Source: a virus. From it: a stretch of DNA of 32,568 nucleotides. The notes under the pieces are model-generated. The model searched no databases, was not told where the DNA came from, and saw nothing but the letters and a program-made list of their open reading frames with translations. This document shows, piece after piece, positions 1 through 32,568 of this stretch (position 1 is the first letter of the stretch; the number at the start of each line of letters is the position of its first letter). Made by a program: the position numbers and the translations under genes. Location of the stretch: the IMG/VR virus record IMGVR_UViG_3300036466_000103, positions 64,001-96,568 of that record. One strand, given 5' to 3'.

Positions 1-32
1 CAAAATAAGGCCAGAATAAACGAAAATAATTG

Positions 33-61
33 TTGACTAGCTTTTGTGGGCGTGAGACTAT
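33..61 (+). promoter_or_regulatory. Putative early promoter (weak -10)
   Basis: TTGACT at 33-38 follows an A-rich AAAATAATTG stretch, as in the other promoters of this arm. The -10 is poor (GACTAT, 56-61, 17-nt spacer). It is placed here mainly because it sits just upstream of the first gene and its -35 matches the repeated early-promoter family. Confidence 0.45.
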
Positions 62-98
62 GTACCTATCGAAACATAAACAGAACAAGGAGAACGAG

Positions 99-302
99 AT
101 GAATAGTCAAGAAATGATGAAAGCGGTTTGCCCTAAAGGCTTTATGTTCTCAAACATAGCGAATGTTGACGAGCCGCAGAATTGGGTTTTACAGGAAAAG
201 CCGAAAGGTTGGGACGAAGAAGGGAACCCTAACCACTCGGTTTATGCCAATAAGTTGTTTGGCTACGACGAAAAAGAGTTCTTGTCTAAGCAATACAAAT
301 AA
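99..302 (+). CDS. Small hypothetical protein (67 aa)
   Basis: No family recognised. The ATG at 99 is chosen because AAGGAG lies at 87-92, six bases upstream; an in-frame ATG at 30 overlaps the promoter and has no ribosome site. The product is soluble, with no membrane segment. It carries an aromatic and acidic middle part (PQNWVLQEKPKGWDEEGNPN) and ends FLSKQYK. It is first in a rightward two-gene unit with the gene at 313. A role in early host takeover is only inferred from position. Confidence 0.7.
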   Translation: MNSQEMMKAVCPKGFMFSNIANVDEPQNWVLQEKPKGWDEEGNPNHSVYANKLFGYDEKEFLSKQYK

Positions 303-312
303 GGAATTCGCC

Positions 313-567
313 ATGTCTACCTTATTCGCATCAGTTGCAGTCGTGTGCACAATATCAGTCTGTTCTGACTACGTTCTAGACAGCAGTACAGACCGCCTGG
401 ACGCTGTATATAACACACAAGTGTTGGACGATGAATTCTTGTCTGTCTGGGGTGATGAGACAGACTTAAACAAATGGCTTGCTAAATACCAGATTGGCGA
501 AACTGTCTTCGAGATTGTTTCCCTGGAATTTGAGACACAAGAAATTAAAGAGAGTGATATTCCGTAG
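313..567 (+). CDS. Small hypothetical protein (84 aa)
   Basis: Starts at ATG 313 behind AAGGAA, 10 bases after the previous stop, so it is probably cotranscribed. The N-terminus MSTLFASVAVVCTISVCSD is mildly hydrophobic, with two cysteines, but too short and uncharged to call a signal peptide. The rest is acidic (LDDEFLSVWGDETDLNKWL). No family is recognised. Confidence 0.65.
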   Translation: MSTLFASVAVVCTISVCSDYVLDSSTDRLDAVYNTQVLDDEFLSVWGDETDLNKWLAKYQIGETVFEIVSLEFETQEIKESDIP

Positions 568-587
568 GAAATAATCAAAATAAAAGG

Positions 588-615
588 TTGACTCATTTTC
601 TAAAGGTGGTAATAT
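588..615 (+). promoter_or_regulatory. Early sigma70-type promoter
   Basis: -35 TTGACT (588-593), 16-nt spacer, -10 TAATAT (610-615). An A-rich stretch lies upstream (ATCAAAATAAAAGG). The spacer contains TTTTCTAA (596-603), the word shared with the promoters at 956, 1991 and 3915. Confidence 0.75.
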
Positions 616-667
616 ACGTACAAGAAGAGAGAATAGTCTTTCTTCAAAGAAGATGAAGGTAGTGAAA

Positions 668-775
668 ATGGATAATCAATTGAAAACAATGCTTTGGTGT
701 ATCCTGTCTATTGATGCGGTTATCCTCATCAGTGCTGTAATTCACTACCTCCCTAAAATCAGCATGGGGCTTTAA
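668..775 (+). CDS. Small membrane peptide (35 aa)
   Basis: ATG 668 is preceded by GAAGGT (655-660). An in-frame ATG at 653 is possible but has a poorer ribosome site. A single hydrophobic helix (roughly residues 7-26, LWCILSIDAVILISAVIHYL) fills most of the protein, so a one-span inner-membrane peptide is likely. No family is recognised. It follows the promoter at 588 and is followed two bases later by another mini-gene. Confidence 0.55.
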   Translation: MDNQLKTMLWCILSIDAVILISAVIHYLPKISMGL

Positions 776-777
776 TC

Positions 778-876
778 ATGAACAAAGCATTCGAACAAGC
801 TTACAATTTCCTCAAAGCTGACACGCCTTGCAAGCTTTCCCGCGACAACGGTGTATGGGTTTGCATTGCGCTTTAA
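778..876 (+). CDS. Mini-gene, hypothetical (32 aa)
   Basis: An ATG two bases after the previous stop opens a 32-residue frame (MNKAFEQAYNFLKADTPCKL...), ending 16 bases before a clear terminator. Position in the promoter-to-terminator unit and close coupling support it. There is no recognisable function, and its short length leaves some doubt. Confidence 0.5.
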   Translation: MNKAFEQAYNFLKADTPCKLSRDNGVWVCIAL

Positions 877-892
877 GTGATTTTACCTACCT

Positions 893-918
893 AGCCCCCT
901 TCATTGGGGCTTTTCTTT
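893..918 (+). terminator. Intrinsic terminator
   Basis: Stem AGCCCC (893-898) pairs with GGGGCT (906-911) around a 7-nt loop, followed by a T-rich tail (TTTTCTTT). Confidence 0.85.
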
Positions 919-955
919 ACCTAAAATAAAGTCAAAAAATAGCTGAAAATAAAAC

Positions 956-983
956 TTGCATGGTTTTCTAAAGACTGTACAAT
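956..983 (+). promoter_or_regulatory. Early sigma70-type promoter
   Basis: -35 TTGCAT (956-961), 16-nt spacer containing TTTTCTAA (964-971), -10 TACAAT (978-983). A GAAAATAAAA stretch lies upstream. Same architecture as the promoters at 588, 1991 and 3915. Confidence 0.75.
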
Positions 984-1032
984 TGGTCTCAAGAAGGCAG
1001 AAAGCCTAAACCACTAAAGAGAGACAAACAAA

Positions 1033-1185
1033 ATGACCAAGTACATTGTTATCGACCGTCACACTGACGGGACTGTAGGCAAGCCGTACACTAGCAAGAA
1101 TCGGGATCGTGGTCGTGTTGATAAGCTCGACAATGAATATGGTGGCTATCGTTATAGCGTTCGCGCAGTGGTTGAGGAGGCTTGA
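1033..1185 (+). CDS. Small basic hypothetical protein (50 aa)
   Basis: Starts at ATG 1033, about 50 bases downstream of the promoter at 956; GAGAGAC is the nearest ribosome-like site. Begins MTKYIVIDRHTDGTVGKPYT, then a basic stretch (SKNRDRGRVDKLDNEYGG). It resembles the 59-aa protein at 2085 in layout: a short beta-like start, a conserved glycine and an Asp/Lys-rich middle. Function unknown. Confidence 0.7.
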   Translation: MTKYIVIDRHTDGTVGKPYTSKNRDRGRVDKLDNEYGGYRYSVRAVVEEA

Positions 1186-1187
1186 TC

Positions 1188-1349
1188 ATGACATCTCGCA
1201 TGTACAACGTCATTTGGGTTCGTGATGATAAGGGAACAAGTGGGCAATTTAACGCCACCCCAATGACACACAAAGAAGCTTGCACATTCAAGTCTAAGCT
1301 GACAGAGTACAAATGGCGTCGTGTTCTCTTACAGGAAGCTACAGAATGA
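1188..1349 (+). CDS. Small hypothetical protein (53 aa)
   Basis: ATG 1188 lies two bases after the previous stop, with GAGGAGG at 1174-1180 as ribosome site. The C-terminal half is basic and amphipathic (HKEACTFKSKLTEYKWRRVL). Its stop overlaps the next ATG (ATGA), a sign of translational coupling. No family recognised. Confidence 0.65.
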   Translation: MTSRMYNVIWVRDDKGTSGQFNATPMTHKEACTFKSKLTEYKWRRVLLQEATE

Positions 1350-1420
1350 AAATTGCATTTATCATCAGCCTGATTATCCTGGTATGTTTGGCTGTACAAA
1401 GCGTTTGGAGTGTTGTGTAA
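1346..1420 (+). CDS. Tiny membrane peptide (24 aa)
   Basis: An ATGA overlap with the previous gene opens a 24-codon frame that is almost entirely one hydrophobic helix (MKIAFIISLIILVCLAVQSV). Its stop TAA overlaps the next ATG (TAATG). Both overlaps argue that it is translated. Likely a single-span membrane peptide; role unknown. Confidence 0.6.
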   Translation: MKIAFIISLIILVCLAVQSVWSVV

Positions 1421-1683
1421 TGAAATATTTGAAACAATCCCTTAACACCAAAGACGATTCATTCTCTTACACGCTGATGGGTGAAACCACGCCTCTTTAT
1501 AAAGTTGACAGTTCAGGGTATTTGACAGAAGAGGGTAAACAGATTGGTAAATTCAAACTGGGCGATAATCAGTGGCATTTGCACCTGGATGGCGAGTTGT
1601 TTATGAGTGGGCCACCTAATGGTTTGTTTTATCTCCCTGAGTTTGAACTGAAAGCTTTAACAGCGCTTGTTAACCTTGATTGA
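1420..1683 (+). CDS. Hypothetical protein (87 aa)
   Basis: The start at ATG 1420 is set by the TAATG overlap with the upstream mini-gene. The product is soluble, rich in Gly, Lys and aromatic residues (KQIGKFKLGDNQWHLHLDGE). The alternation of polar and aromatic residues suggests a small beta-rich fold. No family recognised. Confidence 0.75.
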   Translation: MKYLKQSLNTKDDSFSYTLMGETTPLYKVDSSGYLTEEGKQIGKFKLGDNQWHLHLDGELFMSGPPNGLFYLPEFELKALTALVNLD

Positions 1684-1692
1684 GGAATAAAA

Positions 1693-1932
1693 ATGATCAC
1701 TTTAGAGCTAACGGAACGGCAAGCTAAGCTCCTTTTGATTCTTACGGGAGCATGTGCGGGTGAACTGGCGAGTGATGGTGTCTATGCAAAGCTTATTCAT
1801 GCCTTGAACGTAGATGAGTATTCTTGTGAGATTCCTGAGCCAAATGCTCGAATTTACTCGGGAGTTGGATTGGAAAGTGCTAAGCTTTACAGTGTAACCG
1901 TCACGCAAAGTCATATTGACGCCCTTTCTTGA
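1693..1932 (+). CDS. Hypothetical protein (79 aa)
   Basis: ATG 1693 follows GAGGAA (1682-1687). The N-terminal 30 residues (LELTERQAKLLLILTGACAG) look like an amphipathic helix pair; the remainder is acidic and polar. It is last in the unit that begins at 1033. The following CCCGCCTTTAAGGG is only a weak terminator candidate. Confidence 0.75.
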   Translation: MITLELTERQAKLLLILTGACAGELASDGVYAKLIHALNVDEYSCEIPEPNARIYSGVGLESAKLYSVTVTQSHIDALS

Positions 1933-1990
1933 GACTTGCCCGCCTTTAAGGGTTATTTGCAGATATTTTGAATAAATTTGAAAATAGGTG

Positions 1991-2018
1991 TTGACTCGTT
2001 TTCTAATCTTGGTAAGAT
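1991..2018 (+). promoter_or_regulatory. Early sigma70-type promoter
   Basis: -35 TTGACT (1991-1996), 16-nt spacer with TTTTCTAA (1999-2006), -10 TAAGAT (2013-2018), preceded by GAAAATAGG. Confidence 0.75.
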
Positions 2019-2084
2019 GGGCACACAGAGACGCAAAGCAGTCTAAAACGAAACGAACAATACAGTACAACGGAGCAAGACGAG

Positions 2085-2264
2085 ATGACCGCCAACCAAT
2101 CGCAGTACCACGTTTACAAAATCAGCAAAAATGGAAAGGCGTCGTTAGATGGTCATACCAACGACCGTCATAGCGCTGGCATGATGGTTGATGAGCTTAA
2201 GTTAAAGGGCGTTCATGGTTATGTTTTTGACAGTGCGGGAAAAACAGTGCGGGAGCAATTCTAA
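2085..2264 (+). CDS. Small hypothetical protein (59 aa)
   Basis: Starts at ATG 2085 behind CGGAGCAAGACGAG. The sequence MTANQSQYHVYKISKNGKAS is followed by a Gly/Lys-rich segment, then VHGYVFDSAGKTVREQF. Its stop directly abuts the next ATG (TAAATG). Similar size and pattern to the protein at 1033; distant paralogy is possible but unproven. Confidence 0.7.
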   Translation: MTANQSQYHVYKISKNGKASLDGHTNDRHSAGMMVDELKLKGVHGYVFDSAGKTVREQF

Positions 2265-2594
2265 ATGACCTTTAGTGGTAAACATTATTATCGTCAGAAC
2301 GAGCTACAAGCTTGCTTAGAGGTCTGTAAAGAATTACCTGTTGAATCCTTACATATGCAATACAACGCCACATCAGGGACTAGCTCAGCCTGGTGGACGC
2401 ACCAGAAAGTAAGTATCTGCTTTAAGGTGGAGTTTTACAGTTGCCAGGAGATGCTAGCTCACTGCAATAACCTGGCAGCCATACCGCCAATTTTGACGCA
2501 TGATAAATGGAATCACTCAATCACTGAAAACATCAGCCAGGTCGCATACAAAAAGATTATCAGCATTCTTGAAAATATCCCTTGCGCTCTCTAG
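2265..2594 (+). CDS. Hypothetical protein (109 aa)
   Basis: The ATG at 2265 immediately follows the upstream stop, implying coupled translation. It carries six cysteines spread over the protein, without a CxxC pair, and a Trp/His segment (SAWWTHQKVSICFKVEFYSC). The C-terminus is amphipathic (YKKIISILENIPCAL). No family recognised. Confidence 0.75.
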   Translation: MTFSGKHYYRQNELQACLEVCKELPVESLHMQYNATSGTSSAWWTHQKVSICFKVEFYSCQEMLAHCNNLAAIPPILTHDKWNHSITENISQVAYKKIISILENIPCAL

Positions 2595-2661
2595 ATAATC
2601 TGATAGAATCAATCCCATGAAGAGGAAACATTCTGTTCCTCAGTCTCTAGGAGAGACATTT

Positions 2662-2859
2662 ATGAACACAATCACCATCTTTCGCTATGACATGATTGTT
2701 TTCTGTATTGATGAGGCTATTGCTAGGGCTTTCAACAACCCATCAGATGTTGCTAAAGAGGGTTTGACTGGTACAGGGTTTGGTACTGTTGAAATCAATG
2801 GCAAGGCATATGACTGGACACAAAGTCATGATCAGTTCAGGTTCTTTCCTGCTGAGTAA
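2662..2859 (+). CDS. Small hypothetical protein (65 aa)
   Basis: The ATG at 2662 is preferred over the in-frame ATG at 2617 because AGGAGAG lies at 2649-2655. The 2617 start would place the hairpin GAGGAA/TTCCTC (about 2621-2642) inside the coding region; that hairpin more likely belongs to the leader. The product contains DMIVFCIDEAIARAFNNPSD and ends in an aromatic stretch (YDWTQSHDQFRFF). Ends four bases before a terminator. Confidence 0.7.
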   Translation: MNTITIFRYDMIVFCIDEAIARAFNNPSDVAKEGLTGTGFGTVEINGKAYDWTQSHDQFRFFPAE

Positions 2860-2863
2860 TACT

Positions 2864-2886
2864 AGGGCCGAAAGGCCCTTTTCTTT
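2864..2886 (+). terminator. Intrinsic terminator
   Basis: AGGGCC (2864-2869), GAAA tetraloop, GGCCCT (2874-2879), then TTTTCTTTT. A textbook terminator with a GNRA loop. Confidence 0.9.
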
Positions 2887-2911
2887 TCTCTAAAATAAAT
2901 CAAAATACTTG

Positions 2912-2940
2912 TTGACCAGATTATTCAATGACGCTAGAAT
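2912..2940 (+). promoter_or_regulatory. Early sigma70-type promoter
   Basis: -35 TTGACC (2912-2917), 17-nt spacer, -10 TAGAAT (2935-2940), with an AT-rich upstream stretch (CTAAAATAAATCAAAATAC). It lacks the TTTTCTAA spacer word of its siblings. Confidence 0.7.
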
Positions 2941-3004
2941 AAACACATACAGAGACAGAACGTCTCACCTGATTCAGACAGAGTTTTCTGAAGGGAGTTT
3001 TACC

Positions 3005-3556
3005 ATGAACAACGAAATCGCAGTTTCATTTGCTTCCCTGGTAAAATCCAATAACGGTTTCTTTAAATCTGAAAAGCAATCAGCTTTCCTGCTCTCCAAA
3101 TGCCAGGATACAAACACTTTTGTTTGTGGTGGGAATGTCTATAATAATTCCTTCACAATGTTCTACATCTGCGATTCCATGGGCGTGGTCGCGGTTGAAA
3201 AGTATACAACTAAATCTGGTAAGACTGTCACCACCTGGGAGCGTCAGACAGAGGAACAATATCAAGCAAACCTGGCTGCCGAGGAAGCGTCCAAAGTCCG
3301 TGACATTGCTTTACAGGAAGCTCAAATGGCTAAGTTTCAAACTCGCCAGGATGCTTTCAACAAAGCCCTCCTGATAGCACAAGAGATTGTTAAGGGTGAG
3401 ATGATGAAAGCCGGTACTGACGAAGGTATGGCCTACCGCGCTGTGTCCCGTATCCTCAAGGATCAAGATGGAATAGCATCTTGCATGGAAGTCCTGGTTA
3501 ATTTCCCCGAGTTTGTAGCAGCCTGGGAAGCATACAACAACGAACCTGGTCAGTAA
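3005..3556 (+). CDS. Hypothetical protein with coiled-coil middle (183 aa)
   Basis: The start at ATG 3005 follows GAAGGGAG; the open frame extends upstream but overlaps the promoter. Residues 1-60 look like a globular domain of alternating hydrophobic strands (TFVCGGNVYNNSFTMFYICD). Residues 75-130 form a long charged helix (ERQTEEQYQANLAAEEASKV) likely to be a coiled coil. The C-terminus is helical. No family recognised. It is alone in its transcription unit. Confidence 0.8.
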   Translation: MNNEIAVSFASLVKSNNGFFKSEKQSAFLLSKCQDTNTFVCGGNVYNNSFTMFYICDSMGVVAVEKYTTKSGKTVTTWERQTEEQYQANLAAEEASKVRDIALQEAQMAKFQTRQDAFNKALLIAQEIVKGEMMKAGTDEGMAYRAVSRILKDQDGIASCMEVLVNFPEFVAAWEAYNNEPGQ

Positions 3557-3630
3557 TGGTAAAAAGGTAGACAGCAGGAAAATATAAGCTACTATATAGT
3601 AGCTTTCTTATATCTGTAACACTACATACA

Positions 3631-3723
3631 CTTGGCGGCGATTGTCTGGACGAGCTGTATACCCAACTTCATGAGGATGATATTGAGTTGATTGAGGATC
3701 ATATCCGAGAGTTTCGATCATAA
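3631..3723 (+). pseudogene. Possible gene remnant lacking a start
   Basis: An open frame ending TAA 3721-3723 reads LGGDCLDELYTQLHEDDIEL..., acidic and protein-like. There is no ATG, GTG or TTG in frame back to the TAG near 3567, and no ribosome site. It could be the 3' end of a deleted gene. The terminator follows ten bases later, in the position expected for a real gene end. Confidence 0.3.
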
Positions 3724-3732
3724 TATTATATT

Positions 3733-3757
3733 GCCCAGCTCATAGCTGGGCTTTTCT
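3733..3757 (+). terminator. Intrinsic terminator
   Basis: Eight-base stem GCCCAGCT (3733-3740) / AGCTGGGC (3744-3751) with a CAT loop, then TTTTCTTT. Confidence 0.9.
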
Positions 3758-3914
3758 TTGCCTACAGTAATGTATAAGGCTCTACAATCTCGTATAAGGC
3801 GTTTTAATCTTCTGTAGGTGCGAGCATTAGGGTTAGACCCCAGAACGTCTTAGAGCGCATTACAGAGGCTTACAGCTTTTCATGCTAAATCTTCCCTTTC
3901 ATGCAAAATAAAGC

Positions 3915-3942
3915 TTGCCATGTTTTCTAAACCCTGTAAAAT
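3915..3942 (+). promoter_or_regulatory. Early sigma70-type promoter
   Basis: -35 TTGCCA (3915-3920), 16-nt spacer with TTTTCTAA (3923-3930), -10 TAAAAT (3937-3942), preceded by GCAAAATAAAG. Confidence 0.75.
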
Positions 3943-3989
3943 CAACCCCAGAAGAGGCGCAAAGCGCTTCGGGTATTGGAGGCGGGAAA

Positions 3990-4208
3990 ATGAAGCGTAA
4001 GTATGTTGGTGAAGTGACTGATCGGTTTACGGTCTATAAGCATGTATCCTCTTGGGATGGTAATTTCCGTTGCGATATCTGGAGCCTAATGTTCCAGTCA
4101 GAAAGCAAGTCAGAGGCTTTCAATTTCTACAACTCCGCTGGAGCAGGGTATTTTGAGTTACGTGATGAATCCCTGATTAGTGCAAAAGTTCTTTCTGCGA
4201 CTTGCTGA
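3990..4208 (+). CDS. Small hypothetical protein (72 aa)
   Basis: The ATG at 3990 is preceded by GGAGG (3978-3982). Basic start MKRKYVGEVTDRFTVYKHVS, then an aromatic-rich section (SWDGNFRCDIWSLMFQ). Probably a small beta-rich soluble protein. First gene of a three-gene unit ending at 5009. Function unknown. Confidence 0.7.
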   Translation: MKRKYVGEVTDRFTVYKHVSSWDGNFRCDIWSLMFQSESKSEAFNFYNSAGAGYFELRDESLISAKVLSATC

Positions 4209-4222
4209 GGGCGTCACACACA

Positions 4223-4378
4223 ATGCTGTCCCAAGAACAACTAGAAGCAATGAATGCAAGAATGTCAGCCAATACTGATACCCTTATTGCAAACAAAGAA
4301 CAATGGCTAGCCAATCGAGCATCTGAGAAAGAAGCTCAACGCCTGGCTCAAATGAACGGAGAACGGGATGAGCAATAA
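4223..4378 (+). CDS. Small helical hypothetical protein (51 aa)
   Basis: Opens at ATG 4223 (MLSQEQLEAMNARMSANTDT) and is almost wholly helical and highly charged toward the end (RASEKEAQRLAQMNGERDEQ), with coiled-coil potential. It overlaps the next gene by 11 bases. No clear ribosome site beyond GAGGG. No family recognised. Confidence 0.6.
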   Translation: MLSQEQLEAMNARMSANTDTLIANKEQWLANRASEKEAQRLAQMNGERDEQ

Positions 4379-5009
4379 TGAATCAACAATCGCACCATGT
4401 GCAAATCACAAGGCTGTACTGGCAATGAAAGACCTGTATGTGAAGCAGTGGGGCAGAGAACAACTTCCTGTTGACCTGGAGACAGCACAAAAGAATAAGC
4501 CAAAGGTTGGACGGCCCTCTAAAGAAAGCATCAACCCAATCTATGACATCGTTAAAGAATTGTTGGTGAAGGGAAAAGATGAAAGCTTCCCAACATGGCT
4601 CGATAGTATTCTGTTTGGTAGTTGCATCACTAGTGCGGGGCAATCGGGGAACGTCTCCAATGTTTCACCCTCTGACGTTGTAGGTGCCTTGTACTTGCCT
4701 GAATTCAAAGTGCAGCCACTGCTAGATAAGGGCGTGGGTGTTCGTAAGGCACAACGCATCATTGGTGCAGCTCGACATGCAGCACACGGCATTCATAATC
4801 ATTTGCTGTCCAACCCTCACATTATGAAAGTGTACAAAGACAAGGCAGACATTGAGTATCACCTTTCACCGTACAATAACCTGGAGACCTTCCCTGTGCG
4901 TGTATTACAGCCTGTACCGGAAGAGATAATGGCTTTAATGGGTGATGGTAGCCTGGAGGCGTTAGTGGCTTATGGTGAGGCTCTGAGACTGTTTAGACAG
5001 CAAAGCTAA
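4368..5009 (+). CDS. Hypothetical protein, possible DNA-binding (213 aa)
   Basis: The largest gene of the left arm. ATG 4368 follows GGAGAACGGG inside the end of the previous gene. A basic KPKVGRPSKES segment near residues 44-54 resembles an AT-hook core (GRP flanked by Lys). Residues 115-145 are helical with RKAQRIIGAARHAAHGIHNH. The C-terminus is acidic-helical. A nucleic-acid-binding role is inferred from the AT-hook-like motif alone. It sits directly before the terminator at 5045 and the 1.8-kb noncoding region. Confidence 0.8.
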   Translation: MSNNESTIAPCANHKAVLAMKDLYVKQWGREQLPVDLETAQKNKPKVGRPSKESINPIYDIVKELLVKGKDESFPTWLDSILFGSCITSAGQSGNVSNVSPSDVVGALYLPEFKVQPLLDKGVGVRKAQRIIGAARHAAHGIHNHLLSNPHIMKVYKDKADIEYHLSPYNNLETFPVRVLQPVPEEIMALMGDGSLEALVAYGEALRLFRQQS

Positions 5010-5044
5010 TACCTATATAACAGGCTGTACGTCAGTAGTACATT

Positions 5045-5100
5045 AAATGATCAATCGTGACTATCTTAAATGATTTGGTCATAATTGATCATTTTTTAAT
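5045..5100 (+). terminator. Putative terminator / inverted repeat
   Basis: An 11-base inverted repeat, AAATGATCAAT (5045-5055) and ATTGATCATTT (5084-5094), encloses 28 nt and is followed by a T run. It lies 35 bases after the last rightward gene of the left arm. The loop is longer than usual and contains a shorter partial pairing. Confidence 0.6.
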
Positions 5101-5205
5101 TAACGTCGGAAAGAGAAGAGAGCGAAGCGAACGACGAGCTTTAGATCTTAATTTTCTCTAGTTGTCAATAGATTAGAGATTAATATTTCCTGAGAGTGTA
5201 ATATT

Positions 5206-6175
5206 CTTGGCTATCGCCAAGGGTAGACTATCCAGGGAAGAAGTCTCACTAAACTTGTCAGAGTGACTAAGAACAATATTATTAGCAAGGCTAATAGTCT
5301 AATACCTTAAAGAACATCCCGCTTAGTGAACATATAAGAAAAGGGGAAAGAAAGGGTAAAACCCTCCCCGCTCTTTTAAAGAGTATATTATTCTTATGTT
5401 CCATAAGGAAATGTTACAAGCCTATTGCGTATCTACGCAATAATATACACTCTTATACTAATGTCTCAATTATGTGTCTTTATGTCCCGAATAGGTGTTT
5501 ACGTAAAGTGCAATAGTTTTGTATAATGCTCTAAGCTTCTGTCGTAGTTACGACAGGTAATGAGTTAGTGAATAGGAAGAAGAAAGAGAGGGGAGATAAC
5601 CTCCCCAGAAAAAGAAATAGTATCTTAGTGAGTGATAAGACTATATCGTAGCTACGATATAATAAAGACTCCCTAATACTCCAATACTGTTACACTGTGA
5701 GGCTGTATCCTATGTGCCTTGCACATAATAAGGCAGTATCATAATCATCATATGCACTAATGCATATCTGAAGTTTAAACAGGGGCTTGCCCTGTTGTCT
5801 TTCTTTCCCTTACTTCATTACTAAGCCCGCTAGGGCATCTGTAGTCCTCCCTAAGCTACTTTAGTAGCCTTCCCATACATGTGCATAGCACATAGTCTAA
5901 TACCTCTCAGGCACGCTTATATCATGGCTTACAGCCATAGGTGCATATAGCTCATGTCGTAGTAACGACATAATAATACTATTCTTAGTTATATACACTA
6001 CTCTCAGAATATCCCTACTTCTAGCGTCTCCCTCTCTAAAGCGCACCCCACTTAGAGCTTATATGCTCTTGTGTATAGGCTATCTCCAGGTCTGCTACTC
6101 TCTGATGCACACTGTCATGGTGTCTTACAGCTAATAAATAGGGCTCTACACTTAGAGATAGTTATCTAGAGAGCC
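5206..6175. repeat. Array of about 18 short perfect hairpins
   Basis: No gene is visible here on either strand. Small hairpins recur every 30-110 bases: 5206-5221, 5280-5296, 5344-5369, 5371-5383, 5423-5442, 5539-5556, 5590-5606, 5642-5661, 5711-5727, 5750-5767, 5778-5796, 5825-5836, 5855-5868, 5879-5893, 5934-5948, 5964-5981, 6054-6069 and nested 6142-6175. Stems are mostly 6-9 bp with 2-5 nt loops. Four share a CGTA-nn-TACG-type core (5423, 5539, 5642, 5964; the last reads CGTAGTAACG). Two share ATGTGC/GCACAT (5711, 5879). The words AGTCTAATACCT (5296, 5894) and ATAATA often follow a stem. Lack of U-tracts argues against ordinary terminators. Confidence 0.8.
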
Positions 6176-6310
6176 TTATACCCTCCAGATGTTACTAACT
6201 ACCCTTAGTATGTTCTTCTATCCCTCTAGATGTTGCTAACTACCCTCAAGATGTTACTTAGGGAGCCTTATACCCCAAGATAGCTCCTTATTACCCTTGA
6301 GATGTTAAAC
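6171..6310. repeat. Cluster of short direct repeats
   Basis: A 25-base unit with consensus CCCTCnAGATGTTRCTAACT occurs at 6181-6205 and 6222-6246 (two differences). Truncated copies lie at 6243-6260 and 6294-6310. A second unit, GAGCCTTATACCC, is exact at 6171-6183 and 6263-6275. The repeats directly follow the hairpin array. Iterons of an origin or protein-binding sites are possible; nothing proves either. Confidence 0.75.
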
Positions 6311-6870
6311 ACATTTTCCTCGCCCTAAATACTTCCCCTCAATGCTCACATATTCCTTAATGAAATCTATTCTCACTCCCTCATTATCCAGGAAATAATT
6401 CAATAAAAGGTGTACATTCTATATTCATAAGAGTATATTAATGTTATTGGTGGAGAATCGAGTCCAATAAGTATATATGCAATAATGAGCTATCATAGTA
6501 GGTATAAAGCCAATATAAGGTATAAGCATAGCCTGGGATGGCTGAAGGTAGTAATTGGTATAAGGCGATATAGTGGTGTACACTTCGTTGATTCTACGTT
6601 ATGGTAAATCAGATTGAAGAAGAATCATTCTTGATAAGTATTTCCTTGTGTTTATTCTGTGAGTGTGGTAGGGATTTTGAGTAGATATGAGTCAGAAATA
6701 GGGTGGGAGTTGGGTGTGGTCGGATACCCTTCCTAAATATCCAATGAATCGAGGAACCCTCAGGGATTATCACCTCTGGGGATTTCCCACACTTATCAAA
6801 TTCCAGATTCTAAAAATAGGGGAATTGAAAATTACAGGGATTGGCGTCTCTACTACTCTCCAGGTAAAAG
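6311..6870. other. Intergenic stretch without recognised gene
   Basis: AT-rich sequence between the repeat cluster and the end of the leftward operon. No plausible gene, tRNA or long repeat was found on either strand. Short purine-rich stretches occur near 6640-6720. It forms the rest of the convergent intergenic region. Confidence 0.6.
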
Positions 6871-6892
6871 AAACCCCGCTAATGCGGGGCTA
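6871..6892 (-). terminator. Terminator at end of leftward operon
   Basis: Read leftward, GCCCCGC, loop ATTA, GCGGGGTTTC. The stem (6874-6879 / 6884-6889) overlaps the last codons of the 398-aa gene, so it ends the long leftward transcript. Confidence 0.7.
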
Positions 6893-8075
6893 GTAAACAA
6901 CTTCTACTATCCCAGAGGGCAACCACAACCATGTCAGTGGTGTCTATTCCAAAATGCCTTAGAGTTTGTAGGAATGTATAGTTTTTCTGGGATTTCACTG
7001 TGTTAGCTCGCTTAGGGTCAATACCGAAACTTATCCATAAGTCTTTGACTGACATCTTAACTCCATTGAATTCAACAGAGCGAACCCTCTCAGGCACCAA
7101 CTGCACAGCCTCCTCGAAAGGTATGCCCAAACGACTCTGCGCCCCTTCTACCCTGCTTTTAGATGTCCCATAGTGCTTGCACCAATCCTCTTTATACTTT
7201 GACACACCATCAATCGTATAAAGAGTCCTCCCATCATGCTTTGGATGCTCACGTATCAACTTGATCAGCTTGCTTAGGTTGTTATTACACTTATCTATAT
7301 AAAGATTCAGGAGGGCAGAGGATACATGAAGGTAGTCCGAAATCTCATCCTTACTTGTAAACTGATACCAAACCCCATCACTTGTGGTCATGACATAGGC
7401 TGGACTTTGAGGCTTTTCATTATACACAAGACAAGCATATAAAGAAGAGTCCTTCCAGCCACTGCTCGGGCTTAACCTAGTAACTACAGTTTTATAGTCT
7501 ACATCATACTCCTTGCAAAGAAGCTTCAGAGACAATTCATTACCGTCCGAATCAACCACCACCTTACCCTGCAAAGAAATCTCGCGGAGTCTTAGTATTT
7601 CATCAATATCAGTGATACCCTCACGAATTCGCGCATAAGCAAAAGAATAGGCAGCAATATCCTCCCTGAAAAACTCTTTGATGCGCACGTAGAAGCCTTT
7701 GTATGTGGCATACAGATTGCCTGTCCCTGTGAACAAACGGTTGACGCTCTGATGCAGGAATAAGCAAGTGTCAGGACCATACACCTTATTGCCATCAAAC
7801 ATGAAATCTTTATCTAGGGCTTTACCTTCCCAATCTTGTTCAACCATCCAGCCCCTGAAGGCCATAAAGCTCCACCACCTCTCATCTACAGTGCAACCAA
7901 TATACGTTTTGTTATTCCTTTGGTATGCCGGAGAGTAGCATCTAGCGAACATGTTCTTCCACACCTTGTAGAAAGGACACCTCCACTCAACTCCATTAGC
8001 ATCCCGTATGCTGACTTGGTAATCAGCATCATTGATCCCAACACCGTAGATAGTTCTATTCTTTCTCTTTTTCAC
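6879..8075 (-). CDS. Homing-endonuclease-like or DNA-binding protein (398 aa)
   Basis: GTG start at 8075 with AGGAGGGG just upstream. Residues about 30-130 carry the layout of a widespread phage nuclease-like domain: W-x-x-M-F-x-R-C-Y, Y-x-G-C-T-V-x-x-R-W, a GKALDKDF segment, then KVYGPDTC and VNRLF. This resembles HNH-associated proteins, but I do not see a full HNH triad. The rest holds three spaced copies of a helix-turn-helix-like unit of the form K-x-x-C/W-K-x-Y/F-G/D-x-x-x-x-x-V (near LLCKEYDVDYKTVVTRL, DWCKHYGTSKSRVEGAQSRL and DLWISFGIDPKRANTV), as in modular DNA-binding tails of homing enzymes. Last gene of the leftward operon. Selfish endonuclease or regulator; undecided. Confidence 0.75.
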   Translation of the reverse strand: MKKRKNRTIYGVGINDADYQVSIRDANGVEWRCPFYKVWKNMFARCYSPAYQRNNKTYIGCTVDERWWSFMAFRGWMVEQDWEGKALDKDFMFDGNKVYGPDTCLFLHQSVNRLFTGTGNLYATYKGFYVRIKEFFREDIAAYSFAYARIREGITDIDEILRLREISLQGKVVVDSDGNELSLKLLCKEYDVDYKTVVTRLSPSSGWKDSSLYACLVYNEKPQSPAYVMTTSDGVWYQFTSKDEISDYLHVSSALLNLYIDKCNNNLSKLIKLIREHPKHDGRTLYTIDGVSKYKEDWCKHYGTSKSRVEGAQSRLGIPFEEAVQLVPERVRSVEFNGVKMSVKDLWISFGIDPKRANTVKSQKNYTFLQTLRHFGIDTTDMVVVALWDSRSCLLAPH

Positions 8076-8113
8076 AGCCCCTCCTATTCAAATATAAAAT
8101 ATACAAACAACAA

Positions 8114-8133
8114 TGCCCACCATTTGGTGGGCA
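8114..8133 (-). terminator. Putative leftward terminator
   Basis: A perfect 8-bp stem, TGCCCACC/GGTGGGCA, with a 4-nt loop. Read leftward it is followed by a T-rich TTGTTGTTTGTATATTTTAT tract. It lies 14 bases after the 248-aa gene and before the 398-aa gene. Confidence 0.65.
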
Positions 8134-8146
8134 AGTGCCTAAAACC

Positions 8147-8893
8147 CTACACTGATTGCTGCTGACCCAGAAGTAATCCCTTATCATATAGGATTGCCAG
8201 AGTGTCAAAGTCCAAAGTCTTGCGTAGAGGATGTCCCACTTTAGCAAGGACAAATGAGAGATATTTATAACGTGTCTCTCGTTGCCCCGCAGGATAAAAC
8301 TCAAGACTATCCACCTCAGGCATCAGAAACACTCTGTTCTGCTTCTCTCCTTCATCTAAGTTTGTGACTTCAGCCTTGAATGTTTCAATTCCTTTGAACA
8401 GAAGGCGAAAACCTTGAATATCACCGTTAGGGAGAAGCACCTCACAAGGTACACCAACTGGGGGCAATCCTTTCTTAGATACAGACGGCAGTGTGATCGA
8501 AGATAGTTCCTTCTCTTGCTCGTTTGTAAGTATAACCCTCAATGCATCGTATGGGCGGTGTGGAGCCCATAGGTATTGCCACATTGTGTCTCCCCACGTT
8601 CTGTAGTACCAACCCTTGTCTAAAGACCCCTTCCCGTCGCTGTAGTGTGTTGCCCCTTTAGGTGTCAGGTGAGTCTTTGTAACAACCTTACCATCGTAGT
8701 CATACACAGAGATAAGCTCTTGTCTTAAGTCTACAGGGTCACTCTCAATAGACCCCCAATGCTCTGTATTTGTATAGCGAACTTCCCACGTATCTACCAC
8801 CGTTTGACGATAGAATGCCTCTGGGAAGTATTCATCCTCTGGTGCAAACCACTTGACGCCCTGCACAACTAAGTCTTTAATTTCAATGTTCAC
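8147..8893 (-). CDS. Hypothetical protein, GATHY-motif family (248 aa)
   Basis: GTG start at 8893 with GGGAGGG eight bases upstream, overlapping the previous gene by 11 bases. The central LTPKGATHYSDGKG...WYYRTWGD...WQYLW segment, the later KKGLPPVGVPCEVLLPNGD and the C-terminal TLAILYDKGLL all find counterparts in the 193-aa protein at 13499-14080 (PEGATHYG, GKDLPPIGTTVALMF, TVKALYDKGYL). The two are therefore paralogues. The first ~75 residues are extra here. Function unknown; the family is common among phage accessory genes. Confidence 0.85.
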   Translation of the reverse strand: MNIEIKDLVVQGVKWFAPEDEYFPEAFYRQTVVDTWEVRYTNTEHWGSIESDPVDLRQELISVYDYDGKVVTKTHLTPKGATHYSDGKGSLDKGWYYRTWGDTMWQYLWAPHRPYDALRVILTNEQEKELSSITLPSVSKKGLPPVGVPCEVLLPNGDIQGFRLLFKGIETFKAEVTNLDEGEKQNRVFLMPEVDSLEFYPAGQRETRYKYLSFVLAKVGHPLRKTLDFDTLAILYDKGLLLGQQQSV

Positions 8894-9107
8894 CTTTCAT
8901 ACCCTCCCTATCAATCTGTAGCACTTTCTTAAGCTCCGTCAAAGCAGCAATAAACCCATCCACCTCATCTGCCCACAACACAAGCCTCCCCTCAAAATAG
9001 GGATTACCAATTAGTATTGCTCCAACATCAAAGCTCTCTTTGTTCACCTCTGCAAATAGAGATGTGCAACGTGGAGCATCTGCATAGATAATAGTATCTT
9101 CAATCAT
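8883..9107 (-). CDS. Small hypothetical protein (74 aa)
   Basis: AAGGAGGAAATACCAAATG gives a strong ribosome site. The stop of the preceding small gene overlaps this ATG. The product shows alternating strands and helices (ILIGNPYFEGRLVLWADEVD) and ends in a helix with basic residues (LTELKKVLQIDREGMKGEH). No family recognised. Confidence 0.75.
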   Translation of the reverse strand: MIEDTIIYADAPRCTSLFAEVNKESFDVGAILIGNPYFEGRLVLWADEVDGFIAALTELKKVLQIDREGMKGEH

Positions 9108-9266
9108 TTGGTATTTCCTCCTTCACACATGCTACTAGTGAGCAACCTAACCAATTCCTGAGACTGCTCAAGCATTTTCTGTGTACATGTTAGTTGGTCT
9201 CTGATAATACTCACAACTTGAAAGTATAAAAACAACCTTGTCAAAGTCTTCCGACTGCTTACTCAT
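9104..9266 (-). pseudogene. Frameshifted small gene (about 53 aa if repaired)
   Basis: An ATGA overlap with the upstream gene starts MSKQSEDFDKVV, which then stops after 32 codons. The next frame continues open as VSIIRDQLTCTQKMLEQSQE... to a TGA that overlaps the next ATG. Removing one base from the A5 run at 9228-9232 (T5 on the coding strand) joins the two into a 53-aa helical protein with proper coupling at both ends. This could be a sequencing error, a recent mutation, or programmed frameshifting. Confidence 0.6.
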
Positions 9267-9499
9267 GCGTAATACGTGCCAGGATGCACAATGAAGTTAT
9301 TGAACTCAGGACAGACAGTATTGATATACTCCCTCAGCTCTTGTTCGTCTTGAATGTAGTGAGCGTAAGGAATGTGGGATGTGTAAACACCACTCTCTAC
9401 CTTGTCTTCTTCATAGATGTGAATCTCAGCACTTGAATCTGTACAGCAACCACACCCCAAATCCCACCAACTGTAATCATACAGGATTACATATTTCAT
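9263..9499 (-). CDS. Small acidic hypothetical protein (78 aa)
   Basis: Starts MKYVILYDYSWWDLGCGCCTD with a CxCC cluster at residues 16-19, followed by an acidic stretch (EIHIYEEDKVESGVY) and a His/Tyr-rich end. It overlaps its upstream neighbour (ATGA) and downstream neighbour (ATGA). The cysteine cluster could bind metal. No family recognised. Confidence 0.75.
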   Translation of the reverse strand: MKYVILYDYSWWDLGCGCCTDSSAEIHIYEEDKVESGVYTSHIPYAHYIQDEQELREYINTVCPEFNNFIVHPGTYYA

Positions 9500-9723
9500 T
9501 TCTGTCCCTCCAACAATTCATACTGTGTACGACCAATCCGATAAGTGACGCCATCCACTTTACACCGAGTGCTAGTGATACGTTCTCCTGTAGTTATAAG
9601 AGAGAACTCACCCCTATATGTGTCACATGCTGCCCTAGCTGCTTGCACTTCATTGTAGTAGTAACCACAGCCTGTGAGGGAGAGTGCTACCACAAGTGCT
9701 AGCAGGGTTTTCTTATATTTCAT
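9496..9723 (-). CDS. Small outer-membrane-type lipoprotein (75 aa)
   Basis: Residues 1-19 form a clear lipoprotein signal: MKYKK, a hydrophobic core (TLLALVVALSL) and the lipobox L-T-G-C with Cys19. The mature part (about 56 residues) has two further cysteines (DTYRG region and STRCKVDG) that could form a disulfide. Size and layout resemble phage superinfection-exclusion lipoproteins such as T5 Llp or the Cor family, but an Rz1-like spanin cannot be excluded. It sits next to a small membrane protein. Confidence 0.8.
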   Translation of the reverse strand: MKYKKTLLALVVALSLTGCGYYYNEVQAARAACDTYRGEFSLITTGERITSTRCKVDGVTYRIGRTQYELLEGQK

Positions 9724-9902
9724 GCCATTTCCTTTACGAATATTTTCTGAGTGACATTGCTGATGAAATACCCACCAAGCAACATGTATGTAAGACTTTC
9801 AAACACCGCTGGTGGAAGCTTATCATTACAAAGCATGGCAGTAAAAACAATTTGGAACACTACAGCCATCCAGAATTTACGACTGGTGTATTTATCTGTC
9901 AT
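9720..9902 (-). CDS. Small membrane protein, holin-like (60 aa)
   Basis: Two hydrophobic segments, about residues 11-24 (WMAVVFQIVFTAML) and 36-50 (SLTYMLLGGYFISNV), are separated by a short charged loop (CNDKLPP). Basic residues lie at both ends. The topology fits a small two-span inner-membrane protein such as a holin. Overlaps the lipoprotein gene by four bases. A lysis role is inferred only from topology and neighbour. Confidence 0.7.
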   Translation of the reverse strand: MTDKYTSRKFWMAVVFQIVFTAMLCNDKLPPAVFESLTYMLLGGYFISNVTQKIFVKEMA

Positions 9903-10036
9903 TCGTCATCTCCCCAAGAATCTCGCTCGTGTAAATCTTCTGAATGCCAGCGACATCTACCGCACCATCCACACCAGCCATTGGAGTCAGAGCAAGGCTT
10001 CTCTACGTCTTCAATCTCTTTCCAGTCCTCACTCAT
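9899..10036 (-). CDS. Cys-rich mini-protein (45 aa)
   Basis: The ATG at 10036 overlaps the upstream stop; the frame is open further but without a good start. The centre, PCSDSNGWCGWCGRCRWH, carries four cysteines (two CxxC pairs) plus His, and looks like a zinc-knuckle. The flanks are acidic (MSEDWKEIEDVE, HERDSWGDDE). Likely a small zinc protein; partner unknown. Confidence 0.65.
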   Translation of the reverse strand: MSEDWKEIEDVEKPCSDSNGWCGWCGRCRWHSEDLHERDSWGDDE

Positions 10037-10232
10037 TTGAACTCTCCCTCGCAATCCACTGCCATTCTTTACAGTTCTCCTGGAATGCCTCCAAGAACCA
10101 CTTATTTGTGTTTTCAATGCAAGCGTAATACCGACCGTCTTCTTTGTAGAACCAAGCTGCTACACAAAGACATGTAGAAGGTTGATACCATTGTGCTTCA
10201 GGCGGTGCTTTGTTCCAGTTTGGTTTATTCAT
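10029..10232 (-). CDS. Small hypothetical protein (67 aa)
   Basis: ATGA-coupled to the upstream gene. Starts MNKPNWNKAPPEAQWYQPST; strongly aromatic throughout (WFYKEDGRYYAC, KWFLEAF, EWQWIARE). Probably a compact beta-rich fold. No family recognised. Confidence 0.7.
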   Translation of the reverse strand: MNKPNWNKAPPEAQWYQPSTCLCVAAWFYKEDGRYYACIENTNKWFLEAFQENCKEWQWIARESSNE

Positions 10233-10453
10233 CCAACAACCCTCTTACCAACATAATCCAACGCATTGCACCTATCCAGGCAAGCTTGTGCACCTGCTAG
10301 CTCATAATAACCAAAACCATCGTACTTGTCAGCATAATTATTACCCACATGAAAAGGAGGATTCGTAACCCACCAAAACATTACTTTGTATTGGACGTTC
10401 CATCTCACCTGTCCATTCCATGTTTCTTCAATGATTCGTCGTTTCACTGCCAT
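10229..10453 (-). CDS. Small hypothetical protein (74 aa)
   Basis: The ATG at 10453 is chosen over the GTG one codon upstream because GAGGAGG lies seven bases away and it forms a TGATG overlap with the upstream gene. MAVKRRIIEETWNGQVRWNV is followed by a Trp/Tyr-rich middle and a basic end (YVGKRVVG). No family recognised. Confidence 0.7.
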   Translation of the reverse strand: MAVKRRIIEETWNGQVRWNVQYKVMFWWVTNPPFHVGNNYADKYDGFGYYELAGAQACLDRCNALDYVGKRVVG

Positions 10454-10650
10454 CACAGCACCTCCTCAATATACTTTCTCAATCGCCGCACTTCAGCAGC
10501 ATACAGGTTAACAATCTCTTGGTGGTCAGTGTATTCCACATATTCACCAACATCAACAAATGATTGCCACTGCGTATCGCCGTAAAATCCACATGTGACG
10601 TTGAATCGGCTGATTGGGAGTCTCCACTGGAGTTCGTCTTCTAGCTTAAT
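10453..10650 (-). CDS. Hypothetical protein with apparent ATT start (65 aa)
   Basis: A clearly protein-like frame (KLEDELQWRLPISRFNVTCG through VRRLRKYIEEVL) ends in a TGATG overlap. It has no ATG, GTG or TTG between the in-frame TAG upstream and the body of the protein. The only well-placed initiator is ATT at 10650, nine bases after GGAG, giving (M)KLEDELQW. ATT is a rare start (E. coli infC uses it). A -1/+1 join to the upstream 163-aa gene is the alternative. Confidence 0.6.
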   Translation of the reverse strand: MKLEDELQWRLPISRFNVTCGFYGDTQWQSFVDVGEYVEYTDHQEIVNLYAAEVRRLRKYIEEVL

Positions 10651-11132
10651 GCTGCAATACTCCTAGGTGATTTCCATGGTGTGTTGGCGGCCCTCCTAAC
10701 AGCTAACTCAGGACGACGACGCTTGCACCAAGACTTGATTGCAATAAGATCGCGTCTTTGCTCAGTTTCAAACCATTTCAACCTCTTCCAGCTGAGGTCT
10801 GAGCTTCCTACTTGTAAAGTCTCTACGAGGGAGAATCGGGTTGGACCGTGCAGCCAGTGTTCTTGTGTAATATGGGAGTCATAGGGTACACGAGCTTTAA
10901 CTTTGCGTAGGGTGCGATATACATACAGCAAGTTATCCTCGTTTGTTCGAGATGCACAGCCAATATCTATTGCAGACATGCAGTGTGCAGCTGTCGGAGC
11001 AACACATATTCGGGCTGTTGTAGGCTCATCTTGAGAAATGCCAGAAGGTGTACGTGGGTATAGTGTCATACTCTCGCCCATCTCTTGTTCTGTAATGAAA
11101 TACCAATACTGCTTATCTTTCCAACGTATCAT
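10641..11132 (-). CDS. Hypothetical protein (163 aa)
   Basis: ATGA-coupled start at 11132 (MIRWKDKQYWYFITEQEMGE). It contains several cysteines (ARICVAPTAAHCMSAIDIGC) and a basic C-terminal third (KSWCKRRRPELAVRRAANTP) that may contact nucleic acid. The segment LYVYRTLRKVKARVPYDSHI is the most structured-looking part. No family recognised. Its end overlaps the start of the ATT-initiated gene. Confidence 0.75.
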   Translation of the reverse strand: MIRWKDKQYWYFITEQEMGESMTLYPRTPSGISQDEPTTARICVAPTAAHCMSAIDIGCASRTNEDNLLYVYRTLRKVKARVPYDSHITQEHWLHGPTRFSLVETLQVGSSDLSWKRLKWFETEQRRDLIAIKSWCKRRRPELAVRRAANTPWKSPRSIAALS

Positions 11133-11296
11133 CCCTCAAGCACTCCTTCATACCAATATTCATGCTCTGGAAACTCTTGACCCAGCAGACGAACCTCCTC
11201 AATAGCCTCAGCTTCTGTACTCACGTCTCCACAATACACTGTGACGGTGTCTGTACAACCACTTGGCGTAGTGCGGTAGTAGATTTCATAAAACAT
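11129..11296 (-). CDS. Small hypothetical protein (55 aa)
   Basis: The ATG at 11296 follows GAGAGGAAGACT; longer in-frame starts overlap the Cys-rich gene upstream. The product MFYEIYYRTTPSGCTDTVTV then runs into an acidic helix (STEAEAIEEVRLLGQEFPEH). It looks like a small beta-beta-alpha domain similar to phage cell-envelope or regulator mini-proteins, with no firm family. Confidence 0.65.
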   Translation of the reverse strand: MFYEIYYRTTPSGCTDTVTVYCGDVSTEAEAIEEVRLLGQEFPEHEYWYEGVLEG

Positions 11297-11408
11297 AGTC
11301 TTCCTCTCCACGCTGCTCATCCATATAACGTTCATTCTCAAGACGTGATGCACAATTACCACACCATTCACAGTACCGCTCACAGTCGTGTTGTTCTTTG
11401 CAACTCAT
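11286..11408 (-). CDS. Cys-rich zinc-type mini-protein (40 aa)
   Basis: The ATG at 11408 directly follows the upstream stop (TAAATG). MSCKEQHDCERYCEWCGNCA carries five cysteines, including a CEWCGNC cluster, then a charged helix (SRLENERYMDEQRGEED). It overlaps the next gene by 11 bases in another frame. Likely metal-binding; one of several Cys-rich mini-proteins in this operon. Confidence 0.6.
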   Translation of the reverse strand: MSCKEQHDCERYCEWCGNCASRLENERYMDEQRGEEDYVL

Positions 11409-11669
11409 TTATTCAATCCTCCCAGTGAAACCTCTGTAACCATCTTCATCATTATAGATAGACCATGTGCGATCACAGTCTTCACAGTGAGCGTTAATCC
11501 AGTAGTAGTCATTAGATGAGTCGTAGTTGCCAGTGTCTGAGCCATAGCGTCCAGTCTTATTATCGTGTGGACATGTCTTTTGGATTGCTGCCAGCTCTGC
11601 GAGTAGAGCTTTACGCATATCCACAATACGCTCAACCTTTTGTTTGGTAGTTAGTTCTTCATACGCCAT
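11409..11669 (-). CDS. Hypothetical zinc-ribbon-like protein (86 aa)
   Basis: The ATG at 11669 has GAGGATG as ribosome site and overlaps the previous gene by 11 bases. Residues 1-30 are a charged helix (LTTKQKVERIVDMRKALLAE). Then CPHDNKTGRY and, some 35 residues later, HCEDCDRTW give a C-x-H ... C-x-x-C arrangement typical of a zinc ribbon. The acidic C-terminus reads NDEDGYRGF. Role unknown. Confidence 0.7.
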   Translation of the reverse strand: MAYEELTTKQKVERIVDMRKALLAELAAIQKTCPHDNKTGRYGSDTGNYDSSNDYYWINAHCEDCDRTWSIYNDEDGYRGFTGRIE

Positions 11670-11892
11670 TATTTGCATCCTCCCATTTAACCCAAGCTGT
11701 ACATTCTCTATCTTTGTTCTTCTTGTCCTTGTATAAAGCTGTGCATACGATTGCTTTGTTACCACACCTATCTACGAACGACTCAATCAAATATTGTACG
11801 GAGTGTGTGCCTTCCACCTTCCAGGGAGGAATATAGGGTTTAATCTTTGGAACCTTACCAGCAAGGACTCCCGTAGGTTCTTCATTATTCAT
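11659..11892 (-). CDS. Small hypothetical protein (77 aa)
   Basis: The ATG at 11892 is preceded by AAGGAGATTAGA. The N-terminus is Pro/Lys-rich (VPKIKPYIPPWKVEGTHSVQ), then a strand-helix region with cysteines (FVDRCGNKAIVCTALY) and a charged stretch (KDKKNKDRECTAWVKW). No family recognised. Confidence 0.65.
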   Translation of the reverse strand: MNNEEPTGVLAGKVPKIKPYIPPWKVEGTHSVQYLIESFVDRCGNKAIVCTALYKDKKNKDRECTAWVKWEDANNGV

Positions 11893-11917
11893 TCTAATCT
11901 CCTTAGTGTCCTGAATG

Positions 11918-12181
11918 TCAACCAACTCTCATCTTAGGCGGCTCTGGTGGTGCTTTGGGAGCCTTTGGACGCAATGCTCTACGTTCGTCAATCTTAATGT
12001 TGCAATGCTCTACAGATGTGACACATGACGTACAACCGTAGGAATTGTGGGCATTCCAATTATCCCAACAATAAACCTTCTCCAGTCTAACCTCATTGTC
12101 ACAGAATTCACACTTACACCAGCCGGTGACAAGAAAGATTGTGTGTACACCATGTTTGTTTTCTACGTGCTTACGTTTCAT
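11918..12181 (-). CDS. Cys-rich hypothetical protein, zinc finger-like (87 aa)
   Basis: ATGA-coupled start (MKRKHVENKHGVHTIFLVTG). CKCEFC, then VYCWDN and GCTSC, then EHC, give a probable two-pair zinc site. The C-terminus is proline-rich and basic (RALRPKAPKAPPEPPKMRVG), a flexible tail. Possibly nucleic-acid binding; no family assigned. Confidence 0.7.
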   Translation of the reverse strand: MKRKHVENKHGVHTIFLVTGWCKCEFCDNEVRLEKVYCWDNWNAHNSYGCTSCVTSVEHCNIKIDERRALRPKAPKAPPEPPKMRVG

Positions 12182-12468
12182 TTATCAAACCTCGGACGGA
12201 AACGACTAATAATAAACATCTTAGCATATGGGTCAGTAACCTCTGAGAATACAGCATCAAACGGAATACCCGCAATCGTATGCACACACTTATCGTCTTC
12301 AAATGCATAGTAACGCCACTTGTAATCATCGACGGTGATTGTCATCTGAGAAGGATTCACAATTGTAGTTCCATAACTACGCGCAAGGTTATTCACGGAT
12401 TGTGAATGTTTGCGATAAGCTGCAACCATGTCTTCCTTGTTTGAAAAGAACATTCCAATTGTTTTCAT
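12178..12468 (-). CDS. Hypothetical protein (96 aa)
   Basis: The ATG at 12468 overlaps the upstream stop (ATGA); a GTG four codons earlier is in frame but less likely. The sequence alternates helix (NKEDMVAAYRKHSQSVNNLA) and strands (TITVDDYKWRYYAFEDDKCV) and ends basic (FIISRFRPRFDK). No family recognised. Confidence 0.7.
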   Translation of the reverse strand: MKTIGMFFSNKEDMVAAYRKHSQSVNNLARSYGTTIVNPSQMTITVDDYKWRYYAFEDDKCVHTIAGIPFDAVFSEVTDPYAKMFIISRFRPRFDK

Positions 12469-12740
12469 GGTGTACACCACTGACTGCCGCCACAGTAGTT
12501 CTCAGACCCAAACATCTCACTAAGTTCACAGTCAGGCTTGTAACTCTTTCCGCAACTTCGGCAATTCATGCTCCAGCCGCTATCTCGTGCAACATCGTTC
12601 ATAAAGTCAATTGTCTCAACAAACTTAGCTACAGTGGATCGCTCATCAAACACCTTACCAAGAAGCTCTAGTACAAGATCCTCTTTAGGAACTTTGGAGG
12701 AACCTTCCAGGAATGTATTAATAAAATCATCTCGTTTCAT
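12465..12740 (-). CDS. Hypothetical zinc-binding protein (91 aa)
   Basis: The N-terminal two thirds is helical and acidic (DDFINTFLEGSSKVPKEDLV). The C-terminal third holds CRSCGKSY, PDC, YCGG and WC, a likely treble-cysteine zinc site. ATGA overlap with the upstream gene. Function unknown. Confidence 0.7.
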   Translation of the reverse strand: MKRDDFINTFLEGSSKVPKEDLVLELLGKVFDERSTVAKFVETIDFMNDVARDSGWSMNCRSCGKSYKPDCELSEMFGSENYCGGSQWCTP

Positions 12741-12952
12741 TTTACAACCTCGTCTAGTGAATTAGTTAGTATTCCATTCTCAAGTTGGAACATCCGTGTG
12801 TGAGCATGTTCACTGGTGACTGAGTAATCAACATCATTCCAGCCATAAAAGAAACCTTTCTTTTGAATAACAAATGCATACTTATAGCCGTAGAATGTTG
12901 AAGACCCCATCACTTTATGCATTGGTCTCTTAACAACGCGATACTTACACAT
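12737..12952 (-). CDS. Small basic hypothetical protein (71 aa)
   Basis: The ATG at 12952 is preceded by GAGAGGGTTT. MCKYRVVKRPMHKVMGSSTF is followed by several strands with aromatic residues (YGYKYAFVIQKKGFFYGW), which fits a small beta-barrel. It follows the TOPRIM gene after 28 bases. No family recognised. Confidence 0.65.
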   Translation of the reverse strand: MCKYRVVKRPMHKVMGSSTFYGYKYAFVIQKKGFFYGWNDVDYSVTSEHAHTRMFQLENGILTNSLDEVVK

Positions 12953-12980
12953 AAACCCTCTCAGTATAAATTTAATAGTA

Positions 12981-13502
12981 TTACAACCAAGGCTTAGCAC
13001 CAATCAACTCACTAAGACCTTCCAAAGAATACTCATCAAGGTCAGTCTCACTCTGAAAGCCTTTTCCTGCAATGTTGACTATACCTCTACCTGCCTTGTC
13101 AGCATCACCAATCCCGATAATATCATAAGGAAGCGTGTGTAGCCAGCTTTTCATTGGTTTTGGATGAGATGTAAGCAATGCGAGAGCATTAAACCCAAGC
13201 ATGTGTAGAGCTGAAGCTTTGAATACACCCTCCACAATGAAAAGCTCTTTCTTGCCAGGGTTAAGAGTCTCAAGCCCCCAACATGCATTGACACCACGTT
13301 GGCTGTAGGTGAAATATCTTGCCTCCTTTGGGTGATTCACCTTCTTCTCAAGAACATCTGGTCTGTATTGCTGGAAACCAACAAACTGCCCACTCAAATT
13401 ACTCAAGTAGACAGTTAGGACACAATTATCAGTGTCAAGCACTTTGTTCACATACCTACTTGGATCATAATTGCGTGATAGCAAGTGCTTTTGTAAGTTC
13501 AT
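12981..13502 (-). CDS. Stand-alone TOPRIM (primase-like) protein (173 aa)
   Basis: Residues 85-140 hold the two hallmarks of the TOPRIM fold: KELFIVEGVFKASAL, with the catalytic-type Glu91, and GIGDADKAGRG, with the metal-binding Asp133-x-Asp135. The N-terminal 80 residues resemble the small beta domain that precedes TOPRIM in phage primases. There is no zinc finger at the start and no helicase domain after it, unlike T7 gp4. It may be the RNA-polymerase half of a split primase, or a TOPRIM nuclease. ATGA overlap with the upstream 193-aa gene. Confidence 0.8.
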   Translation of the reverse strand: MNLQKHLLSRNYDPSRYVNKVLDTDNCVLTVYLSNLSGQFVGFQQYRPDVLEKKVNHPKEARYFTYSQRGVNACWGLETLNPGKKELFIVEGVFKASALHMLGFNALALLTSHPKPMKSWLHTLPYDIIGIGDADKAGRGIVNIAGKGFQSETDLDEYSLEGLSELIGAKPWL

Positions 13503-14080
13503 TTACAAAGATACCCTTTATCGTACAAGGCTTTAACAGTATCACGAGCTTCACCGTGTACTGGATAACCAAGAACGTCCAGAATTTTATCAACAGCCTT
13601 ACTACGAACCTCTTTAGCCTTTTCCTCTGGTGTAGGTAGAGCTTTAAAAATTTGTGCAATACCCTGCTTCACAAACCCAACACCATCAGCATAAGACACA
13701 TAAGCTGCCAAATGTACACCAAGCTTGTTTGTGAAGTGTGCAATAACCTCAACTTCATCCTCAGCTTTGCAATCAATCTTGTAGATGAGGGAGTTCTCTG
13801 CATTGGAATCAAACATCAGAGCTACAGTGGTGCCAATTGGTGGTAGGTCTTTACCTGGGGTCCATGCGGTATCGTCTACAACAGGCCGTGCAATAATATA
13901 GCTGTGAACTGGCTTGTTATTTCCTCCGCAAGCATACCAAGATTCAGTCCCCTTATCCCAATACTTCCAAGTGTGATTCTCGTGGATATACCAATCTCCA
14001 AACATACCACTGAGAGTTGAGTAACCATAGTGTGTTGCACCCTCTGGAGCCTCATCCCATTTAACAATAATCTCACTCAT
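13499..14080 (-). CDS. Hypothetical protein, GATHY-motif family (193 aa)
   Basis: The ATG at 14080 (MSEIIVKWDEAPEGATHYGY) has AGGAG upstream and overlaps the previous gene. It shares the GATHY start, a Trp/Tyr-rich first half (WYIHENHTWKYWDKGTESWY), the DLPPIGTTVALMFDSN segment and the ALYDKGYL end with the 248-aa protein at 8147. Probably two domains: an N-terminal aromatic domain and a small beta domain. Function unknown; paralogy within one operon suggests an accessory, host-facing role. Confidence 0.85.
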   Translation of the reverse strand: MSEIIVKWDEAPEGATHYGYSTLSGMFGDWYIHENHTWKYWDKGTESWYACGGNNKPVHSYIIARPVVDDTAWTPGKDLPPIGTTVALMFDSNAENSLIYKIDCKAEDEVEVIAHFTNKLGVHLAAYVSYADGVGFVKQGIAQIFKALPTPEEKAKEVRSKAVDKILDVLGYPVHGEARDTVKALYDKGYLCK

Positions 14081-14267
14081 TCCCAATCTCCTCTTGTTTA
14101 TTGTCTTCAAGTACGCCATCGGAACGTTTCTGAGCTTCATGCCAGATTTCAAAGTGTAGGATAGCAAGCTGCTTGTTGTCAAGCTTATTTAGATCCCGAA
14201 GGAAACGCTTAGCTGTGTTGAAGACGTTACGGTCTTGTCCTGCTGGTTGTTCGATGGTGTTGCTCAT
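14073..14267 (-). CDS. Small charged helical protein (64 aa)
   Basis: ATGA overlap with the phosphatase gene. Almost entirely helical and charged (TAKRFLRDLNKLDNKQLAIL; KQEEIGNE). No cysteine, no membrane segment, no family recognised. Confidence 0.7.
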   Translation of the reverse strand: MSNTIEQPAGQDRNVFNTAKRFLRDLNKLDNKQLAILHFEIWHEAQKRSDGVLEDNKQEEIGNE

Positions 14268-14995
14268 TTTACACTCCTAACAAATTCAGTTGTAATTTCA
14301 AATAGGTTTAGCTTGTCTCTAAAGAATGACCCAGCATCACAGAATACCATATTTCCCATGCGCTCTACATTACCGGAGTCTGTAGGCGTGTGCCCCGCAA
14401 GAACGCAGTCCACACCTTTGACAGTGCCGCTGTAAGACTGACTGTACCAACTCCGTGCCCATTGTGCTGTAGCCTCTCCATCCCACTCAAGCTCCGCTTT
14501 TGTAATAGCCTTGAACTGTTCCCAGTCGTTGTATGGGACCTCTGCATGAACGATACCAACCACAATATCTTCTGGGAGAAGTAGTTCTATAGCTAAAGGG
14601 AGGACTTTGAATGACTCATAAATCATTTTACGTTCAACGTCAGATAGTAACCAAGCCCACTCACCACCATTCTGCTTTAGGCACTTCACACTGTTGTCGT
14701 AAGGCATCCACTGGGCTTCATGAGATGCAATGAAAAGCTCCTCGTGATTACCTCTGATAGAAATGTACCAAGGCTCGCTCACGTAGTCAAGGATATATTT
14801 ACTGTCTGGACCTCGATCGCAATTATCTCCTCCAACGAACAGAATATCCTTTGAGCTATCGAAAGCTACATTCCTGAGTTCCTGGTGGAGCAAGTCAAAA
14901 TGACCATGTACATCTGTCGTGAAGAAAACTCTTCCTTTAAAGTCTCTTAGGTCGTACTGGTGTATATGACCAATACCAAGCTTACTGAATTTCAT
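14264..14995 (-). CDS. PPP-type Ser/Thr phosphatase / metallophosphoesterase (243 aa)
   Basis: Contains the ordered PPP-family motifs: TDVHGHFD (residues 27-34, the GDxHG equivalent with Asp28 and His30), GGDNCDRG (GDxxDRG, 55-62) and RGNHEE (81-86). Later come VGIVHAE and LAGHTPTDSG with the distal metal-ligand histidines. These match lambda-type bacteriophage protein phosphatases, which use two metal ions to hydrolyse phosphomonoesters; the usual size is about 220 residues. The substrate is unknown; phage enzymes of this type can reverse host phosphorylation. Starts behind GGGAGA. A terminator separates it from the ligase gene. Confidence 0.9.
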   Translation of the reverse strand: MKFSKLGIGHIHQYDLRDFKGRVFFTTDVHGHFDLLHQELRNVAFDSSKDILFVGGDNCDRGPDSKYILDYVSEPWYISIRGNHEELFIASHEAQWMPYDNSVKCLKQNGGEWAWLLSDVERKMIYESFKVLPLAIELLLPEDIVVGIVHAEVPYNDWEQFKAITKAELEWDGEATAQWARSWYSQSYSGTVKGVDCVLAGHTPTDSGNVERMGNMVFCDAGSFFRDKLNLFEITTEFVRSVK

Positions 14996-15009
14996 TTATT
15001 TCTCCCATG

Positions 15010-15034
15010 AAAAAGCCCTCCGGTTAAAGAGGGC
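15010..15034 (-). terminator. Intrinsic terminator inside leftward operon
   Basis: Read leftward: GCCCTC (15034-15029), 8-nt loop, GAGGGC (15020-15015), then TTTTT (15014-15010). It lies between the ligase stop and the phosphatase start, and would attenuate downstream expression. Confidence 0.85.
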
Positions 15035-15040
15035 ATAGTA

Positions 15041-16300
15041 TCACATGCTAGGTGTGAATGCACCATTAATTACGGAGCCCTCACGAATAACCTTGCCTGC
15101 TGGGAATTGACAAATCAGCGAGTCCTTGTATCGAGCTTGGTAGGATACGGTCATCCATTTACCAATGTAGTCTCCTTTGTTTTCAAGAGCCTCTTTACGA
15201 AATTGCATATCACCCATGACACAGCTAAAGGTGTTTGGTGCAAGATCATTCTGTAGGACAAACACAGCGTTTCCTTGCTTATCCTTCACAACATCAAGGA
15301 TCTGAAACTCACTATCGAACATTAGTTTATACTTGAACAAGCCACTAGACCGTTTACCACTCTCATACAAACCGCCCGGTAAGCGATACATGATTCCTTC
15401 ATACCCACGACTAATGCAGTCTTTAAGTTGAGATGTAAGATCCTCTACAGAGTAAGCTGTGCGATATTTAACCTCCACAAGTGAGGGATAGCCCTCAAAT
15501 CGCTGCCCAATTTCCTTCAGTGTAGACAGACGCTCATCAAAAGGAACTTCAAGCTGCGCAACATCAAATACGTGGAACTCTAGTTTACTGCGTAGGTCAG
15601 CAATCGCATGGGCATTATTCAATTCACCGACAAGTCCAAGATATTTCTGTGGATCACTTGCAGCGAGTCCTTTGTTGATTGCGACTGCTAACTTCTTTTC
15701 GGCTTCCTTGATCTTAGCTTGAGGGTCTGTACGTTGGACAGCAGAGTTGATGTCTTGAAGCACAGGACCATACAAGAAAGCCTCCCCATCAAAAACCTCT
15801 CCTGGATTCATAACCTCAAGTAGCTGTGCTTCGATGTGAGGGATTGAAATAGCTTGACCTGTGCGTGACTGTAGACTAACTTCTTTAACGTCTCCTACAA
15901 GCTTGCAGACAGCCATGAGACGAATTCCGTCCAACTTATCCGAGGTAAACACACCATTTTCAATGTCTGAGTCTTTACCTGCCTTGGTGTGATCTTTAGC
16001 CAACATGGCGAGGATGGGAAGCTCATCAAGCTCCTCTTTAGAGAAACGATAACCTTTATCCAATTGAATCTTAATACGAGACTCAGCCTCAAACACAGCT
16101 TGCTGATATGCACTACGCCCTTGCTTACCCTCTGTGAAGAACTCAAGCTTCTCAGTGAGCTTACCATTCTCTTTGCCGTGCTTGATTGCTAGAACATTAC
16201 GCTCCACTTGCTCAACATGACAAATGTACTGCTTGGCTGTGACACCCCAAACCTTATAAGACTTGTCTTTATTCAGACCAAACATCTGCTTACTGAACAT
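15041..16300 (-). CDS. ATP-dependent DNA ligase (419 aa)
   Basis: The adenylation-domain motifs are present in order: SDKLDGIR with the nucleophile Lys122, VFDGEAFLYG (III, about 169-178), FHVFDV (IIIa, about 242), YEGIMYR (IV, 300-306) and GLFKYK (V, 320-325). The last ~90 residues fit an OB domain (GKWMTVSYQARY...). The enzyme seals nicks in duplex DNA through a Lys-AMP intermediate. Residues about 13-84 precede the core and look like a WGR-type domain (KVWGV, HGKENGKLTEKLEFF, then a helix ending LDKGY). The ATG at 16300 overlaps the upstream gene by 11 bases; an ATG seven codons earlier lies deeper in it. Confidence 0.93.
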   Translation of the reverse strand: MFSKQMFGLNKDKSYKVWGVTAKQYICHVEQVERNVLAIKHGKENGKLTEKLEFFTEGKQGRSAYQQAVFEAESRIKIQLDKGYRFSKEELDELPILAMLAKDHTKAGKDSDIENGVFTSDKLDGIRLMAVCKLVGDVKEVSLQSRTGQAISIPHIEAQLLEVMNPGEVFDGEAFLYGPVLQDINSAVQRTDPQAKIKEAEKKLAVAINKGLAASDPQKYLGLVGELNNAHAIADLRSKLEFHVFDVAQLEVPFDERLSTLKEIGQRFEGYPSLVEVKYRTAYSVEDLTSQLKDCISRGYEGIMYRLPGGLYESGKRSSGLFKYKLMFDSEFQILDVVKDKQGNAVFVLQNDLAPNTFSCVMGDMQFRKEALENKGDYIGKWMTVSYQARYKDSLICQFPAGKVIREGSVINGAFTPSM

Positions 16301-16538
16301 CTTCAATCTTCTCCATTTCAACAGTGTAGCCCATAAGGGACTGATCAGTGTACACGAATTTAAGTCGGTAGTTGTTAAAATCTACAAATGGATTCTGCAA
16401 CACCCACTGAGCCACGTAACACTCCTGGTTATCATACAAGAATTTACGAGCTTGTGCCATCATTTCCTCTCGACTCTTACCAACCAATTGCTGAGCCTTG
16501 AAAATCTCATCAAGGTCAGCTTGTTTAATGTCGATCAT
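16290..16538 (-). CDS. Small hypothetical protein (82 aa)
   Basis: The start at ATG 16538 overlaps the upstream stop (ATGA). The first 50 residues are helical (DLDEIFKAQQLVGKSREEMM), the rest strand-like (YRLKFVYTDQSLMGYTVEME). It precedes the ligase with an 11-base overlap. No family recognised. Confidence 0.7.
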   Translation of the reverse strand: MIDIKQADLDEIFKAQQLVGKSREEMMAQARKFLYDNQECYVAQWVLQNPFVDFNNYRLKFVYTDQSLMGYTVEMEKIEDVQ

Positions 16539-16762
16539 GCGTCCTCCCACACCACTTCGGTTACAACTGTCTGTTTGGCTTGTAGAACTGCAAGTTCGGC
16601 ATCATACAAGCTGTCACGAGATGTAAGTAAATACCAGTCATAAGACCCAGCAGGTCGATATTGTATATTGAAGGTAATGAAATCACCACGAGTTTCCTTA
16701 ACAATACGATATTTCTTAGGGCTAAAAGCTAATCCGTATGTTATTGATTGATTATTACTCAT
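16535..16762 (-). CDS. Small hypothetical protein (75 aa)
   Basis: MSNNQSITYGLAFSPKKYRI, with two strand-like segments (YRIVKETRGDFITFNIQYR and DWYLLTSRDSL) followed by a helix with alternating charge. It resembles the 70-aa protein at 16962 in pattern: strands with a YRIVK/FRIVKKA opening, then a helix. They may be distant paralogues. ATGA overlap on both sides. Confidence 0.7.
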   Translation of the reverse strand: MSNNQSITYGLAFSPKKYRIVKETRGDFITFNIQYRPAGSYDWYLLTSRDSLYDAELAVLQAKQTVVTEVVWEDA

Positions 16763-16965
16763 ACAATTACCTTATATTCAAAAGGACCAAAATGCAAACT
16801 CTGAGAATGACCATACTCTACTTCGGATACAGGAATTGTACGCTCATAAGAACCGTTGTCACCAGAAAGCTTGCCAGAGAAAGCTTCAGTGTGAATCAAA
16901 TCACCACTCTTGTTATAAATCTGTACAGACGCATCACCATATAACTTAGCTACTTGAATCCTCAC
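16759..16965 (-). CDS. Small hypothetical protein, GTG start (68 aa)
   Basis: GTG at 16965 with AAGGAGG seven bases upstream; it overlaps the previous stop (GTGA). MRIQVAKLYGDASVQIYNKS is followed by further strands (GSYERTIPVSEVEYGHSQSL), which suggests a beta sandwich. No family recognised. Confidence 0.7.
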   Translation of the reverse strand: MRIQVAKLYGDASVQIYNKSGDLIHTEAFSGKLSGDNGSYERTIPVSEVEYGHSQSLHFGPFEYKVIV

Positions 16966-17174
16966 TCTACAACCTCCTTAGACAATACGATTGCATTCAT
17001 TGCGTGGTCTTTAGCCTTACGTGCATCTTCAATTGTTTCAAGGTACGCTGGTGGGGATTGTTCGTATACTTCCCATGCGATTGGGTGATGTTCACTTACT
17101 AAAGGCATTCCCTCAATAATATAATAAACGCCACCTTTCATAGCCTTCTTTACAATTCGAAAATCACTATACAT
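16962..17174 (-). CDS. Small hypothetical protein (70 aa)
   Basis: MYSDFRIVKKAMKGGVYYII opens with strands; the second half is helical (IEDARKAKDHAMNAIVLSKE). It lies three bases downstream of the dCMP deaminase. The beta-alpha layout matches that of the 75-aa protein at 16535. Function unknown. Confidence 0.7.
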   Translation of the reverse strand: MYSDFRIVKKAMKGGVYYIIEGMPLVSEHHPIAWEVYEQSPPAYLETIEDARKAKDHAMNAIVLSKEVVE

Positions 17175-17177
17175 CCG

Positions 17178-17591
17178 TCACTCTCCATATTTCTCTACGT
17201 GAACATTGTGGGATTTCAAGAACTTAATCCCGTCTGTAATTCTATATTCTTCATCATAAATAACACTCACCACACCGGCTTGGTACATTTGCATGGCACA
17301 AGCCAAACATGGTGACAAAGTGACAAAGACCACAGAACCCTTCAGTGAGATGCCTTCTCTTGCAGCCTTGGCTACTAGATTAGATTCTGCGTGCAACACT
17401 TCTGGGTGACTAAGTTCTGGATTAATCTCACAATTATTGTCATCTCCAGAGGGGCGTCCATTCCATGAAGTGAGTATAACATCCTGTGGGGTGATTGCAA
17501 CTGCTCCCACCTTCTTTCTTTTAGCATAGGATAGCTTTGAGAAGCAGCGTGCAGTCTCCATGTAAACAGCCACCATACGGTGTTTGATCAT
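17178..17591 (-). CDS. dCMP/cytidine deaminase family (137 aa)
   Basis: Zinc-dependent deaminase motifs are intact: HAES with His67 and catalytic Glu69, and SPCLACAM with Cys95 and Cys98. The family member expected in phages converts dCMP to dUMP for thymidylate supply. The GRPSGDDNNCEI segment just before the HAE motif is the usual substrate-loop region of phage dCMP deaminases. The first 30 residues match the family helix (ETARCFSKLSYAKRKKVGAV). AAAGGATAT precedes the ATG. The gene is slightly shorter than T4 Cd (about 190 aa). No thymidylate synthase is in the window. Confidence 0.9.
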   Translation of the reverse strand: MIKHRMVAVYMETARCFSKLSYAKRKKVGAVAITPQDVILTSWNGRPSGDDNNCEINPELSHPEVLHAESNLVAKAAREGISLKGSVVFVTLSPCLACAMQMYQAGVVSVIYDEEYRITDGIKFLKSHNVHVEKYGE

Positions 17592-17613
17592 TTGTTATAT
17601 CCTTTTGTTAGCA

Positions 17614-18072
17614 TTACAACCCAACCATATAACCGTATTGACGCTTGTCTCGCTTGGTCATAAACTTCACGTTATGGTCATGCACTTTAAAGCCTTCCTT
17701 GTTGGAGCCACAACCCTTGATTTGCTCAACAATCTTGCATGTACCCGCAAAGATGATTGTCAGTGCATCCACATTAGCCCAGGGTTGGATAAATTCTTTG
17801 AATGTTGGACTGTTCCAGCCACGGGCGCCATTCTCAAGCAGTTCATAGAAGTTCAACTCAGCCCATGTATTGTGCATAGTGATTGCACGATTGACACTAA
17901 CACGGGCTTCACCAATCTTACTAAACTTAGGCTGGAAGAAGGATCGCAAGTTATCTTTCTCATCATACACAGGCTCATAGCCAACAGCCGCCATGAATCG
18001 TATAAGAGATTCTTCTTGCAAAGCTTTGGAGTCTACAGGGGTGAAGTCAGTTTCAATTACTTTGTTAGTCAT
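17614..18072 (-). CDS. Hypothetical protein (152 aa)
   Basis: The ATG at 18072 is chosen because GGAG lies upstream; an ATG four codons earlier is also in frame. Residues 20-75 mix helix and strand (ESLIRFMAAVGYEPVYDEKD). The second half is rich in Trp, Phe and Asn (ARGWNSPTFKEFIQPWANVD), with a basic end (KFMTKRDKRQYGYMVGL). No family recognised. Confidence 0.75.
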   Translation of the reverse strand: MTNKVIETDFTPVDSKALQEESLIRFMAAVGYEPVYDEKDNLRSFFQPKFSKIGEARVSVNRAITMHNTWAELNFYELLENGARGWNSPTFKEFIQPWANVDALTIIFAGTCKIVEQIKGCGSNKEGFKVHDHNVKFMTKRDKRQYGYMVGL

Positions 18073-18093
18073 TTTGTTCTCCATTTGTTTGAA

Positions 18094-18378
18094 TTAACGT
18101 TTCGTAACTCTTGTATTCGTCCCAGTGCAACTAAGTCCACCACTCTCCAACCTACTCACTGTCTTCTGAACTTTAGCAGGAACAACTGTGTATTTACCAG
18201 AGCCAAATTCATTATTTACAAAAGTTTGTGCTGCTTTCCTGTCTGAAGTCTTCAAGAATAAATAATCCCCAGTTGCCATTCGAATGTAGAAGCTTCCAAC
18301 TGGTATAAAATCCCATTGGGAAAAGTCTTCGTATGTAACAACCACTGTTTTCATTGCCTTGACACTCTTTTCAGACAT
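18094..18378 (-). CDS. Hypothetical protein (94 aa)
   Basis: Lys-rich start (MSEKSVKAMKTVVVTYEDFS), a strand-rich middle (VGSFYIRMATGDYLFLKTSD) and a distinctive basic C-terminus (KVQKTVSRLESGGLSCTGTN, then TRVTKR). Preceded by AGGAAATGATCTAAT. The C-terminal peptide looks conserved-type, but I cannot name a family. Confidence 0.7.
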   Translation of the reverse strand: MSEKSVKAMKTVVVTYEDFSQWDFIPVGSFYIRMATGDYLFLKTSDRKAAQTFVNNEFGSGKYTVVPAKVQKTVSRLESGGLSCTGTNTRVTKR

Positions 18379-18379
18379 A

Positions 18380-18571
18380 TTAGATCATTTCCTTATTGAG
18401 TGTCTTAAGGAGTGTGATCAACACGCCAAGCTGCTCTTTCGTAAGATTCATTACGTTGTGGAAATGTCCGTCTGCATACCCAACTGAAATCTCAAGCTCT
18501 TTGTTATTTGAATATAGCGTTACATCAAGACTGTTGTTAGTTCTATCATCGACAAAAGAATGACTGATCAT
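18380..18571 (-). CDS. Small hypothetical protein (63 aa)
   Basis: ATGA overlap with the upstream 54-aa gene. Strand-rich first half (LDVTLYSNNKELEISVGYAD), helical second half (LTKEQLGVLITLLKTLNKEM). No family recognised. Confidence 0.7.
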   Translation of the reverse strand: MISHSFVDDRTNNSLDVTLYSNNKELEISVGYADGHFHNVMNLTKEQLGVLITLLKTLNKEMI

Positions 18572-18732
18572 AGCATATCCTCAATAATTTTATCCAGTGT
18601 TTCTTTATCAGTCTCTTCCACAGAATACAGAATACTCTCCAGGTCTTTAACTAGAAATGAGAACTCTTGATAACTATAACCAAGCTCTTTTGCTGCATTT
18701 GCGATATAAGCAATAGATTCAGTCAATGTCAT
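18568..18732 (-). CDS. Small helical protein (54 aa)
   Basis: ATG 18732 and TGA 18568 overlap the neighbouring genes by four bases on both sides, which strongly supports translation. MTLTESIAYIANAAKELGYS is followed by an acidic helix (EETDKETLDKIIEDML). Probably all-helical; function unknown. Confidence 0.7.
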   Translation of the reverse strand: MTLTESIAYIANAAKELGYSYQEFSFLVKDLESILYSVEETDKETLDKIIEDML

Positions 18733-19052
18733 ACAGATTCCTCATAAATAATATTAAAGTTTAAGTTTGTTGCAATAAGCTGCTCAAGACAGGCACCTCG
18801 TGACATCTGCCAACCCTTAAGCATGTACATTGCACCACAAAGACCCACTTTGGTTAGGTCGTATGCCATGTAGTCTTCCCAGGTAGCGCCTTCAGTAACA
18901 CCATGATCTGCTGGGTTGTAAACTGTCCACCCTTCAGATCGAAGTTTATCAGCAGCAGTGTTAAATGCTGGGAAGTTATGGTCAGCCATACCTGTCATTG
19001 GACCTGCAAGGTACAAAACTTTTGAGCGTTCTTCTAAATTAGGTATATTCAT
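18729..19052 (-). CDS. Nucleoside 2-deoxyribosyltransferase-like protein, DUF4406 type (107 aa)
   Basis: VLYLAGPMTGMADHNFPAFN (residues 12-31) is the hallmark N-terminal strand and loop of the deoxyribosyltransferase-like DUF4406 family. It is followed by A-x-x-L-R-S-x-G-W-x-V-Y-N-P (about 35-47) and the W-x-x-Y-M-x-x-D segment (55-64) leading to the ML-x-G-W-x-x-S-x-G-A pattern at residues 77-87 that closes the site. These small proteins probably act on nucleotides or nucleosides, but family members are not biochemically defined. Near the dCMP deaminase, it fits nucleotide metabolism. Confidence 0.85.
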   Translation of the reverse strand: MNIPNLEERSKVLYLAGPMTGMADHNFPAFNTAADKLRSEGWTVYNPADHGVTEGATWEDYMAYDLTKVGLCGAMYMLKGWQMSRGACLEQLIATNLNFNIIYEESV

Positions 19053-19243
19053 TCTTCAGTCTCCATAAGATAAAACTCAACTGTATCAGGATGATCAGCG
19101 AGTGTAAAATTAGTCCAAGTATAACGCCAGTAACCATCTGGAAGAATGTAGTCTTCAAAATATACGCCACCAACATCGCTTCTGTGTGCAGGCTTATAAC
19201 CTACTGTTGCATCAACCTTCTCTTTCCAGCTTACTGAAGTCAT
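19049..19243 (-). CDS. Small hypothetical protein (64 aa)
   Basis: ATGA-coupled. MTSVSWKEKVDATVGYKPAH, then an aromatic middle (VYFEDYILPDGYWRYTWTNF) and an acidic end. No family recognised. Confidence 0.7.
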   Translation of the reverse strand: MTSVSWKEKVDATVGYKPAHRSDVGGVYFEDYILPDGYWRYTWTNFTLADHPDTVEFYLMETEE

Positions 19244-19512
19244 AATGCATTCTCGATAACTTCAGTCCAATGGGCGCCGCCATTGTGGTGATATGTCTCA
19301 AATGAGATGACACCCGTGCTGTCGCAAACTGATACATTCAGCGCTGCTGGTGGCTCATCTAGTTTATAGCACTCCCACTCTACAGAGTAAATCTCATTGT
19401 CAATAACAACATACCCATTTTCAGAATAACTTTCAAAGTCTTCTTCGGTGAAATCTTCTGTATCAACACCTATTGGTGCTAGTTTACCCTTATTATATTC
19501 CATCTGGCTCAT
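19240..19512 (-). CDS. Acidic hypothetical protein (90 aa)
   Basis: Highly acidic (VDTEDFTEEDFESYSENGYV), then strands with Cys and Tyr (IYSVEWECYKLDEPPAALNV). Such acidic small phage proteins are sometimes DNA mimics, but there is no specific evidence here. ATGA overlaps at both ends. Confidence 0.7.
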   Translation of the reverse strand: MSQMEYNKGKLAPIGVDTEDFTEEDFESYSENGYVVIDNEIYSVEWECYKLDEPPAALNVSVCDSTGVISFETYHHNGGAHWTEVIENAL

Positions 19513-19664
19513 TCTTCAAACTCCAAGCCTTCAATAATCTCGCCAAACATGTCATCAATCTCCCAACCATATCCTGCCACTTTAGCATCTTCTCGTGCAA
19601 TACGCAAATGAGTTAATACACTAGCTTTAGCAATTGCAATCTTATCTTCTTCAGTCAGAAACAT
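19509..19664 (-). CDS. Small helical protein (51 aa)
   Basis: The start at ATG 19664 lies inside the end of the preceding gene; its stop overlaps the next ATG. MFLTEEDKIAIAKASVLTHL..., acidic C-terminus (FGEIIEGLEFEE). Probably all-helical; no family recognised. Confidence 0.65.
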   Translation of the reverse strand: MFLTEEDKIAIAKASVLTHLRIAREDAKVAGYGWEIDDMFGEIIEGLEFEE

Positions 19665-19818
19665 TCTTCATCTCCTTAATAGCTTTGTCTACAGGAACAG
19701 CGTTAATGTACATTTTCATGAGGCGCTTAACTTCTGGCTCACCCAATACCACTACTGCCTCTTTAACAATTAGGCAGTAGTGAGACCAGCCTCCAACTGT
19801 TGGTGGACAATCTTTCAT
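19651..19818 (-). CDS. Small hypothetical protein (55 aa)
   Basis: The ATG at 19818 follows GAGGGAATTAC, nine bases after the Pnkp gene ends. MKDCPPTVGGWSHYCLIVKE then a helix (LMKMYINAVPVDKAIKEMKN). It overlaps the next gene by 14 bases in another frame. No family recognised. Confidence 0.65.
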   Translation of the reverse strand: MKDCPPTVGGWSHYCLIVKEAVVVLGEPEVKRLMKMYINAVPVDKAIKEMKNVSD

Positions 19819-19827
19819 GTAATTCCC

Positions 19828-20709
19828 TCAGAATTTAATATATGGATTGCCAACACAAATTACATTTTGAATCTGCAGCTCCCACCAAAGTTCAATCATC
19901 TGGCTGCGATCATCTACAACGCCACAGATGTTATACTTGTTTGCCAGCTTTGTCCAGAAGATTTCTTCCTTTACAACAGAATCTTTACGTAAATCACCTT
20001 CTTCACGCATATGTAGCTCTTCAAAGTAGTGTGCCCCGACCCACCGATTCAACCACATCTCTGTTTCATAGCGGCACTCATCAGAGCGACCACTGACAAT
20101 GATTACATCATAACCTTGCTTTGAGTAATTTCGAAGCATGTCGATGACAAAGTGTCGTGGTGTATCTGTGTCAACTTTACTCCACTCGAAGGGTCCACGA
20201 GAAACCATCTCTGCAATCGTACCATCGATGTCGAAAATAACTGCCTTTGGTAGCGATTCATCTGGAGTGTATGTAACACGACCATTAAATTCACACCACT
20301 GCAACCACTGTTTATAAATTACGTCAGCACCAACACCGTTGGCTCGCAAGTTATCTCGACGTACAGCCTCCTCACGAGTAATTGGGAAAGACTTCACCTC
20401 AACAATGTACCCAACACTCTCAAGCGTCTCACACAGGTTCTTACGTGTCTTAGGATTGAGACCAGTGTCGGAGATAATAATGTTCTCACCGTTAGCCCAA
20501 CTCTCCATGATCATTTGACCTTGAATACGGGTCACTTCCTTCTCATTTGCATTGCTAAACTTGTATGTAGACCAATCAGCTCCAGGCTTTACGATGTTAA
20601 ATCGTATCCAATCACGATTGATATCCCGCCAACCACCTTTGCTTACCAACTCATTTGCAAATGTAGTTTTTCCGCTGCAAGAGATGCCCACTGCCAAAAT
20701 TGCTCGCAT
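19828..20709 (-). CDS. pnkp: T4-type polynucleotide 5'-kinase / 3'-phosphatase (293 aa)
   Basis: Very close to T4 Pnkp in length (301 aa) and layout. The N-terminal kinase has the P-loop GISCSGKT (residues 8-15) and the DTGLNPKTR loop (81-89). The C-terminal HAD phosphatase has IFDIDGTIAEM with nucleophile Asp160 and Asp162, then VSGRSDE and a KDSVVKEEIFW segment that matches T4's KDDVVKEEIFW, and finally DDRSQMIELW. The enzyme phosphorylates 5'-OH ends and removes 2',3'-cyclic or 3'-phosphates. With RNA ligase 1 upstream it repairs tRNA cut by host anticodon nucleases. The ATG at 20709 is two bases after the previous stop. Confidence 0.95.
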   Translation of the reverse strand: MRAILAVGISCSGKTTFANELVSKGGWRDINRDWIRFNIVKPGADWSTYKFSNANEKEVTRIQGQMIMESWANGENIIISDTGLNPKTRKNLCETLESVGYIVEVKSFPITREEAVRRDNLRANGVGADVIYKQWLQWCEFNGRVTYTPDESLPKAVIFDIDGTIAEMVSRGPFEWSKVDTDTPRHFVIDMLRNYSKQGYDVIIVSGRSDECRYETEMWLNRWVGAHYFEELHMREEGDLRKDSVVKEEIFWTKLANKYNICGVVDDRSQMIELWWELQIQNVICVGNPYIKF

Positions 20710-20710
20710 A

Positions 20711-21115
20711 TTAAACACTCTCCATGTAGTGCTTGTGTTTATTAATAAAATTTGCCATGTCTTGATCAACAAGCACGCCATCTTCCATCGCTGCTTTGTA
20801 AAGAGCCTTAACTGGGTCTGCTTTGTCCTTGTGTGTCCAGCACCACCACTCCAGCTCTTCAATTTCTTCTGCGCTAAGTACAGAGTGAAGTACATCTGAC
20901 CAATTATCGCAAAAGTCCATATGGTTGATTGCAAACTCGTGTGGAGAAGTATTACGGTGCAACCACTTATATAGAGCGCCAGAGGTATTGTAGTTTAGCC
21001 CATAAAAATCTTTGATACCTTTATCTCGGATTTTCTTGCCATCTTCCAAGCGCAACTCAAAACCAATGATTGCGGACAGCAAGTCGCTCTTATCTACTTT
21101 AACAAAGCCTTTCAT
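20711..21115 (-). CDS. Hypothetical protein between Rnl1 and Pnkp (134 aa)
   Basis: MKGFVKVDKSDLLSAIIGFE, then a helical protein rich in Trp and acidic residues (LSAEEIEELEWWCWTHKDKA) with a C-terminal KALYKAAMEDGVL helix. AGGAG precedes the start. Its place inside an RNA-repair pair may mean a related role, but nothing in the sequence shows one. No family recognised. Confidence 0.75.
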   Translation of the reverse strand: MKGFVKVDKSDLLSAIIGFELRLEDGKKIRDKGIKDFYGLNYNTSGALYKWLHRNTSPHEFAINHMDFCDNWSDVLHSVLSAEEIEELEWWCWTHKDKADPVKALYKAAMEDGVLVDQDMANFINKHKHYMESV

Positions 21116-21144
21116 TTGTGTCTCCTATTGGTATTTAAATTATT

Positions 21145-22245
21145 TTACTTCAAGTGTTCTTCAACAAGCTTTACCTTGCGATTTGTCTCAAGTGACATAA
21201 TGACATCGCGAGGGCTTTTGTCAAGCTTTCTTGCAGAGAACATGACAGCGGAGAGCTTTGGTGCATTAGACATCACGGCTTGCGCAAACTCTTTCTGACC
21301 TTCGATGTTTTTGATTTCAACGTAAATTTCTGTAGCAGACTCAACAACACCCCTCCAGACAGACTCAATCTCACGGATACGATCACCATACTCAGGGAAG
21401 TAGGAGATTACCTCATCAGACTCTCCTGTAACTACAACCGGAATCAATGCACTGTCACGTCCCATATTCATGGAATCACGTAGGTGGTGTACAGCAACAT
21501 ACTCAGGAGACTTAATCTTTGAAACCGGAACACCATCCTGGTATACAACAAAACCTTCATCAAGGTCTTTAAGCTCACGAGCAGTCTTCAGGCAGTCATC
21601 TACTGTATTGAATCGATATTCTTTAATCTCGTGCGCACCAAACATTAGAGCTTGACCTTTCTCAGACTTAATGTGGTCACCAGAAAAGTTCCCACGGCAA
21701 GCCAGATAATGCAGTTTGTAGCCTTCATAACACTTGACAACACGATTTTCTACACTTGTTAGTTCGAAGATATAAGTGAATCCTTCAAAAAGAAATGTGT
21801 TGCACTTACTTTGGAAGTGATTATCGTCTTCACAAGAAAGAGCCTTAAGCACAAGCTCACGGAATGTAACACCAAAGCCCATGCAATCGCTCTCACCATA
21901 CACTGTACCCTTGGTGGAGATGTTCCAGCGACCTTTATGGTAGTATATCTTGATCAGGCTACCGTCCACCTTCTCGTACACCACAGCACGACCCCAATCA
22001 ATTTCAGGGGTAACATTTAAAGCCTCGCCATGGTTGAAGAATCGTGAGAACGAACGACTAACCACTTCAAGTGTATCAGACTGAAGGATTAAGGATCGAC
22101 ATTCCATAACGATTGGGTCAGTCTTGGGGCTGTCAATCTGGTTGTAGTTCAACATCAGGAGGTCATCCACTTTCTTTACGCTGATTGCGTATTGCTCGGT
22201 AAGAGCTTGCAACCCATTTTCTTTGATAAATTCAATCACTTTCAT
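21145..22245 (-). CDS. rnl1: T4-type RNA ligase 1 (366 aa)
   Basis: The Rnl1 nucleotidyltransferase signature is complete. MECRSLILQ (47-55) and SFSRFFNHGEA precede the active-site motif YEKVDGSLIKIYY with nucleophile Lys92. Further motifs are WNISTKG, FEGFTYIFELTSVENRVV (motif IIIa/IV region), DLDEGFVVYQDG and VSKIKSPEYVAVHHLRDS (motif V lysines). T4 Rnl1 is 374 aa. It joins a 3'-OH and 5'-PO4 of broken RNA through ligase-AMP. First gene of the leftward operon, with a divergent promoter region upstream; Pnkp lies two genes downstream. Confidence 0.93.
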   Translation of the reverse strand: MKVIEFIKENGLQALTEQYAISVKKVDDLLMLNYNQIDSPKTDPIVMECRSLILQSDTLEVVSRSFSRFFNHGEALNVTPEIDWGRAVVYEKVDGSLIKIYYHKGRWNISTKGTVYGESDCMGFGVTFRELVLKALSCEDDNHFQSKCNTFLFEGFTYIFELTSVENRVVKCYEGYKLHYLACRGNFSGDHIKSEKGQALMFGAHEIKEYRFNTVDDCLKTARELKDLDEGFVVYQDGVPVSKIKSPEYVAVHHLRDSMNMGRDSALIPVVVTGESDEVISYFPEYGDRIREIESVWRGVVESATEIYVEIKNIEGQKEFAQAVMSNAPKLSAVMFSARKLDKSPRDVIMSLETNRKVKLVEEHLK

Positions 22246-22308
22246 TCTTTCTCTCCATGGGTATTTAAATTAGTGCCTATGTAAGCTCTTGTGAGGCGGT
22301 CTGAGACG

Positions 22309-22337
22309 TTTTACAGAATAAGGGATAAGCTGGTCAA
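22309..22337 (-). promoter_or_regulatory. Promoter for the leftward operon
   Basis: Read leftward: AAAAGG then TTGACC (22337-22332) and, 17-18 bases on, GTAAAA/TAAAAC as a weak -10. The AAAAGGTTGAC start matches the early promoter at 588. Placed 65-90 bases upstream of the RNA ligase ATG. Confidence 0.55.
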
Positions 22338-22450
22338 CCTTTTATCACAAAGGCTCCTGAGCAGCCTCTTAGAGCCTTCCAGCACATAGCCCTTATTTGT
22401 CCATCCATTCTACAGAGTGTGTCACTCCTGTCAACAAAATAATTCAGCGG

Positions 22451-22479
22451 TTGACACGCGTATTTGTGCAGAGTAATGT
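22451..22479 (+). promoter_or_regulatory. Promoter for the polymerase-like gene
   Basis: -35 TTGACA (22451-22456), 17-nt spacer, -10 TAATGT (22474-22479). The transcript would have a leader of about 260 nt before ATG 22744. Confidence 0.65.
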
Positions 22480-22743
22480 GCTTGGATCTGACCACGATAG
22501 GAAGTATTTTCCTGTCCTTAGAGTGGGTTGTGCAAAGGGTCTTAAAATCAACACCTCTAAATCAGCTACAAGCCACGTAGGTCAAGGGCTGTATAGCTTC
22601 AAAACACTCATTTTTGCCTGATATGGGGATGTTGATTAGATTTAGATTGGCTTTTGATCTTGATCTGTGTAGGATATGTGCTTACTAAGCTATGACTTAG
22701 AGAGGTGATACTAATGTAGATAATATAGGAGATGTAATAGAGT

Positions 22744-24018
22744 ATGTGTACACTCGGTGTAGAAGATGAGGAATCAGAAGAAAGAGAGGAAATCAACACA
22801 AAGCTGCTAGCGTATGACATCCGTATCATACCGGAGGTTAGCGGTAAAGTAAGGTGGTGGGATTACACAGACAAAACTGTCCTAGGTGTTCTGGTTTGCA
22901 ATCTTATTTCTTGTATTACTAAATGTTCCATCCTTGTGTACAGTCGAGATAAGAATGGAGCAAAAGGAAAGAGAAAGATAACGGCAAGATCAGTGATAAA
23001 ATGTGTTGACTGGTTGGAGCAACAAGGGTACATTATCAACCATGTTGCAAAGCCTCAACCAAGGAAGGAAAAGAGAACAATCAGTTGGATACAGCCGACA
23101 GAGAAATTCACTAACGAATTCCCTAAGAAAGAGACAAGAAAGAAATCAGAGAAAGTCTATGTCCACTCTGTGCCATGTGTTGAGGTTAGAGGCAAAGACA
23201 AGAAACCCATGGTTTATGTAGAAACCGAATATTCAAAATCAGTTGAGAGAGGAGTTAGGAAATTGAACGAAGAACTGGATCAAGCAAGCATTGTGGATGT
23301 ACAGGGTAACGAGCTGACAAACATTTACTGCCGGCTGTTTAATGAATCATTTGATAACGGCGGTCGTTGGTATCGTGCAGGCATTCTGAGTGTGCGGAAC
23401 AAGATTGATAGCGCCCGTATGCGTATCAAGATCAATGATGAGAGTGTTGTAGAGGCTGACTACTCAAACCTCCACTTCCGTATCGTTGCAGCCCTCAATG
23501 GTGTGGGTGGTGCATCACTCCCATATGACATCTACGAAGGTATCCAGCAAGACAGTACAAACTACACAGAACGTGCAATCGTAAAGCATGCAGTGAATGT
23601 CATGTTCAATGTAAAGAATGCAAATGCAGCAGCTCTGGCTGTCAATGCTTTCATCAATGCCGTACCATTCTATGACAAACCAATGAATGGTCTTGGCTGG
23701 GGTAAAGTGATCGTAGAGGCTGTTGAGGAGAAATATGAGGAATTCAAACACTGGTTCTACAACCCTGAGTTCTCAGCTCTGAAGATCCAAAAGCATGATA
23801 GTGACCTTGCTGCTGATGTGATTGAAAAGCTTCTGGACAAGCGCATTGCTGTACTACCAATCCACGATGCCTTCATCTGCCAAGATAAACATATGGACTT
23901 CCTCATGGATACTATGGGAAAATGCTTCCGTCAGCGTTTCAACCACGATGGGCTGATTCCAATTGGTGTTAAATACCTGGAAAATGATCGAGTGACAGAA
24001 CAAAAGGTATTGGTGTAG
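22744..24018 (+). CDS. Family-A-like polymerase, TV-Pol type, with N-terminal winged helix (424 aa)
   Basis: Three motifs of the superfamily-A polymerase palm and fingers are visible. Motif A is VEADYSNLHFRI with Asp239. A motif-B-like helix is RAIVKHAVNVMFN with Arg277 and Lys281. Motif C is LPIHDAF with His374-Asp375. The order and the short length without a 3'-5' exonuclease domain match the minimal 'TV-Pol' family described from mobile elements and viruses, proposed to prime and extend DNA. Residues about 60-110 (KRKITARSVIKCVDWLEQQG) resemble a winged helix, and residues 110-160 are a basic linker. The start is weakly supported: AGGAG lies ten bases upstream. Likely replication initiation or polymerisation; activity is inferred. 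Confidence 0.75.
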   Translation: MCTLGVEDEESEEREEINTKLLAYDIRIIPEVSGKVRWWDYTDKTVLGVLVCNLISCITKCSILVYSRDKNGAKGKRKITARSVIKCVDWLEQQGYIINHVAKPQPRKEKRTISWIQPTEKFTNEFPKKETRKKSEKVYVHSVPCVEVRGKDKKPMVYVETEYSKSVERGVRKLNEELDQASIVDVQGNELTNIYCRLFNESFDNGGRWYRAGILSVRNKIDSARMRIKINDESVVEADYSNLHFRIVAALNGVGGASLPYDIYEGIQQDSTNYTERAIVKHAVNVMFNVKNANAAALAVNAFINAVPFYDKPMNGLGWGKVIVEAVEEKYEEFKHWFYNPEFSALKIQKHDSDLAADVIEKLLDKRIAVLPIHDAFICQDKHMDFLMDTMGKCFRQRFNHDGLIPIGVKYLENDRVTEQKVLV

Positions 24019-24033
24019 AGTGTACATACATCC

Positions 24034-24137
24034 TACAAGCTCCTGTGAGGCGTTCTGAGAGCTTCTAGAGCAAAAGACAATACTTGGTTAGGGTTTATTA
24101 ATTAAACGTCTTACAAAGCCTCACAAGAGCTTGTAGG
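24034..24137. repeat. 20-bp inverted repeat with AT-rich loop
   Basis: CCTACAAGCTCCTGTGAGGC (24034-24053) faces GCCTCACAAGAGCTTGTAGG (24118-24137); 19 of 20 positions pair. The 64-nt interior contains the palindrome GTTTATTAATTAAAC. A third partial copy (AAGCTCTTGTGAGGC) lies at 22283-22297, upstream of the polymerase gene, so the repeats flank that gene. There is no U-tract, so it is not a normal terminator. Confidence 0.75.
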
Positions 24138-24161
24138 CTAATACACAATCGGAGATTTAAG

Positions 24162-24389
24162 ATGAATGATGGAATTATGTACGTTTGGAATGTGATTGGT
24201 GATTACAGCGGTGTCACTCTACATTCGTGTGTAAGTAAAGATACTGCTGAGTACATGCGTGATTGGTGTGACGCAATCTCGGAAGACAATTATCGACAGA
24301 TGCTTTCTCGAATAGGTAAGGAGTACCGACCAGAAACAAAGTCAAATATTTTTATGTTTTCAATCGAAGAAGGAGAAGTAATTCTGTGA
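24162..24389 (+). CDS. Small hypothetical protein (75 aa)
   Basis: ATG 24162 after CGGAGATTTAAG. MNDGIMYVWNVIGDYSGVTL, then a charged helix (TAEYMRDWCDAISEDNYRQM). Overlaps the next gene by four bases (GTGA). No family recognised. Confidence 0.7.
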   Translation: MNDGIMYVWNVIGDYSGVTLHSCVSKDTAEYMRDWCDAISEDNYRQMLSRIGKEYRPETKSNIFMFSIEEGEVIL

Positions 24390-24586
24390 CGCATTGCAAT
24401 AGTGATTTCAACCAATCTTATAACTTTCATGGCGGCGCTGTACTGGCTGACTCCACATGTGGCTCTCTAAGCCTCTATAGCGCTTCTGGAGACGTTTTAA
24501 ACATCAGCCTAGACCATGACCCAGAATTCACCATGTCAGGTTTGTATGAGCCTACAGATGCTTCTGTCGATTATTACTATAATTGA
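24386..24586 (+). CDS. Small hypothetical protein, GTG start (66 aa)
   Basis: The GTGA overlap with the previous gene sets the start; GAAGGAGAAG (24367-24376) is the ribosome site. Ser/Asp/Tyr-rich (GGAVLADSTCGSLSLYSASG; ends SVDYYYN). Acidic, probably beta-rich. No family recognised. Confidence 0.65.
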   Translation: MTHCNSDFNQSYNFHGGAVLADSTCGSLSLYSASGDVLNISLDHDPEFTMSGLYEPTDASVDYYYN

Positions 24587-24605
24587 TGCACCTAACACGG
24601 TTGTA

Positions 24606-24634
24606 TTGACAATTACTGATTATTATAATAAAGT
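24606..24634 (+). promoter_or_regulatory. Sigma70-type promoter
   Basis: TGTATTGACA with -35 TTGACA (24606-24611), 17-nt spacer, -10 TAAAGT (24629-24634). A better TATAAT at 24624 is too close to the -35. The TGTATTGACA box recurs at 24977 and 30087, and GGTATTGACA occurs at 28863. Confidence 0.6.
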
Positions 24635-24670
24635 AATTCTTTTAACCAATAGCTAAGAGGATTACCCAGT

Positions 24671-24868
24671 GTGAAAAGGACAACTAGTTATGAAGATGTA
24701 ATGAGAGCTTTACAAGAGCAAGTGGCATATGACGAGTATCTGGATAAGTGCGAATGTGTTGACATTATCTATGAACAAGAGTCTAATGCAAACTTCAAAA
24801 TGGAATACGCTCATGAGAGCCTTACAGAAAGAAAATCAGTTTATCGTCGGAGGATGAGTAATGTTTAA
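24671..24868 (+). CDS. Small hypothetical protein, GTG start (65 aa)
   Basis: GTG 24671 with AGAGGA upstream. MKRTTSYEDVMRALQEQVAY, acidic-helical middle, basic end (TERKSVYRRRMSNV). Overlaps the next ATG by eight bases. No family recognised. Confidence 0.65.
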   Translation: MKRTTSYEDVMRALQEQVAYDEYLDKCECVDIIYEQESNANFKMEYAHESLTERKSVYRRRMSNV

Positions 24869-24968
24869 ATTTGAAGAGTATGAAGGTCTTACACCAGTTG
24901 GTTTTGGGGATAGCATTGGTAGTCAAGAGCTTGATTTTGACTTGTTTAACGAAGAAGATTGGATTTAA
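24861..24968 (+). CDS. Acidic mini-protein (35 aa)
   Basis: ATG 24861 has a good ribosome site, CGGAGG, eight bases upstream. Very acidic 35-residue product (MFKFEEYEGLTPVGFGDSIG...NEEDWI). Its short length is offset by the ribosome site and overlap coupling. Confidence 0.55.
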   Translation: MFKFEEYEGLTPVGFGDSIGSQELDFDLFNEEDWI

Positions 24969-24979
24969 TAAATATTGTA

Positions 24980-25017
24980 TTGACATTGGAAGGCGATTCG
25001 CTTATAATGGGCGAATC
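24980..25017 (+). promoter_or_regulatory. Consensus promoter with inverted repeat over the -10
   Basis: A perfect TTGACA (24980-24985), 17-nt spacer and TATAAT (25003-25008), the best promoter in the window. The -10 lies inside an inverted repeat, GATTCGC (24995-25001) / GCGAATC (25011-25017). That repeat could be an operator or the 5' hairpin of the RNA. It reads toward the tRNA and the structured RNA locus. Confidence 0.85.
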
Positions 25018-25153
25018 AGAATTAAAGAGGCACTTCCCTTACTGATTTATTGGTGCATGGCCTCTCCTCCATAGTATCAGGTGATGTAAGGGATTGCTTG
25101 TCCATGATGTGAAGTTAGTGTATATTGGCCTTCCATGTTGTGGCAACAAATTA

Positions 25154-25230
25154 GGGTCTTTAGCATAATTGGATAATGCTGTCTGCTCATAACAGATAAG
25201 ATGCGGGATCATACCCCGTGGGACTCACCA
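25154..25230 (+). tRNA. tRNA with CAT anticodon (Met or Ile2)
   Basis: A full 77-nt cloverleaf with encoded CCA. Acceptor GGGTCTT/GGGACTC; D stem GCAT/ATGC; anticodon stem GTCTG/CAGAT with loop CTCATAA (anticodon 25188-25190); T stem GCGGG/CCCGT. CAT could read AUG, or AUA if C34 becomes lysidine. It lacks initiator features. The T loop is ATCATAC instead of TTCnAAT: bases 54 and 58 are swapped to A and T, so a 54-58 pair remains possible. Confidence 0.9.
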
Positions 25231-25247
25231 AATTATCGGAAGTATTT

Positions 25248-25415
25248 ATGCAAGTAAAGTCTCGTGTTCGTAATCGTAAGATAGAGTATACAAAACGGCA
25301 TGGTTGTTCTCTTCTGGGAACCCAGTGGAAGTATAAAGAGAGCGCTATACATAGCGCAGAGTTAAAAGAAGCTGATGTTTATATAAGGAGCTACAAAGAT
25401 GTCGAAAGTATATGA
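25248..25415 (+). CDS. Small basic protein (55 aa)
   Basis: ATG 25248 after CGGAAG, 17 bases past the tRNA. MQVKSRVRNRKIEYTKRHGC: strongly basic first third, then mixed. Overlaps the next gene by 17 bases. Possibly nucleic-acid binding; no family recognised. Confidence 0.65.
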   Translation: MQVKSRVRNRKIEYTKRHGCSLLGTQWKYKESAIHSAELKEADVYIRSYKDVESI

Positions 25416-25539
25416 TGCTACCACCGAACACAAGATGATTGAGAAAGGCAAGGACAAACCTAAAGGTAGTGCGAAAGGCACTCACCCTAACAAGGGCATC
25501 AAAGGTAAGAATCCTTACTCTGGTAAGGTGGTGTCTTGA
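25399..25539 (+). CDS. Small Lys/Gly-rich protein (46 aa)
   Basis: ATG 25399 behind TAAGGAG. After MSKVYDATTEHKMIEKGKDK comes a low-complexity basic tail (PKGSAKGTHPNKGIKGKNPY). It looks disordered and nucleic-acid-binding. Overlaps the next TTG by four bases. Confidence 0.65.
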   Translation: MSKVYDATTEHKMIEKGKDKPKGSAKGTHPNKGIKGKNPYSGKVVS

Positions 25540-25661
25540 TTACAAAGATTGTTCTGGATAAAGACAATCGAATGCTTCGATTAGGACTTGGTAAGCACGA
25601 TGGTAAATGGTTCTTCCGAGTTGATTTGTGGACTACTGGTTATCGGATTGCAAAGAAATAA
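25536..25661 (+). CDS. Small hypothetical protein, TTG start (41 aa)
   Basis: TTG 25536 overlaps the previous TGA (TTGA). The product (M)ITKIVLDKDNRMLRLGLGKH...WFFRVDLWTTGYRIAKK is a compact strand-rich basic protein. The start codon is rare, but the coupling and the clear stop just before the RNA locus support it. Confidence 0.55.
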   Translation: MITKIVLDKDNRMLRLGLGKHDGKWFFRVDLWTTGYRIAKK

Positions 25662-26280
25662 ACGCCTGGGTTAAATCGTCAGCAGGTTAATAGCACCACT
25701 GAAGATCCAGGGGTAAAATAGAGTATGAGACGGCTGCTTAGGTAAAGTTTCATATTTCGGGTTTGGTAGTACCTTAAAATTACCAAGATCTGGCCTAGAG
25801 CCCTGTTGTAGAGGTTGGTAAACCAACATTCAAGCGTGAAGATGCTTGTCTAGTAGCCGAAAGGCATAGTCGTGAACTGTGACGATAAAGTCCTCGCGCA
25901 GATCAATCATAGAGGTTGGCACGGGGCAATGAATTTAGTGAGGCTAGGTTTTATGCCAGCGACCCAATTAAGGCTTGCTTAGTTATGGTGAGACTCACGT
26001 TTAATTTGTTCTGTATTGTCATTTGTGGCATGCAGACGCAACAAAGAGAGACCAGCTTGTGTTGCCAAGGTGGATGCTCCTTTAGAGGACTCCATATTCT
26101 CTCGTATTCAGGTAGAAAGACAGCACTTACTGTCCGCCTGAGATGTGTTCAAAGCATCAAGCTACCACGGGTTGACCAACGTGGATTAATAGCAGAGTGA
26201 GATAAACGTACAGCTCATTATTGGAAATCAATTTAATCATAACCTCTACGTATTCGAAAGAAACGCACCAAGAGGTTTAT

Positions 26281-26356
26281 CTGCCCTTAGTGTTCAACGG
26301 TAGCACACCTCGTTTGGGACGAGGAAGAGAAAGTTCGAAACTTTCAGGGCTGACCA
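26281..26356 (+). tRNA. tRNA-Pro(TGG)
   Basis: A 76-nt cloverleaf with CCA. Acceptor CTGCCCT/AGGGCTG with one T2-T71 mismatch; D stem GTGT/GCAC; anticodon stem CCTCG/CGAGG with loop TTTGGGA (anticodon 26315-26317, G37); T stem GAAAG/CTTTC with loop TTCGAAA. C1-G72 with A73 fits bacterial proline tRNA. It lies in the middle of the structured noncoding locus, directly after the AACCTCT/AGAGGTT helix. Confidence 0.92.
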
Positions 26357-26715
26357 ATTTAACTCCTGATCAGCGTAAAGAAAACAGCCACGGTGTGAGG
26401 GTTCTGCGCCTGGTATTCCTTCGGGTAGGCTGGGGTAAAAGTCCTCACAGGCAACCTTTGAATTAGAGTGATTGTGGAAAGCGCAGGCTTAGCAGCCGTC
26501 TAGCAAGGTTCGATGCCGTGCCGTGCCACTCAACAAGCTAGTCCGGGTCGTGTCCCGTAAAAGAAAGAGATGCACTTAGCTGCATCCGACTAAACAAACA
26601 ATTACCCGACAAGGAATTGTAGGCAAACCAGACACCAATAGGTGCAGCCAACCAACCTATAATAAGGTCGAGCCAGTGTGCGGTAATGGGTAAGTATGGT
26701 TTAACGTAACAACAG

Positions 26716-26742
26716 AAGCCCGGCCTTAGTGTCGGGCTTTTT
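26716..26742 (+). terminator. Intrinsic terminator of the RNA locus
   Basis: AAGCCCG (26716-26722), 10-nt loop, CGGGCTT (26733-26739), then TTT. It ends the RNA locus 34 bases before the tail-fibre gene. Confidence 0.88.
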
Positions 26743-26775
26743 GCTTTATTAATTTAATCAAAGAGGAAACAAAAT

Positions 26776-28665
26776 ATGGCTATTACAACTCGTGATGAAC
26801 TAGTGGAAGCTCTGGTAGTTGGTGGCATTGTTGGCATTGCTCGTGACGGTGAATTGGATGCGTTGTTTAACCAAGGCAGTGCTGATGTTGATGCTAGCAT
26901 TATTGAGCTGACCCGGGATGTGGCCACAGCGCAATCCACCGCTGATGCCGCCCAGGTTAAATTGGTTCCTGGGTCGAACATCACTATTGATGACACTGAC
27001 CCGCAAGCCCCGGTCATCAGTGCAACTGGTGGCGGGGAAGGTGGCTCTTCTACATGGGGATCAATTACCGGAACTCTTTCGGCCCAGACCGATTTGCAGG
27101 CGGAGCTTGATAGGAATCTGCGAAAGCCTCGCAAGACTTTCAGCAAGCTTTTCAACTCCGCATCTGCCATCAGCCATCTGCGGCTGGCTATTCTTGGTGA
27201 CAGCTTGGCCGGGGCAAAAATGCTTCAGCTCAACGCCTCACTGGATCGCCGGATGGGCGGGGTTAACATGAGTGGCGTCAATAGTTCTGGCACTGCGGAC
27301 GGTACGCCGACTGGTGGCTATGACTTGACGTTGAGCGCTGGCACCCTCGTTACGGCAGAAACGCTCAAATATCAGTATTGGCCTACCGGGCTTGTCAGCC
27401 TGTTCGCCGACGGAGGCTCAGCCACCTGGATACGCAGCGGCTCCTCGCCGACCTTTACTGATGTGAAGGTGTATTACATCAAAGAGCCCTCCGCAGGCAC
27501 GCTGAACCTTTCCGTCGGCGGTAACGTCGTGGCAACCGTCTCCGCTGCCGCTGATGTGACTGGTCTTGGCGTTTTGTCCTACACGCAAGCAGTGGGTACT
27601 TCCGCTGTGCTGACTACCGTTTCTGGTGGACCGGTACGTATCGTCCTTGTGCACACCCGCAATACCACCGTATCCGGTCTTGACCTGTATCAGACCATGA
27701 ACCGTGGCGGACTGTTGTTGGCCGATGCAACGGCATCCGCGCAGGGGCGATCAATCTGGCAGCAGGCACTGACTGACATTAACGCGGACCTCATCACGTT
27801 TGAGATGGACGACGACTTCGGCGATAGCGGCGCTGCGGACGCCTCACTTGCGTTGTTGGTTGGGATTATCGACGCGTCAAGTCCATACGCTGACAAGCTC
27901 TTCATTGGTTCGACTCCTCGTGCGTTGAACGACAATTTGAAAATGCGTTCGTCGCAGTACCTCAAGGAGTTTTGCGGGGCCCAAAACGCCTCTTATCTTT
28001 TCTTTGACAGCTATTACCTGATGGGTACGTATGCTGAGATGGACGCGATTTTCGGCACCGATGACGGTACGCATCCGACTGCAGCGGCTCAGGCTTACGC
28101 CGCAGAAATTCTTTGGGAGTTCTTGGGGCTCAATGGCTTCAACCTCGGTATGACTTCCCGTGCAGTCAATGACCGTGGAACGCCGTCCCGTATGGCGCGT
28201 GGTACGACCATTGGCGACCGCCCTGGCCGTGAAATCTCGATCACCGCTGACGCATCTACTGGGTCTGACTTTGCAATCAACTTAACGCGCTCTCTGGCCG
28301 TCGTGAGAACCGACGGAACGATCCTGCACCGCGTATCAGGTCAGGTTGGCGTTATCTCTAACGTGTTGCCAATGACAACTGACTTCGGGACGGCTGGTGA
28401 CGTCAGGAAGCGTAACGTAGTTACTTCGTCTGGCGTTGAGGTCACTCAGCTAGTTAAGACTGACAACCCTAGTGGCATGCAACACATGCGTATGGGTTTG
28501 ATCTTCAATAGCTTTACACGTGCTCAACTGTTAGCTATTAGCGCATCTAGCAATATTGGAGCGCTGGCATTTTGCTCGGACTGCACAGGTGGTGCGCAGT
28601 GGGTATTCGCAAAGGGATCTAGCGCTACAGATTGGGTAACGGTAGATGGCAAGACGGCCATCTAA
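26776..28665 (+). CDS. Tail fibre / tailspike with SGNH-hydrolase domain (629 aa)
   Basis: Residues 1-115 are a typical fibre attachment part: a helical start, the GSNITIDDTDPQAPVIS stretch, a glycine linker (GGGEGG) and WGSITGTLSAQTDLQAELD. Residues about 134-450 fit an SGNH (GDSL) esterase: LAILGDSLAG with Ser143 in block I, and GTDDGTHPTAAAQ with the Asp430/His433 pair in block V. Such domains deacetylate surface glycans. The last ~170 residues are probably trimeric beta structure. GAGGAAAC precedes the ATG. The gene is far richer in G+C than its neighbours, which marks recent acquisition. Confidence 0.88.
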   Translation: MAITTRDELVEALVVGGIVGIARDGELDALFNQGSADVDASIIELTRDVATAQSTADAAQVKLVPGSNITIDDTDPQAPVISATGGGEGGSSTWGSITGTLSAQTDLQAELDRNLRKPRKTFSKLFNSASAISHLRLAILGDSLAGAKMLQLNASLDRRMGGVNMSGVNSSGTADGTPTGGYDLTLSAGTLVTAETLKYQYWPTGLVSLFADGGSATWIRSGSSPTFTDVKVYYIKEPSAGTLNLSVGGNVVATVSAAADVTGLGVLSYTQAVGTSAVLTTVSGGPVRIVLVHTRNTTVSGLDLYQTMNRGGLLLADATASAQGRSIWQQALTDINADLITFEMDDDFGDSGAADASLALLVGIIDASSPYADKLFIGSTPRALNDNLKMRSSQYLKEFCGAQNASYLFFDSYYLMGTYAEMDAIFGTDDGTHPTAAAQAYAAEILWEFLGLNGFNLGMTSRAVNDRGTPSRMARGTTIGDRPGREISITADASTGSDFAINLTRSLAVVRTDGTILHRVSGQVGVISNVLPMTTDFGTAGDVRKRNVVTSSGVEVTQLVKTDNPSGMQHMRMGLIFNSFTRAQLLAISASSNIGALAFCSDCTGGAQWVFAKGSSATDWVTVDGKTAI

Positions 28666-28680
28666 CCAGGAGGAATCGAA

Positions 28681-28832
28681 ATGGCGATTAAATTGGATGT
28701 GAACTACAAAGGGGTTGTTATCAAGGACGCTTACGTCACGGTGGTAGTGTTACCTTAGGTGCAGGTACTGGAAGTTACATCTCAATTGGTGAGTTTGAGA
28801 TATACAATATGACTGCCCTCCTTTCAAGATAA
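28681..28832 (+). pseudogene. Broken tail-gene remnant
   Basis: AGGAGG precedes ATG 28681, and the frame reads MAIKLDVNYKGVVIKDAYVT, a familiar start of small phage structural proteins. It stops after 25 codons. From about 28740 the -1 frame stays open as GGSVTLGAGTGSYISIGEFE... to TAA 28830-28832. Two pieces in different frames suggest a frameshift or a recombination junction left when the tail-fibre module was exchanged. Confidence 0.6.
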
Positions 28833-28866
28833 GTATTTAGGTAGCAGCCATAGTCCCTGTGTGGTA

Positions 28867-28895
28867 TTGACAAAAATATGATAAATATATAACAT
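28867..28895 (+). promoter_or_regulatory. Promoter for terminase genes
   Basis: GGTATTGACA: -35 TTGACA (28867-28872), 17-nt spacer, -10 TAACAT (28890-28895), thirty bases upstream of the terminase small-subunit start. Confidence 0.75.
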
Positions 28896-28924
28896 ACAGG
28901 GACATGTAAGCTAAAGGATAGATT

Positions 28925-29374
28925 ATGAACTCTGAAGACATGGGTGATAGCCCACTCCATAACACAACTACACACAATGCAAGTATTGATACACGATTCC
29001 AACCTGGAGTCTCAGGTAATCCAAATGGCAGACCAAAAGGAACTAAGACTGGTCCACGCTCTAAGATGCGTAGTCAGCTTATCAAGATGTGTGAACTGCA
29101 ACCTGATGCAATTGAAATCCTAAAGATTCAAATGACAGGTAAGAACTCTGCTGGAGAAGTTGTACCAGAACCAAGTAAAGAGAAAGTTGACATGGCTAAG
29201 TTTGTAGTTAAAGCCATCGAGTCTCTTAACAACACTTGCCTTCGTGAAGAAATGGCGATCTTAGGTGTACGCAATAAAGACGAAGAAGGTGCTAAACAAC
29301 TAGCAGATAATCAAGCTGATAAAGAAGCCTCCAACACAGGCTCTTTTAGTTTGGACATGGCAACACAACATTAA
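28925..29374 (+). CDS. terS: Terminase small subunit-like protein (149 aa)
   Basis: FQPGVSGNPNGRPKGTKTGP (about residues 27-46) is the characteristic DUF5681-type motif found in phage small-terminase-like proteins. It is followed by a helical region (MRSQLIKMCELQPDAIEILK) and an acidic tail. The AAAGGATAG site precedes the ATG. It lies three genes upstream of the large subunit, the usual order for DNA-packaging genes. It would bind phage DNA and stimulate the large subunit. No full helix-turn-helix is obvious, so the assignment rests on motif and location. Confidence 0.78.
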   Translation: MNSEDMGDSPLHNTTTHNASIDTRFQPGVSGNPNGRPKGTKTGPRSKMRSQLIKMCELQPDAIEILKIQMTGKNSAGEVVPEPSKEKVDMAKFVVKAIESLNNTCLREEMAILGVRNKDEEGAKQLADNQADKEASNTGSFSLDMATQH

Positions 29375-29389
29375 TTTAGGAGAAATTGT

Positions 29390-29614
29390 ATGGAAAACCA
29401 ACATCGTAAAATTACAGGCTATCGTGAACTCTCACAAGAAGAAATCAATTTGATGAACACCATCAAATCAGAGGGTGAACGCCTTGGTTCAATCATCGTT
29501 GACTTGAAAGCTAACACTGAGCTTGATCAACGTTGGGTCAGTATTGCAGAGACTTATCTTCAACAAGGTATCATGGCTGCTGTACGCTCTGTAGCTCAAC
29601 CAAGCACATTCTGA
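29390..29614 (+). CDS. acb2: Acb2/Tad1-hairpin type protein, putative anti-CBASS sponge (74 aa)
   Basis: The sequence ITGYRELSQEEINLMNTIKS, then a short linker, then DQRWVSIAETYLQQGIMAAV and RSVAQPSTF matches the layout I associate with the Acb2/Tad1 helical-hairpin family: GYREL-x-x-E-E at the start, D-x-R-W in the middle, L-Q-x-G-x-M-A-x-x-R-x-V-A-x-P at the end. Acb2 proteins are small hexameric sponges that bind cyclic oligonucleotides and so block CBASS defence. TTAGGAG precedes the ATG. Placed among packaging genes, it would be co-expressed with them. Identification is from pattern memory, without alignment. Confidence 0.75.
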   Translation: MENQHRKITGYRELSQEEINLMNTIKSEGERLGSIIVDLKANTELDQRWVSIAETYLQQGIMAAVRSVAQPSTF

Positions 29615-29625
29615 GGAGAAATATT

Positions 29626-30084
29626 ATGACAGAAGAAGTTATTGAAAAAGTTAAACAATATAAGATTAGTGTTGGTGGTACAGACTCTCTTGGTATGAAC
29701 TTCGTAGAGAACGTTGTAGCCCTTGCAAACCTTGGTGCTGTTATCCAAGAAGGCACACACCCAACAATGCGATTCCCCCACGGTGTATGGATGACCCTTG
29801 AGTCTAGTACCCCACCAACCCCTAGTGCCTGTGTTCGAGTATTTGAGCAACCATCTAACAAAGAAATCTTTGCAATCTTTGTTTCCCCTAAAAGCTCCGA
29901 GTTCTCGTTAGATGCAGATAGTGGTGACACAGATCTTAGTACAAATGCTGGTGTTCCCTGGACTAAAGAACAGCTCTTGTCTATGGACTTCGACACTCAA
30001 CTACGAGCAGTATGTAAGAGTGTAGGGATTATTGGTCGAAGTAAAGATAAGATGATTAAAGATTATCTTGCTAAATTTGAATGA
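29626..30084 (+). CDS. Hypothetical protein (152 aa)
   Basis: The ATG at 29626 follows GAGGAG. It begins with a charged helix (MTEEVIEKVKQYKISVGGTD), has strands in the middle (MRFPHGVWMTLESSTPPTPS), an acidic linker (LDADSGDTDLS) and a C-terminal helical part (TQLRAVCKSVGIIGRSKDKM then IKDYLAKFE) that looks like a SAP/LEM-type helix pair. Lies between the Acb2-like gene and the terminase. Function unknown. Confidence 0.78.
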   Translation: MTEEVIEKVKQYKISVGGTDSLGMNFVENVVALANLGAVIQEGTHPTMRFPHGVWMTLESSTPPTPSACVRVFEQPSNKEIFAIFVSPKSSEFSLDADSGDTDLSTNAGVPWTKEQLLSMDFDTQLRAVCKSVGIIGRSKDKMIKDYLAKFE

Positions 30085-30089
30085 TTGTA

Positions 30090-30118
30090 TTGACAAAATA
30101 TACAATTAGTCATAAAAT
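30090..30118 (+). promoter_or_regulatory. Promoter for terminase large subunit
   Basis: TGTATTGACA: -35 TTGACA (30090-30095), 17-nt spacer, -10 TAAAAT (30113-30118). It shares the box with the promoters at 24606 and 24980. Confidence 0.75.
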
Positions 30119-30177
30119 GATCACTTATACAGAGGTAATAAACATTCTCTTGTTTATATAGCCTACGGAGATGCACC

Positions 30178-31959
30178 ATGACGGAAGTTAATATGGTGCG
30201 CCCACAATCCCCCTTTCAAGAAAAGTATTTAAAGTCTAATGCTAAGATACTTGTAGTCGGTGGTGCCGCAGGTAGCAGTAAGAGCTACGTTGGTCTTATG
30301 CGGCACCTAAGATGGGCGCATGATCCGAATTACAATGGTTACTGTATTCGAAAGAACAGTACAACATTGATGAAAGCAGGCGGGTTGTTCCAAGAAGCAA
30401 TCGCCCTGTATCAAAAAGTTTATCCTGATTTGAAGATCAAATGGAAAGACCAGAAGTTGGTATTTCCTAGTGGAGCATCTGTATCCTTTTCTCACTATGA
30501 AAATGATGCAGCCGGACAACAGTATCAAGGTCTTCAGTTATCAAATGTCTTTTATGACGAAGCAACACACGCAGCAGAAGAACATATCTGGTGGCTTGTG
30601 TCACGTCTTCGTACAGCAGCAAAACTAAACCCTTCCATCTGGTTATCTTGCAACCCTGACCCTGACAGCTTCTTGTTCGACTGGGTTAAATGGTGGTTGT
30701 ATCCAGAAGGTCATCCACAACACGGTATCCCAGATCCAGAGCGTAACGGAATCACACGATTCTGTCTTCGTATTGCTGGTGATATGGTTTGGGCTGATAG
30801 CCCCGAAGAGTTGATTGAGAAACACGGTAAAAAGGATTTACCAGCAGATCATGAAGATCAAGTTAAGCCAATTGCATTTCAAGTTTTGCTTGGGAATTTA
30901 ACTGATAATCCCACGTTGATGAAGATGCAGCCAGAATACAAGTCCAACCTTGAGGCTTTGCCTGATGTTGAGATGCGTAGACTGCTTCTTGGTGACTGGA
31001 CTGCAAGGGAGGAGGGTAGTACATACTTCCAACGATCCTGGTGTGGTGAGGAAGCCTTAGAGGATCCTCCAGCATCTGAGATTGTTCGTACGGTTAGAGC
31101 GTATGACTTCGCAGGGACATTGAAGTCCTCAGCTAACCCAAGTCCTGACTATACAGCATGTGCAAAGATTAGCAAGCTGAAGTCTGGAGACTATTTCATA
31201 CATGAGATTGTTCGTACACGAATACTGTACGGTGACTGGGAGAGATTCATCCTAGACAACGCACAACGTGATGGGAAGAACTGTGAGATTGTTATCCCGC
31301 TTGATCCTGGTGCATCAGCTAAAGTGGCTACAGCACTCCTCACAAGATCAATTAGTGAGAGAGGTTATAGAGTGAGGACAATGAAGGCTAGCCAATCTAA
31401 GCTTGATCGCTTCCGTCCATTCTCATCTTTGGCTATGAATGGTCACGTTAAGTTCCTTAAAGGATGTTCTACAGACCTTGAGAATAATGTGTACGGGAAC
31501 AACAGTTTCATGTACAGAGAACTTGAAGCCTTCAATGGTAAGAGGCGTGGTGGTGAAGCAGGACATGACGATAAAAACCGGTCGTCAATAAACTTACTTA
31601 ATTCGGTGGAACCCTAAATCATTCGGTTTAGACAATACCGAGCTAGGGCTTATAGATTGTAAGCCTGAGTGTAACGACTATCGAAAGCACATCTTATGAT
31701 GGAAGCAAGTAGAGTACACCCAAGTGGGTGGAAACAGTGAGGACGACCTACATGGGTTGTTAAGATATAGTCTGCTCTGCATGGTGACATGCAGCAGTTC
31801 ATAAGAGAACGGGCAATGTCTAACGAGCATTGTTGAACATAAAGGATCTGTGACTGCATTAGTGACGCTACAGCAATTCTAGCACAAAGAACAATAGTTC
31901 CAAACATGGCAAAGGCATTAGGTAGTATTAACCTAGTAAACAAATCTCCATTTAACTAA
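30178..31959 (+). CDS. terL: Terminase large subunit, split by a group I intron (502 aa spliced)
   Basis: Exon 1 is 30178-31572 (465 codons) and exon 2 is 31846-31959 (37 codons plus stop). The ATPase domain has Walker A GGAAGSSKS (28-36), Walker B VFYDEAT (124-130) and the coupling motif WLSCNPD (155-161). The nuclease domain starts at RAYDFAGT with Asp310, continues at PLDPGAS with Asp376 and ends with GHDD (462-465). Splicing gives GHDD-ICDCISDATAIL, restoring the third conserved acidic cluster of the RNase-H-like nuclease. The protein powers DNA packaging and cuts the genome concatemer. Unspliced translation would end 14 codons into the intron, lacking this motif. Confidence 0.93.
31573..31845 (+). 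ncRNA. Group I self-splicing intron without ORF (273 nt)
   Basis: Exon 1 ends UGACGAU and the intron guide GUCGUCA (31581-31587) pairs with all seven bases, with the U-G wobble at the splice site (P1). P4 TCGGT/ACCGA (31603/31637), P5 CTAAATC/GGTTTAG (31614/31625), P6 GGCTTA/TAAGCC (31647/31660), P7 GACTAT (31676-31681) with ATAGTC (31767-31772) inside the hallmark AAGATATAGTC. P9 is CTGC-GCATG-GTGA-CATGC-GCAG (31772-31797). The last base is G (31845). No homing endonuclease gene is present. Confidence 0.92.
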
Positions 31960-31975
31960 TAAGGAGTGTTGCCGA

Positions 31976-32568
31976 ATGGCAGAAGACGCCAAGGATACAA
32001 ACTCCTTAGATAAGGGTGACAATAAAGTCCCTGCGATTGTTTATGGAGAGACTGGATATACAGGACTGGTCACTCTAGGTGGTCAAGTGTTTGATGACTG
32101 TCAGCACGAACTCAGGTGGCCCAACGCTTACAAAACATTCAAGAGTATGTCTTCGGATGCGAGTGTTGGCCCTGCACTTGAGTTCGTTGAAGGTAAGGTT
32201 GCTGAAGCCACATGGAAAGTAAAGATTCCAAAGGGAGTTCCTGAAAGCAGGGAAAGCACTCTTAAAGCTCAGCAACAGTATTTGACAGAAGTCATGGATG
32301 ACATGAGACATAGCTGGACTACAGGCATTAAGAATGCTGCAACGTTCAACCGCTATGGCTTCAGTCTCCTTGAAATGGTATTCAGGTTTCGTAATTACAA
32401 ATACGGTAGTAAGTATAATGATGGTCTTGTGGGTATGGAAGCTCTGTCCCCTCGGAGTCAAGGCACTGTAGTGCAGTGGTACTGGAAGAACAACGGTCGT
32501 GAGATTGATGGATTTGATCAACGTGTGATTGTCCCTACAGATGGAGAGATGATTGTACATGATGGTTG
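31976..32568 (+). CDS. Portal protein, 5' part (197 aa visible)
   Basis: ATG 31976 with AAGGAG nine bases upstream; the frame is open to the window end. A disordered acidic start (MAEDAKDTNSLDKGDNKVPA) is followed by a portal-like segment: FKSMSSDASVGPALEFVEGK, WKVKIPKG, a long helix with KAQQQYLTEVMDDMRHSWTT, then NRYGFSLLEMVFRFR and LSPRSQGTVVQWYW. This is the order seen in DUF935/Mu gp29-type and related portals. The position directly after the terminase agrees. The portal forms the dodecameric DNA channel. Incomplete here. Confidence 0.8.
   Translation, partial: MAEDAKDTNSLDKGDNKVPAIVYGETGYTGLVTLGGQVFDDCQHELRWPNAYKTFKSMSSDASVGPALEFVEGKVAEATWKVKIPKGVPESRESTLKAQQQYLTEVMDDMRHSWTTGIKNAATFNRYGFSLLEMVFRFRNYKYGSKYNDGLVGMEALSPRSQGTVVQWYWKNNGREIDGFDQRVIVPTDGEMIVHDG

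What the first reader, a model, noticed from the sequence alone, without database searches (positions are those of the whole stretch)
22744..24018. Compact family-A-like polymerase fused to a winged helix
The gene has clear A (DYSNLHFR), B-like (R-x3-K) and C (HD) motifs but only 424 residues and no exonuclease domain, unlike T7 or T5 polymerases. It resembles TV-Pol, a little-studied family predicted to combine primase and polymerase activity. An N-terminal winged helix would give origin recognition, and inverted repeats flank the gene. The enzyme could initiate phage replication alone or be a selfish module.
Basis: partly seen in the sequence, partly recalled or inferred. Interest (0 to 1): 0.72.

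Follow-up and report, generated by a model that had tools for sequence, protein, structure and literature searches.

The report
Compact accessory phage polymerase (divPolA2)
This phage gene encodes a small, probably active relative of DNA polymerase I that many marine phages carry besides their normal polymerase; the family was named in 2024, its job is unknown, and it comes in two active-site types that cholera phage isolates appear to exchange.

Summary
Window 22744-24018 (+) is an open 424-codon gene. Its motifs A (D239), B (R277-x3-K281) and C (D375) are invariant in 28 aligned relatives and match family-A polymerases by profile and by predicted fold. The family is not new: it was described in 2024 as divPolA2 (PMC11348598) and is PHROG 4756 "unknown function". 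Some TV-Pol features are shared, but membership is not shown. A winged helix in the N-terminus has weak support. The flanking inverted repeats are real but dispersed in the phage genome, so they do not mark a mobile unit. New here: two active-site classes, His at motif A+5 with a small residue after motif C (24 of 28, plus one Trp) or Glu at both places (3 of 28, one clade); and ICP1 isolates that carry one class or the other at one locus (43 against 39 records, no overlap). Most likely an accessory template-directed polymerase for priming, repair or recombination, not the replicase; RNA or DNA product is open.

The parts
22744..24018 (+). divPolA2-type compact family-A polymerase gene, 424 aa
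22873..23118 (+). N-terminal domain (residues 44-125), winged-helix-like by weak evidence
   Evidence: secondary-structure order; low-confidence model, Z 3.2-3.9 to mostly winged-helix regulators
23359..23382 (+). GGRWYRAG block with R208 (27 of 28 members)
23449..23484 (+). motif A, D239, with H244 at the +5 (steric-gate) position
   Evidence: D239 28 of 28; position +5: His 24, Glu 3, Trp 1
23572..23610 (+). motif B, R277-x3-K281, N289 at K+8
   Evidence: R and K 28 of 28
23788..23877 (+). motif C block, DS (352-353) and H374-D375-A376
   Evidence: D375 and S353 28 of 28; class pattern
22277..22322 (+). flanking repeat copy, left
   Evidence: E 2e-12
24027..24077 (+). flanking repeat copy, right, 5' arm of a hairpin
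24092..24141 (-). flanking repeat copy, right, 3' arm of a hairpin

Best explanation
The gene encodes an accessory, catalytically competent template-directed polymerase of the divPolA2 family: a family-A palm and fingers without exonuclease and without a recognisable thumb, carrying an N-terminal domain that probably binds nucleic acid (winged-helix-like). Replication is done by the phage's separate PolA with its primase-helicase. The compact enzyme most likely makes or extends primers at special DNA structures (repair, recombination, restart), in the manner proposed for TV-Pols. Shown: family, conserved catalytic residues, predicted palm fold, presence beside a regular polymerase. Inferred: activity, substrate, DNA rather than RNA product, role of the N-terminal domain.
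For: Catalytic D239, D375, R277, K281 invariant in 28 of 28 divergent members. Fold Z 14.0 to family-A DNA polymerases; core profile best hits DNA polymerase I, E 0.0021 and 0.038. Regular PolA in the own contig, in the contig of its nearest relative found and in 4 of 4 further records tested. Residue +5 after the motif A Asp is bulky in 28 of 28, never Gly, whereas 4 of 4 phage RNA polymerases read here have Gly. Shewanella phage KASIA carries a divPolA2 and a separate RNA polymerase.
Against: 25 of 28 members have a small residue (Ser or Ala) after motif C, as in the RNA polymerases read here (Ser, Cys, Ala, Ser), where T7 DNA polymerase has Glu. Mitochondrial RNA polymerases match the fold almost as well (Z 13.5). 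The whole-family profile matches two KSY1 RNA polymerases, while a core-profile scan of the T7 genome found neither its DNA nor its RNA polymerase. No context gene proves a repair or priming role. The model is of middling confidence (mean pLDDT 66).
Confidence: 0.55

Rival explanations
1. It is a single-subunit phage RNA polymerase whose N-terminal domain recognises promoters and which transcribes a subset of phage genes.
For: Proposed as one option by the 2024 paper. Motif C block DS or ES followed by HDS/HDA is RNA-polymerase-like in 25 of 28 members. Fold match to mitochondrial RNA polymerase Z 13.5. Weak PHROG hits to 'RNA polymerase' families among 16 members (E 0.034 and 0.061, one member each). 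ICP1 is said to have no RNA polymerase of its own (PMC9040626).
Against: No Gly at motif A+5 in any of 28 members against 4 of 4 RNA polymerases. KASIA has both. No promoter-like element tied to the enzyme was found.
Confidence: 0.2
2. It is an exchangeable cassette gene whose product serves conflict with competitors or host defence (for instance with a small DNA-binding partner), rather than general DNA metabolism.
For: ICP1 records carry either the gp100 allele (43) or a very different allele (39), never both, between flanks 98.6-99.1 percent identical. The second allele sits beside an HTH_3 gene that six records annotate as HigA. HTH genes upstream in 3 of 11 scanned loci; GIY-YIG-type nucleases downstream in 2 of 9 scanned.
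Against: Neighbours differ between phages; the window and its nearest relative show no such small upstream gene. Swapping of many loci is usual in ICP1 (PMC9040626). No toxicity or defence evidence.
Confidence: 0.15
3. It is a replication initiator and sole polymerase of the phage.
For: Compact palm plus possible DNA-binding domain. The own PolA gene is interrupted just before motif C by a group I intron.
Against: A PolA and a primase-helicase are encoded on the same contig; intron-interrupted polymerase genes are usually spliced (general knowledge). A family-A DNA polymerase was found in all six genomes tested.
Confidence: 0.04

Closest known systems
divPolA2 (diverged PolA variant 2; Virol J 2024, PMC11348598)
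   Same: Same family: tblastn links the window protein to Barbavirus members (26 percent identity, E about 4e-4), shared PHROG 4756; palm without exonuclease, extra N-terminal domain, encoded beside a regular polymerase
   Different: Window member comes from a 96.6 kb virus contig with a PolA (not PolB) replicase; nearest relative found is 41 percent identical (L024). Active-site classes and ICP1 allele exchange are not in section 13 of that paper
TV-Pol family (Iyer 2008, PMC2579912)
   Same: Two palm aspartates, RxxxK, GxRxY block, His at motif A+5 as in the Ma-LMM01 ORF
   Different: No D5-helicase link seen (not searched for); profile match is weak and covers one block only (E 0.005)
CcPol-MP primase of SCCmec (PMC7581432, PMC10061031)
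   Same: Small family-A polymerase without full accessory domains, on an exchangeable element
   Different: CcPol keeps Glu at the E710 position and partners an OB-fold protein; 24 of 28 members here have His there and no OB-fold partner was identified
Phage single-subunit RNA polymerases (T7 gp1, KSY1, KASIA)
   Same: Palm fold, small residue after motif C
   Different: Gly at motif A+5 in 4 of 4 RNA polymerases, in 0 of 28 here

Membership tests
divPolA2 | Sequence relationship to the Barbavirus protein | tested here: met
   E about 4e-4; PHROG 4756 in 16 of 16
divPolA2 | Intact family-A palm motifs A, B, C | tested here: met
divPolA2 | No 3'-5' exonuclease domain | tested here: met
   424 aa; no exonuclease match
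divPolA2 | Encoded in addition to a regular DNA polymerase | tested here: met
divPolA2 | N-terminal domain unrelated to known thumbs | tested here: inconclusive
   weak winged-helix matches only
TV-Pol | Two catalytic aspartates and RxxxK in fingers | tested here: met
   28 of 28
TV-Pol | Invariant arginine in a beta-hairpin before motif A | tested here: inconclusive
   R208 27 of 28 and R225 28 of 28, but which one plays that part was not tested
TV-Pol | Profile match to a TV-Pol protein | tested here: inconclusive
   Ma-LMM01 ORF E 0.005, one block; that this ORF is the published TV-Pol is inferred
TV-Pol | Two-helix thumb | tested here: inconclusive
   low confidence in parts of that region of the model
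TV-Pol | Association with a D5-like helicase | not tested
   the contig has a Toprim+DnaB primase-helicase; D5 was not searched for
Single-subunit RNA polymerase (T7 type) | Gly at motif A+5 | tested here: not met
   His in the window, 0 of 28 Gly; T7 gp1, two KSY1 and KASIA enzymes have Gly
Single-subunit RNA polymerase (T7 type) | Pfam RNA_pol match | tested here: inconclusive
   no match in the own contig, but all 14 control genomes were silent too

The most novel reading that the evidence does not exclude
divPolA2 holds two functional classes. The common class (His at motif A+5, DS...HDS/HDA) may be a primer-independent or ribonucleotide-tolerant polymerase. A derived clade (Glu at +5, GS...DE) has taken on a DNA-polymerase-like site by linked changes at three positions. 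Phages such as ICP1 exchange the two classes at one locus, as part of an arms race over replication.
Probability: 0.22. Interest if true: 0.75.

Novelty: new member of a known kind. Interest (0 to 1): 0.45.

Why it matters
An unassigned polymerase family is carried by more than 200 sequenced phages, ICP1 among them, beside the replicase. The two active-site classes and their exchange in ICP1 turn the open question of whether divPolA2 makes DNA, RNA or primers into one that can be tested by comparing natural alleles. It also bears on how family-A enzymes move between DNA and RNA synthesis.

Tried and rejected
Rejected: mobile unit bounded by inverted repeats. The repeat has a fourth strong copy upstream of a UvrD-type helicase gene (contig 25567-25616) and weaker ones elsewhere (window 3833-3875, E 7e-4; L004 13853-13883, E 0.0025); it looks like dispersed intergenic punctuation.

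Rejected as proof of a functional pair: the UvrD-type helicase. It lies next to divPolA2 in HNL01 and about 1.8 kb away in 1.121.O, and is 43-45 percent identical to the window phage's own, but 241 phage records carry it, many of them Escherichia and Acinetobacter phages, groups that gave no divPolA2 record, and the nearest relative's contig gave no match (that empty answer had no positive control).

Led nowhere: Pfam, NCBIfam and PDB sequence searches with single proteins or the first alignment; PDB search with the N-terminal profile (no significant hit); N-terminal domain folded alone (mean pLDDT 44); profile comparison with the own PolA (no match); viral-contig scans, which gave three distinct related contigs in all. 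The domain-alone fold search returned mainly winged-helix regulators at Z 3.2-3.9, below the level its own notes call meaningful. N4 and T7 genomes gave no match to the core profile.

Neighbour statistics are not proof: only 9 downstream and 11 upstream neighbours of 27 relatives were scanned, the downstream ones chosen mostly for length; two more downstream genes had sub-threshold HNH or AP2 matches.

No print source for the ICP1 exchange of divPolA2 alleles was found in searches and in passages of PMC9040626, PMC8844924 and PMC7145576. That library lacks most subscription papers, supplements were not open, and the ICP1 review says in general that operons are swapped.

Full report
What is there. 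The window is bases 64001-96568 of a 96,568-base virus contig. The gene at 22744-24018 (+) is an intact 424-codon frame. It lies beside a leftward block of genes, the nearest being an RNA-ligase-like gene at 21145-22245; an intergenic stretch of about 500 bases separates them.

Family. The protein matches PHROG 4756, 'unknown function', with E 5e-54. tblastn found it in 204 phage records at E up to 1; queries with other members reached 278 and 290 records at E up to 1e-3, mainly Vibrio and Rheinheimera phages, with Aeromonas, Shewanella, Pseudoalteromonas and Klebsiella phages. Nearly all listed members are annotated as hypothetical proteins; one, in Pseudomonas phage vB_PsaM_M1, is called DNA polymerase. 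The family was described in 2024 as divPolA2 (PMC11348598; section 13 read in full; other passages): an active-looking palm, no exonuclease, no known thumb, an N-terminal domain of unknown kind, in some genomes two or three copies, beside a regular polymerase; repair DNA polymerase or RNA polymerase were offered as roles. A text search found the name divPolA2 only in that paper and its preprint.

Active site. In 28 aligned members (window, 26 phage records, one IMG/VR contig), D239, R225, Y264, R277, K281, S353 and D375 are identical in all, H374 in 26, R208 in 27. The predicted structure (4 sequences, mean pLDDT 66, pTM 0.58) matches family-A polymerases: Foldseek best E 2.2e-5, and Z 14.0 (rmsd 4.3, 240 residues) to apPol, 13.6 to T7 DNA polymerase, 13.5 to yeast mitochondrial RNA polymerase. 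The 28-member core profile finds DNA polymerase I in PDB at E 0.0021 and 0.038 and mitochondrial RNA polymerase at 0.41; its alignment puts motif A, R-x3-K and HD on the known ones, with the residue at motif A+5 opposite the Glu of DNA polymerase I.

Two classes. At motif A+5 the members have His (24), Glu (3) or Trp (1). This is the E710 position of E. coli Pol I, used against ribonucleotides according to a passage of PMC7581432. The three Glu members (1.170.O, ICP1 2017_Dha_X, P018-4) also have GS instead of DS at 352-353 and Glu after motif C, and form one clade (support 100/99). T7 RNA polymerase, two KSY1 enzymes and the KASIA RNA polymerase have Gly at +5 and Ser, Cys, Ala and Ser after motif C; T7 DNA polymerase has Glu at both places. 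That the two KSY1 proteins are RNA polymerases is my reading of their motifs. So the common class is RNA-polymerase-like at motif C but not at motif A, and the Glu clade is DNA-polymerase-like at both. The Ma-LMM01 ORF, which I take for the TV-Pol named by Iyer et al. (inference; PMC2579912 section 4, part 1 of 2 read), has His at +5.

Not the replicase. The same contig has a PolA with exonuclease and polymerase domains (contig 33958-35970) next to a Toprim+DnaB primase-helicase (31585-33318), and no family-B polymerase match (five control genomes rang). A PolA-like match was found in the nearest relative's contig and in ICP1, ICP1 2017_Dha_X, KASIA and KP13-16 (4 of 4 with a match, 2 of 4 above the Pfam cut-off).

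ICP1. ICP1 ORF100 is a member. In isolate 2017_Dha_X the genes gp98-gp102 are replaced, and a different divPolA2 stands there. The gp100 allele is in 43 records, the other in 39, with no shared record; the two proteins are less than 36 percent identical, flanks are 98.6 and 99.1 percent identical. The alleles belong to different active-site classes. Six of the 39 records annotate the gene before it as HigA. The ICP1 review reports swapped loci in general and says ICP1 is not predicted to encode an RNA polymerase (PMC9040626, passages).

N-terminus and repeats. Predicted elements in the order helix 44-59, strand 64-67, helix 81-93, strands 97-100 and 113-118 fit a winged helix; the domain alone gave a poor model whose best structural matches are mostly winged-helix regulators at Z 3.2-3.9. 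Sequence searches are not significant. I call it likely but unproven. The inverted repeats flank the gene, but a further strong copy lies before the UvrD-type helicase gene and weaker ones elsewhere.

Verdict. A real, conserved, probably active polymerase; a new member of a family already named; not the phage's replicase. Mechanism is open; I favour a priming or repair polymerase over transcription because of the bulky residue at motif A+5, at moderate confidence.

Noticed in passing
own contig 35934-36168 (L003:15934-16168): A group I intron (Rfam RF00028, E 2e-11) interrupts the phage's PolA gene just before catalytic motif C; an HNH-like frame follows (16312-16899, by eye). Splicing was not tested.
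   Followed up: partly
window 22559-22599 and L007:5852-5891: A 41-base noncoding match (83 percent) upstream of divPolA2 in the window and in Vibrio phage 1.121.O, able to form a hairpin by eye; a related arrangement may exist in HNL01 and L024.
   Followed up: partly
L009, L031, L032, L035, L036, L025 just upstream of divPolA2: Small genes of 59-73 codons that look by eye like ribbon-helix-helix proteins, some overlapping the divPolA2 start; of the five scanned (L032 was not), none had a significant Pfam match.
   Followed up: partly
window 6879-8075 (-): HNH homing-endonuclease-like gene, 398 codons.
   Followed up: no
window 12981-13502 (-): Short primase-like protein of 173 codons (PHROG 849) besides the full primase-helicase elsewhere on the contig.
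   Followed up: no
window 15041-16321, 19828-20934, 21145-22245 (-): DNA ligase, polynucleotide kinase and RNA-ligase-like genes: a nucleic-acid repair set beside the polymerase gene.
   Followed up: no
window 25154-25230 and 26281-26356 (+): tRNA-Met and tRNA-Pro genes.
   Followed up: no

Follow-up and report, generated by a model that had tools for sequence, protein, structure and literature searches.

The region at 25662-26742 raises the question of whether a noncoding stretch of phage DNA that surrounds a tRNA gene is one large structured RNA or a series of small ones. It lies in the window analyzed here, a stretch of 32,568 nucleotides with which a virus record of 96.6 kb ends. The initial annotation had described it as a candidate giant structured noncoding RNA, possibly of the GOLLD or ROOL class, with a tRNA-Pro embedded in it. 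Its individual elements were recovered in our analysis: the stretch appears gene-free, with no PHROG match for the two ORFs tested within it (25916-26200 and 26221-26466); the intact tRNA-Pro, the CAT tRNA just upstream, the promoter ahead of that tRNA and the intrinsic terminator are all present; and the GNRA hairpin, GCC-GAAA-GGC, can be read directly near 25860. However, comparison with related phages indicates that the region is the shrunken end of a tRNA gene cluster and not a single giant RNA, and that tRNAs alternate in it with small, separately conserved folded RNA modules. The features are as follows.

24980-25008, plus strand: sigma-70-like promoter, TTGACA-17-TATAAT, with 12 of 12 consensus positions (only 24000-27500 was scanned); likely start of the array transcript.
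25154-25230, plus strand: tRNA with CAT anticodon (Met or Ile2), first of the array (ARAGORN; Infernal, 43 bits).
25399-25539, plus strand: 46-aa ORF (PHROG 11200, E 1.9e-11), also found inside homologous arrays.
25536-25661, plus strand: 41-aa ORF (PHROG 38838, E 1e-12), related to phiKZ PHIKZ293.1.
25663-25713, plus strand: module B, an outer stem over the invariant core GTCAGCAGGTTAATAGCACCACTGAA with inner hairpins.
25714-26105, plus strand: noncoding stretch of about 390 nt for which the searches returned no homologue.
26160-26226, plus strand: core of module D, a stem around a CCACG/CGTGG hairpin and a second hairpin with the loop ATAAACGTACAG.
26281-26356, plus strand: tRNA-Pro(TGG) (ARAGORN; Infernal, 36 bits).
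26359-26465, plus strand: module C (covariance model match at 26384-26456, E 3e-13).
26466-26531, plus strand: tRNA-like remnant of 66 nt, aligned with the tRNA-Ser of locus L175, with a tandem GTGCC duplication in its 3' half.
26539-26592, plus strand: module H, a TAGTC/GACTA stem enclosing two hairpins.
26598-26621, plus strand: hairpin F, ACAATTACCCGACAAGGAATTGTA, which 13 arrays have in identical form ahead of the terminator.
26649-26694, plus strand: module A (covariance model, E 5e-19).
26714-26741, plus strand: intrinsic terminator that would end the array transcript, with 11 pairs and a T-run; L175 has a terminator at the same place.

The tRNA model of Infernal matched the two tRNA genes and nothing in the remainder of 25000-26900, and the remnant had no tRNA model match at E≤5. 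The DNA of the 46-aa ORF has counterparts of 62-72% identity at the same place in nine relatives. The 41-aa ORF matched phiKZ at 69% by blastn, and PHIKZ293.1 likewise adjoins a tRNA gene. A weak rnk_pseudo match at 26658-26750 (26.9 bits, threshold 55) was rejected, as it covers mostly the terminator hairpin.

When we compared the region with phage genomes by blastn, it returned short, separate matches instead of one long match: the tRNA-Pro, 24 nt identical in Pseudomonas phage vB_PpS_SYP, 34 nt in psageK4, and about 45 nt in hundreds of T4-like records. We then searched IMG/VR for the 24-nt stretch and, from the records behind the matches, obtained 13 homologous loci from phages mostly of about 97-107 kb, including SYP and the Otagovirus psageK4. 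All 13 are tRNA arrays with 5-20 tRNAs each (ARAGORN); Rfam finds only tRNAs in them, and a tRNA-Pro is present in every homologous array examined. Of 99 contigs that contain TTACCCGACAAGGAA, most were rejected as chance matches in unrelated contexts and only about 13 have it at the end of a tRNA array; the 69 matches of GATAAACGTACAGCY were likewise mostly due to chance.

The closest locus, L175, is syntenic with the window and contains, in order, tRNA-Met, a small ORF, module D, tRNA-Pro, module C, tRNA-Ser (in the window, the remnant), module H, hairpin F, module A and the terminator. Identity to the window is 97% for the tRNA-Met (our CAT tRNA), 84% for module D and 77% for tRNA-Pro, and the next ORF past the terminator starts with ATGGCTATT in both. 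The window has lost or scrambled most tRNAs, and the tRNA-Gly, tRNA-Asn, tRNA-Asp and tRNA-Tyr of its relatives are absent. By this comparison, the window array is a reduced homologue of the tRNA arrays of phages of about 100 kb, and the tRNA that had seemed embedded in a giant RNA is one of the few left after most tRNAs of the array were lost.

Between and behind the tRNAs lie modules B, D, C, H, F and A, each with a conserved fold of its own. The fold of module C consists of a small hairpin, a variable outer stem around GTGAGGGTTCTGC, the hairpin GGGG-TAARAGT-CCYC and a RACC tail. All five pairs of the outer stem carry compensatory changes among 15 distinct sequences, and the 13-nt loop sequence and the downstream hairpin are nearly invariant. 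The covariation score was 0.413, compared with 0.113±0.030 for shuffled alignments (0 of 500), in which, as in the controls for the other modules, relatedness is kept; the compensatory counts are strong and uncorrected for kinship. The covariance model also recovered a copy outside its training set, in Pyxpy01 directly before tRNA-Ser (E 1.8e-4, the background starting near E 1.8), and a divergent copy in L185/G010 in which a compensated GCAG-TAAGAGT-CTGC replaces the GGGG-TAARAGT-CCYC hairpin. Blastn located module C in the records of 33 Pseudomonas phages and in a single record of a Pectobacterium phage. A tRNA-Ser follows it in most phages, usually shortly after; the conserved core is kept in the window and in L178, L179, L189 and L192 despite the lack of a tRNA-Ser behind it. 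The local hairpins are favored over a pseudoknot between the loop and the 3' part (GTGAGGG:TCCYCAC), as the latter has an A.C mismatch in 10 of 15 sequences and the copy in L185 also favors the hairpins; the two pairings are mutually incompatible, the pseudoknot being the less likely. A second divergent copy at about 25833-25905, suggested by eye from the likeness of ATAAAGTCCTCGCGCAG to GGTAAAAGTCCTCACAGG, was discarded, since the module C model gave at best about 0 bits there even unfiltered.

Module A consists of a covarying outer stem with one bulge, an ACCT/AGGT hairpin and a second short hairpin. Four of the four outer-stem pairs are compensatory among 17 sequences, with a score of 0.446 (0.126±0.029 when shuffled). 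A 45-nt probe, searched at E up to 10, matched 1,175 phage records, and in 1,009 of these the match covered 80% of the probe or more. The records include T4 (NC_000866 64856-64901, minus strand), Vequintavirinae, Phapecoctavirus, Rheinheimera phages and a Vibrio phage. An exact pattern, by contrast, occurred in only one contig, from a metagenome-assembled genome, when 84,980 cellular genomes were searched. The element is found in the vs.8 leader in T4-like phages, before a small gene in V5-like phages, inside the tRNA cluster of phiWec190 and in a 45-kb siphovirus; some of the phages that carry it have no tRNA near it. In T4, the annotated start of vs.8 (L005 4254-4913; NC_000866 64253-64912) overlaps module A; it is probably placed too far upstream, because the gene of the relatives starts after the element.

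The remaining modules are known from fewer sequences or vary less. Module B has compensatory changes in 4 of 14 pairs among four sequences (the window, L179, VCM and Pyxpy01), with a score of 0.357 against 0.126 when shuffled. For module D, whose homology spans 26106-26237 and extends beyond L175 to L176, L177 and L190, 7 of 15 pairs are compensatory and 98.6% of cells are paired (five sequences). One hairpin of module H is changed on both sides at three pairs, a comparison of two sequences only (the window and L175). The inner 15 nt of hairpin F served as the search key and the outer 9 nt did not; its invariance leaves covariation nothing to score. Thus A, B, C and D appear to be discrete folded RNAs with covariation support. 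None of modules A-D, F and H matched a family in Rfam 15. In most of the records examined, the module sites are unannotated, and some records predict a hypothetical protein across module A. A search of the open literature found no paper on module A or on a vs.8/denV RNA; some of the modules could be described in published work outside it.

Because covariation is present, the structured RNA proposed by the initial annotation is real, and what changes is its architecture only. The region is structured, noncoding, tRNA-associated, phage-borne and outside Rfam, with strong covariation in several segments; these segments are independent of each other, and the notion of a single RNA was not borne out. 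Module E, a spacer defined by ATTCGTA(G/T)AAA...AACAATAGCGAACGGGG that is absent from the window, occurs without D in L178 and L180, and D occurs without E in L177. The neighbors of module B differ as well: it precedes tRNA-Met in L179, separates tRNA-Pro from tRNA-Ala in VCM and Pyxpy01, and follows the small ORFs in the window. Because the placements of D and E, of C and tRNA-Ser, of B and of A vary independently, the region is best described as a mosaic of short RNAs.

We consider it fairly likely that 25662-26742 is the 3' two thirds of a single phage operon of about 1.6-1.75 kb that contains tRNAs and small structured RNAs. By analogy with T4 RNA C and RNA D, we infer that the array functions as a processed tRNA/ncRNA operon giving small stable RNAs, an interpretation in which we have somewhat better than even confidence. 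A tRNA within a transcript implies an RNase P cut at that site, which is required for maturation of tRNA-Pro. Transcription would begin at the promoter before tRNA-Met and end at the terminator at 26741. Host RNase P and tRNA 3'-end nucleases would then cut at tRNA-Pro and separate an upstream RNA of about 620 nt from a downstream RNA of about 385 nt, and further cutting would free the modules as small stable RNAs, as with RNA C and RNA D from the T4 tRNA cluster. Less confidently, the working parts may be the invariant loops, namely TAARAGT and GGTTCTGC of module C, ATAAACGTACAG of module D, RTAAYA and CGGTAA of module A, and CCCGACAAGG of hairpin F; during infection, these might be bound by a partner, either protein or RNA, the variable stems serving only to present them.

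RNA C and RNA D of T4 (species 1 and 2) are late RNAs of unknown function that have been seen by Northern blot (PMC9697503). They resemble the modules in being small noncoding RNAs inside a phage tRNA cluster; they differ in that the modules of the window are shorter, several and mosaic. In addition, the module A of T4 itself lies outside the tRNA cluster, where vs.8 is annotated to start. The 3' end of RNA C resembles a T-arm. A blastn comparison of 25100-26800 with all loci, including the T4 cluster (L005), gave no match to rnaC or rnaD at E≤1. The noncoding RNAs of phiKZ identified by Grad-seq are likewise small, processed phage RNAs, and one of them, about 100 nt long, derives from a 3' UTR and includes a terminator stem (PMC8545117); homology was compared for module A only, and its model had no match in phiKZ.

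Small RNAs in phage tRNA clusters are an already known kind, as RNA C and RNA D exemplify, and the modules are new families, of which one is very widespread. The usual annotation of a phage tRNA cluster consists of tRNAs and empty spacers; here, several spacers hold separately conserved RNAs, at least four of them with covariation (two on only 4-5 sequences) and absent from Rfam 15. The presence of module A in T4 makes its role testable in the most tractable phage, and the long-standing question of the role of RNA C and RNA D gains a concrete point of comparison in the modules. More tentatively, and with the balance somewhat against it, we propose that large phages carry mosaic, autonomous small structured RNAs within their tRNA arrays, of which module A, shared with T4 and many T4-likes, would be phage-wide. 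In an infection, such RNAs might have trans-acting roles, such as decoys that bind proteins or regulators of translation or of tRNA-directed host defence, and they might spread and reshuffle like tRNA genes.

Outside tRNA arrays, none of modules B, C, D, F and H was seen; within them, C usually lies shortly ahead of tRNA-Ser, and F precedes the terminator in 13 arrays. This distribution would suit modules that act in cis as spacers or processing signals, which insulate the tRNAs and guide RNase P, E or III and have no role after cutting. We regard this explanation as rather unlikely: module A also occurs at a distance from any tRNA (in the 45-kb siphovirus and in T4-like phages, where it is part of the vs.8 leader and is duplicated in tandem in two phages), module C survives the loss of tRNA-Ser, and the invariant loops are more specific than a spacer requires.

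Module A alone could instead be a cis-regulatory leader element that binds a ligand or protein, its site before the terminator in the window being a second use. It is compact, has invariant loops, and lies roughly 15-130 nt ahead of the next gene, vs.8, in T4-like phages. Upstream of vs.8, it occurs in tandem in Edwardsiella phage PEi26 and in the related unannotated Enterobacter phage EcL8g; the tandem copies are at 995-1040 and 1108-1151 of L264 and at 884-929 and 998-1041 of L268. A tandem arrangement is known for some regulatory RNAs, including riboswitches. However, the copies in the window and in L175 end about 20-30 nt before the terminator and, read directly, have no pairing strand in common with it, and Barba12A, phiWec190 and fEg-Eco19 have no conserved gene after the element. 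A regulatory role in cis is thus unlikely.

A single giant RNA of a new class, a self-assembling cage similar to the 14-mer of GOLLD or to ROOL with tRNA-Pro in a linker, is retained as a very improbable explanation because 25714-26105 is unassigned to any module and GOLLD linkers can carry tRNAs (PMC12286853). Blastn found no homologue for about 25712-26110, and this stretch could belong to a larger RNA. The GOLLD model (conserved 3' domain) and the ROOL model each gave no match at E≤5 in 25000-26900 and none at gathering score in the window or the 13 arrays, which leaves the suggested identity with either unsupported. GOLLD is phage-borne, near tRNA islands, and sometimes has tRNAs embedded in its linker (PMC12286853); the window array shares the phage location and the association with tRNA islands but has independent modules in place of a single conserved scaffold. 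ROOL is likewise phage-borne, structured and near tRNA islands, but the homologous segments here are short modules and not one RNA. The region folds better than the rest of the window, but only modestly so: the mean single-sequence z-score was -1.14 for 13 windows inside the region and -0.39 for 141 outside (Mann-Whitney p = 0.008), the lowest being -2.69 at 25701-25850. The pair that was thought to close a 600-nt domain, GGCACGG at 25918 with CCGTGCC (two copies, at 26516 and 26521), is within chance, with 28 exact 7-bp pairings at least 300 nt apart compared with 18.5±6.3 in dinucleotide shuffles. It is not conserved: the site of CCGTGCC corresponds to an intact tRNA-Ser in the nearest relative, and no conserved long-range pairing was found. 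Furthermore, the gain, loss and position of each module vary among relatives without regard to the other modules or to tRNA-Pro.

Least probable of all is that the spacer structure consists mostly of leftovers of lost tRNA genes, as the remnant at the tRNA-Ser site of L175 and the four tRNAs missing from the window might suggest, since A, B, C and D have no tRNA model match at E≤5 and, contrary to what decay would leave, have retained their invariant loops and compensatory pairs. Decay is inconsistent with the covariation of A-D and is possible for parts of 25714-26105.

Several other elements were observed in the relatives of the array. A spacer module, ATTCGTA(G/T)AAA...AACAATAGCGAACGGGGTATACGCCCC, with a T-arm-like hairpin lies before tRNA-Pro or tRNA-Tyr in L175, L176, L178 and L180, and another, TGAAAAGG...AAACGCGAT, recurs after tRNA-Pro in L177, L178 and L188; neither is in the window. 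Between tRNA-Asn and tRNA-Asp, L179 (reverse complement, about 3271-3400) and L180 (about 2370-2495) have tRNA-like RNAs with a normal acceptor stem and T-arm, in which an enlarged middle replaces the D/anticodon domain. Upstream of tRNA-Tyr in L175 (reverse complement, about 3500-3575), a T-arm is succeeded by a TCTGGTG/CACCGGA hairpin and then by a D-arm, the order of a circularly permuted tRNA; this may be a chance juxtaposition of fragments.

Past the terminator, the start region of the tail protein ORF (26776-28665, 629 aa) is conserved in homologous arrays, immediately after the terminator. Residues 105-629 are about 79% identical to proteins of other virus contigs, in which the first 104 or so are unmatched, and this suggests a mosaic fibre. 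In these relatives of the tail protein, blastn at E≤0.01 returned nothing and no tRNA was found, so that they yielded no homologous region. Further downstream, the terminase large-subunit ORF (30178-31617) has a Group I intron (RF00028, 54 bits) at its 3' end, at 31499-31794, and many enterobacterial phages match short segments of this intron at 94-96% identity.

Follow-up and report, generated by a model that had tools for sequence, protein, structure and literature searches.

A probable Acb2-family cyclic-nucleotide sponge encoded beside the terminase genes of a phage related to Pseudomonas phages phiPMW and SYP

Results

Gene organization of the locus

The window, by which we mean the whole stretch of 32,568 nucleotides analysed here, forms the final 32.6 kb of a virus record that is 96.6 kb long. 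It contains, on the forward strand, a short gene referred to below as acb2, within a block whose order is DUF5681 gene, acb2, a gene for a 151-aa protein and the gene of the terminase large subunit (terL). The features of this block are the following.

28867-28895 (+): sigma70-like promoter motif, TTGACA-17-TAACAT, 5' of the terS-acb2 block; about 90 of 1000 shuffles reach its score
28925-29374 (+): DUF5681 protein of 149 aa (E=6.5e-8), probably the terminase small subunit, as judged solely from its position
29376-29389 (+): ribosome-binding site region of acb2, with the sequence TTAGGAGAAATTGT
29390-29614 (+): acb2-type gene, 74 aa, PF24729 / PHROG 717, with predicted helices at residues 16-41 and 47-69
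29629-30084 (+): conserved hypothetical protein of 151 aa, common to phiPMW and SYP
30090-30118 (+): sigma70-like promoter motif, TTGACA-17-TAAAAT, 5' of terL; 6 of 1000 shuffles reach its score
30178-31617 (+): first exon of the terminase large subunit gene, whose frame runs past GHDD and stops inside a group I intron

The acb2 reading frame starts with ATG, runs for 74 codons to a TGA stop and has an AGGAG ribosome-binding site directly 5' of it, so that start, ribosome-binding site and stop of the 74-aa frame originally predicted at this position are all present, as are all the motifs of the claimed layout (GYREL, DQRW and LQQGIMAAVRSVAQP) in its product. The gene occurs unchanged in an independent 11.5-kb contig (L002), which over 5743 bases aligned with this region of the window shows no substitution and a single gap, located in a tail-fibre-like gene. 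When acb2 is aligned without gaps to the L004 copy, changes at codon positions 1, 2 and 3 number 12, 12 and 42, and the corresponding figures for the copy of phage B8b are 20, 11 and 37. Third positions thus change more often than first and second ones, a pattern that indicates that the protein is under purifying selection, and acb2 is a real gene. The protein matches 273 phage records at E<=1, and a relative is encoded in 187 IMG/VR stretches.

A group I intron (RF00028, 54 bits) lies inside terL at positions 31499-31794 (L002 4661-4956), directly after the conserved GHDD, and the second terL exon (ICDCISDATAILAQR...), which matches phiPMW, was found in L002; the 479-aa TerL frame is therefore the first exon only. 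A further group I intron, scoring 96.8 bits, occupies L002 5901-6169, within the portal-like gene that comes next in this phage. The tail-fibre-like/GDSL-like gene at 26776-28665 has about 52% GC, against about 42% in its surroundings, and the L002 gap breaks its frame there, the contig being otherwise the same. Elsewhere in the window, the leftward strand encodes a 398-aa HNH endonuclease-like protein among small genes (6879-8075, phrog_953, E=6e-53), an ATP-dependent DNA ligase (15041-16321) and a T4-type RNA ligase 1 (21145-22245).

The window, phiPMW and SYP all carry one TTGACA-type motif 5' of the terS-like gene and another 5' of terL. Each of these six motifs is weak alone (in the shuffle test, about 9% for the terS motif of the window and 0.1-4% for the other five), but it is suggestive that they recur at corresponding places in three phages. 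A search of the window for the phage-specific promoter elements known from the phiPMW annotation, tolerating as many as 6 mismatches, found none.

The 74-aa protein belongs to the Acb2 hairpin family

Against the Pfam model PF24729 (Acb2/Tad1 hairpin), the search proposed along with the original prediction, the 74-aa protein scored 67.1 bits (E=1.5e-18), far above the curated cut-off of 27 and close to the positive controls T4 Vs.4 (71.4 bits) and gp26 of Pseudomonas phage 119X, an Acb2 of the PaP2 type (65.9 bits), while no match to the model occurred in 14 well-known control genomes. The Acb2-type identity thus stands. The protein was also assigned to PHROG 717 (E=5e-22), the group from which Jenson et al. 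(PMC10097602) took their Vs.4 homologues; no NCBIfam family was found for it. By single-sequence phmmer the match to T4 Vs.4 has an E-value of only 0.019, and a profile search was therefore needed to show the link: a profile built from 50 relatives matched only Acb2 p26 (E=2.6e-31) and Vs.4 (5e-8) in the PDB, in three distinct sequences, two of them Acb2 'p26' and one Vs.4.

Predicted fold and ligand pocket

The AlphaFold monomer model (mean pLDDT 90, with low confidence, pLDDT 60, for residues 1-10) consists of two long antiparallel helices, residues 16-41 and 47-69, with no added domain. Foldseek retrieved only Acb2 chains at E<=0.001, followed by Vs.4 (E 0.015-0.063), everything else having E>=1.4. 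VIA-align also gave middling scores for Rop, histidine-kinase and further helical hairpins, which we set aside as common two-helix geometry.

The closest solved counterpart in sequence is the Acb2 of PaP2 and 119X (gp26; PDB 8H2J, 8H2X and 8IXZ), 46% identical in alignment, which has in common with our protein a MENQH-KI-GYR start, the Y11 and K26 positions under the same numbers, and the RW, T, G-M, R and AQPxxF end; the Foldseek E-value is about 1e-4 and VIA-align superposes 72 residues with a Z of 8.6 and an rmsd of 2.3. The two differ in the loop between the long helices, which is 19 residues shorter here than in the solved PaP2 Acb2. T4 Vs.4 (PDB 7UQ2) is superposed over 72 residues with a Z of 8.8 and an rmsd of 2.6; identity in the alignment is 34%, and the loop is again shorter in the window protein.

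The residues of T4 Vs.4 that contact cGAMP are Y8, H11, K23, R79 and F82 (PMC10097602). In our alignment three of these are kept, as Y11, K26 and R66, and T55 corresponds to T68, the position at which a T68M change lowers the affinity of T4 Acb2 (PMC12657230). Y11 and R66 are invariant across 50 relatives, with K26 and T55 nearly so, and in a set of 84 relatives Y11 occurs in every sequence and K26 in 83. Positions A66, A73 and A77, which are among those of the Vs.4 hexamer interface (PMC10097602), are likewise occupied by small residues (A53, G60 and A64). The differences lie at H11, replaced by L14, and at the stacking residue F82, whose aromatic side chain has no equivalent here, A69 standing in its place. 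Alanine is also found there in the PaP2/119X-type Acb2, which binds cGAMP in the crystal (8H2J is the PaP2 protein with 3',3'-cGAMP, PMC11722364), so the phenylalanine marks the T4 branch, not the family as a whole, and its replacement is no argument against binding.

A length of 74 aa is the commonest among the 84 fetched relatives (39 of them), a count that refers to this set of closest sequences. We found no solved structure of the short-loop form.

The acb2 slot in the sister phages

The nearest genomes are those of the Pseudomonas phages phiPMW (Plaisancevirus) and SYP, and a Pseudomonas host is accordingly likely, judging from these relatives. Identity to phiPMW and SYP is, respectively, 83% and 72% for TerL, 54% and 59% for the terS-like protein, and 37% and 50% for the protein of about 150 aa. 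No PF24729 match exists in the whole records of phiPMW, SYP and Pseudomonas phage M1. With the same flanking order, the slot between the terS-like gene and the gene for a protein of about 140 aa is filled in phiPMW and SYP by a small gene (phiPMW gp124 and SYP gp156; P0002 and P0003) for a protein of 60-77 aa that is unrelated in sequence to Acb2. These two proteins are related to each other, and that of SYP matches the phage tail-tip family PF09327 (E=1e-8); the slot proteins (L083 4410-4592 and L082 4199-4432) resemble a detached piece of a gpJ-type tail-tip protein.

The best matches of acb2 itself lie elsewhere, in Pseudoalteromonas phage B8b and Vibrio phages 1.170.O, D479 and 1.193.O. 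These nearest copies, from marine Pseudoalteromonas and Vibrio phages, are 64-70% identical in alignment, and at the DNA level acb2 is about 70% identical to the B8b and 1.193.O copies. Because the flanks are kept in phiPMW and SYP and Acb2 is absent there, acb2 looks like a swapped cassette, and cassette exchange is the simplest reading of the slot. The gene was probably acquired by horizontal transfer, presumably as a gain here and not through loss in the sisters.

Placement across the family

The position of acb2 in a late gene cluster was called curious in the original prediction, a view that our comparison does not bear out. In seven of 16 annotated relatives, a chosen and not a random sample, the gene adjoins morphogenesis or lysis genes (terminase, portal, capsid, tail, lysis), as follows.

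PS6: acb2 relative between TerL and portal
1.204.O: acb2 relative near TerL
Zuri: acb2 relative near TerS/TerL
MD04: acb2 relative between portal and scaffold
1.087.A: acb2 relative between capsid block and tail sheath
5400: acb2 relative adjoins endolysin
CHOED: acb2 relative near tail fibre gene

In the remaining nine it lies with replication, nucleotide, tRNA or other genes; gp26 of 119X, for instance, is near DNA polymerase and primase, in contrast to the window gene by the terminase genes, and the neighbourhood of T4 Vs.4 is likewise different. TerL, the terS-like gene and the gene for the protein of about 150 aa were not found near IMG/VR acb2 relatives, except in the near-identical contig L002, which argues that the terminase-adjacent position does not reflect inherited linkage across the family. 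Moreover, since the terS-acb2 block has its own sigma70-like motif, late expression cannot be assumed, and the block may be transcribed separately from the other late genes.

Discussion

We are highly confident, from profile matches, conserved residues and the predicted fold, that the product of 29390-29614 is an Acb2-family cyclic-nucleotide sponge, carried as an accessory cassette. The original prediction annotates a gene of a known type correctly and is well supported; to it can be added the PaP2-like short-loop branch, the swap relative to the sister phages and the ordinary placement of the gene.

The name of the family model refers to Acb2 as well as to Tad1, and the model covers the hairpin of both, which raises the question whether the protein could be a Tad1-type sponge of the Thoeris signal gcADPR. 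Tad1 has this hairpin in common with our protein but carries a four-stranded N-terminal beta sheet ahead of its two helices (review PMC12043709), and both the sheet and gcADPR binding set it apart; in the AlphaFold model there is no strand, and only 15 residues precede helix 1, which starts at residue 16. As both the sequence and the fold matches in the PDB are confined to Acb2 and Vs.4, we regard a Tad1-type function as highly improbable: of the 'Acb2/Tad1 hairpin' originally proposed, the Acb2-type hairpin holds and the Tad1 type does not, 74 aa leaving no room for the extra beta domain. The location of the gene between the terS-like gene and terL, together with the relatives in PS6, 1.204.O and Zuri that adjoin terminase or portal genes, could instead suggest a packaging or head protein that has the Acb2 fold and works with the terminase. 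The sister phages nonetheless package their DNA without any family member, members elsewhere adjoin RecT, DNA polymerase, tRNA genes or thymidylate synthase, and the conserved residues include ligand contacts, all of which makes a role in packaging extremely doubtful.

It could further be asked whether this Acb2 has decayed and can no longer bind its ligands, a loss that has been proposed for T2 and observed for PaMx41, since natural loss of Acb2 function does occur and is favoured by the Panoptes defence (PMC12657218). Frame and pocket residues are intact, however, codon changes are of the purifying kind and an identical copy exists in a second assembly, and an inactive protein is thus very unlikely. 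A broader proposal would be that small counter-defence genes are swapped at the terS-like/terL slot of these Plaisancevirus-like phages, phiPMW gp124 and SYP gp156 being alternative inhibitors, and that the short-loop Acb2 has a ligand preference of its own; we consider it an unlikely, speculative extension.

An active Acb2-family sponge would, by analogy with characterised relatives, assemble as a hexamer and bind cyclic dinucleotides made by host CD-NTases, and probably also cyclic trinucleotides at a separate site. Nucleotides captured in this way would be withheld from CBASS effectors, for example phospholipases or NucC, and the infected cell would thereby not kill itself. Relief of cA3-dependent type III CRISPR signalling, suggested for Acb2 in a review (PMC12043709), may be a further effect. 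Carrying Acb2 may at the same time involve a counter-risk in the form of Panoptes, a defence in which removal of its decoy nucleotide by Acb2 leads to membrane disruption (PMC12657218).

The acb2 gene described here would bring a characterised family of immune-evasion proteins into a phage group in which the sequenced relatives are without Acb2, and its product represents the common short-loop form of the family. The phage and its sisters would offer a clean with/without pair, both for CBASS escape and for Panoptes, a defence that is triggered by Acb2.

Follow-up and report, generated by a model that had tools for sequence, protein, structure and literature searches.

TerL is encoded by a hallmark gene of tailed phages, and the terL frame of the phage analysed here ends early, which raises the question of what interrupts the gene and how the interruption came to lie there. 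The gene was found in a 32,568-nucleotide stretch of DNA (hereafter the window; positions 64,001 to 96,568 of IMG/VR record IMGVR_UViG_3300036466_000103), the final third of a record that measures 96,568 bases and whose ends overlap by 127 identical bases, indicating a circular or terminally redundant genome. Its assignment as TerL was based on phrog and Pfam profiles and a structure match, with both the terminase ATPase domain and the RNase H-like nuclease domain recognized, and at exon 1 it shares 82.6% identity with its counterpart in Pseudomonas phage phiPMW. The window also carries a tRNA gene (26283-26350; Rfam, 36.1 bits).

In the ORF listing, the unspliced terL frame (30178-31617) encodes 479 aa before its stop. 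A reading made from the letters alone (the sequence-only reading) had proposed that a 273-nt group I intron restores this frame, and that splicing regenerates GHDD-ICDCISDA. In-silico removal of 31573-31845 gave ...GHDD-ICDCISDATAILAQRTIVPNMAKALGSINLVNKSPFN*, a TerL of 502 aa with a C-terminus in agreement with those encoded by intron-minus loci of relatives. An end at 31844 instead of G31845 would yield GAT-CTG-TGA, that is, a stop; the position of P1, G31845 and the exact restoration of the frame thus bear out the proposal that both splice sites can be placed to the base. The Rfam group I model, which the same reading had named as a check, matched at 31499-31794 with 54.0 bits against a gathering score of 50 (E 3.3e-11; scan of the window); the first part of this alignment is misplaced into the exon, while P4-P9 and AAGATATAGTC fit. 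Our covariance model R1 gave 152.7 bits, a score to be read with the window sequence itself being part of the model. Window 31573-31845 is a group I intron. No plus-strand ORF of at least 60 aa lies inside it, in line with the proposed lack of an internal endonuclease gene. From these sequences we infer that the terL transcript is spliced in this phage. We consider it very probable that the element is a functional ORF-less intron that restores TerL, a copy without endonuclease of a phage lineage specialized on GACGAT. The features are collected in Table 1.

Table 1. Coordinates of the split terL gene and of the predicted intron elements in the window
Feature	Position	Strand	Basis
terL exon 1, 465 codons, ending in GHDD	30178-31572	+	phrog_979 8.1e-163, Pfam Terminase_6N/6C
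Group I intron, 273 nt, without ORF	31573-31845	+	Rfam RF00028 54.0 bits; frame restoration; R1 152.7 bits (window sequence part of R1)
terL exon 2, ICDCISDA...PFN and stop	31846-31959	+	Homologous to C-termini of intron-minus relatives
P1 exon strand UGACGAU	31566-31572	+	P1 pairing; seventh pair covaries in relatives
P1 guide strand GUCGUCA	31581-31587	+	P1 pairing
P3 5' strand, partner 31736-31741	31593-31598	+	Two-sided changes in 5/6 pairs
P4 (31602-31608/31636-31642) around P5 (31614-31620/31625-31631)	31602-31642	+	Alignment/pair count
P6 (31643-31644/31668-31669) with apical hairpin	31643-31669	+	Alignment/pair count
P7 5' strand GACUA, partner 31768-31772	31676-31680	+	Invariant in 14 rows
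P7.2 hairpin	31717-31730	+	Two-sided changes in 5/5 pairs
P3 3' strand	31736-31741	+	Alignment/pair count
P8 hairpin	31743-31760	+	Window sequence only
P7 3' strand UAGUC in AAGAUAUAGUC	31768-31772	+	Rfam match; fold
P9 hairpin	31778-31793	+	Rfam match; two-sided changes in 4/6 pairs
Terminal (omega) G, 3' splice site	31845	+	Sequence; frame restoration

The secondary structure of the intron was then assessed. Both the P7 hallmark with the terminal G and the 7-bp P1 with a U.G wobble at the splice site (UGACGAU/GUCGUCA) were present in the window sequence as had been proposed. The fold has a z-score of -3.9, and none of 100 shuffled sequences was equally stable. Fourteen relatives were aligned without P1, and pairs were counted for P3, P4, P5, P6, P7, P7.2 and P9: the P3-P9 helices, including the P3/P7 pseudoknot, consisted of 94.0% standard pairs with two-sided changes in 26 of the 38 pairs (0/500 shuffles), compared with 31-43% paired for slid controls on the same alignment. 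P3 covaries among these relatives. P7 was paired in all 14 rows and never varied, so it counts neither for nor against the fold. Introns of subgroup IA have P7.1/P7.2 after the 5' strand of P7 and before the 3' strand of P3, and P7.2 covaries in the same alignment. The seventh pair of P1, which was left free in the survey described below, was a standard pair in all 41 dereplicated TerL introns (A-U 24, U-A 16, G-C 1), against 23 of 41 pattern positions negative with the covariance model; the non-TerL introns include two mismatches at this pair, L048 and L103. The guide-side base follows the exon, being A in introns after HDD (CAT) and U in introns after KDD (AAA); the window intron has U-A.

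In GHDD, the second Asp codon immediately precedes the intron, confirming the predicted insertion in the nuclease motif of TerL. In T4 gp17, the codons of HDD (H540 D541 D542) read CATGACGAT, the same nine bases that precede the window intron, and H-D-D does not vary among 12 intron-minus relatives (H461 D462 D463). In the predicted nuclease domain of a relative, L009 (mean pLDDT 63 for the whole model and mostly 80-90 for residues 290-450), a helix starts at HDD, and this model matched the terminase nuclease structures of P22 (4dkw; Z 14.2, 3.3 A over 170 residues), RB49 gp17 (Z 12.9, 3.5 A over 164 residues) and SPP1 (Z 12.3, 3.5 A over 168 residues). PDB sequence searches with TerL found no terminase, and hhalign of T4 gp17 gave no alignment over the motif. 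The equation of the window Asp with T4 D542, which we take to be catalytic, therefore draws on the shared HDD string and on the domain-level fold match.

To place the intron among its relatives, IMG/VR was searched with the pattern GACGAT-(4-30)-GTCGTC-N-W-TAAAC, and introns were called among the pattern positions with R1, a model built without P1. Introns were called at 58 of the 99 positions; by the 5' exon, 43 follow the nuclease motif, nine follow a DD of T7-like TerLs that is Walker B in our own reading, and six lie elsewhere (L048, L052, L071, L076, L103 and L124). Among these six, the exons of L076 and L103 matched no terminase family in the profile scan, and the other four are too short to name. 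Two hexamer controls of the same composition, scored from tables with the same 12-base rule as the survey, gave introns at 0/28 and 4/54 positions (together 4/82), with three model matches about 35 nt past the pattern in the second control (L409, L426 and L440) left out of the 4/54. The mismatched guide GACGAT/GTCATC gave 0/82. Among the matches listed, GATGAT/GTCATC gave 2/92 and GATGAT/GTCGTC 0/29, and these include one clear case of a guide that tracks a synonymous substitution in the first Asp codon (L162, GATGAT/GTCATC) and a second at a contig edge (L190). The fixed codons of the lineage are partly a matter of construction, since the search itself demanded GACGAT. Almost all of the 1243 records from an alignment-based search with a close intron matched only part of the core, and this search was rejected as evidence on the site; plasmids gave two weak matches.

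When exons of at least 60 aa were compared with TerL profiles at 1e-5 (n=55, with L162 from the GATGAT scan), 47 matched phrog_38 and 41 matched phrog_979. Dereplication left 34 nuclease-site TerLs (with L162) and seven Walker-B-site TerLs at 90% identity, and eight and four, respectively, at 50%. An in-frame 3' junction could be located in 32 of the 43 introns at the nuclease site, of which 14 are short (228-297 nt) and 18 long (755-1416 nt), indicating that ORF-less forms are common. Judging from these counts, the window intron is one member of a widespread lineage specialized on the TerL Asp-Asp codons GACGAT. Within the titles and abstract beginnings covered by our literature search, with most subscription journals outside it, such a lineage was not described. 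On three contigs (L095, L048 and L099), at least four group I introns lie within a few kilobases. Other terL group I introns were observed at a Walker-A-like GGAAG segment (L015, L017, L022-L025, L053, L096 and L126), making three catalytic motifs of TerL targets of introns. The portal gene of the present phage (window 31976 onward), next after terL across the contig ends, has a 309-nt group I intron of its own (L001:308-616 = C1:308-616; junction ...SEAIGV/AQDNNAF), which is absent in phiPMW; portal introns occur near the same residues in L045, L060, L054, L086 and KIL1. A third group I intron (L003, about 1500-1790; C1:35934-36168) follows ...TGSFHK in a DNA-polymerase-like gene named by eye.

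Group I or group-I-like introns are known in terL of LL-H, ICP1, SIOphi, phiAGATE and phD2B, as in the window. Splicing is reported for the KASIA terL introns by RT-PCR (PMC8541194), for ICP1 terL by RNA-seq and RT-PCR (PMC10448857), and during infection in Bastillevirinae, where 5/52 have terL introns, including SIOphi and phiAGATE (PMC11878797); the phD2B intron was inferred from split ORFs (PMC4246154), and that of LL-H goes back to Mikkonen and Alatossava 1995 (via PMC9610469). A review (PMC3984707), PMC12768974 and PMC1299323 were the other print sources. The LL-H intron, unlike that of the window, interrupts the first half of terL, and ICP1 has a short N-terminal exon with a T5orf172 gene alongside. 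Intron 2 of Shewanella phage KASIA (MZ568826) has a motif-equivalent boundary, SPD/STM, but is about 1306 nt long, holds an HNH gene and has the P1 exon UCCAGAU; its R1 score, only about 25 bits, makes it a remote precedent. The second of the two terL introns of Pseudomonas phage vB_PsyM_KIL1 (Flaumdravirus, KU130126) is at the boundary of the window intron (KDD/QVDA) and shares the hexamer GACGAT and a related core; it differs in its length of 770 nt, its HNH gene and its guide GUUGUC with a G.U pair, and the KIL1 TerL is only about 38-40% identical to that of the window. The gp19/terL introns of T7-like phages (Klebsiella ZH4, RCIP0039 and RCIP0053, Acinetobacter LLY and Edwardsiella WCT72P1) share the GACGAT end and the GUCGUC guide but lie at the Walker-B-like DD, after IPDD or LADD (L037-L040, L356, L359 and L362), instead of the nuclease motif. 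Phage terL introns are thus already published and spliced, and the lineage with its two-site distribution is the part that deserves follow-up.

The two DD sites are distinct in the protein: in phrog_38, column 691 is where the exons of the window, L045 and L066 end, and column 410 is where all seven tested Walker-B-site exons do. An independent colonization of both sites, with no intron moving between them, is quite possible in our estimate, although it falls somewhat short of an even chance; it concerns the history of the lineage and leaves the intron call as it is. Since pairing with the exon obliges every intron after GACGAT to have a GUCGUC-like guide, the shared guide was rejected as proof of movement. 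Moreover, the AU test did not reject a single clade of the eight Walker-B-site introns (p 0.28). However, the window core is nearest to Walker-B-site introns (L073 69.4%, L101 68.9%), a small lead over the nuclease-site L089 (67.8%), and it groups with them on trees with SH-aLRT 98 (six such rows) and bootstrap/SH-aLRT of 88/90 (five) but also 33/96 (five). The first of these trees used the best 82 of 101 rows, with L065:395, L087:2324 and L190:6313 dropped beforehand, and the two later ones were made without near-duplicates and some odd rows. The site label requires 3-4 changes on the trees, and the endonucleases are homologous across both sites (RCIP0053 against KIL1, 38%, E 2.4e-29). These observations suggest that an intron hopped from one DD site to the other. 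The fuller history, in which one lineage hopped between the Walker-B-like DD of T7-like phages and the nuclease DD of myovirus-type TerLs, and the window copy came from a T7-like phage via relaxed HNH cleavage or reverse splicing, is put forward only tentatively. A P6 U-A pair is common to the window, L040, L101 and L140, a mere hint because the pattern reading failed on many rows.

We then considered how the intron might move. The HNH gene inside KIL1 intron 2 belongs to phrog_2081 (3.1e-57), and six IMG/VR contigs (L030-L035) repeat the KIL1 arrangement with endonucleases 64-66% identical. By motif, most long introns hold an HNH-like ORF, at both DD sites. An endonuclease inside the intron, a trait of homing, is thus found in many same-site relatives, whereas the window copy lacks it. 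Four phrog_2081/953-type HNH genes occur in the genome of the window (window 6879-8075, minus strand; C1:33354, 45096 and 48874), and these are possible candidates for partners in trans. None of them is next to terL, where collaborative homing would place a free-standing endonuclease that cuts the intron site. The expectation that mobility either needs a partner in trans or has been lost therefore fits both the KIL1 intron and the present genome. Two nuclease-site introns, L087 (766 nt) and L141 (242 nt), are identical in their first 60 bases, which points to an intron that has gained or lost its endonuclease segment.

Intron-minus alleles, whose comparison the sequence-only reading had also proposed, were found in 19 of the 20 closest IMG/VR terL loci; the intron is present only in the identical phage L008, a second contig with the same 273-base gap between identical exons. 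The terL genes of phiPMW, SYP and M1 are likewise intron-minus at this site, and empty alleles of the same site in relatives are a further trait of homing. At intron-minus loci (24 readable of 26 tried), the motif codons were GACGAT in 5, GATGAC in 7, GATGAT in 5, GACGAC in 3 and Glu-containing in 4. This patchy distribution fits a mobile element. Together with the endonucleases inside the introns of many relatives, it makes it unlikely that the intron is kept mainly as a regulator responding to GTP level or timing late packaging, a role for which PMC11878797 offers the proposal that phage introns are 'molecular-on-switches' and the late splicing of phiAGATE terL. Still less probable is a dead element, with a 479-aa TerL ending ...GHDDKNRSSINLLNSVEP in use or the phage defective. 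The unspliced frame stays open for only 14 codons into the intron before the stop, so that a truncated protein is possible; however, it would lose the C-terminal helix after the motif (residues 463-476 of the L009 model), each helix is intact, as are the two splice signals, exon 2 is still clean coding sequence, and L008 has the same gap. An intein, or a ribosomal bypass or frameshift element, is extremely improbable, as the insert has stops in all three frames instead of being open in frame with the host protein and shows a group I fold with covariation, and we found no support for such a reading.

Group I splicing is a two-step, GTP-initiated chemistry. For the functional intron that we favour, the guide GUCGUCA would pair with the last seven exon bases, UGACGAU, in the pre-mRNA; by the standard chemistry, GTP would attack after U31572 and the freed exon would then attack after G31845, and the joined mRNA would encode the complete 502-aa TerL. 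Full members of the lineage carry a phrog_2081-type HNH endonuclease, and this enzyme most likely cleaves the site in alleles without the intron. The endonuclease of the window copy was presumably lost or never present; any movement of this copy would go through recombination assisted in trans.

Introns at the catalytic codons of TerL make the protein look truncated in annotations. T4 gene 17 (L364), which carries the same CATGACGAT, is a ready intron-minus target in a standard laboratory phage. If true, a lineage that follows catalytic Asp-Asp codons at two non-homologous places would offer a test bed, in a protein gene, for the ways in which group I introns arrive at new sites.
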